Shown: in pieces, positions 1 through 30,583 of the stretch
How the letters are laid out: each line of letters opens with the position of its first letter
Numbering within the stretch: the first letter of the stretch is position 1
Source of the DNA: a virus
IMG/VR virus record: IMGVR_UViG_3300021960_000329
Location: 1-30,583 of that record
Strand: one strand, 5' to 3'
DNA length: 30,583 bases
Position numbers and translations under genes: made by a program
Notes under the pieces: generated by a model
Seen by the model: the letters and a program-made list of their open reading frames with translations, nothing else
Told to the model about the DNA's origin: nothing
Database searches by the model: none

Positions 1-1859
1 CGGCCTCTGTTGTTCGTCAGACTAAAAGATATTTCAGATATCAATCTGGTAAAGGTTTCTTATGGTCATCAGGTACACTATTTGCACCTAAGTACGATAT
101 ACAAAGTGTAAGTGCATCTGGTACAGCAAGTGGTTCTACAATTACAGTAAAAACAGACGATATAGACCACGGATTACAACCAGGCGCTAGTGTACAATTA
201 GATGGTATTAGTACATCAGGATATGAAGGAACATATTCTGTTAACAGTATTGTTGACGACTATACATTTACAGTTCTTGCAACTACTACACTTGGTGATA
301 CAACTGCCGCTCTTGAAGAAGTATCTAGTATCTATGTGAAAGCATGGATTGGTGCTGCCGTTAGAGCAGGATTGTTTGACGACCAAAACGGTGTGTTCTT
401 TGAGTTTGACGGAAACCAAATATTTGCAGTTCAAAGGTCATCAGTTCAAAATATTACTGGTACTATGTCTGTTACAAAAAACAGTCAAGCAGTAACTGGT
501 ACAAGTACAAGATTTACTGAACAACTTCGTGCTGGTGATAGAATAATCATCAGAGGTATGACTCACTTTGTTACACAAGTTGTTAGTAACACATCATTAT
601 ATGTTTCACCTGACTATCGTGGTATTACAGCATCTGGTGTTCGTGCCCAAAAAGTAAAAGAAAAAAGAGTACCACAATCTAAATGGAACTTAGATAAATG
701 TGATGGTACTGGTGCATCTGGTTACAATTGGGATATGAATAAAATGCAGATGATTGGTATTGAATACTCATGGTATGGTGCTGGTTTCATTCACTTTATG
801 GTTCGTGGTTCTGATGGTAAATGGAATTACTGCCATAGAATGAAAAACAATAACGTTAATGACGAAGCATATATGAGGTCTGGTAACTTACCTGTGCGAT
901 ATTCAATTGAGAATGACGCACCATTGACATATCTAACTGCTACAATTGATAGTGCTGATTCAGATATTCCTGTTGCTGATTTACAAGAGTTTACAGATAC
1001 TGGTACATTGATGATTGATAACGAAATTATCACATATACAGGTCGTTCTGTGACTGATGGGCCTGGTAGTTTTACTGGGTGTACAAGAGGTGCAACATTT
1101 AGTCAGTATCAACAAGGTACAACAAATACTTTATCTGGTGGACCAGTTTCAACGCACAGTTCAAATACTGGTATTATTGAAATATCTAATACATGTTCGC
1201 CAACACTTACCCATTGGGGTTCTGCTCTGATGATGGATGGTGGATTTACTGAAGATAGAGGATATATGTTCAACTATCAGATTACCCCAACTGGTGCTAG
1301 AAACGTATTCCAATTAGAAAGAACATACTTTGGAATTCGTCTTTCACCATCAGTTGATAATGGTCAAGTTGGAAGACTTGGTGCAAAGAACTTGTTGAAT
1401 AGGTCTCAATTACTACTTTCAGGACTAACAGTTGTTGGTACAAATGGTACATCTAACTCTGCACTAGTTATCGAAGGCATATTAAATCCTAAAAACTATG
1501 ATAGTGCAACATGGAAATCATTGACTGGTGAAGCAGATGGTGGTCTACCAAGTTTTGCACAGGCCGCTGATAGAGGTGATTTATACTTTATATCAACAGA
1601 TTCAAGTTCGCCATCAGTTAGAGCAGATTATCCTGCTGAACCTGGCGAACAGATATTTGGTTCTGTGTTCCCATGTGCCGCTTCTGGTTCAACATCAGAT
1701 ACACTCGATTTAACAAGACTAAAAGAATTAACAGGTGCTCCTTTAGGAGGTGATTATAAATTCCCAGATGGGTCAGATGTTCTATGTATTAATGGTAGAA
1801 CAACTGATGACGAAGCAAGAATGGGAATTATGTTGAGATGGATGGAAGCACAAGCATAA
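1..1859 (+). CDS. Virion structural protein, baseplate or fibre-associated (5' partial)
   Basis: The frame is open from base 3 to the TAA at 1857-1859 with no stop, so the gene begins before the window and the visible part is about 618 residues. Glycine, serine and threonine are abundant. One segment (about residues 150-215 of the visible part) has the beta-rich pattern GT-x-V-x-G-T-x-FT-x-QL-x-AGD-x-I that recurs in large structural proteins of marine T4-like phages. A second segment has the pattern TLMIDNEIITYTG followed by GCTRG. It sits just upstream of a fibre-like gene and the neck genes, the place where such phages keep baseplate or fibre-attachment proteins. Which T4 baseplate gene it corresponds to, if any, cannot be said; gp10-like is only a guess. 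No promoter is visible in the window for it. Confidence 0.7.
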   Translation, partial: ASVVRQTKRYFRYQSGKGFLWSSGTLFAPKYDIQSVSASGTASGSTITVKTDDIDHGLQPGASVQLDGISTSGYEGTYSVNSIVDDYTFTVLATTTLGDTTAALEEVSSIYVKAWIGAAVRAGLFDDQNGVFFEFDGNQIFAVQRSSVQNITGTMSVTKNSQAVTGTSTRFTEQLRAGDRIIIRGMTHFVTQVVSNTSLYVSPDYRGITASGVRAQKVKEKRVPQSKWNLDKCDGTGASGYNWDMNKMQMIGIEYSWYGAGFIHFMVRGSDGKWNYCHRMKNNNVNDEAYMRSGNLPVRYSIENDAPLTYLTATIDSADSDIPVADLQEFTDTGTLMIDNEIITYTGRSVTDGPGSFTGCTRGATFSQYQQGTTNTLSGGPVSTHSSNTGIIEISNTCSPTLTHWGSALMMDGGFTEDRGYMFNYQITPTGARNVFQLERTYFGIRLSPSVDNGQVGRLGAKNLLNRSQLLLSGLTVVGTNGTSNSALVIEGILNPKNYDSATWKSLTGEADGGLPSFAQAADRGDLYFISTDSSSPSVRADYPAEPGEQIFGSVFPCAASGSTSDTLDLTRLKELTGAPLGGDYKFPDGSDVLCINGRTTDDEARMGIMLRWMEAQA

Positions 1860-1873
1860 AGAAAGAAAAATAG

Positions 1874-2695
1874 ATGGTAGTAAAACTAAGTACCTTTCTA
1901 GGAACATCATTCTCCGACCAAGCAGACTCGGCAGTAGTTCGAGCAATTGTTCAATCTGAAACAATTAAGTTAGACTCTGGTACATCTGGCGACTATATCA
2001 AAACACTTAGAGGTATTGCTGGAGGAGGACTAGAAGTTATAGGTGGTATAGGGCATGCAAAGAATATGGAAATAAGGGCAGACTCTGCCGTTATTACTTA
2101 TTTGAGTTTAGCACAAACACTAACTAATAAAACAATAAATCTTAATGCAAACACTCTCGTAGGAACAACTGGTCAGTTTAATGGTTCATTATCTGATGGT
2201 GCTTTTACTACACTTGCTGGTACTGAAACTCTTACTAATAAAACTCTAACATCACCAACAATTACAGGACCAACTATTACAGGTCCTGGGTCTATCACCG
2301 ATATTAGTACATTTGGTTTGAGAGATACAGTTGCAACTTCTTTTGAAACAAGAATTGCTTCTACAAGTGGTGATACACTAACTGCAGATAGAACATTAAC
2401 ACTTGATGTACAAAACGCAGACAGAACAATCAGTTTGGCAGGAAACTTAACATTAACTGGTGGTCATGCGTCTACATTTACTACAACAGGCACAACAAGT
2501 GTTAAACTACCAACATCAGGACTTTTAGTTTCACAAGAAGATAGTGCTAATGGTATTGCTGTTGCACCATTCTTTAGTGGTTCTGGATATTATTTGACAG
2601 GATTGTATTCTGGAAACTTTGCATCTGCCGCTACACTAAATATTAAAAACTCTGCAGGGAGTACATTGAAAACAATAATTGGTTCTACAACTTAA
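1874..2695 (+). CDS. Tail fibre-like protein
   Basis: A 273-residue protein rich in Thr, Ser, Gly and Asn. It contains the tail-fibre motif T-L-T-N-K-T twice (residues about 82-87 and 118-123); the second is followed by TSPTITGPTITGPGSI, an imperfect repeat. These motifs are typical of trimeric phage fibres and fibre-like appendages. The C-terminal third is a mixed Gly/Ser/Thr region that could form the tip. The ATG is 14 bases after the preceding stop and has only a weak purine-rich ribosome site (AGAAAGAAAAA). It probably forms a surface appendage with the genes on either side. The host receptor cannot be predicted, and whether it is a full fibre or a short attachment protein is unknown. 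Confidence 0.65.
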   Translation: MVVKLSTFLGTSFSDQADSAVVRAIVQSETIKLDSGTSGDYIKTLRGIAGGGLEVIGGIGHAKNMEIRADSAVITYLSLAQTLTNKTINLNANTLVGTTGQFNGSLSDGAFTTLAGTETLTNKTLTSPTITGPTITGPGSITDISTFGLRDTVATSFETRIASTSGDTLTADRTLTLDVQNADRTISLAGNLTLTGGHASTFTTTGTTSVKLPTSGLLVSQEDSANGIAVAPFFSGSGYYLTGLYSGNFASAATLNIKNSAGSTLKTIIGSTT

Positions 2696-2704
2696 GGATA
2701 TATC

Positions 2705-3649
2705 ATGGCAGTTAGAACACCAGTCTACTTTGATGGTACAGACATAGTAGACATGACACCTACTCAAATAGACAATATTTACAACTATGCAAAATATCTT
2801 TACTCTCAAAATAAATCAGTAAGTTTAAGTTATGTTGCAAGTGGTGGTAATCTTGGAACTATTAACGACACGAGGAATGTTTCTTCTTCTACATATTCTG
2901 CTACGAATACTTATCCAAGCAGTTCTGCTGTAAGTAATTATAATAGTGTATCTCCTGACATAACAGTTGGTTATTCTAGTATAAATCAAAATAGAACTGC
3001 AGTTTCTTTAACTGTTGATTCAAATAATATTAAATTTCCTATGTATCGTGATGCAAGTAATGACCTTGTAGCAATGACTGATTCTGATTTTATTGATACA
3101 TTTTGTGTTCCTGCATTACGCACATATAGAACTACTGACACAACAGATGATACTTTTGGTGGAATATTTCACATACAAACTACAACTTCTTTTTCAGGAA
3201 GTACACTTGTTAATGCAAGTCCAATATTTATTGATACTAGACATGATGGTTTAACCACTGGTGTTGACCAAGTACAAGACCAACCAACAAATGTTACAAG
3301 TTTTTATCTTTATGAAAAAACATTTGATGTTGCTAGTGTGGCAGATTTTGACCTTCCTGCACTTGTTTACGATTCAACAGGTGATGTGTACACAGATGAT
3401 AGTGCAGGTTTTTCAACGGTTTTAGAACAAATGATGAGATGGACTGCTTCACACGGAGTTGGCGGAAGAATGACTTATCAGTATGGTTCTGGTAATGCTC
3501 AAAGAGGAACTTCTATAACCGATACAAGATTAAATAGTTATTCAACGTATACACAATTTGGTGGTGCTGATAACTATCGTGCCCAAACTCACCCTGCTGG
3601 ATCCGCAGTAACTTATAATACATATTATTTAGGTATCACCATTACTTAA
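2705..3649 (+). CDS. Probable virion structural protein
   Basis: A 314-residue protein, Ser/Thr/Asp/Tyr-rich, with no signal peptide or membrane segment and no enzyme motif that I recognise. The N-terminus (MAVRTPVYFDG, then a Tyr/Asn-rich stretch) and the repetitive polar composition resemble phage particle proteins. It starts 10 bases after the fibre-like gene with AAGGATAT upstream of the ATG. It is the last gene before the late promoter at 3653, so it probably belongs to the transcription unit of the upstream structural genes. The assignment rests on composition and position only. The only GATC I found in the window lies in its coding sequence at 3600-3603. Confidence 0.55.
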   Translation: MAVRTPVYFDGTDIVDMTPTQIDNIYNYAKYLYSQNKSVSLSYVASGGNLGTINDTRNVSSSTYSATNTYPSSSAVSNYNSVSPDITVGYSSINQNRTAVSLTVDSNNIKFPMYRDASNDLVAMTDSDFIDTFCVPALRTYRTTDTTDDTFGGIFHIQTTTSFSGSTLVNASPIFIDTRHDGLTTGVDQVQDQPTNVTSFYLYEKTFDVASVADFDLPALVYDSTGDVYTDDSAGFSTVLEQMMRWTASHGVGGRMTYQYGSGNAQRGTSITDTRLNSYSTYTQFGGADNYRAQTHPAGSAVTYNTYYLGITIT

Positions 3650-3652
3650 TCT

Positions 3653-3660
3653 TATAAATA
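3653..3660 (+). promoter_or_regulatory. T4-type late promoter (TATAAATA) for the neck operon
   Basis: The exact T4 late promoter octamer TATAAATA lies in the 37-base gap between the structural gene ending at 3649 and gene 13 (ATG 3687). With the usual distance, transcription would start near 3667, leaving a leader of about 20 bases that contains CGGAGA (3675-3680). In T4 this element is read by RNA polymerase carrying gp55 and activated by the gp45 clamp; both genes are in this window. Confidence 0.8.
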
Positions 3661-3686
3661 GTAAAGTAATAAAACGGAGACATTTC

Positions 3687-4442
3687 ATGGCAAATCCAAC
3701 TTCTAGAGAAACTTTACTTGACTATTGCAAGAGAAGATTAGGTGACCCAGTCATAGAAATCAATGTTGATGAAGACCAACTAGAAGATAGACTAGACGAA
3801 GCACTACAAGTTTTTCAAGAATACCATTCAGAGGCAACTGTTAGAACATATGTCAGTTATCAAATAACTGCAGATGATGTTACTAATCAGTATGTAACTG
3901 TTGATTCAAGTGTTTTATTCATATCACGCATGTTTGCCATTGACGCAACATTTGGTTCTAGTATTAATTTCTTTGATATCAAGTATCAAATGATGTTGAA
4001 TGACATTGCAGATATGCATAACTATGTTGGTGACCTTGCATATTACGAACAAATGCAACAATATCTATCATTATTAGATATGAAACTAAATGGTACGCCT
4101 CAAATTGAATATGCAAGAAAACAAGATAGACTTTATATCTTTGGCGAGTTTGCAGATGGTGATTTAAAAGTAGGTGATTATATTGTATACGAAGCATATA
4201 AGATTATTGACCCAGAAACATTTACTAAAGTATATAATGATATGTGGTTAAAAGAGTTTACAACTGCGTTGATTAAACAACAATGGGGTGCGAATCTTAT
4301 TAAGTTTGAGGGTATGCAATTACCTGGTGGTGTTACACTTAATGGTAGACAAATATTTGATGATGCAACACAAGATATAGAGAGATTAAGAGAACGATTA
4401 CGACTTGACCATGAAACGCCGATAGACTTTTTTGTAGGTTAA
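3687..4442 (+). CDS. gp13: Neck protein gp13 (head completion)
   Basis: 251 residues. The N-terminus (RETLLDYCKRRLGDPVIEIN, then a DEDQLEDRLDEALQ-type acidic helix and QEYHSEATV) is the characteristic opening of the neck protein gp13 of marine T4-like phages. In T4, gp13 joins gp14 at the portal vertex after packaging, seals the head and offers the docking site for the tail. It is the first gene after a late promoter, has the ribosome site CGGAGA, and is followed after one base by gene 14, as expected for proteins made together. Family length is about 250-310, so it is complete. Identification is from sequence pattern plus the 13-14-15 order. Confidence 0.88.
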   Translation: MANPTSRETLLDYCKRRLGDPVIEINVDEDQLEDRLDEALQVFQEYHSEATVRTYVSYQITADDVTNQYVTVDSSVLFISRMFAIDATFGSSINFFDIKYQMMLNDIADMHNYVGDLAYYEQMQQYLSLLDMKLNGTPQIEYARKQDRLYIFGEFADGDLKVGDYIVYEAYKIIDPETFTKVYNDMWLKEFTTALIKQQWGANLIKFEGMQLPGGVTLNGRQIFDDATQDIERLRERLRLDHETPIDFFVG

Positions 4443-4443
4443 T

Positions 4444-5343
4444 ATGGCACGAAATATGTACTTCACAGACGCCGTGAGGTCTGAACAGAATTTATATGAA
4501 GATATAGTCATAGAATCATTAAAGATTTATGGTCAAGATGTCTATTATCTTCCAAGAGATTTAGTCAACGAAGACACCATATTAGGTGATGATGTTGTTT
4601 CATCATTTAATTCTGCACACGTTATAGAAATGTACATTGAAAACACAGAGGGTTTCGATGGTGAAGGCGACTTGTTTACACGATTTGGTGTAGAGATTCG
4701 TGATGAAGCAACGTTTGTTGTGTCGAGAAGAAGATGGCAACAAACAGTTAGAAAATGGGATAACGAAGTAACATCAGTTCGTCCTCTTGAAGGCGATTTG
4801 ATTTATCTTCCTATGACTAATAAAATATTTCAAATTACAATGGTTGAACACGAACAACCGTTCTATCAATTACAAAACTTACCTGTATTTAAACTTCGTT
4901 GTAACTTATTTGAATATAATGATGAAGATTTGGATACTGGTATTGAGAAGATAGACCAAATAGAAAAAGATTACGCATACACTTATATCTTAACACTTGA
5001 CAGAACAAGTGATACTATTGTACCTGGCAACACAGTTAGTATGTTGTTAGACTCTGCAACAAATCTAACTATGACTGGTGAAGTAGAGAAATGGTCTGAT
5101 TCAGATAGTAAACTTCACGTCATACATGTTGGTGCAAATGATGGTAAATATCACACATTCTTACCTACATATACAGCAACAATTAGTGGTGCCTATAGAG
5201 CAGATTCAGACTTTACAGTTAGTGTCGTAACAGAAGAAAATGCATTATCAGAAAACGAACAAAATAGTCAATTCAGTACTGGTTCTGTAAACTTCTTAGA
5301 CTTTAGTGAAGGTAATCCTTTCGGTGATGTGGAGAATCAATAA
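4444..5343 (+). CDS. gp14: Neck protein gp14 (head completion)
   Basis: 299 residues. The opening (YFTDAVRSEQNLYEDIVIES, then IYGQDVYYLPR and a segment about a GEGDLFTRFGVEIRD motif) is typical of gp14 of this phage group. Gp14 sits with gp13 on the portal and forms the head-tail connector collar. Its stop codon overlaps the start of gene 15 (TAATG at 5341-5345), so translation of the two is probably coupled. The C-terminal tail is rich in Asp, Glu and Asn. Length is close to T4 gp14 (about 256) plus a family extension. No odd features were seen. Confidence 0.87.
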   Translation: MARNMYFTDAVRSEQNLYEDIVIESLKIYGQDVYYLPRDLVNEDTILGDDVVSSFNSAHVIEMYIENTEGFDGEGDLFTRFGVEIRDEATFVVSRRRWQQTVRKWDNEVTSVRPLEGDLIYLPMTNKIFQITMVEHEQPFYQLQNLPVFKLRCNLFEYNDEDLDTGIEKIDQIEKDYAYTYILTLDRTSDTIVPGNTVSMLLDSATNLTMTGEVEKWSDSDSKLHVIHVGANDGKYHTFLPTYTATISGAYRADSDFTVSVVTEENALSENEQNSQFSTGSVNFLDFSEGNPFGDVENQ

Positions 5344-6134
5344 TGTTTGGTACTCATTTTTATCACGAAAAAATTAAGAAGTCAGTTGCGATATTTGGTC
5401 GTATGTTCAATAACATTTATGTTATCAGAAAAAATTCATCAGGTCAAGTTATAAGTCAAGTGAAAGTACCATTATCGTATGCACCAAAACAAAAATATCT
5501 TGAAAGAATTAGAGAACAAGCAGACTTATCTGCAAACTCACAAGTTGCAATCAAGTTACCTCGTATGTCATTTGAGATTACAAGTTTCAATTATGACTTA
5601 ACAAGACAGTTAGGTAAGATTAATACATTTCAAAGTCAAGGTACTGCAAAAGAAAATAGAAGAAAATACTTTACACCAGTACCATACGATATAAACTTTC
5701 AGTTAAATGTGTATGCGAAAGCACAAGATGATGCTTTGCAGATTGTAGAACAAATACTACCATATTTTAATCCACAATATGCACTATCAATAAAACCTTT
5801 TCCAGATGTATATCCAAATCTAAAAGAAGATATACCAATCATTATGCAAGGTATGAGTTTTAGTGATGATTTCGAAGGTGATTTGGCGCAAAGAAGAACA
5901 ATTATATATACACTAGACTTTGTGATGAAGGTTAGTTTCCATGGACCAATTACAACAAGTGATATTATTCGTAAATCAATTACAGATATATCACAAATTA
6001 AAGTTGGTTTATCAGATAGTGATATACAAACATCAAGAATCACAGTTACACCAGACCCACTAAGTACAATCGGTCTTGCAGATAGTGATTTTGGATTTAC
6101 AACATTAATAGAATTGATAGGCGATAGTGCATGA
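5343..6134 (+). CDS. gp15: Tail sheath stabilizer and completion protein gp15
   Basis: 263 residues, close to T4 gp15 (272). The N-terminus MFGTHFYHEKIKKSVAIFG and the segment LPRMSFEITSFNYD followed by RQLGKINTF are hallmark stretches of the family. Gp15 forms the hexameric ring at the head-proximal end of the tail, caps the tube and sheath, and binds the neck (gp13/gp14). Gene order 13-14-15 supports the call. The 3' end overlaps the terminase small subunit gene by four bases (ATGA at 6131-6134). Confidence 0.87.
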   Translation: MFGTHFYHEKIKKSVAIFGRMFNNIYVIRKNSSGQVISQVKVPLSYAPKQKYLERIREQADLSANSQVAIKLPRMSFEITSFNYDLTRQLGKINTFQSQGTAKENRRKYFTPVPYDINFQLNVYAKAQDDALQIVEQILPYFNPQYALSIKPFPDVYPNLKEDIPIIMQGMSFSDDFEGDLAQRRTIIYTLDFVMKVSFHGPITTSDIIRKSITDISQIKVGLSDSDIQTSRITVTPDPLSTIGLADSDFGFTTLIELIGDSA

Positions 6135-6484
6135 CAAATGATGAAAAAAATATAAAAGATGATTTTGAATACTCACGAGCAACATATTACGAACTTTTAG
6201 AAAAAGGCAAAGAGTCTTTAATGGACATGATGGAAGTTGCAAGGTCGTCAGAACACCCTCGTGCATACGAAGTATTGTCTAATCTTATCAAGAATATGGC
6301 AGATGTCAATGATAAATTGATGGAACTAAATAAAAAGAAAAAAGATTTAGATAGAAAAGAAGAAACAAAACAGGTAGGTAACACGACTAATAATTTGTTT
6401 GTTGGTACGACTGCCGACTTACAAAAATTATTAAGAGATGATGAGCAAGTGATTGATGTTACAAATGAGAACAATGCAGAATGA
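6131..6484 (+). CDS. gp16: Terminase small subunit gp16
   Basis: 117 residues, mostly predicted helix. The pattern DDFEYSRATYYELLEKGKE, then SEHPRAYEVLSNLIKNMADVN, then a lysine-rich coiled segment, is that of the gp16 family in T4-like phages. The protein forms oligomers that recognise concatemeric DNA and stimulate the gp17 ATPase and nuclease. It starts in an ATGA overlap with gene 15 and its end overlaps the start of gene 17, the usual arrangement. It is shorter than T4 gp16 (164 residues); the missing part corresponds to the variable C-terminus. Confidence 0.85.
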   Translation: MTNDEKNIKDDFEYSRATYYELLEKGKESLMDMMEVARSSEHPRAYEVLSNLIKNMADVNDKLMELNKKKKDLDRKEETKQVGNTTNNLFVGTTADLQKLLRDDEQVIDVTNENNAE

Positions 6485-8075
6485 ATACTATCTTGGTAAC
6501 CCACTCGTAAAAAGAGATGGTGTTATACAAGACTGGACTCAAGAAGATTTAAAAGAATATGCAAAATGTATGAAAAGTCCTGCATATTTCACAGAAAAAT
6601 ATATTAAGATTATTTCTCTTGATAGAGGTTTAGTGCCTTTTGATTTATATCCTTATCAGAAAAAAATGTTTGAACAGTTTCAAAGCGAACGATTCAACAT
6701 CGTCCTTGCGTGTCGCCAGTCGGGCAAATCTATATCTGCGTGTGCTTATCTACTATGGTTTGCATTATTTAATCCAGATAAAACAATTGCTGTTATGGCA
6801 AACAAAGGTGCAACTGCAAGAGAAATGTTAGGTCGTATCACTCTTATGTTAGAGAATCTGCCTTTCTTTTTACAACCAGGGTGTAAAGCATTAAACAAAG
6901 GGTCAATAGAGTTTTCTAATAATTCTCGTATAGTTGCGGCCGCTACATCAGGTAGTTCTATTCGTGGTATGTCTGTTAACTTACTATATCTTGATGAGTT
7001 TGCGTTTGTTGAACGTGCGGCCGAGTTCTATACATCAACATATCCTGTTGTATCATCTGGTAAAGACACAAAGATTATTGTAACATCTACTGCAAATGGT
7101 GTTGGTAATGTATTCTATAATATATGGCAGGGTGCAGAACAAGGTGTAAATGAATTTAAATCATTTAGAGTTGATTGGTGGGACGTGCCTGGTCGTGATG
7201 AACAATGGAAGATATCTACTATTGCAAACACATCACAACTACAATTTGACCAAGAGTTTGGTAATACATTCTTCGGTACAGGTGATACATTAATTAATGC
7301 AGAAACATTAATGAAACTGAAAGCAAAAAATCCTATTGAAGCACTAGAAGGTGGAAATCTTCTAGTGTATGAAAAGACTCAGAAAAACCATTCATATATT
7401 ATGACGGTCGATGTTTCAAAAGGTAGAGGTCAGGATTATTCTACTTTTACAATAATCGATATATCTACTTCGCCTTTTAGGCAAGTGGCGGTGTATCGCA
7501 ACAATGTTATTTCTCCGATACTCTACCCTAACATTATATATAAGTTTGCGAAAGTCTACAATGATGCATATATTGTTGTAGAAGCAAATGACCAAGGTGG
7601 TATTGTATGTAATGGATTATATCACGACTTCGAATACGAACATATGTATCTTGAATCTGCAGTCAAGGCAGACAAAATTGGTATAGAAATCAATCGTAAA
7701 TCAAAAAGAATCGGTTGCAGTTCATTCAAAGATTTACTTGAAAATAATAAGTTAGAAATAGTTGACCAAGAAACAATTGTAGAAATATCTACATTTGAAG
7801 CAAAAGGCCAGTCGTACGAAGCAACACCAGGTAACCATGATGATTTAGTTATGAATCTTGTATTGTTTGGTTACTTTGTGTACACAGAAGCATTTCAAGA
7901 TTTATCTGATATTAATCTCAAAGAAATGTTATTTGAAGATAGAATGAAACAAATTGAAGAAGATGTTGTCCCATTTGGTTTCCATGATGATGGTTCTAAT
8001 TGGGTTGAAGAAGAAGATAGAAAAAATCAACCTTGGTTTATAACATATGATTATGAAAGAGAGCAAGATTATTGA
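6474..8075 (+). CDS. gp17: Terminase large subunit gp17 (packaging ATPase/nuclease)
   Basis: About 533 residues. The N-terminal ATPase shows Walker A CRQSGKS (about residues 80-86), Walker B LLYLDEF with the catalytic Glu, and the coupling motif TSTANG. The C-terminal RNase H-like nuclease shows the three acidic positions in TVDVSKGRGQD, VVEANDQGG and DDLVMN. It translocates DNA into the prohead through the portal and cuts headful ends. I chose the ATG at 6474 because MQNEYYLGNP fits the family start. In-frame TTG 6453, ATG 6456 and ATG 6465 are also possible, none with a clear ribosome site. Only the T4 C-terminal tail is shorter (T4 610 residues). The overlap with gp16 is 11 bases. Confidence 0.95.
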   Translation: MQNEYYLGNPLVKRDGVIQDWTQEDLKEYAKCMKSPAYFTEKYIKIISLDRGLVPFDLYPYQKKMFEQFQSERFNIVLACRQSGKSISACAYLLWFALFNPDKTIAVMANKGATAREMLGRITLMLENLPFFLQPGCKALNKGSIEFSNNSRIVAAATSGSSIRGMSVNLLYLDEFAFVERAAEFYTSTYPVVSSGKDTKIIVTSTANGVGNVFYNIWQGAEQGVNEFKSFRVDWWDVPGRDEQWKISTIANTSQLQFDQEFGNTFFGTGDTLINAETLMKLKAKNPIEALEGGNLLVYEKTQKNHSYIMTVDVSKGRGQDYSTFTIIDISTSPFRQVAVYRNNVISPILYPNIIYKFAKVYNDAYIVVEANDQGGIVCNGLYHDFEYEHMYLESAVKADKIGIEINRKSKRIGCSSFKDLLENNKLEIVDQETIVEISTFEAKGQSYEATPGNHDDLVMNLVLFGYFVYTEAFQDLSDINLKEMLFEDRMKQIEEDVVPFGFHDDGSNWVEEEDRKNQPWFITYDYEREQDY

Positions 8076-8869
8076 CACTAGAACATGGACTTTTTACTCC
8101 CTCTAAAATACCAGAACTATTAGGTCTTGTATCAATTGTTATAAGTCCAACAGACTTGTGCAATCGTACATGTGAGTTCTGTCCACACTCTATGGGATTC
8201 CCAAATAAAAAGAATTATATGCATATAGTTCTTGCAAATAAACTTGCAGAAGAATTATCTGAACTAAAATGGAATGGTGTGATTAGTATATCTGGATATG
8301 GTGAACCATTACTACACCCAAATATTGACAACATTGTTAAAGCATTTACTAAAAGAAATATTAACACAAGACTTGTAACAAGTGGCGACAGAATATTAAA
8401 TGGTAAATTTACAGCAGAAGAAATAGATAGTTGGGGTCTTTTGTCTATAAAGATTGACTGTTATGATGGTCAAGATGATGTAGATAAGATGAATGAGATA
8501 CTCAAAGACTTAAAAACATATAAGAGAATTACAACTGGACCTACAGACTTATCAAATCGTGCAGGTTATTTGTGGTTTGCAAACAATATAAAAAAACCTT
8601 GTTATCAACCATCACTCAAATCTATTGTTGATTATAATGGTGATGTCTATGTTTGTTGTGAAGATTGGTCTAAAGAAACATCATTTGGTAATGTATACAA
8701 ACAATCATTTTCTTCCATATGGTTATCAGATGAACTACAAGATGTAAGAGAAAAACTACAAAATGGTATAAGAACGTTTTCTGCGTGTAAAAATTGTAAT
8801 ATGATGCCAGAAAATTCTCAAAATGAACAAGAAGCAGTTCAAATTTGGCAAAACTATAAATATATGTAA
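8072..8869 (+). CDS. Radical SAM enzyme with SPASM-like C-terminus (cargo gene)
   Basis: 265 residues. Cys30-x3-Cys34-x2-Cys37 (CNRTCEFC) is the [4Fe-4S] radical SAM motif; SGYGEPLLHP (about 74-83) is the GGEP-type SAM-binding strand. The C-terminal part has Cys177, CC at 195-196 and CKNC at 239-242, as in SPASM or twitch domains that bind extra Fe-S clusters and act on peptides or sugars. The start is a TTG at 8072 overlapping the gene 17 stop; no in-frame ATG precedes the cluster motif and the ribosome site is weak. It lies between terminase and tail sheath, which are usually adjacent in this phage group, so it looks like inserted cargo. The last codons contain the late promoter for gene 18. 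The substrate is unknown; a co-expressed virion protein or host peptide is possible. Confidence 0.85.
   Translation: MTLEHGLFTPSKIPELLGLVSIVISPTDLCNRTCEFCPHSMGFPNKKNYMHIVLANKLAEELSELKWNGVISISGYGEPLLHPNIDNIVKAFTKRNINTRLVTSGDRILNGKFTAEEIDSWGLLSIKIDCYDGQDDVDKMNEILKDLKTYKRITTGPTDLSNRAGYLWFANNIKKPCYQPSLKSIVDYNGDVYVCCEDWSKETSFGNVYKQSFSSIWLSDELQDVREKLQNGIRTFSACKNCNMMPENSQNEQEAVQIWQNYKYM
8855..8862 (+). promoter_or_regulatory. T4-type late promoter (TATAAATA) for tail sheath
   Basis: An exact TATAAATA octamer lies inside the last codons of the radical SAM gene (Asn-Tyr-Lys-Tyr-Met-stop). Transcription would begin near 8869, giving a leader of about 58 bases before gene 18 (ATG 8927), whose ribosome site is AAGGAAA. 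Placement in front of the strongly expressed sheath and tube genes supports function. Its position inside coding sequence leaves some doubt. Confidence 0.7.
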
Positions 8870-8926
8870 TTGAATATAACCGCATTATGACACATATAAT
8901 TAGTAACCGAAAATAAGGAAAACAAA

Positions 8927-10666
8927 ATGGCACTTTCAACTCCTTCCGAATCTCCTGCGGTTGTAGTCAAGGAAATTGACCTCACTAGTTCAGTACCTGG
9001 TGTTCAGAGTACAACTGGTGCTTTCGTAGGTAATTTTAGATGGGGGCCTGTTGGTCAAAGAGTGCAAGTATCAAACGAAACAGAACTCGTTAATACTTTT
9101 GCCAATCCAGACTCCTATAACACAATAGATTTTCATACGGCTGCTTATTATCTAAAATACGGCAATAATCTTCAAGTTGTGCGTGAATCAACTACTGCTT
9201 CACTAAACTCTTGGGGAACTATATTCCAAACTGCCTCTGATTCTGCAGGTGGTGGTGATAAAATTGATAATAAAGTAAGTTTTGATGCTAATCTATCAAC
9301 ACTAGAAGCACAAGGTTATACCTTTATTGGTAGATATCCTGGTATTCTAGGAAACAGTTTAAAAGTAAGTATATGTCCTGGCGCAGACTCCTCAGGTATC
9401 TTTGATGCTTGGGCATACAAATCTTCATTTGACGCATATCCAAGCACTTCAACTTATGCTGATAATAGAAGTTCAAGTCTTGATGAAATGCACATCATAG
9501 TGGTTGACCAAGATGGTGAATTTACAGGAACTGCAGGTACAGTTCTTGAAAGATTCCCATTTGTATCACAGGCCGCAGACGCAAAAGCGGCAGATGGAAC
9601 ATCAATCTTTGCGAAAGATGTTATCAACCAGACTTCTGAATATGTTTATATGCTTAATGCAGTCGATTCAGCACACGCATCATTCGGTCAACCTGCAAGT
9701 GGGGCAAATAACTATAGAGGTTCTCACACAACCGATATAGAACTCGCAAATGGGGTAAATTCTGGCACACTTACTGCAACAGAATTTGCTCTTGGTCACG
9801 ACTTGTTTGAAGACAAAGATGTTGTTGAGATTGATTTCTTAATTGCGCCAGATAACTCAAGTTCTACACACATAACTGTCGTGAATGACCTTGTAGCAAA
9901 TGCTGCCGCAAGAAAAGACTGTATCGTAGTTGCTTCACCAAGAAGAAGTGATGTGGTTGGGGTAACATCTGCCGCAACTATTACAACTAATATTGTAAGT
10001 ACTGCAGATGATTTTACTAACTCATCATACTTGGTAGTTGATGGTAACTACTTAAAAGTATATGACAAGTATAATGACCAATACATTCAGATTCCAGCAT
10101 CTTCATCAACCGCTGGTATAATGGCCGCAACAGACAGAGATAGAGCACCTTGGTTTAGTCCTGCTGGACAAAGAAGAGGTCAATATCTTGGTGTAACTGC
10201 GATTGATTATATACCAACTAAAGCACAAAGAGATACTTTGTACAAAGCAGGTGTTAATCCAGTTGCCAATATACCTGGACAAGGAATTGTATTGTTTGGT
10301 GATAAAACTAAACTTGCAAGACCTTCTGCGTTTGACAGGATTAATGTTAGAAGACTATTCTTGGTACTTGAAAGAGCAATTTCAAGGGCCGCAGAAAGTG
10401 TTCTATTTGAATTCAATGATGAATTTACAAGAGCAGAATTCGTAAATATTGTTGAACCATTACTTCGTGAAGTGCAAGGTAGAAGAGGTATTACTGACTT
10501 TAGAGTTGTTTGTGATGAAACAAACAATACACAAGCAGTAATTGATAGAAATGAATTTGTTGCATCAATCTTCATTAAACCTGCCCGTTCTATTAACTAT
10601 GTAACACTTAACTTTGTTGCAGTTAGAACTGGTGTAGAGTTTACTGAAGTTGTTGGCACAGTATAA
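8927..10666 (+). CDS. gp18: Tail sheath protein gp18
   Basis: 579 residues (T4: 659). The N-terminal segment SPAVVVKEIDLTSSVPGVQS, followed by GAFVGNFRWGPVGQ, is the conserved start of contractile sheath proteins. The C-terminal part (NVRRLFLVLERAISRA, then VLFEFND and EVVGTV) is the conserved sheath core domain; the middle is the variable, surface-exposed domain. Hexamers stack around the gp19 tube and contract on infection. The ATG follows AATAAGGAAAACAAA. Gene 19 follows after 11 bases. The gene is rich in Ala-Ala pairs encoded GCC-GCN (see findings). Confidence 0.95.
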   Translation: MALSTPSESPAVVVKEIDLTSSVPGVQSTTGAFVGNFRWGPVGQRVQVSNETELVNTFANPDSYNTIDFHTAAYYLKYGNNLQVVRESTTASLNSWGTIFQTASDSAGGGDKIDNKVSFDANLSTLEAQGYTFIGRYPGILGNSLKVSICPGADSSGIFDAWAYKSSFDAYPSTSTYADNRSSSLDEMHIIVVDQDGEFTGTAGTVLERFPFVSQAADAKAADGTSIFAKDVINQTSEYVYMLNAVDSAHASFGQPASGANNYRGSHTTDIELANGVNSGTLTATEFALGHDLFEDKDVVEIDFLIAPDNSSSTHITVVNDLVANAAARKDCIVVASPRRSDVVGVTSAATITTNIVSTADDFTNSSYLVVDGNYLKVYDKYNDQYIQIPASSSTAGIMAATDRDRAPWFSPAGQRRGQYLGVTAIDYIPTKAQRDTLYKAGVNPVANIPGQGIVLFGDKTKLARPSAFDRINVRRLFLVLERAISRAAESVLFEFNDEFTRAEFVNIVEPLLREVQGRRGITDFRVVCDETNNTQAVIDRNEFVASIFIKPARSINYVTLNFVAVRTGVEFTEVVGTV

Positions 10667-10677
10667 GGAGGTAACCA

Positions 10678-11217
10678 ATGGCGATTTTAGGCGTAGACGA
10701 TTTTAAGGCTAAACTTCGTGGTGGTGGCGCTCGTAATAATTTATTTCAAGCAACAATAAACTATCCTGCGTATGCTAACGGAGACCCAGAGTTGACTTCA
10801 TTTTTATGTAAGGCCGCTCAATTACCGGGTTCAACATTTGGTTCAATAGACGTTCAATATAGAGGAAGAATATTAAAAATGGCAGGTGATAGAATATTTG
10901 ATACATGGACTATTACTGTCATTAACGATACAGATTTCGCTATAAGAAATGCTATGGAAAGATGGTCAAATGGTATTAATAACTTTAAAACTAATACTGG
11001 TTTGACTTCACCAATAGATTACGAAGCAGACTTAAAAATTGAACAATTAGACAGAAACGGCGATTCTTTAAAAACTTATATCTTTAGAGGTGCATATCCT
11101 GTACTCATAAGTCCTATTGAAGTAAGTTATGATGGAACTAATCAGATTGAAGAATTCCAAGTTGAGTTCAATTATCAATACTGGGAAGCATTGGCACCAG
11201 TGCCAACTACTTCTTAA
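10678..11217 (+). CDS. gp19: Tail tube protein gp19
   Basis: 179 residues, nearly T4 length (163). The pattern NLFQATINYP, then FLCKAAQLPGSTFGSIDVQYRGR, and further DTWTITVINDTDFAIRNAMERW, is the tail-tube family (T4 gp19, Hcp-like fold). It polymerises into the inner tube through which DNA passes. The ribosome site is a perfect AAGGAGGT (10665-10672), which overlaps the gp18 stop and fits a protein needed in high copy. The gene is followed by a GC-rich hairpin (11240-11257) before the portal gene. Confidence 0.95.
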   Translation: MAILGVDDFKAKLRGGGARNNLFQATINYPAYANGDPELTSFLCKAAQLPGSTFGSIDVQYRGRILKMAGDRIFDTWTITVINDTDFAIRNAMERWSNGINNFKTNTGLTSPIDYEADLKIEQLDRNGDSLKTYIFRGAYPVLISPIEVSYDGTNQIEEFQVEFNYQYWEALAPVPTTS

Positions 11218-11239
11218 TATTGTACTAAATATTACTATA

Positions 11240-11257
11240 GGGGGTCGAAAGACCCCC
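11240..11257 (+). terminator. Strong hairpin between gp19 and gp20, no U-tract
   Basis: GGGGGTC (11240-11246), loop GAAA, GACCCCC (11251-11257): a perfect 7-bp GC-rich stem closed by a GNRA tetraloop, in a 62-base gap. It is followed by ACAGTAAAAATAGG and not by a T-run, on either strand, so it is not a classic intrinsic terminator. It may protect the 3' end of the abundant sheath-tube mRNA or reduce read-through into the portal gene, whose product is needed in only 12 copies per head. The hairpin is certain; the function is inferred. Confidence 0.6.
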
Positions 11258-11279
11258 ACAGTAAAAATAGGAATTTCAT

Positions 11280-12809
11280 ATGGCAGACGAAAAAGGCTTT
11301 ACATTATTTGGATTTGAGATAAAGAGGCAGTCTAATAAAGACGACAATATGAAGAATAGACCATCTATTGTTCCACCAAGGGACGAAGATGGTGCAGGGT
11401 ATATTACTGCTTCTGGTTCATATTACGGACAATATATCGATATAGAAGGTAATGATAAGGTTAAAGACCAAAAAGACCTTATTATGAAATATCGTGGTGT
11501 ATCTATGCACCCAGAAGTTGACGCCGCTATCGAAGATATTGTTGATGCCGCAATTACATCAGGCGAAACATCACAATCTGTTGATATTATTTTAGATAAT
11601 GTTGACACAACAGACCAAATTAAAAAAGTAATTAAAGAAGAATTTGATACAATTTATAGTATGTTAAGTTTTGATGAACTTGGACATGATATATTCCGTA
11701 AATACTATGTTGACGGAAGAATGTATCATCATCTTGTCGTAGATGAAAAGAATTTAAAAGGTGGTATCACAGAGATAAGACCTATAGATGCCGCAAAGAT
11801 ACGAAAAGTAAAAGAAGTTAAAACTAAAAAAGATGAGGCAACTGGTGCTAAGATTGTTACTGCAGTCAACGAGTACTATGTCTATCAAGAAAAACCTGGG
11901 CAACAAGTAGCAGGTATAAGACTTACAGAAGATTCAGTCAACTATGTAACTTCTGGTCTATTAGACGAACAACGTAAAAAAGTTATATCATATCTTCATA
12001 AAGCATTGAAACCAATCAATCAGTTAAGAATGATGGAAGATGCACTTGTTATTTACAGACTTGCAAGGGCGCCTGAAAGAAGAATATTCTATATTGATGT
12101 TGGTAACTTACCGAAAGGTAAAGCAGAAGAATATATGAAACAAATTATGTCTAGGTATCGTAACAAACTTGTTTATGATGCAAACACAGGACAGATTCGT
12201 GATGATAGAAAACATATGTCAATGTTGGAAGATTTCTGGTTACCAAGACGAGAAGGTGGTCGAGGAACTGAAATCACTACACTACCAGGCGGTGATAATT
12301 TAGGACAAATAGAAGATATTCTTTATTTCCAAAAAAGATTATATCGTTCATTAAATGTGCCTATTAACAGATTAGACCCAGAAAACAACGCATTTACACT
12401 CGGTCGTACAAATGAAATTAACAGAGATGAAATTAAATTCCAAAAATTCATTGACCGACTAAGAGCAAGGTTCTCATATCTATTCAAAGATATACTGAAA
12501 AAACAATTGATGTTAAAAGGTATTATTACTGAAGAAGATTGGGACGCATGGAAAAGTGATATTATTATAGACTATCTCAAAGATAACCACTTCTCTGAAT
12601 TAAGAGAAGCAGAGTTGACTAGAGAAAGAGTACAGTTACTTGACCAATTACAAAACTACATAGGCGAATACTATTCAAGAGAATGGGTAATGAAAAATAT
12701 TCTTATGTTCTCTGAAGAAGATATTGAAACTATGCAAAAACAAATTGGCGCTGAAAAAGAAGCAATGGGTGGTGATGAAGAACAACCACCTGAAGATGAA
12801 GAATTTTAA
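11280..12809 (+). CDS. gp20: Portal vertex protein gp20
   Basis: 509 residues (T4: 524). Recognisable family segments include YRGVSMHPEVDAAIEDIVDA, a conserved PERRIFYIDVGNLPKGKAEEY-type stretch that starts near residue 265, and RSLNVPINRLDPEN. Twelve copies form the ring through which DNA enters and leaves the head and on which head assembly begins. The ATG has AGGAA eight bases upstream and follows the GC-rich hairpin. The C-terminus ends in an acidic run (GGDEEQPPEDEEF). The next gene starts 13 bases after the stop. Confidence 0.95.
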   Translation: MADEKGFTLFGFEIKRQSNKDDNMKNRPSIVPPRDEDGAGYITASGSYYGQYIDIEGNDKVKDQKDLIMKYRGVSMHPEVDAAIEDIVDAAITSGETSQSVDIILDNVDTTDQIKKVIKEEFDTIYSMLSFDELGHDIFRKYYVDGRMYHHLVVDEKNLKGGITEIRPIDAAKIRKVKEVKTKKDEATGAKIVTAVNEYYVYQEKPGQQVAGIRLTEDSVNYVTSGLLDEQRKKVISYLHKALKPINQLRMMEDALVIYRLARAPERRIFYIDVGNLPKGKAEEYMKQIMSRYRNKLVYDANTGQIRDDRKHMSMLEDFWLPRREGGRGTEITTLPGGDNLGQIEDILYFQKRLYRSLNVPINRLDPENNAFTLGRTNEINRDEIKFQKFIDRLRARFSYLFKDILKKQLMLKGIITEEDWDAWKSDIIIDYLKDNHFSELREAELTRERVQLLDQLQNYIGEYYSREWVMKNILMFSEEDIETMQKQIGAEKEAMGGDEEQPPEDEEF

Positions 12810-12822
12810 AAAGGAGTAAATT

Positions 12823-13131
12823 ATGGCAGATAATACATTAACAGCAGATTTGATAGATAACATTTTAGCAGGCAATTTAAATGCCGCTGAAAATGCCTTA
12901 CAACAAACTCTTGCAATAAAACAAAATGATGCACTTGACCAAGAAAAAATTAAATTGTCTGGTCAAATATTCAACAATCAACCACCAGAAGATGAAGATG
13001 AACTTGATATAGATGAAGAAGAATTTGATAAGTTATCTGATGAAGAACTAGAAAATCTTGCTGATGAGGCAGATGATGAAGATTTATTAGATGATGAAGA
13101 TGATGAATACAGCGAAGAAGAGGACGAATAA
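12823..13131 (+). CDS. gp67: Prohead core protein gp67-like (acidic internal scaffold)
   Basis: 102 residues. The first half is a helical segment with the pattern LIDNILAGNLNAAENALQQT followed by QEKIKLSGQIF. The second half is almost all Asp and Glu (DEDELDIDEEEFDKL onward). T4 gp67, a small core protein encoded between genes 20 and 21, has this same design: a short helical head then an acidic tail. It joins the scaffold inside the prohead and is later cleaved by the gp21 protease. The ribosome site is AAGGAG (12811-12816). The call rests on architecture and position, since low-complexity proteins are weak evidence on sequence alone. Confidence 0.72.
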   Translation: MADNTLTADLIDNILAGNLNAAENALQQTLAIKQNDALDQEKIKLSGQIFNNQPPEDEDELDIDEEEFDKLSDEELENLADEADDEDLLDDEDDEYSEEEDE

Positions 13132-13151
13132 CCATTCAAATTTTCGTTTTA

Positions 13152-13159
13152 TATAAATA
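13152..13159 (+). promoter_or_regulatory. T4-type late promoter (TATAAATA) before the prohead protease unit
   Basis: An exact TATAAATA lies in the 58-base gap between the gp67-like gene and the small gene at 13190. Transcription would start near 13166, leaving about 24 bases of leader with the ribosome site AAAAGGA (13175-13181). It would drive the small gene, protease, scaffold and capsid genes up to the terminator at 16617-16645. Confidence 0.78.
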
Positions 13160-13189
13160 AAACAAAGTATATCTAAAAGGATTGAACAA

Positions 13190-13465
13190 ATGGTGAACTT
13201 CTATAAACCCAAATCAACGGAGATAAATGCTCCAACCACAGTTGGTACTGCATCAACTGTAAGTTCAGCAAGAGTAGTTAGAGCAGTAAATACTAGTGCA
13301 TCAACTGCCTATCTAGTATCTTACTATGACGCAAATTTTGATGATAGTGCGTCTTTTACACTTGCACCTATGGAAACAGTATTAATTCCGAAGGCAAGTG
13401 GTGATAAAATATATGCGGCAAATGCGGCAGTAAAACTATCAAAAATAACATATCCAAAAGGATAG
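13190..13465 (+). CDS. Small conserved-type protein of the head gene cluster, function unknown
   Basis: 91 residues, not recognised with certainty. It is rich in Ala, Ser, Thr and Val, has no Cys, and its alternating pattern (STVSSARVVRAVN, then STAYLVSYYDAN, then FTLAPMETVLIPK) suggests a small beta-sandwich. It is the first gene after a late promoter and is followed by the protease gene after four bases, so it is made late with the capsid. A small decoration or virion protein would fit; gp68-like core is less likely because it lacks charge. Both Ala-Ala pairs use GCG-GCA, consistent with the window-wide avoidance of GCA or GCT as first codon. Confidence 0.7.
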   Translation: MVNFYKPKSTEINAPTTVGTASTVSSARVVRAVNTSASTAYLVSYYDANFDDSASFTLAPMETVLIPKASGDKIYAANAAVKLSKITYPKG

Positions 13466-13469
13466 TAAA

Positions 13470-14126
13470 ATGAAATTAATCGCAGAGTACACAGAAAACA
13501 ACCTCGAAGTAATTACCGAAGAAAAGAATGGTAAAAAACATTATGCTATCGAAGGTGTTTTCATGCAATGTGAAACAAAGAATCGAAACGGTAGAATATA
13601 TCCAAGACCGATAATGGAAAAAGCGGTCAGTAAATATGATAACGAACAAGTGAAAACAGGACGTGCAGTTGGAGAACTGAACCACCCTGAAGGACCTACC
13701 GTAAATCTCGACAAAGTTTCTCATAAGATTGAATCCCTTACTTGGGATAAAAACAATGTTATGGGCAAAGCAACTATTTTGAGTACGCCAATGGGAGAAA
13801 TTGTAAAAGGACTTCTTGATGGTGGTGTCAAACTAGGTGTTTCAACTCGTGGTATGGGAAGTTTAGAACAAGGTGATAACGCAATGGTCGTCAAAGACGA
13901 TTTTATGCTTAACGCAGTAGACATTGTACAAGACCCATCTGCTCCATCGGCATTTGTAAATGGAGTTATGGAAGGCGTAGAATGGGTATGGAACAACGGA
14001 ATCATTGAATCTAAACATATTGAACAAATTGAGACCGAAATTAAGAACGCAACAAAGGCGAATCTCTATGAAACAGAAGTTCGTGAGTTTAAAAATTTCC
14101 TCTCGTTACTCAAATCTAAAATATAA
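13470..14126 (+). CDS. gp21: Prohead core protease gp21
   Basis: 218 residues (T4: 212). The serine protease of T4-type proheads is recognised by the His in GELNHPEG (His72) and the Ser in KLGVSTRGMGS (Ser125), as well as FMQCETKNRNGRIYPRPIM near the N-terminus. It cleaves scaffold and capsid proteins after a Leu/Ile-x-Glu motif during head maturation, then digests itself. The ribosome site (AAAAGGATAG) overlaps the end of the preceding gene. It is followed by the scaffold gene after 10 bases. All expected residues are present, so it should be active. Confidence 0.92.
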   Translation: MKLIAEYTENNLEVITEEKNGKKHYAIEGVFMQCETKNRNGRIYPRPIMEKAVSKYDNEQVKTGRAVGELNHPEGPTVNLDKVSHKIESLTWDKNNVMGKATILSTPMGEIVKGLLDGGVKLGVSTRGMGSLEQGDNAMVVKDDFMLNAVDIVQDPSAPSAFVNGVMEGVEWVWNNGIIESKHIEQIETEIKNATKANLYETEVREFKNFLSLLKSKI

Positions 14127-14136
14127 GGAGCGGATT

Positions 14137-15240
14137 ATGTCTGAACAAGAAATAATCGATTATAACGTAGACGCTCAAGCAGAAGAAGTAGAAGTTGAGA
14201 ACGAAGTAATGGAATCAACAGAAGAACTTACAGAAGCAGAGGCTCCTACAAAAGATGCGGAAGAAAAATCAGTTCAAGCAACTGATAAGGCCGCTAAAAC
14301 TACAGGGAAGGCTCCAGCAAGAAGAGGTGATAAATCAAACTCTGACCCTATGCAAAAATTACCTGGTACTAAAGCAGGTATGATTAATGCAATGTATACC
14401 GAAATGAATAAAATGTCAACTAATGAAATGAAAAAGTTGATGAATAACATATTAGGATATACATATGACATTAATGAAGGTGTAGAAGAAGAATCAACAG
14501 TAGAACCTGCAATCAACTATCAAGCAGATTTCTCTGGTGATTTAAATGCATTGATTGAAAACGAAGCAACTTTATCTGAAGAATTTAAAGATAAGGCCGC
14601 TATCATCTTTGAAGCCGCAATCAAATCAAAACTATCTGATGAGATTGACCGCCTGGAAGAAAAATACAACGAGGAACTAACTGCAGAAGTTGAATCAACT
14701 AAAGCGGACCTTGTTGAAAAGGTCGACAACTATTTAAACTACGTTGTTGAAAATTGGATGGCAGAAAACCAAGTTGCAATACAACAAGGTTTAAGAACAG
14801 AAATCGCAGAGAACTTTATGAACAGTCTAAAAGACCTATTCACAGAGTCTTACATTGATGTTCCAGAATCCAAAGTAGACCTAGTTGACGAACTATCAAC
14901 TACAGTTGATGAATTAGAAGAAAAACTAAATTCAACAACTGCAAGAGCAATCGAAATGGCCGAACAACTAGAAGGTTACCAAAGAGATGCAATCATTAGT
15001 GAAGCATCATACGATTTGGCAGACACTCAAGTTGTAAAGTTAAAAAAATTAGTTGAGGATATTGACTTTGACAATGAAGAGTCTTTCGCTAAGAAAGTCG
15101 CAACAGTTAAAGAATCATATTTCTCTAAAAAAGTAACCGGGTCTAAAGATGATATCGAAGAATCATTTGATGATGAACTCGAAACATCTGATGTTATGGC
15201 CCAATATGTTTCTGCTATTAAGAAACAAGTTAAACAATAA
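14137..15240 (+). CDS. gp22: Prohead scaffold protein gp22
   Basis: 367 residues from the ATG at 14137, which has AAGGAG (14125-14130) seven bases upstream. An earlier in-frame ATG at 14005 lies inside the protease gene and lacks a ribosome site, so it was rejected. The protein is very acidic and almost all helical, with long heptad-like stretches (for example ELSTTVDELEEKLN), as expected of the main scaffolding core. Several Leu/Ile-x-Glu sites offer cleavage points for gp21. T4 gp22 has 269 residues; the longer form is usual in marine relatives. Position between protease and capsid gene confirms the call. Confidence 0.88.
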   Translation: MSEQEIIDYNVDAQAEEVEVENEVMESTEELTEAEAPTKDAEEKSVQATDKAAKTTGKAPARRGDKSNSDPMQKLPGTKAGMINAMYTEMNKMSTNEMKKLMNNILGYTYDINEGVEEESTVEPAINYQADFSGDLNALIENEATLSEEFKDKAAIIFEAAIKSKLSDEIDRLEEKYNEELTAEVESTKADLVEKVDNYLNYVVENWMAENQVAIQQGLRTEIAENFMNSLKDLFTESYIDVPESKVDLVDELSTTVDELEEKLNSTTARAIEMAEQLEGYQRDAIISEASYDLADTQVVKLKKLVEDIDFDNEESFAKKVATVKESYFSKKVTGSKDDIEESFDDELETSDVMAQYVSAIKKQVKQ

Positions 15241-15251
15241 GGAAGTCCAAA

Positions 15252-16589
15252 ATGTCAACAACTCCATTATCTTACGATAGGTTGGTAGAAAAATGGGCCC
15301 CAGTTCTTAACGAAGAATCTGCAGGCGTCATTAAAGACTACCATAGAAAAGCGGTTACTGCCGCAATTCTAGAAAACCAAGAAGTGGCAATGCGTGAAGA
15401 GGCAGCACAATATTCAGGTTTCTTAACAGAAACTGCACCTGCAACTAACAACACATCTGCCGCTAACTGGAATCCAGTGTTGATTTCTCTAGTAAGACGT
15501 GCTATGCCTAACTTAATGGCATATGATATCTGCGGTGTACAACCAATGACAGGTCCTACAGGATTAATCTTTGCAATGAAATCACGTTATACAGGTGGTT
15601 CAACAGGTAATGATGAAGCACTATTCAACGAAGCAAACACAAGATTCTCTGGTACACAAACTGGTGCCGCACAACCTGCTGACGGTTCTGGTATCTCTGC
15701 CGCTACTGATTCAGACTCAACTGCTGATGACGACAGAAGTACTGCACTAGCAACACCAGGTATGACAACTGACTCTGCTGAAGCAATCGGTGATTCTGCC
15801 GCTAACGCAATTGCTAATATGGGATTTACCATTGAAAAAGCAACTGTTACTGCTAAATCACGTGCCCTAAAAGCAGAATACACACTAGAACTTGCTCAAG
15901 ACTTAAAAGCAATCCACGGTCTTGATGCAGAAACAGAGTTGGCAAACATTCTTTCAACAGAAATCCTTGCTGAAATCAACAGGGAAGTTGTAAGAACAAT
16001 CAACTCTCAAGCAAAAACTGGTGCGTTACAAACAAACACAGCAGTCAATGGTATCTTTGATATTCAAACAGATGCTGATGGCCGTTGGTCAGTTGAAAAA
16101 TTCAAAGGTTTGGTTCTTCAAATCGAAAGAGAAGCAAACGTAATCGCAAAAGAAACTCGTAGAGGAAAAGGTAACTTTATCGTTTGTTCTTCAGATGTTG
16201 CTTCTGCCCTATCTGCATCAGGTATGTTAGACTATGCACCTGCTATGTCAGTTGCTCTAAACGTAGATGATACAGGTAATACATTTGCTGGTACACTAAA
16301 CGGAAGAACAAGGGTTTACATTGACCCATATGCAACTACTGATTATATCACAGTTGGATATAAAGGTACAAACCCTTATGATGCTGGTCTCTTCTACTGC
16401 CCATACGTCCCACTAACAATGGTTCGTGCAGTTGCTGAAGACAGTTTCCAACCAAGAATTGGATTTAAAACTCGTTACGGTATGGTTTCAAACCCATTCG
16501 TAGGTGCCACACCTTCAGATGGTCTTGCTGCCGCTAAGTCTAACCAATACTATAGACTATTCAGAGTTGACAATATCCTAGGTGCATAA
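15252..16589 (+). CDS. gp23: Major capsid protein gp23
   Basis: 445 residues (T4: 521, shorter in marine relatives). The segment WNPVLISLVRRAMPNLMAYD followed by GVQPMTGPTGLIFAMKSRY is the highly conserved gp23 region. A gp21-type cleavage motif, FLTE, ends at Glu60, so the mature protein probably begins at Thr61; T4 gp23 is cut after residue 65. The ribosome site is AAGGAA. The gene ends 27 bases before a strong terminator, as expected for the last gene of the head operon. Ala-Ala pairs are frequent and mostly GCC-GCN; the only GCA-GCA pair in the window is here (about 15402). Confidence 0.97.
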   Translation: MSTTPLSYDRLVEKWAPVLNEESAGVIKDYHRKAVTAAILENQEVAMREEAAQYSGFLTETAPATNNTSAANWNPVLISLVRRAMPNLMAYDICGVQPMTGPTGLIFAMKSRYTGGSTGNDEALFNEANTRFSGTQTGAAQPADGSGISAATDSDSTADDDRSTALATPGMTTDSAEAIGDSAANAIANMGFTIEKATVTAKSRALKAEYTLELAQDLKAIHGLDAETELANILSTEILAEINREVVRTINSQAKTGALQTNTAVNGIFDIQTDADGRWSVEKFKGLVLQIEREANVIAKETRRGKGNFIVCSSDVASALSASGMLDYAPAMSVALNVDDTGNTFAGTLNGRTRVYIDPYATTDYITVGYKGTNPYDAGLFYCPYVPLTMVRAVAEDSFQPRIGFKTRYGMVSNPFVGATPSDGLAAAKSNQYYRLFRVDNILGA

Positions 16590-16616
16590 TCTAGATATTG
16601 AATCCTAAACTAAATT

Positions 16617-16645
16617 GAGGCGACTTCGGTCGCCTCTTTTTTTTT
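16617..16645 (+). terminator. Intrinsic terminator after gp23
   Basis: GAGGCGAC (16617-16624), loop TTCG, GTCGCCTC (16629-16636): a perfect 8-bp stem with the very stable UUCG tetraloop, followed by nine T residues (16637-16645). This is a textbook rho-independent terminator on the + strand, and it closes the head-gene operon. The next late promoter begins two bases after the T-run. Confidence 0.95.
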
Positions 16646-16646
16646 G

Positions 16647-16654
16647 TATAAATA
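16647..16654 (+). promoter_or_regulatory. T4-type late promoter (TATAAATA) for the gp3-like gene, leaderless
   Basis: An exact TATAAATA lies directly after the gp23 terminator. The ATG of the next gene is at 16660, only five bases after the octamer, so transcription should start at or next to the ATG. No ribosome binding site lies upstream. The mRNA is predicted to be leaderless. Confidence 0.8.
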
Positions 16655-16659
16655 AAGAT

Positions 16660-17256
16660 ATGGTAGATTTAACAACAAATATAAACTATCTTCAACCGAC
16701 TTCGTTTAAGTTGTTGATTGATAGAAAACATTATCCGAATTTAGAATTCTTTTGTCAGTCAGTAGCACACCCTGGTATGGAATTAACTTCGGTTGAATTA
16801 CCATATAAAAAAGTTGCAGTTCCATTTATAGGTGATGTTGTACAATTTACAGATTTAGCATGTGAAATTATTATAGATGAAGATATGCATAGTTATACAG
16901 AAATGCACAATTGGATGAGGAGAAATCTTGATAACAATGTTGCAGGTGGACTTAATAGGACAAGTGTAGATGCTCCATCATATGCAGACATTACATTAAG
17001 TATACTCTCTAGTCATAACAATCAGAATCGTCAGATTAGATATATAGATGCGTTTCCTACATCAATAGGAAGTATAAACTTTCAGTCAACATCATCTGGA
17101 GTAGAGTATCTAACATTTAGTGCTAACTTTAGATTTATATACTTTGAACTTTTAGGTGTAAATTCAACAACGGGCAGTATAAATGCATCACTTGAGAAAC
17201 GAACACTACAAGACGGAAGTACAATATTAACACCAAGAAATTATGATTCTGCATAA
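16660..17256 (+). CDS. Tail tube-fold protein, probably tail terminator gp3-like
   Basis: 198 residues from ATG 16660. A longer frame from TTG 16615 would translate the terminator hairpin, so it was rejected. The pattern SFKLLIDRKHYPNLEFFCQS followed by HPGMELTSVELPY, then EIIIDEDMHSYTEMHNWMRR and a C-terminal FSANFRFIYFEL, is the tube-like fold shared by T4 gp19 and the tail terminator gp3. It differs clearly from gp19 at 10678. The slot between gene 23 and uvsY carries a gp3-like gene in marine T4-like phages as I recall it; gp3 caps the tube at the head end. A gp54-like initiator or a second tube protein is possible. It has its own late promoter with no leader. Confidence 0.65.
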   Translation: MVDLTTNINYLQPTSFKLLIDRKHYPNLEFFCQSVAHPGMELTSVELPYKKVAVPFIGDVVQFTDLACEIIIDEDMHSYTEMHNWMRRNLDNNVAGGLNRTSVDAPSYADITLSILSSHNNQNRQIRYIDAFPTSIGSINFQSTSSGVEYLTFSANFRFIYFELLGVNSTTGSINASLEKRTLQDGSTILTPRNYDSA

Positions 17257-17257
17257 C

Positions 17258-17286
17258 TTGACTTACAAATAGATTTATGATATAAT
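17258..17286 (+). promoter_or_regulatory. Sigma70-type promoter for uvsY, leaderless
   Basis: TTGACT (17258-17263), 17 bases, TATAAT (17281-17286): five of six -35 positions and all -10 positions match the consensus. The uvsY ATG (17293) begins exactly seven bases after the last base of the -10 box, which is the usual start of transcription. No ribosome site is present. It should be read by host RNA polymerase early in infection. Confidence 0.85.
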
Positions 17287-17292
17287 TACAGT

Positions 17293-17736
17293 ATGAACTT
17301 AGACGATATATTAAAAGAATGGCAAAGTGAATGTGAGATTCCAAGTATGCATTTAGATGATGCTTCACGAAAAACTCCCTCATTACACGCAAAATACCTA
17401 GAGTTATTAACAAGAGCAAAACTTATTCTAAAGAAATTAGAGTTTGAACAAAAGACCTTGTTGAAACAAAAATGGTTATATTATAACGGCAAGATGGACG
17501 AACAAACTCTCAAAGACTTAAACTGGAATCCAGACCCATTTGATGGTTTGAAAATCTTGAAAGGTGAAATGAATTATTATTATGATGCCGACCCAGAGAT
17601 ACAAAAATCTGAAGAAAGAATACAGTATTATAAAACGGTTATAGATACATTGACAAATATAGTTGATACAATAAAATGGCGCCATCAGACAATACGAAAC
17701 ATGATAGACTGGAAAAGATTCGAATCGGGCTCATAA
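17293..17736 (+). CDS. uvsY: Recombination mediator UvsY
   Basis: 147 residues (T4: 137). The opening LDDILKEWQSECEIPSMHLD, with the conserved LHAKYLELLTRAKL stretch after it and a C-terminal helical part ending in RNMIDWKRFESG, is the UvsY family. UvsY loads the UvsX recombinase on single-stranded DNA covered by gp32. It starts exactly at the expected transcription start of a sigma70 promoter, without a ribosome site. Its last 61 bases overlap the start of uvsW in another frame, so the two are translationally linked. It is the first gene of the early/middle block. Confidence 0.9.
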   Translation: MNLDDILKEWQSECEIPSMHLDDASRKTPSLHAKYLELLTRAKLILKKLEFEQKTLLKQKWLYYNGKMDEQTLKDLNWNPDPFDGLKILKGEMNYYYDADPEIQKSEERIQYYKTVIDTLTNIVDTIKWRHQTIRNMIDWKRFESGS

Positions 17737-19178
17737 ACCATTCTAATCTTCAGATTGAATGTGAACGGTCTATCGCATATGAGTTGATAGATTATTTTTC
17801 TTTCTTTGTGCCTGGTTACAAATATATGCCTGCATATAAAAATCGTGTCTGGGACGGTAAGATAAAACTATTCAATCAGAACGGACAACTTCCTGTTGGT
17901 CTGTATCAACATCTTCTACACTTCTGTAAAACAAACAACTACGAAACCGAACTTATGGAAAGTAAGTATGGTTATCCTGATACATCACAAGACATTAATA
18001 TAGACCAATTGTACGAATTTGTCAAGAGTTTAAATTTACCTTGGGAAGTCAGAGATTATCAATTCAATGCAGTTGTTAGTGGACTCAAAAGGAAACGTGC
18101 GATATTGTTATCACCTACAGGTTCTGGTAAATCTCTAATCATTTATATACTTGCACGATATTATCTTGAAGAACTCAATGATAGAAAGATATTGATTATC
18201 GTGCCAACAACGTCATTAGTCGAACAAATGTTCAATGATTTTAAAAACTATGGGTATAATGAAGAATCAATGCATAGAATATACTCTGGTAGAGATAAGA
18301 ATGTAGACTGTTCGGTCGTAATTAGTACATGGCAATCTATATACAAACTACCTAAAGAATGGTTTGACCAGTTCGGTATGGTTATAGGTGATGAGTGTCA
18401 TGGGTTTAAATCTAAATCTCTTATGACTGTTATGAACAAATGTACAGAGGCCGCATACAGATTCGGTACAACAGGTACACTAGATGGTGCATTGACACAC
18501 GAACTTGTATTGCAAGGACTGTTTGGTCGTATAATGCATGTAACAACAACAAAGACACTACAAGAGAACGAAACACTTGCACAACTTGATATCAAACGAC
18601 TAACATTAACATATGATGAAACGACACGCAAGTACTTTGGTAAAAGAAAATATCAAGATGAAATAGACTATATCGTAACAAATGAAAAGAGAAATAAGTT
18701 TATAACAAATCTCGCACTAGACCAAAAAGGTAATACACTTGTACTCTTTCAGTTTGTAGAGAAACATGGTGAACCACTATATCGTATGATACAAAATAAA
18801 GCAAGTGAAAAACGCAAAGTATTTTTTGTATCAGGTCAAGTAGATACATCAGACAGAGAATCAATAAGACATATTACAGAGAAACAGAAAGACGCAATTA
18901 TAGTCGCCAGTTTAGGTACATTTAGTACAGGAATAAATATAAGAAACTTACACAATATTATATTTGCATCTCCTAGTAAGTCGCAGATAAGAGTGTTGCA
19001 AAGTATAGGTCGTGGATTAAGACCGAGTGATAATGGTGAACCAACAAAGTTGTATGACTTGATAGATGATATTAGTTGGTTAAGTCAAAAGAATTTTGCC
19101 TTTCTCCACGGACTGGAAAGATTAAAGATATATAAAAGAGAAAAGTTCAATCACAAAACATTTAAGGTAGACATATGA
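17676..19178 (+). CDS. uvsW: ATP-dependent DNA helicase UvsW
   Basis: 500 residues (T4: about 503-587 depending on annotation). Superfamily 2 helicase motifs: PTGSGKS (147-153), DECH (about 239-242), GTTGTL and the C-terminal QSIGRGLRPS. The N-terminal domain pattern (ECERSIAYELIDYFSFFVPG, then NRVWDGKIKLF) is specific to UvsW. It unwinds branched DNA, remodels stalled forks and removes R-loops late in T4 infection. The ATG at 17676 is the only standard start ahead of the conserved N-terminus and causes a 61-base overlap with uvsY. The following gene begins in a four-base overlap (ATGA at 19175-19178). Confidence 0.93.
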   Translation: MAPSDNTKHDRLEKIRIGLINHSNLQIECERSIAYELIDYFSFFVPGYKYMPAYKNRVWDGKIKLFNQNGQLPVGLYQHLLHFCKTNNYETELMESKYGYPDTSQDINIDQLYEFVKSLNLPWEVRDYQFNAVVSGLKRKRAILLSPTGSGKSLIIYILARYYLEELNDRKILIIVPTTSLVEQMFNDFKNYGYNEESMHRIYSGRDKNVDCSVVISTWQSIYKLPKEWFDQFGMVIGDECHGFKSKSLMTVMNKCTEAAYRFGTTGTLDGALTHELVLQGLFGRIMHVTTTKTLQENETLAQLDIKRLTLTYDETTRKYFGKRKYQDEIDYIVTNEKRNKFITNLALDQKGNTLVLFQFVEKHGEPLYRMIQNKASEKRKVFFVSGQVDTSDRESIRHITEKQKDAIIVASLGTFSTGINIRNLHNIIFASPSKSQIRVLQSIGRGLRPSDNGEPTKLYDLIDDISWLSQKNFAFLHGLERLKIYKREKFNHKTFKVDI

Positions 19179-19690
19179 ACGAAGATACAGTAATACAACA
19201 ATTTATGATGGCAAACGGTGATGAAATTATTTGTGAAATAGTTCAATGGCCTGAAAATGAAGAACAAGACGTAATTATACGAAAAGTGTTAAAGATAAAC
19301 TCATCAGAAAGTTATCTTTCTGGTACGAAGTATTATTCTTTGAGACCTTGGATGTCCTTTTTTGATAATATGAATTTATTATATATGTTAAATCCTTTAC
19401 ATGTAGTTTGTCAGATTGAACCATCAGATGATTTAAAATCTCTTTATTTAGAAACATTACAAATGATTGCAGAAGATTTAATGGATGGTAAACATAAGAT
19501 GGTCAAGAGTGATGGTCATAGATTAGCAGAGAAAAAGGCCGCAGAAGAGATTATGAGAAACAATTCTAATTTATTTGAAAGTTTAATTGATGAACAATAT
19601 AATATGGATTTTAGAAACAGTCAAGATTCTGCAGAAGAAAAGATGTCCAATATTGTTTCATTTAGGAAACCAAAAGGAACGATTCACTAG
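19175..19690 (+). CDS. Possible Sm-like (LSm) protein
   Basis: 171 residues. The N-terminal part (FMMANGDEIICEIVQW, then VIIRKVLKI and later LLYMLNPLHVVCQI) has the alternating pattern of an Sm fold, in which a Gly-Asp turn separates two beta strands. An Sm-like protein of putative cyanophage origin has been described structurally, and this slot next to uvsW would fit. The C-terminal 80 residues are helical and charged, and longer than an Sm domain needs. An Sm ring would bind RNA; a role in mRNA control is inferred. It overlaps the uvsW stop by four bases. If not Sm-like, it is a conserved-type protein of unknown function. Confidence 0.5.
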   Translation: MNEDTVIQQFMMANGDEIICEIVQWPENEEQDVIIRKVLKINSSESYLSGTKYYSLRPWMSFFDNMNLLYMLNPLHVVCQIEPSDDLKSLYLETLQMIAEDLMDGKHKMVKSDGHRLAEKKAAEEIMRNNSNLFESLIDEQYNMDFRNSQDSAEEKMSNIVSFRKPKGTIH

Positions 19691-19784
19691 GTATACCACC
19701 CAACCTCAAAAGGACATCTTTATTATACAAGGTTTTTCTAAAAAGTCAATAGTTTTTTTAAAAAAAATTAAAAAAAAAAATCTA

Positions 19785-19813
19785 TTTACTTTTAACATCA
19801 AATCTTATATAAT
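19785..19813 (+). promoter_or_regulatory. Sigma70-type promoter for gene 55
   Basis: TTTACT (19785-19790), 17 bases, TATAAT (19808-19813). Transcription should start near 19820, giving about 20 bases of leader with the ribosome site AAAGGAA before ATG 19840. The promoter lies in the 149-base gap 19691-19839, the longest in the window. The rest of that gap is A/T runs without a gene or convincing terminator hairpin. Confidence 0.8.
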
Positions 19814-19839
19814 GTATTGATATAACAAAGGAATTCGTT

Positions 19840-20439
19840 ATGCGAAGAAACAAACACCACGCACACTATGTAAACAACAAAGACTTCTCACAAGCAGTCG
19901 TTGATTATGTAAAACTAGTACACGACTCAAAAAAGAATAGAAGCAATCAAGCACCTATTGTTCCAGATTATATTGCAATGTGCTTTATGAGAATTGCAGA
20001 GGGTCTATCACACAAAGCAAACTTTGTAGGTTATACTTATCGTGAAGAAATGGTTATGGACGGTGTAGAAAACTGTCTAAAAGCAATTATGAATTATGAC
20101 ATAGATGCGGCCACTCGTACAGGTAATCCTAATGCATTTGCATATTTCACACAGATAATATGGTATGCTTTCTTAAGAAGAATTGCAAAAGAAAAGAAAC
20201 AACAAGATGTTAAGTTCAAGTTTCTTGCAGAGTCTGGTGTTGAAGAGTTCATTGCAGAAAGTATGGATGCCGACACACAGAGTTCACAGGCATTAACACA
20301 CTATGTAAATATGTTACAATCTCGTATAGATAGAGTAAAAGAAACTGACAAGGCACTAAAAGATTACATAGTCAAAGAAAAGAAAACAAGAAAGAAAAGA
20401 ACGGTACATGCCGACTCTGATTTAAGTGAGTTTTTATAA
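19840..20439 (+). CDS. gp55: Late-transcription sigma factor gp55
   Basis: 199 residues (T4: 185). The segment YREEMVMDGVENCLKAIMNYD, followed by NPNAFAYFTQIIWYAFLRRI, is the conserved gp55 core, a minimal sigma region 2 that binds the polymerase clamp helices and recognises the late -10 box TATAAATA. The four such boxes in this window (3653, 8855, 13152, 16647) are its expected targets. The C-terminus is short and basic then ends DLSEFL; in T4 the gp55 C-terminal tail contacts the sliding clamp, which is encoded here as gp45. It has its own sigma70 promoter and leader. It overlaps gene 47 by the TAATG at 20437-20441. Confidence 0.93.
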   Translation: MRRNKHHAHYVNNKDFSQAVVDYVKLVHDSKKNRSNQAPIVPDYIAMCFMRIAEGLSHKANFVGYTYREEMVMDGVENCLKAIMNYDIDAATRTGNPNAFAYFTQIIWYAFLRRIAKEKKQQDVKFKFLAESGVEEFIAESMDADTQSSQALTHYVNMLQSRIDRVKETDKALKDYIVKEKKTRKKRTVHADSDLSEFL

Positions 20440-21500
20440 TGAAAATTGCGATACTTAACGACACTCATTGTGGTGTTCGTAATGCTTCTGAAATCTATTT
20501 GGATAATGCAGAAGAATTCTATGAAAAAGTATTCTTTCCTAAATGCGAAGAAGAAGGTATTACACACATAATACATCTTGGTGATTATTATGACCACAGA
20601 AAATTTGTTAACTTTCGTGCATTAACACACAACAGAAAAAACTTTCTCAACATATTAAGAGAAAGAAAAATGACTATGGATATTATTCCAGGCAATCATG
20701 ATGTGTATTACAAGAACACAAACGACTTGAACTCACTCAAAGAATGTCTTGGTCATTATATGGACGAAGTCAATATCATTATGGAACCAGAAGTCAAAGA
20801 ATATGGTTCACTTAAAATAGCAATGTTACCATGGATATGTCCAGAGAATTATGAACAATCAATAGAGTTTGTTAAGACTTGTGAAGCAGATTGGTTAGGT
20901 GGACATTTAGAACTGAACGGTTTTGAAGTACTTCGTGGTGTTGTATCGCATGATGGTATGGACCCTAAACTATTCAAAAGGTTTGAGTTAGTGTTAACAG
21001 GCCACTATCATTGTTCATCTCGTAGAGATAATATATGGTATCTTGGTACTCAAATGGAATTCAACTGGAATGATGCACACGACCCAAAATACTTTCATAT
21101 ACTAGATACAGAAACAAGAGAGATAGAAAAGATTCTCAATCCACACACTCTGTATCACAAGATATACTATGATGATAAGAAACAAGATTATGTAGACTTT
21201 GATACATCTATATTGAGAAATAAGTTTGTTATGGTTGTCGTAGTTAACAAGTCAGACGGATTTATCTTTGATAGATTCATTGATAGAATACAGAATGAAA
21301 AGATACACGAACTGAAGATTGCAGAAAACTTTAGTGAGTTTCTTGGTAGTAATGTTGATGATGAGGGTATCACACTAGACGATACATTCAAGTTAGTTGA
21401 TGAGTACATTGATAATGTTAACACCGAACTTGACAAAGAAAGAATCAAGTCAGAGATGAGAGAACTGATGAACGAGGCACAATCATTAGAATTTGCCTAA
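20439..21500 (+). CDS. gp47: Recombination endonuclease subunit gp47 (Mre11/SbcD-like)
   Basis: 353 residues (T4: 339). Metallophosphoesterase motifs in order: DTH (Asp8, His10), GDYYD (48-52), GNHD (about 84-87), a later His in VVSHDGMDP, and GHYH (about 187-190). With gp46 it forms the Mre11-Rad50-type complex that resects DNA ends, needed for recombination-dependent replication and host DNA degradation. It is linked to gene 55 by an overlapping start. Its stop at 21500 is followed by the promoter of gene 46, so the two subunits can be transcribed separately. Confidence 0.95.
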   Translation: MKIAILNDTHCGVRNASEIYLDNAEEFYEKVFFPKCEEEGITHIIHLGDYYDHRKFVNFRALTHNRKNFLNILRERKMTMDIIPGNHDVYYKNTNDLNSLKECLGHYMDEVNIIMEPEVKEYGSLKIAMLPWICPENYEQSIEFVKTCEADWLGGHLELNGFEVLRGVVSHDGMDPKLFKRFELVLTGHYHCSSRRDNIWYLGTQMEFNWNDAHDPKYFHILDTETREIEKILNPHTLYHKIYYDDKKQDYVDFDTSILRNKFVMVVVVNKSDGFIFDRFIDRIQNEKIHELKIAENFSEFLGSNVDDEGITLDDTFKLVDEYIDNVNTELDKERIKSEMRELMNEAQSLEFA

Positions 21501-21507
21501 TAACTTC

Positions 21508-21536
21508 TTGACTTTTGCGAACAAAACTAGTATAAT
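21508..21536 (+). promoter_or_regulatory. Sigma70-type promoter for gene 46, leaderless
   Basis: TTGACT (21508-21513), 17 bases, TATAAT (21531-21536), then six bases to the gene 46 ATG at 21543. Layout and both hexamers are identical to the uvsY promoter at 17258. No ribosome site lies before the ATG. The mRNA from this promoter should start at the initiation codon. Confidence 0.85.
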
Positions 21537-21542
21537 TTCATT

Positions 21543-23252
21543 ATGATAATTTTCAAGTCAATTAAGTATAAAAACTTTTTGTCAACTGGTAATAGTTTCA
21601 CCGAGATAGATTTTACAAAGAGTAAGACAACACTCGTAGTCGGACAAAATGGTGCAGGTAAATCTACTATGTTAGATGCACTATCATTTGCACTCTTTGG
21701 TAAACCTCACAGAAACATACAGAAGAAACAGATAATAAACTCTATTAATAGAAAAGATTGTGTTGTTGAAGCAGAGTTTAGTATCGGTTCGTCTACTTAT
21801 AGAGTAGTACGAGGTATCAACCCTAATCTGTTTGAGATATGGAAATCTGGTACACTAATCAATCAATCTTCTCACGCCAAAGACTATCAAAAGATTTTAG
21901 AACAAAACATCTTGAAACTAAATCATAAATCCTTTCATCAGGTGGTCGTGTTGGGTAGTAGTTCTTTCATTCCTTTCATGCAACTATCCAACACAGACCG
22001 AAAGTTCGTAATAGAGGACTTACTAGACATTAATGTATTCTCTAAAATGAATGTACTACTGAAAGAAAAACAGTCTGCACTCAAGAACGAATTAAACGAA
22101 TTAACGAATAAGATAGAGATTATCAAGGCAAAGATAGACACACAGAACAAGTATATCAAAGACGTACAGATACTTACTGAACAGAATATTAAATCAAAAG
22201 AAAATACCAAGAAGAATAAACAAACAGAAGTAGAAACACTACAAGACGAAAATATAAAACTATCAGAAATAATCGAAACGAAACTACCAGAACTACAAGA
22301 TGAATTACAAAAACTACAAGACAAAAGACAAACATTATTATCTTACACACACCAATTTAAAACACAAATGAAAACATTGGCCAAGGACACAAAGTTCTAT
22401 GAAGAGAACGAACAATGTCCTACCTGTTCTCAAGATATAAGTCAGGAGTTAAGAGATGAAAAAATTACTAACGCCAAAGATAAGGCAAAGGAATTCCAAA
22501 CGGCGTACGACAATGCTACGGAACAAGAAAAGAGTATTGGCGATACAATCGAGGGTGTTAACGTTCACCTAACAGAAATGAGAAACAATCAGAGTACTAT
22601 CAACTCAAACAATAAGATGATAAAGACTCTGCAAAAAGAAATAACAGAAATTGATAAGGACCTGTCAAGTACTGCGATTGCAGACTTACAGCAGGCTCGA
22701 ACAGATTTAGATACCTTGAATAAGGATAAAGATAAGACGACTGAAGATAAACTGAATATCTTCGATATGTATTCTTACAATCAAGTTATCGGCGAGTTAC
22801 TTAAAGATACTGGTATAAAGACGAAAATTATCAAACAATATCTTCCAGTCATTAATAAATTGACTAACCAGTATCTTCAAGTATTAGACTTCTTTGTACA
22901 CTTTGACCTAGACGAATCGTTTAAAGAAACTATTCGTTCAAGACATAGAGATGATTTTAGTTACGACTCATTCTCTGAAGGTGAGAAACAAAGAATCGAC
23001 CTTTCTTTATTGTTTACTTGGCGTCAAATTGCCAAAATGAAAAACTCTGTATCAACAAATTTATTGATACTTGATGAAACATTTGATTCAAGTCTTGACT
23101 ATGATGGTGTAGAGAATCTATTTAAGATACTTCATACACTACCAGATGATAGTAATATATTTGTGATATCGCACAAAGGAGATATTCTTGATGGCAAATT
23201 TGACGACAAGATTGAATTTCATAAAGAAAAAAACTTTAGTAAAATTAAATGA
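21543..23252 (+). CDS. gp46: Recombination endonuclease subunit gp46 (Rad50/SbcC-like)
   Basis: 569 residues (T4: 560). Walker A GQNGAGKS (34-41), a long coiled coil about 170-450 interrupted by the zinc hook CPTC (292-295), ABC signature SFSEGEKQR (about 476-484), Walker B LLILDETFDSS (about 506-516) and the switch His in ISHKGD. It is the ATPase partner of gp47. It starts at the predicted transcription start of its own promoter. Its stop overlaps the first sulfotransferase-like gene in ATGA (23249-23252); in T4 the next major gene would be 45, so three cargo genes are inserted here. Confidence 0.96.
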   Translation: MIIFKSIKYKNFLSTGNSFTEIDFTKSKTTLVVGQNGAGKSTMLDALSFALFGKPHRNIQKKQIINSINRKDCVVEAEFSIGSSTYRVVRGINPNLFEIWKSGTLINQSSHAKDYQKILEQNILKLNHKSFHQVVVLGSSSFIPFMQLSNTDRKFVIEDLLDINVFSKMNVLLKEKQSALKNELNELTNKIEIIKAKIDTQNKYIKDVQILTEQNIKSKENTKKNKQTEVETLQDENIKLSEIIETKLPELQDELQKLQDKRQTLLSYTHQFKTQMKTLAKDTKFYEENEQCPTCSQDISQELRDEKITNAKDKAKEFQTAYDNATEQEKSIGDTIEGVNVHLTEMRNNQSTINSNNKMIKTLQKEITEIDKDLSSTAIADLQQARTDLDTLNKDKDKTTEDKLNIFDMYSYNQVIGELLKDTGIKTKIIKQYLPVINKLTNQYLQVLDFFVHFDLDESFKETIRSRHRDDFSYDSFSEGEKQRIDLSLLFTWRQIAKMKNSVSTNLLILDETFDSSLDYDGVENLFKILHTLPDDSNIFVISHKGDILDGKFDDKIEFHKEKNFSKIK

Positions 23253-23953
23253 AAAACTATACATTGATTGGTTTTCCCAGGACTGGTACTGCGTGGTTTA
23301 AATATCATTTTCGTGAGTATTATGGCAATTCAAATTATTTAGGCGAATATTTTAGTAAATTTGAATATACACATATAGAAAATAATGTATATTATAAAGT
23401 AAGAAGAAACCAATCTTCTCAAAGATATTCTAAAAAAATATCTTTTTTAAATTCAGAAAGAATTAACAATAATGAATATTATATCAAATATATGGTTCAT
23501 CATATAAATGAATTAGATGAAAATTTTCCTAATTGGTGGAATGAATTTTATAAAGACTATGAAAAAATCAAAGTTCTTAATAAAAATGTATGGCGAATAT
23601 TTTTAAGCAATAGTTATCAAGATTATACTAAATGGAAAAAAACAGGAAATTGGAAAGTAAAAAATTTTAAATTAGAAAAATTTTATACTAGTTTTGAATA
23701 TATACAAATTTTTTGTAAGTTATACAATGACTATATTAATTTTGATAGATATGATGTTTTGTTTGATGTGAATAAAATAGACAATGACTTTGTTATGAAT
23801 TATTTAAATAACAATACATATGTTAATAAACCTAGATATATTCACGACTATGAAAAGTATTTGATAAGTGATATTGATTTAGTCAAAGAAGAATTAAAAA
23901 AAGAATTGAAAAAATATAATTTAGAATTTTTAGACAATGGGAAAATACTATAA
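23249..23953 (+). CDS. Sulfotransferase-like protein, paralog 1 of 3
   Basis: 234 residues. The N-terminus KNYTLIGFPRTGTAWFKYHF has the 5'-phosphosulfate P-loop of PAPS-dependent sulfotransferases (consensus PxxGTTW). The middle VWRIFLSNSY is in the place of the Arg...Ser 3'-phosphate motif, and the C-terminal YDVLFDVNKIDNDFVMNYL matches the YEDL...I..FLG region of the family. It is clearly homologous to the next two genes, sharing LGEYF, WWNEFYKDYEKIK and the end DNGKI. It is strikingly AT-rich compared with gene 46. It overlaps gene 46 by four bases and the next paralog by 17. The acceptor (glycan, lipid or protein Tyr) is unknown, as is activity. Confidence 0.72.
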   Translation: MKNYTLIGFPRTGTAWFKYHFREYYGNSNYLGEYFSKFEYTHIENNVYYKVRRNQSSQRYSKKISFLNSERINNNEYYIKYMVHHINELDENFPNWWNEFYKDYEKIKVLNKNVWRIFLSNSYQDYTKWKKTGNWKVKNFKLEKFYTSFEYIQIFCKLYNDYINFDRYDVLFDVNKIDNDFVMNYLNNNTYVNKPRYIHDYEKYLISDIDLVKEELKKELKKYNLEFLDNGKIL

Positions 23954-24608
23954 AAATTATATATTGATTGGATATCCTAGAACAGGTACATCTTGGTTAG
24001 GAACACATTTTATTGAGTATTATGGTAAACCAAATTATTTAGGCGAATATTTTTCGGAAATAAATGATGAGCAATCTTATATTCAAAAAGTTTCTTTTTT
24101 AGAAAAAGAAAGAGAGATAAATCAAGAGGAATATTACATCAAATATTTATTCTATCAAATGAAAGAGATAGAACAATTTTATCCTAATTGGTTTGATAAT
24201 TTTTATAAAGATTTTGAAAAAGTTAAACTATTAAATAAAAATGTATGGCGAATATTTTTAAGTCAAAACTATCAATTAGAAAATGATAAATTTGAAAGCG
24301 GTAGTTGGAAAATACCTGATTATAAATTAAAACAATTCTCCGTTAGTTTAAATCAAATAAAGAAATTTGCAAAAGATTATTCTGATTTTTATTATTATAG
24401 TAAGTATAATACTTTATTAGATTACGATAAAATAGATAATGAGTATATGATGAAATATTTAGGAACAAAGACTTATAGGAAAAGAAACAGATATATCCAC
24501 GACTACGAAAGTTTTTTGTTAGGTGATATTAATTTAATAAAAGATAGTTTAAAAAAAGAATTTGCAAGATATAATATAGAAATGTTAGACAATGGAAAAA
24601 TCTCGTAA
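23937..24608 (+). CDS. Sulfotransferase-like protein, paralog 2 of 3
   Basis: 223 residues. It repeats the plan of the upstream gene: P-loop LIGYPRTGTSWLGTHF, then NYLGEYF, a FYKDFEKVKLLNKNVWRIFLS middle segment starting near residue 95, and the C-terminal YNTLLDYDKIDNEYMMKYLG. The start ATG lies inside the last codons (Asn-Gly of DNGKI) of paralog 1, and its own end DNGKI contains the start of paralog 3, the footprint of tandem duplication. No ribosome site is present, so translation is probably coupled to the upstream gene. Strong AT bias as in the neighbours. The conserved catalytic-region Ser/Thr of the P-loop is intact, so it may be active. Confidence 0.72.
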   Translation: MGKYYKNYILIGYPRTGTSWLGTHFIEYYGKPNYLGEYFSEINDEQSYIQKVSFLEKEREINQEEYYIKYLFYQMKEIEQFYPNWFDNFYKDFEKVKLLNKNVWRIFLSQNYQLENDKFESGSWKIPDYKLKQFSVSLNQIKKFAKDYSDFYYYSKYNTLLDYDKIDNEYMMKYLGTKTYRKRNRYIHDYESFLLGDINLIKDSLKKEFARYNIEMLDNGKIS

Positions 24609-25248
24609 AAATTATGTGCTAATAGGTTATCAAAGGTCAGGTACAACTTGGTTAAGTATGCATTTTCGCAGATATTATGGAAAAGAAAAAAGTTTAGGCG
24701 AATGGTTTGGAGAAACTACAAAGATAAGTTTTCAAGAAAAAATTTCTTTTTTAGAAGATGAAAGAAAAAAAGGTGAAGAATATTTTATAAAATGGATGGT
24801 TCATCAAATACAGAATTGTTCAGAATGGTGGAATGAATTTTATAAAGACTACGAAAAAATAAAATTATTAAATCTTAATGTTTGGGATATTTTTTTAAGT
24901 GAAACATATCAAAGACATATAAAATGGACCTATACAAATCTTTGGATGGAAAAAGAATTCAATATGACAAATTTTTCTGTAGATTTAAAATGGATAAAAC
25001 AATTTGTTCAACAGTATATTGAATATTTAAAATTTAGAAACTACAACACAATTTTTAATTATGATAAGATAACAGATGAATATGTTATGAATTATTTAGG
25101 AAATGAGGAATATAAATTTATTAAAATATATAGAAAAGATTATGAAAAATATTTAATTGAAGATGTAGAACTTATAAAAAATTGTTTAATAAAAGAATTA
25201 GAAAAAAATGGAATAAATTGTTTACAAAATGGAAAAATTAAGTTATAA
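24592..25248 (+). CDS. Sulfotransferase-like protein, paralog 3 of 3
   Basis: 218 residues. The P-loop LIGYQRSGTTWLSMHF is closest to the sulfotransferase consensus (SGTTW). Then come LGEWF, WWNEFYKDYEKIKLLNLNVW, DIFLSETY (Asp replaces the Arg seen at this position in paralogs 1 and 2, so the 3'-phosphate site may differ) and the C-terminal YNTIFNYDKITDEYVMNYLG. The protein ends QNGKIKL; the corresponding ATG is present there but opens only a short frame, suggesting a former junction. The last codons hold both boxes of the gene 45 promoter. The three differ enough to suggest different acceptors, but that is speculation. Confidence 0.72.
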   Translation: MEKSRKNYVLIGYQRSGTTWLSMHFRRYYGKEKSLGEWFGETTKISFQEKISFLEDERKKGEEYFIKWMVHQIQNCSEWWNEFYKDYEKIKLLNLNVWDIFLSETYQRHIKWTYTNLWMEKEFNMTNFSVDLKWIKQFVQQYIEYLKFRNYNTIFNYDKITDEYVMNYLGNEEYKFIKIYRKDYEKYLIEDVELIKNCLIKELEKNGINCLQNGKIKL

Positions 25249-25249
25249 T
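25221..25249 (+). promoter_or_regulatory. Sigma70-type promoter for gene 45
   Basis: TTTACA (25221-25226), 17 bases, TATAAT (25244-25249). The -35 box codes Leu-Gln of the third sulfotransferase-like protein and the -10 box overlaps its stop codon. Transcription should begin near 25256, with a leader of about 20 bases that carries AAGGAG (25264-25269) before ATG 25276. Confidence 0.78.
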
Positions 25250-25275
25250 ATTAGAATTAAAATAAGGAGTATATT

Positions 25276-25950
25276 ATGGAACTAACTGAAAATAGTCTTG
25301 AGGTATTGAGAAATTTTTCTACCATAAATCAGAACATACTGATTAAACCTGGTAATGAAATTAGAACAATATCTGAAGCAAGAAATGTTTTGACAAAGGC
25401 GCACGTTGATGTTGAATTCCCAAGTCAATTCGCAATCTATGATTTGAACCAGTTTATTAGTGTTCTTTCTCTCGTAGATAAACCAAACCTAGAATTTAGT
25501 GAAAACTATGTAACGATTAATGATGGTAGTGGACTATCAAGTGTTAAGTATTTCTTCTCATCACCTGATACGATTACAACATCAGAAAAAGATATTACTA
25601 TGCCAGAGGCAGAAGTTAAGTTTACACTAGATGAAAAAACACTATCTAAACTAAGAAGTGCATCATCTGCCTTAGGAATCAGAACTTTAATTATAACATC
25701 AAAAAGCGGTTCAATAAACTTAGCAATATCTGATATTGACAATGCCACTGGTAATGTTTATAATGTTGATGTTGCAGGAACTTGTGATTCAGAAAACTTT
25801 ACGTTCATTCTTAACATGGAAAACTTAAAACTTTTTGCAGGTGATTATGAAGTAAGCATATCATCTAAACTAATATCACATTTCAAACACAAAGAAAAAG
25901 ATGTGCAGTATTGGATTGCACTCGAAAAATCATCTAACTATGGAGGATAA
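25276..25950 (+). CDS. gp45: Sliding clamp gp45
   Basis: 224 residues (T4: 228). The C-terminal YWIALEKSSNYGG and the two-domain beta pattern, with FAIYDLNQFISVLSL in the first half, identify the trimeric processivity clamp. It holds the DNA polymerase on DNA and, bound by gp55 and the coactivator gp33, also activates late transcription. The ribosome site AAGGAG is ideal and the gene has its own promoter. Gene 45 heads a compact run of overlapping genes that reaches 30344. The stop overlaps the next ATG (TAATG). Confidence 0.95.
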   Translation: MELTENSLEVLRNFSTINQNILIKPGNEIRTISEARNVLTKAHVDVEFPSQFAIYDLNQFISVLSLVDKPNLEFSENYVTINDGSGLSSVKYFFSSPDTITTSEKDITMPEAEVKFTLDEKTLSKLRSASSALGIRTLIITSKSGSINLAISDIDNATGNVYNVDVAGTCDSENFTFILNMENLKLFAGDYEVSISSKLISHFKHKEKDVQYWIALEKSSNYGG

Positions 25951-26171
25951 TGATGGCAAAAGATAAACCAGATACACAGATAGAGCAACTAGTAGGACTC
26001 TCAAACAGAGTTGCAAGAAGTTCTATTGCAGTCGTTGATGCAGTCGCACAACGTGGTGGTTTCAAAGGCGAAGAGTTTTCAACTATTGGCGCCTTGAGAG
26101 ACCAGTGTGTTCAAATGATTCAAATCATTGAGTCAAGAGAACAACAATCTGCTATGACTGTTGAAGATTAA
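25950..26171 (+). CDS. Small protein between gp45 and gp44, function unknown
   Basis: 73 residues, not recognised. It starts in a TAATG overlap with the gene 45 stop, with GGAGG (25942-25946) at good distance; a second ATG follows at 25953. The sequence is helical, with QIEQLVGLSNRVARSS, then GGFKGEEFSTIGALRDQC and QMIQIIESREQQ. It has no membrane segment. The clean ribosome site and tight packing argue that it is a real gene rather than chance. Location between clamp and clamp loader suggests a role in replication or in clamp-dependent transcription, but nothing in the sequence shows it. T4 rpbA sits on the other side of gene 45 and is not similar. Confidence 0.8.
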   Translation: MMAKDKPDTQIEQLVGLSNRVARSSIAVVDAVAQRGGFKGEEFSTIGALRDQCVQMIQIIESREQQSAMTVED

Positions 26172-26195
26172 TAATTTTATGATAAGAACTATATT

Positions 26196-27134
26196 ATGTC
26201 AAGTGAATTTTTGTGGGTCGAGAAGTATCGACCAAAGAGAATATCTGAAGTTATTCTACCAGATAATCTCAAAAATACTTTTATTAAAATTGTTGAAAAC
26301 AAAGAAATACCTAATATGCTCTTTACAGGTGGTGCTGGCCTCGGTAAAACTACCGTCGCCAAGGCCCTCTGTAATGAACTACAATTAGATTATATTCTAG
26401 TCAATGGTTCCGAAGAAGGTAACATTGACACATTAAGAAACAAAATCAAACAGTTTGCAAGTACTGTATCACTTCAAGGTGGTTACAAAGTTGTTATACT
26501 AGATGAGGCAGATTATCTTAATGCACAGTCAACTCAACCTGCATTGAGAGGATTCATTGAAGAATTTTCAAACAATTGCAGATTCATTCTAACTTGTAAT
26601 TTCAAGAACAGAATCATAGAACCACTACACTCTCGGTGTAGTCTGTATGAGTTCAATACAACTAAAACAGAGATGGTCAATCTCGCACGTCAGTTTATGG
26701 ATAGAGTTTCGAATATTCTTGCTGACGAGAAAGTATCTTTTGAAAAGAGAGTTGTTGCTGAACTGATAATGAAATATTGTCCTGATTGGCGTAGAGTATT
26801 GAATGAACTACAAAGATATTCTATTAGTGGTACAATCGACTCTGGTATTCTTGACAATGTATCAGATACAAACTATAATAACTTATTCGGTTTCTTGAAA
26901 GAGAAAGACTTTAAGAAAATGCGACAATGGGTTGCAAACAATATTGATGTAGACTTTTCTGTTATTATACGAAATGTCTATGACAAGATGGAAGAAGTTG
27001 TAGATGGTTCATCTATACCTCAACTTGTTCTTATACTTGCAGACTATCAATACAAGAACGCCTTTGTTGCAGACCACGAACTAAATACTGTTGCATGTCT
27101 AACGGAGATTATGGCCAATGTCAAATTCAAATAA
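26196..27134 (+). CDS. gp44: Clamp loader large subunit gp44
   Basis: 312 residues (T4: 319). AAA+ motifs: Walker A GGAGLGKTT (45-53), Walker B ILDEAD (101-106) and the SRC arginine finger (146-148). The N-terminal WVEKYRPK is typical of clamp loaders. Four gp44 and one gp62 open and close the gp45 ring using ATP. The ATG has no clear ribosome site (AAGAACTATATT); a weak promoter-like TATGAT at 26178 is too poor to call. The end overlaps a cytidylyltransferase-like gene by 17 bases, whereas in T4 gene 62 follows directly. Confidence 0.95.
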   Translation: MSSEFLWVEKYRPKRISEVILPDNLKNTFIKIVENKEIPNMLFTGGAGLGKTTVAKALCNELQLDYILVNGSEEGNIDTLRNKIKQFASTVSLQGGYKVVILDEADYLNAQSTQPALRGFIEEFSNNCRFILTCNFKNRIIEPLHSRCSLYEFNTTKTEMVNLARQFMDRVSNILADEKVSFEKRVVAELIMKYCPDWRRVLNELQRYSISGTIDSGILDNVSDTNYNNLFGFLKEKDFKKMRQWVANNIDVDFSVIIRNVYDKMEEVVDGSSIPQLVLILADYQYKNAFVADHELNTVACLTEIMANVKFK

Positions 27135-27567
27135 AATAGGATTCACTTGTTCTACATTCGACTTGTTTCATGCAGGTCATGTGGCGATGTTGAAAGAATG
27201 TAAAGCAAATTGCGACTATCTGATTGTGGGTTTACAGACTGACCCAAGTATTGATAGAGAAGAAAAGAATAAACCTGTACAAAGTATCGTAGAACGATAT
27301 GTACAATTGTCTGCATGTAAGTATGTAGATGAGATTGTGCCATACGAAACAGAAAAAGATTTATTAGATTATCTTAAACTACACGAGAAAACAATAGATG
27401 TTCGTTTTGTTGGTGAAGAATATGCAGATAAAGACTTCACAGGTAGAGAATTATGCTCATCAGGTTATACTCTTGATGCAGATAAAATGCAACTGTTCTT
27501 AAATAGAAGAAGTCATAGTTTCAGTTCATCAGAATTACGAGAAAGAATTAAAAATGCATCTTCTTAA
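27118..27567 (+). CDS. Cytidylyltransferase-like protein (TagD/glycerol-3-phosphate type)
   Basis: 149 residues, the full size of a single-domain nucleotidyltransferase. The motif FDLFHAGHVAML (HxGH at 18-21) and the C-terminal SFSSSELRERI (the SSSxLR counterpart of ISSTxxR) define the family, which transfers CMP or AMP to a phosphate such as glycerol 3-phosphate or to related sugar or alcohol phosphates. The middle NKPVQSIVERYVQLSACKYV is also typical of TagD-like enzymes. It overlaps gene 44 by 17 bases and the next radical SAM gene by 14. Phage copies could feed surface polymer or lipid head-group changes; the substrate cannot be read from the sequence. Confidence 0.82.
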   Translation: MSNSNKIGFTCSTFDLFHAGHVAMLKECKANCDYLIVGLQTDPSIDREEKNKPVQSIVERYVQLSACKYVDEIVPYETEKDLLDYLKLHEKTIDVRFVGEEYADKDFTGRELCSSGYTLDADKMQLFLNRRSHSFSSSELRERIKNASS

Positions 27568-28183
27568 AAGTTCTCAATATTTTTCTAGAGGTGTAAATAT
27601 AGACATAAGTAACAAATGTATTTTACAATGTCCTGCTTGTGATAGACAAACAAACAGAAGTATGGTTCATAAAGCAAAAGACATAACTTTAGAAAATTAC
27701 GAAAAACTTTTAGATACTTTCCCCAAAATAATTATGTGCGGTCAAATATCTGACCCCATATATCACCCTAAATTTTTAGAATTATTAAAGATGTCTAAAA
27801 AATTAAAACTACTTGATATCTCGACTAATGGTTCTGGTAAAAAAGAAAAGTGGTGGGAAGAAGCATTTAATATAGGAATAGAAAATAAAAATACTGAATG
27901 GAGATTTGCACTTGATGGTTTACCTAGTGAAAGTCATATTTATAGAATAAATCAAAAAGGTGAACAAGTTTGGGAAATGATGAAAATGGGAAGAGAAATG
28001 GGTGCTAATATAACTTGGCAATATATTCCTTTTCTTTATAATGAAAATCATGTTGATGAAGCATTGCAATTAGCAAAAGAATATGGTATGAAGTTTTTAT
28101 TAAAGATATCAAGTAGACACCCAGAAGGTATGAAACCTAGTAAAAAGGAGTTAAGAATTGACAGAATCAGAGTCAAAGATTAA
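27554..28183 (+). CDS. Radical SAM enzyme, N-terminal catalytic part of a split gene
   Basis: 209 residues. Cys22-x3-Cys26-x2-Cys29 (CILQCPAC) binds the [4Fe-4S] cluster; GQISDPIYHPKF replaces the usual GGEP motif at about 56-67; LDISTNGSG follows and WRFALDGLPSESH fits the next strand of the barrel. The barrel seems to end just before the stop at 28183, and the SPASM-like Cys region expected next is encoded in another frame starting at TTG 28158. The two pieces together (about 310 residues) are the normal length of such an enzyme. It is more AT-rich than genes 44 and 62. The substrate is unknown; with the cytidylyltransferase-like gene it could act in surface or peptide modification. Confidence 0.78.
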   Translation: MHLLKSSQYFSRGVNIDISNKCILQCPACDRQTNRSMVHKAKDITLENYEKLLDTFPKIIMCGQISDPIYHPKFLELLKMSKKLKLLDISTNGSGKKEKWWEEAFNIGIENKNTEWRFALDGLPSESHIYRINQKGEQVWEMMKMGREMGANITWQYIPFLYNENHVDEALQLAKEYGMKFLLKISSRHPEGMKPSKKELRIDRIRVKD

Positions 28184-28475
28184 GTTAAAACCAAAATGTA
28201 TATCGTACAAAGAACCTGCCTTAACTGCAGAAGGATTTTTTTTACCTTGTTGTTGGTGTGATGGTAGAGATAAATGGTTTAAAGATAAAGGTTTTCTTGA
28301 CCCAAAACTAAATATAGAAAATGTAGAATATCCTGTTACAGATATATTTAATTCTAAAACTTGGATTGACTTTTTTGACAAAATAGAATATGATAGTGAT
28401 TATCCTAATGTGTGTTTAGAACATTGTGGAATAAATGAAATAACAAATAAGAAGATTATAAATGAACCCATTTGA
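28158..28475 (+). CDS. SPASM-like C-terminal part of the split radical SAM enzyme
   Basis: 105 residues starting at TTG 28158, with AAGGAG (28145-28150) seven bases upstream inside the preceding gene. The pattern KCISYKEPALTAEGFFLPCC, then W-x-D...KDKGF...IFNSKTWIDFF, then CLEHCGIN is that of a SPASM or twitch domain: a Cys, a G-x2-x2-PCCW turn and a final CxxxCG. No radical SAM core is present, so it should work with the product of the upstream gene. The frame is +1 relative to it; the two frames share only 26 bases. Whether this is a natural two-subunit enzyme, a decaying gene or a sequence error is open. The end overlaps gene 62 by 14 bases. Confidence 0.68.
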   Translation: MTESESKIKLKPKCISYKEPALTAEGFFLPCCWCDGRDKWFKDKGFLDPKLNIENVEYPVTDIFNSKTWIDFFDKIEYDSDYPNVCLEHCGINEITNKKIINEPI

Positions 28476-28839
28476 ATATTTAAAAGCAATAAACGATACT
28501 AAAAAAGATATTATGGTTGATGACCTTGCAGAGAAATCATACAATGGTTTCATGGTCAATCGTGGTCTATCTTACTTTCAAGATACAGTTCTTATGGCAA
28601 ATGAAATGAATGTCAATCATCACATTGATGGTAGGTTACAATTCCAGTTTTTTATAAATATTATTAGACCACGGAAAAGATTTAGTAAGTGGTTTAAACC
28701 TGAAACAGAAAATGATGTGGAAGTAATTAAAGAGTATTATGGATATAGCAACGACAAAGCAAGACAAGTCCTTCGCTTATTTTCCAAAGAACAAATAGAA
28801 GAATTAAAACAAAAGGTATATAAAGGTGGAAGAAAGTAA
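28462..28839 (+). CDS. gp62: Clamp loader small subunit gp62
   Basis: 125 residues. The segments KSYNGFMVNRGLSYFQDTVL, then NEMN, a RLQFQFFINIIRPRKRFSKW motif near residue 57, and YYGYSNDKARQ are those of gp62 in marine T4-like phages, which is shorter than T4 gp62 (187). It is the single non-ATPase subunit of the clamp loader with four gp44. In T4, genes 44 and 62 overlap and are translationally coupled; here two cargo genes (three reading frames) separate them. It overlaps the preceding frame by 14 bases and regA by 14. Confidence 0.9.
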   Translation: MNPFEYLKAINDTKKDIMVDDLAEKSYNGFMVNRGLSYFQDTVLMANEMNVNHHIDGRLQFQFFINIIRPRKRFSKWFKPETENDVEVIKEYYGYSNDKARQVLRLFSKEQIEELKQKVYKGGRK

Positions 28840-29242
28840 TCTTATAGAATGGACACCTAATTCAATGCTCGAAGTAGTATTGAATGAACCAGACGATTTC
28901 CTAAAAGTTCGTGAAACACTTACAAGAATAGGTGTGGCTTCAAGAAAAGACAAGAAGTTATACCAATCATGCCATATACTACACAAACAAGGCAGATATT
29001 TTATCGTACATTTCAAAGAACTATTTTTACTTGATGGTAAGAAGTCAGACTTAGAAGAATCTGATATTGCAAGAAGAAACACAATCGCACAACTTATGAG
29101 TGATTGGGGTTTAATTACAATAGACGGTAATACTAAACTTGACCCTCTTGCACCATTAAGACAAATCAAAATCATCTCATTTAAGGATAAAGATGATTGG
29201 GAATTGTGTCCAAAATATAATATAGGTAATAAATTAAATTAA
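28826..29242 (+). CDS. regA: Translational repressor RegA
   Basis: 138 residues from GTG 28826. The block PDDFLKVRETLTRIGVASRK, then KDKKLYQSCHILHKQGRYF, then IVHFKELFLLDG is nearly the T4 RegA sequence. RegA binds AU-rich ribosome sites of early mRNAs, including genes 44, 45 and 62, and its own. The GTG has AAAGG (28812-28816) upstream. The ATG at 28865 (MLEVVLNEPDDF) aligns exactly with the T4 start and is a real alternative giving 125 residues, but it lacks a ribosome site. The stop overlaps the next start (TAATG at 29240-29244). Confidence 0.95.
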   Translation: MEESNLIEWTPNSMLEVVLNEPDDFLKVRETLTRIGVASRKDKKLYQSCHILHKQGRYFIVHFKELFLLDGKKSDLEESDIARRNTIAQLMSDWGLITIDGNTKLDPLAPLRQIKIISFKDKDDWELCPKYNIGNKLN

Positions 29243-29721
29243 TGCAATTCAATTGGTACAAAGTCAATTTCTCTGAAGAAGAAGGTGAATTCGATAGATT
29301 GGCAGGAGACATTAGTGAACATTTGAAACAAGAAGATGAGTTTCATAATTCATTAATGAAACAAATGCAAACTTCTTATCGAAGTGTAAGACCTACTACT
29401 TTGACAAATTGGATTTGGTCAAGAGTGCAAAATACTGATTCGTGGTATACAGGAACTATGAATGATATTAACCGTGTCATAAGACAAAATGCCGCTTCTT
29501 CTGGTAGAAGAGATATCTACAATGTTATAAAAGAATTAGTATCTGGTAGGATTAGATGTCCTATTATCTACAAATTTAGCGAATCTGAACTAATAAATAA
29601 ATTCGGTTTATATACTTTAGTAGGTGGTAATACTAGATTAATGGCATGTAATCTTCTTGCTATTCAACCTAAAGTTATTATTATAGAACAAAGTTTTAAA
29701 TTAAAAGATATAGTTAGGTAA
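29242..29721 (+). CDS. ParB/sulfiredoxin-like fold protein, function unknown
   Basis: 159 residues. The stretch IRCPIIYKF, a spacer, then YTLVGGNTRLMACNLLAIQP with PKVIII is the pattern of the ParB N-terminal/sulfiredoxin fold, in which G-x-H/N/T-R-L follows a strand and precedes a helix. This fold binds nucleotide or acts as a nuclease or kinase in different families. The N-terminal 80 residues are helical with many Trp, Arg and Ser (TNWIWSRVQNTDSWYTGTMN). A lysine or acidic catalytic set is not obvious. It starts in a TAATG overlap with regA and its stop overlaps the next start. The same location in related phages often holds unknown genes. Confidence 0.6.
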   Translation: MQFNWYKVNFSEEEGEFDRLAGDISEHLKQEDEFHNSLMKQMQTSYRSVRPTTLTNWIWSRVQNTDSWYTGTMNDINRVIRQNAASSGRRDIYNVIKELVSGRIRCPIIYKFSESELINKFGLYTLVGGNTRLMACNLLAIQPKVIIIEQSFKLKDIVR

Positions 29722-30344
29722 TGTTTGAAGCAGATGAATCTTTTATTGATATATGTAACAAAAATATAGAACTAATAAGTCAAGTAAAAGATGATGTTAA
29801 ACCTGTAAAACTTAATTCCTTTTCTAATTTTAAAAAATATGAAGATGAATTTTTTTTACAGTTTAATCATTTTTCTAAAAAAAGATATTTAAAATATCTA
29901 AAAAAAAATCTTATTGAAGACTTTGATGAAAATCAAAGAACAAAGTTAAACATAAAAGATGAAAAATCAAGTGTTCCTAATGAGAAACATTGGGTAGAAG
30001 ATATACCTGTTGTAAAGAAATTATCTGAACATTTATATTCTAAAATTTTTAATACACACTCAATCGTTATTTGGACTAGCATTAGTGAAAATGATAAAGG
30101 AACAGATTGGCATAAAGATTTTAATAATGAGGGTGTACCCACATATTTAATATGTGCAAATATAATAGGAAATACTCACTGGCAATTTAAAGATTATGAT
30201 GATATTTATATGTCTGCTGGTGATATGTTAGTTATAAATGGTAGTGTTGAGCATAAAGTAACAACAAAAGATTTAAGAGTAACTCTTGCAGGACACTCTA
30301 ATTATAATAATTTAAAAAAAGTATTTACTTTTAATGAATTCTAA
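29721..30344 (+). CDS. 2OG-Fe(II) oxygenase-like (cupin) protein
   Basis: 207 residues. His131-x-Asp133 (WHKDFN), a distal His178 (GSVEHKV) and Arg186 (DLRVTLAGHSN) form the metal- and 2-oxoglutarate-binding pattern of the Fe(II) dioxygenase double-stranded beta-helix. Strands between (PTYLICANIIG, HWQFKD, MSAGDMLVING) fit the fold. The N-terminal 90 residues are lysine-rich and unlike anything I recognise. It would hydroxylate a nucleic acid base, protein or small molecule. It is very AT-rich, starts in a TAATG overlap, and its 3' end holds the -35 box of the hsp20 promoter. Function beyond the fold is unknown. Confidence 0.65.
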   Translation: MFEADESFIDICNKNIELISQVKDDVKPVKLNSFSNFKKYEDEFFLQFNHFSKKRYLKYLKKNLIEDFDENQRTKLNIKDEKSSVPNEKHWVEDIPVVKKLSEHLYSKIFNTHSIVIWTSISENDKGTDWHKDFNNEGVPTYLICANIIGNTHWQFKDYDDIYMSAGDMLVINGSVEHKVTTKDLRVTLAGHSNYNNLKKVFTFNEF

Positions 30345-30352
30345 TTTATAAT
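30324..30352 (+). promoter_or_regulatory. Sigma70-type promoter for hsp20
   Basis: TTTACT (30324-30329), 17 bases, TATAAT (30347-30352). The -35 box is in the last codons of the oxygenase-like gene; the -10 box is just after its stop. Transcription should start near 30359, so the hsp20 leader would be about 65 bases, the longest in the window. A second TATAAT at 30360-30365 has no matching -35. Confidence 0.78.
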
Positions 30353-30368
30353 TCGTATATATAATAAT

Positions 30369-30426
30369 GAGTACCGAGTTATCGGGCTCTATTCTACAAC
30401 CTTGCTTTTATTAGGAGGAAACTATG
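30369..30426 (+). promoter_or_regulatory. Candidate ROSE-type RNA thermometer in the hsp20 leader
   Basis: Two hairpins fit the leader. The first pairs GAG (30369-30371) with CTC (30387-30389) and CCGA (30374-30377) with TCGG (30382-30385) around a GTTA loop. The second pairs CCUUGCU (30400-30406) with the ribosome site AGGAGG (30413-30418): C-G, C-G, U-A, U-G, G-G, a bulged C and U-A, loop UUUAUU. This is the conserved UUGCU/AGGA arrangement of ROSE elements, which hide the ribosome site until heat melts it. A competing pairing of UUGCUU (30402-30407) with AAGCAA (30429-30434) is also possible. Confidence 0.6.
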
Positions 30427-30583
30427 GTAAGCAATACTTTTACGTTCCCACGAGGGGCGTTTGTCGGTTTCGACCACATCTTCAATGATTTAGAACGAAT
30501 GGCAACTTCTCATCAGAAGGACCATTACCCACCTCATAATGTGGTGAAACTGAATGATGACCAATTCATTATAGAATTGGCAC
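30424..30583 (+). CDS. hsp20: Small heat shock protein Hsp20/IbpA (3' partial)
   Basis: The first 53 residues are in the window. FPRGAFVGFDHIFNDLERMA followed by PPHNVVKLNDDQFIIELA is the start of IbpA-type small heat shock proteins, with the beginning of the alpha-crystallin domain; the remainder lies past the window end. Such genes are carried by marine T4-like phages, where the chaperone may hold unfolded phage or host proteins. The ATG follows the near-perfect ribosome site AGGAGG at five bases. It has its own sigma70-type promoter and a structured leader. Confidence 0.88.
   Translation, partial: MVSNTFTFPRGAFVGFDHIFNDLERMATSHQKDHYPPHNVVKLNDDQFIIELA

Follow-up and report, generated by a model that had tools for sequence, protein, structure and literature searches.

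A radical SAM gene of a marine viral genome is found as two overlapping reading frames, with a ribosome site at the break, and the question arises whether these frames encode two subunits of one enzyme or are the remains of a single gene interrupted by a sequencing error or an inactivating mutation, or joined by ribosomal frameshifting. The locus is located in a 30,583-base virus record of IMG/VR (hereafter the window, which means this whole stretch of DNA), and T4-type genes surround the pair. The first gene is named here the core and the second one the partner.

The two overlapping genes and their surroundings in the window

The features of the locus are listed in Table 1. The sequence-only reading had described the coordinates of both halves, the frame, the TTG start, the AAGGAG and the in-frame stop, and all of them agree to the base with the sequence and the list of open reading frames. 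The partner frame is +1 relative to the core and both genes overlap by 26 bases. Given the in-frame TAA, the TTG is the sole ATG, GTG or TTG codon ahead of the conserved part of the partner. The ribosome site, a 6-base match to AAGGAGG, is among the two best matches of the 17 gene starts scored in the window, and it is equalled by 1 of the 16 others. The conservation of the TTG alone is weak evidence because the core's own I/V-D/E codons at this position partly force it. The joint length of the two products had been considered normal, and this holds when 209 plus 105 residues are compared with the 302 residues of a naturally fused relative (L007).

Table 1. Coordinates of the core and partner genes, their signals and the neighbouring genes in the window
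Feature	Position	Strand	Details
Clamp-loader-type ORF	26196-27134		Counterpart in L003 (3064-3996) matches Gp44_lid
Cytidylyltransferase-like gene, upstream neighbour	27118..27567	+	PF01467, E 1.3e-14
Predicted radical SAM core subunit gene	27554..28183	+	209 aa; ATG start; TAA stop at 28181-28183; CX3CX2C in codons 22-29 (27617-27640)
Ribosome site of the partner gene, AAGGAG	28145..28150	+	7-base spacer to TTG
TAA closing the partner's frame upstream of TTG	28152..28154	+	Read from the sequence
Putative twitch-like auxiliary-cluster subunit (partner) gene	28158..28475	+	105 aa; TTG start
Clamp loader A subunit	28462-28839		Profile matches
RegA-type translational regulator	28826-29242		Profile matches

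The cytidylyltransferase-like gene sits between clamp loader genes and shares 14 bases with the core gene, and both are possibly in one operon. It is also present in L008, L010 and L002, the last one being identical to the window, and in L003 a clamp-loader gene lies immediately upstream of the core. Downstream of the RegA-type gene there are two ORFs (29242-30344), the second of which matches phrog_4992 weakly (E 1.6e-5, function unknown). Elsewhere in the window, a second radical SAM gene with a TTG start (8072-8869), placed between the ORFs 6453-8075 and 8927-10666, is fused to a clear SPASM domain (PF13186, E 2.8e-13; PF04055, E 4.6e-10). Three tandem ORFs of 218-234 aa at 23249-25248 are apparent paralogues with a common IGxxRxGTxW start; they look sulphotransferase-like by eye, with no convincing Pfam match.

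Conservation and arrangement of the pair in its relatives

A second contig (L002) is identical to positions 24554-28834 of the window (4281 bases), and the same frames and overlap recur in L003/L004, L008, L009 and L010, the split being also present in L011. Identity to the window amounts to 65-70% for the full-length cores of L003, L008 and L010 and to 55-71% for the partners. In the cultured Pelagibacter phage Mosig, an isolate sequenced at 348x coverage (PMC7892664, partial text), the pair is annotated as two separate genes that overlap by 8 bases. The first bears the name 'putative molybdenum cofactor biosynthesis enzyme', whereas the second is called 'hypothetical protein'. Another Mosig gene annotated as a molybdenum cofactor enzyme (Mosig_00083, L012 4141-5007) has neither CX3CX2C by eye nor a Pfam match, and this name looks wrong.

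Core and partner are both under purifying selection. Pairwise dN/dS values in the clade of the window, calculated with unsaturated dS only, were 0.10-0.27 for cores (dS was saturated in one of the six comparisons between cores) and 0.05-0.35 for partners. In L003, L008, L009 and L010, pN was well below pS in both halves alike and, since the overlap and frame of the window recur in these same relatives, they are more than chance.

Profile scans of viral contigs revealed 226 stretches with partner relatives and 471 with core relatives, the best 80 of each being kept, and a profile scan of genome contigs gave 7 loci, one of them (L177, a weak match) being dropped. Domain HMMs run on the stop-to-stop frames of 178 records yielded 146 distinct rows: 86 core-partner, 36 partner-core, 8 fused, 14 with core only and 2 with partner only. 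A score filter left 126 pairs (83 core-partner, 36 partner-core and 7 fused, or 84, 35 and 7 when L058, with the order N-C-N-C, is reassigned), and the 20 rows dropped were the 14 core-only, the 2 partner-only and 4 weak pairs. No core was found within 1500 bases upstream in 31 of the 36 partner-core rows, some of which have less than 1500 bases of sequence on that side.

The bias of fetching loci by their partner was avoided by counting the 80 viral loci (the best 80 of 471) that had been retrieved with core patterns only. These comprised 63 core-partner, 8 partner-core, 5 fused and 4 loci without adjacent partner. Two of these last four belong to one virus (L035/L109/L110), where the partner lies past a 550-codon open frame (L035 802-3267), and the cores of the other two are near a contig end. 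A search for fused and split forms in relatives had been proposed from the window alone; both exist, and the split form is far commoner (71/80 split and adjacent against 5/80 fused). Thus, the split is the rule in the family. The second gene starts before the end of the first gene's stop in 68 of 72 non-redundant split pairs, a count that depends on a best-of-candidates choice of start and leaves aside one of 73 pairs, without usable start. A ribosome-site match precedes the second gene in 24/72 pairs against 16.5% in the control, a moderate enrichment family-wide that counts as weak evidence.

Separate translation into two subunits, favoured from the beginning by the well-placed ribosome site, is strongly supported by the reversed order of 35/126 pairs and by the intervening open frame of L035/L109, because a frame break or a frameshift could give neither of them. 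In a tree built from the cores of 80 non-redundant pairs, 2 changes account for the partner-core order without L058 and 3 with it, and 6 for the fused state; on the partner tree, built from few columns, the order needs 4. On the core tree, the reversed order corresponds to two clades and the fused forms are sporadic. Fusion may be the derived state, because the two-gene state is common and fusions occur dispersed over this tree, which is unrooted. For the same reasons, the proposal that a former single gene had been divided is unsupported as stated.

The partner looks mostly viral, considering that the scan of genome contigs gave 7 loci, one of them weak, and that among 289 genomes from the class of G002 the partner was found in one, G002 itself. 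A split pair is present in L172 (5327-6279) and L173, on contigs of 174 kb and 228 kb binned as Hyphomicrobiales, and the L172 pair, surrounded by bacterial-looking genes by eye, is a cellular case. Four partner-core pairs in a row occur on one contig (L037 153-4993), which suggests duplication as a module, and L128 (2986-4200) has two partner domains after a single core, the more distant one lying 409 bases downstream.

Features of the two predicted subunits

The window core carries the CX3CX2C motif (C22, C26 and C29), which is present in 125/126 family cores. Its match to PF04055 (E 1.4e-5, 25.8 bits) is under the gathering score of 29.5, a curated threshold and not a biological feature, and its radical SAM assignment is therefore based on motif and fold. 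It matches phrog_21308 (E 6.4e-22), and the sole match of the core profile among PDB sequences was GDGT-MAS (E 5e-4). In the predicted model of the fused relative L007, obtained with split relatives as rows (pLDDT 90.5, pTM 0.88), residues 11-184 form a partial (beta/alpha)6 barrel, with six strands alternating with helices; this observation refers to L007 alone. A low-confidence stretch (190-195) separates the sixth strand of the core from the auxiliary domain, at the place where the genes of the window divide. The comparison of this model with radical SAM structures by VIA gave Z values of 13-19, including SuiB (Z 19.0, 259 aligned, 4.1 A), MoaA (Z 18.4, 252 of 326 aligned, 3.9 A) and BtrN (Z 16.0, 221 of 246 aligned, 3.6 A), and L007 is thus predicted to fold like these three enzymes.

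Auxiliary clusters of twitch and SPASM domains are bound by motifs of the type CX9-15GX4C ... CX3C, and a full SPASM domain shows a seven-cysteine pattern. The window partner has ligands for one cluster only (C14-X11-G26-X4-C31, C32 and C86-X3-C90) and lacks CX3CX2C in its sequence. Its residues P30, C31, C32, C86 and C90 are invariant across 73 aligned partners, and the cysteines of PCC and CX3C are found in 126/126 pairs. C14 is kept in 110/126, 15 of the other 16 being gaps, at least some of which are trimmed domain ends; the first part of the motif in its strict form, CX9-15GX4C, is met in 88/126 partners, and the full seven-cysteine SPASM pattern in 0/126.

PF13186 matches 40/73 partners at E <= 0.01 (best 1.4e-7), and the window partner itself showed no match in Pfam (PF13186 included), PHROG or NCBIfam, with none to NF033640. 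Its AlphaFold model (pLDDT 86.3, pTM 0.77) had no significant fold match when searched alone, the best Foldseek result being SpeY (E 2.8). VIA, with 33 chains aligned, retained two rows only, both twitch enzymes: BtrN, at residues 166-239 of its chain (Z 2.5, rmsd 3.0 over 73 residues), and SpeY (Z 2.2, rmsd 8.7). Searches of PDB sequences with partner profiles gave nothing significant, with BtrN at E about 1. From its cysteine pattern, with four or five conserved cysteines, the partner is classed as a putative small, one-cluster, twitch-like domain, and it appears to be a free-standing second Fe-S part of a radical SAM enzyme. This half had earlier been described as SPASM-like; twitch-like fits better because the ligands are those of one cluster and the seven-cysteine pattern is absent from all 126 partners.

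Proposed two-subunit enzyme, alternatives and known systems

The pair of the window is most probably a two-subunit twitch radical SAM enzyme produced from translationally coupled genes. The core subunit would form the partial barrel and bind the SAM-cleaving [4Fe-4S] cluster, and the partner, started independently at the TTG behind AAGGAG by reinitiation or coupling, would be a small subunit holding one auxiliary Fe-S cluster. Both proteins may associate where fused enzymes have their linker, rebuilding an architecture of the BtrN/MoaA type. The core would then generate the 5'-deoxyadenosyl radical and abstract a hydrogen atom from the substrate, and the partner's cluster would probably accept an electron, as proposed for BtrN, PqqE and SuiB. 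In these fused substrate-oxidising enzymes the electron is likely accepted by the auxiliary cluster, and BtrN oxidises an aminocyclitol (PMC9012708, partial text).

A census of the gene neighbours of the family, in which 150 of 153 distinct proteins (168 chosen at first) were scanned and raw counts were taken without a background set, revealed Radical_SAM (10), DegT/DnrJ/EryC1 (7), class V aminotransferase (6), nitroreductase (5) and Asp/Arg hydroxylase (4), together with several T4-type core genes. The DegT-type aminotransferases, nitroreductases and radical SAM genes, with the carbamoyltransferase gene near the pair in Mosig and the cytidylyltransferase-like gene of the window, suggest small-molecule or sugar chemistry. 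It could be speculated that the substrate is a sugar-like small molecule undergoing a sugar-type dehydrogenation, as part of a modification of glycans or of the cell surface by the phage.

The main alternative, considered unlikely, is that the partner forms no structural half of the active site and acts as a free electron carrier with one cluster, like a ferredoxin dedicated to the core, supplying it with electrons or withdrawing them. This would agree with the occurrence of the partner as a protein of its own whichever gene comes first, and also where another gene lies between both, and an obligatory intermolecular electron transfer has been reported for PapB (PMC10470005, partial text). However, the partner has a twitch motif and not a ferredoxin motif, it is fused behind the core in 7/126 pairs, and in the model of one such fused pair it packs like BtrN/MoaA. 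Furthermore, the divergence of the partner tracks that of the neighbouring core (Mantel r 0.50 for distances of 79 pairs, 0/1000 permutations as high), a correlation for which linkage alone would suffice.

A programmed +1 ribosomal frameshift joining both frames in the clade of the window is far less probable. The second frame is +1 in this clade and in 59/83 core-partner pairs, and the overlap 28155-28183 is conserved in the core's frame, but the remaining core-partner pairs are +2 (21/83) or 0 (3/83), the partner-core order does not allow such a joining, the partner possesses a start and a ribosome site of its own, and no obvious slippery site is seen by eye in the overlap. As a general explanation, programmed frameshifting is rejected by the partner-core order and by the +2 and 0 frames. 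An error of assembly or sequencing, or a frameshift that recently inactivated the gene, had been retained by the sequence-only reading. No evidence was found in favour of this possibility, which has a negligible probability and is refuted by the identical second contig, the diverged relatives with the same frames and split, the two annotated genes of the Mosig isolate and the purifying selection on both genes, which also rule out a pseudogene.

If the two-subunit reading is true, core and cluster could be purified, reduced, mutated and recombined separately. What the auxiliary cluster does in enzymes of the twitch and SPASM types is a standing question, and a difficult one to test, since the domain is not easily detached undamaged from a single chain. 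The results also suggest that complete radical SAM enzymes made of two parts are present in many marine phages, with a small half that lacks annotation or bears the name 'hypothetical', so that these enzymes may be counted as truncated. It is conceivable, although less probable than not, that marine T4-like viruses possess a radical SAM system of modular type, whose auxiliary-cluster domain would be a free-standing, exchangeable subunit acting in trans, cores and partners would be duplicated as modules (L037, L058 and L128) and one kind of core would be re-equipped for different substrates.

A description of a separate twitch or SPASM subunit was not found in the available parts of the literature searched, which lay mostly outside subscription journals. 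Radical SAM genes have been reported in marine T4-like phages, with 12 in one environmental genome (PMC5332604, partial text) and radical SAM cassettes in pelagimyophages (PMC7029224, partial text). The cassette of Campylobacter phage CP220 is similar in its consecutive radical SAM genes amid sugar-type enzymes in a phage genome, but the partner profile found no matching gene near its cores, which are distant (33% identity). In the lipoyl synthase LipS1/LipS2, one radical SAM task is also split over two gene products (PMC9585515, partial text). Both products, however, are complete radical SAM proteins, each carrying two clusters and performing one of two steps, whereas the partner of the window is devoid of CX3CX2C.

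Among enzymes with a core and an auxiliary-cluster domain, the SPASM maturases SuiB, SkfB, anSME and PqqE, to which L007 is a good fold match, differ in that they are one chain, as a rule with two auxiliary clusters and seven cysteine ligands. The family NF033640 (N_Twi_rSAM of NCBIfam) carries a twitch-type cysteine motif before the radical SAM domain, which is the order of the reversed pairs; nevertheless, it is one chain and its sequence likeness is distant (31.2 bits for the window core, with a cut-off of 170). Genes with this N-terminal twitch adjoin split pairs in L171 (3716-4954), L043 and L182, and the corresponding cysteine order was seen by eye in L178, L180, L181, L182 and L184. The standard form is a one-chain enzyme in which the twitch domain follows the core. 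BtrN, SpeY and MoaA, with a fused twitch, share with the pair a partial-barrel core with CX3CX2C and a domain for one auxiliary cluster, and L007 aligns over nearly all of BtrN; in these enzymes the twitch is the C-terminal part of one chain, whereas that of the window is a separate gene, which in the family is often located upstream.

Follow-up and report, generated by a model that had tools for sequence, protein, structure and literature searches.

An hsp20 gene lies at the end of the viral DNA stretch analyzed here (the window; 30,583 nucleotides, IMG/VR record IMGVR_UViG_3300021960_000329), and the question it raises is whether its leader is an RNA thermometer of the ROSE type, as the initial annotation proposed. 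The gene encodes an IbpA-type small heat shock protein. Its ATG is located at position 30424, five bases after the Shine-Dalgarno (SD) sequence AGGAGG, and the first 53 codons (30424 to 30583, plus strand) are present before the window end truncates it. The leader is probably a thermometer of the ROSE type, with the short ROSE_3 elements of proteobacterial ibpA genes as its homologues; here it is combined with an IbpA-type hsp20 in a T4-like marine phage.

Comparison of the major capsid protein assigned the window, a genome fragment, to a T4-like marine phage. The closest homologues were those of Phage C48C1 (68%), Pelagibacter phage HTVC008M (62%), and the Methylophilales phages Melnitz (61%). 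Two viral contigs, L001 and L002, encode 53 amino acids identical to the N terminus of the window Hsp20, and the full-length protein of L001 matched the Pfam HSP20 family (PF00011, E 6e-18). A DNA-level search of the region against phage records returned chance-like matches only. Several other features of these genomes were observed in passing. Three tandem paralogous ORFs at 23249 to 25248, sharing the pattern ..NYxLIGxxRTGTxW.., have the look of P-loop sulfotransferases by eye; the first of them gave no match in Pfam. Two radical SAM proteins are encoded among structural and replication genes, at 8072 to 8869 (with a SPASM domain) and at 27554 to 28183 (below the Pfam cutoff). In L009, a contig from a close relative of the window phage, a glutamine riboswitch (RF01739; 48.6 bits, above the cutoff) occupies positions 1142 to 1190 of the minus strand, immediately upstream of hsp20 and on the opposite strand.

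The leader (30369 to 30423) contains two hairpins on the plus strand. Hairpin 1 (30369 to 30389), which is backed by folding, covariation, and ROSE_3 matches in relatives, is formed by the pairs G30369-C30389, A-U, G-C, U30372-G30386, C30374-G30385, C-G, G-C, and A30377-U30382, with A30373 bulged. In strand order, it consists of GAG, the U-G pair, the bulged A, CCGA, the loop GUUA, UCGG, and CUC. The second hairpin that the initial annotation had placed upstream of the SD hairpin is thus real. A linker of ten bases (30390 to 30399), single stranded in the leader fold as well as in ROSE_3, leads to hairpin 2 (30400 to 30418). The 5' strand of hairpin 2 is the anti-SD sequence CCUUGCU (30400 to 30406), which includes the ROSE block UUGCU (30402 to 30406). 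It is followed by the six-nucleotide loop UUUAUU (30407 to 30412) and by the SD itself (AGGAGG, 30413 to 30418), which was recognized from the sequence, the fold, and a covariance model and forms the 3' strand. The irregular pairing proposed across this loop is possible, in the form C-G, C-G, U-A, U-G, G.G, bulged C, U-A. The bases for the ROSE-type G.G pair (G30404 and G30414) and for the bulged C (C30405) are present; the alternative, a C-G pair with the G bulged, is the form drawn by the standard energy model. In the phage leaders, both hairpins contain YRC facing GG.

Scanning the window with Rfam yielded nothing at the gathering cutoffs and nothing relevant at E values up to 10, and the ROSE_3 model (RF02523; gathering cutoff, 43 bits) searched alone gave no match there either. 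A claim made from the window alone would have a short motif as its basis. When twenty phage loci were scanned permissively with Rfam, ROSE_3 was the one thermometer family that appeared. The matches to L199 (35.8 bits, E 7.5e-4), Melnitz (L083; 34.1 bits, E 0.002), and C48C1 (L082; 26.8 bits) end at the hsp20 start; others were to L328 (26.9 bits) and L224 (25.4 bits), and there were weaker ones. A further scan gave a match of 29.2 bits in MED4-213 (L417), likewise ending at the hsp20 start. Overall, matches in relatives scored 20 to 36 bits, with E values down to 1e-4, and nearly all lay on the leader and ended at the hsp20 start. No scanned phage leader reached the 43-bit cutoff. In these relatives, both phage hairpins align to the ROSE_3 consensus: consensus hairpin 1, GGAUGCCGAAgUCGGGUCc, corresponds to phage hairpin 1, and its arms GGAUGCCGAA..UCGGGUCC are matched. 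The classical ROSE models in Rfam matched neither the window nor the scanned phage loci.

The leader was compared across a broad set of phages. A search with the 53-amino-acid fragment gave 80 viral loci, three further searches with cyanophage and methylophage Hsp20 proteins gave 240 loci, and seven isolate or single-cell records were added to the leader set. A U(U/C)GCU-type block opposite the SD was found in 322 of 323 phage hsp20 leaders, which supports the proposed ROSE-type architecture and its conservation. The initial annotation had named the joint absence of a covariance-model match and of conservation as evidence against a ROSE element; the window indeed lacked an Rfam match, but the pairing is conserved. 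We defined the hairpin 2 pattern as N-C/U-U-U/C-G/A-C-U/A, a loop, and then NGGAGN immediately before the start. All 106 dereplicated phage hsp20 leaders carried it, compared with 6 of 132 other ORFs with a GGAG-type SD at the same loci. Hairpin 1 recurred in the form stem, Y-R-C, stem, loop, stem, G-G, stem. Its strict version, with the YRC/GG internal motif, was present in 94 of the 106 leaders, whereas 2.6 were expected from dinucleotide shuffles; among 635 regions upstream of other ORFs, it occurred in 14. The pattern precedes hsp20 in cyanophages, methylophages, and pelagiphage HTVC008M and also in two members of other phage groups, the Agrobacterium jumbo phage Atu_ph07 and the Pseudomonas phage Deifobo.

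Some records depart from this picture or need care in their assignment. The standard pattern is absent from the hsp20 leader of S-TIM5, where CCACGCU stands opposite AGGUGG before the gene (L421:290-370); this is possibly a compensated variant in which an otherwise invariant U-A pair has become A-U. In the clade L047 to L056, UUACU replaces UUGCU, with A in place of the ROSE G, and the remainder of the element is kept. Several phage-type hsp20 elements, including L329 and L330 (genome G007), come from a bin named Rhodobacteraceae bacterium Water_Bin34; one of its leaders is identical to that of viral contig L305, and the bin probably includes phage contigs alongside those of the bacterium. L397, a contig titled Nonlabens xiamenensis, holds a cyanophage-type hsp20 leader and is probably a cyanophage contaminant.

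Covariation was evaluated in both hairpins. A MAFFT alignment of 52 leaders (A1) misaligned the SD, and pair counts were taken from anchored parsing and from a model-based alignment (A4). On a tree of the Hsp20 proteins, hairpin 1 pairs co-changed on 15, 16, and 16 branches, figures that are somewhat flattered because the parser seeks pairing, although the shuffle control relied on a search of this type as well. In hairpin 2, the outer pair (N1-N6) follows the end of the SD: an SD ending in GG goes with C-G, and one ending in GA with U-A. This outer pair was paired in 75% of cases versus 49% in shuffles and co-changed on 7 branches (P 3e-3), four of these changes being pair to pair. The loop-side U-A pair is switched to A-U in leaders with CCUUGCA and UGGAGG, and this pair (U7-A1) co-changed on 2 branches. 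As the core pairs of hairpin 2 are nearly invariant, its covariation evidence is modest, whereas that for hairpin 1 is strong. In A4, which was fitted to the model and leans towards the structure, 96.1% of cells were paired and 206 were changed on both sides, compared with 55.5 in shuffles and with 4 to 44 when the partner was slid. A covariance model (R1) was also built from eight leaders (L012, L017, L024, L034, L067, L079, L254, and L297), leaving out the window and its closest relatives, L001 to L009. It found the window leader at 30366 to 30418 with 37.3 bits (E 3.3e-8), the next-best place in the window scoring 9.8 bits. It also found most of 100 other loci, weakly in cyanophages, and on the whole genomes of C48C1 and Melnitz the hsp20 leader was its sole match at E values up to 1.

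The transcription signals differ from those first proposed. The sigma70-type promoter of the initial annotation (TTTACT at 30324 and TATAAT at 30347 to 30352) is at chance level, with 1 such site found versus 1.8 expected. A T4-type late promoter-like box, TATATATA, is located at 30356 to 30363 on the plus strand, at the position that TATAWATA takes before hairpin 1 in relatives. In 54 of 100 dereplicated phage leaders, TATAWATA ends 3 to 8 nucleotides before hairpin 1, compared with 0.85% of control stretches; the motif alone showed no enrichment over the whole window. Judged by its placement, this box is the better promoter candidate. It would start transcription near hairpin 1 and give a leader of about 55 nucleotides rather than the earlier estimate of about 65. 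The position of the box makes transcription late in infection likely, and the hsp20 gene would then likely combine late transcription with a translational gate.

Folding energies were computed with an energy model that lacks the ROSE G.G pair and is therefore not decisive here. Hairpin 2 alone had a predicted energy of -4.5 kcal/mol at 20°C and -2.0 kcal/mol at 37°C, weaker than the -4.1 to -7.6 reported for Pseudomonas (PMC3669281); weaker hairpins would fit a lower set point in cool seawater. For a leader ending at the ATG, the unpaired fraction of the SD predicted by this model without the noncanonical ROSE pairs rose from 9% at 20°C to 24% at 50°C. The modeled opening of hairpin 2 is gradual, and the result is sensitive to the inclusion of coding sequence. 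When 30 coding nucleotides were added, UUGCUU (30402 to 30407) paired in the model with AAGCAA (30429 to 30434, codons 2 to 5), and the SD was 61 to 66% unpaired throughout the range of 4 to 50°C, again without ROSE pairs.

This last fold raises the alternative that, in the clade of the window, the regulated structure is a hairpin between UUGCUU and the coding AAGCAA that shuts the start codon, and not the ROSE hairpin. It is the predicted minimum-energy fold of the window leader plus 30 coding nucleotides, and in the same model anti-SD/coding pairing was preferred in 38 of 106 leaders. However, the other 68 of the 106 favored SD pairing at 20°C, the model is the one without the ROSE G.G pair, and the AAGCAA complement is absent in many relatives, which begin their coding sequence differently but retain the pattern opposite the SD. 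We therefore regard a start-codon hairpin as improbable. Less probable still is that the leader arrived with the ibpA gene and is now inert, a constitutive 5' hairpin with a strong SD. The thermodynamic weakness of hairpin 2 in the window would suit such a remnant, and a late-type promoter could by itself set expression. Yet neutral remains would hardly persist in 322 of 323 leaders from deeply diverged phages, and both the paired changes in the two hairpins and the occurrence of the pattern in other phage families (Atu_ph07 and Deifobo) argue against inertness.

A more serious competitor, though in our estimate an unlikely one, is that the RNA structure is mainly a binding site for protein. 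Phage or host Hsp20/IbpA would bind the leader and repress its own translation, and unfolded or overproduced proteins late in infection would titrate Hsp20 away and release the mRNA. IbpA proteins of E. coli, Cedecea, and Vibrio repress translation through ibpA 5' untranslated regions and need R93 and an aromatic residue at position 34 (PMC10474464). Of 226 distinct phage Hsp20 proteins that contain the anchor, 211 have R and 15 have K at the R93 position; Y occupies position 34 in 230 of 231. The window Hsp20, cut by the window end, shows only Y34; L001, with the same first 53 amino acids, has the R. Strong structural constraint acts on hairpin 1, a part of the leader that does not include the SD, and would also fit a function of this kind. 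Against it, R93 and Y34 are widespread in the IbpA proteins of alpha- and gammaproteobacteria in any case, R93K is inactive in E. coli while C48C1 and the L059 group have K, and phages nearly always have S, G, T, or A at the position of K98. Such aggregation control can act alongside a thermometer, and the two may coexist.

The thermometer reading thus remains the preferred one. The element is a real, conserved ROSE-type structure, homologous to ROSE_3 although below the Rfam cutoff, in a setting that had gone unreported: the open-access papers searched on RNA thermometers in phages and cyanophages describe no ROSE element in a phage, nor do those on the small heat shock proteins of cyanophages refer to one. 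Its thermometer function is strongly suggested, and its temperature response is what we infer from this likeness. In the proposed mechanism, a late-type promoter, judging from the motif position, would produce the hsp20 mRNA. In a cool cell, hairpin 2 would tie the SD to the UUGCU strand through weak and noncanonical pairs and hold translation down. By analogy with ROSE_3, warming would loosen hairpin 2, so that the ribosome binds and Hsp20 is made, and hairpin 1 would stay folded at the 5' end, where it probably guides folding or protects the mRNA. To say that Hsp20 is translated under heat or stress alone overstates the case, since ROSE_3 elements are leaky at low temperatures (PMC3669281).

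The presence of the same leader before hsp20 in hundreds of other phages suggests a phage-borne temperature-sensing switch for their own chaperone. Over 90% of T4-like cyanophages are reported to carry hsp20 (PMC10665884), and a conserved thermometer before it offers a testable answer to the timing of Hsp20 production in infection and would link phage replication to water temperature. The phage leaders would also offer a large natural collection of thermometer variants, drawn from cold as well as warm waters. As a tentative extension, with the balance tilting somewhat against it, hsp20-bearing phages in general (marine T4-like phages of cyanobacteria, SAR11, and methylotrophs, and some jumbo phages) may carry a leader of proteobacterial ROSE type, even in cyanobacterial hosts. 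It would meter a late chaperone by temperature and perhaps, through Hsp20-leader binding, by aggregation.

Among known systems, ROSE_3 is the closest. It was described for Pseudomonas ibpA as two hairpins, of which the second melts and is alone sufficient for thermoregulation and the first stays folded; the leaders from five Pseudomonas species are thermometers with 3.3- to 8.3-fold induction from 25 to 42°C (PMC3669281). The phage leader shares the two hairpins, the hairpin 1 type GGAUGCCG..CGGGUCC with its YRC/GG internal motif, a hairpin 2 in which U(U/C)GCU stands opposite the SD, and the location immediately upstream of an ibpA-type gene. It differs in being phage borne, in having a T4-type late box instead of a sigma-32 promoter, in its weaker hairpin 2, and in scoring below the Rfam cutoff. 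The G-C pairs reported on both sides of the SD/anti-SD core in Pseudomonas were not found: the loop-side closing pair is mostly U-A, and the outer pair is C-G in the window and U-A in many relatives. A search of bacterial genome collections with the Melnitz protein as the query showed the same two-hairpin layout, with UUGCU opposite the SD, in ibpA leaders of SAR11, Sphingomonadales, and other Alphaproteobacteria (L340, L345, L354, L358, L351, and L398), where the genes, unlike those of the phages, are chromosomal. A tree of phage and bacterial Hsp20 proteins was poorly resolved and supports no statement on how often, or in which direction, the gene was transferred. Classical ROSE elements of rhizobia and enterobacteria likewise place U(U/C)GCU opposite the SD before a small heat shock gene but have three to four hairpins (PMC3669281), compared with two in the phage leader. 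The self-repression of E. coli IbpA involves the same gene family, a leader with thermometer properties, and key residues mostly present in phage Hsp20; it is, however, protein mediated, and RNA binding by phage Hsp20 is putative. The lambda cIII thermometer is also a temperature-dependent leader in a phage (PMC4166951), but its structure is bistable and unrelated; it closes upon warming and governs the choice between lysis and lysogeny.
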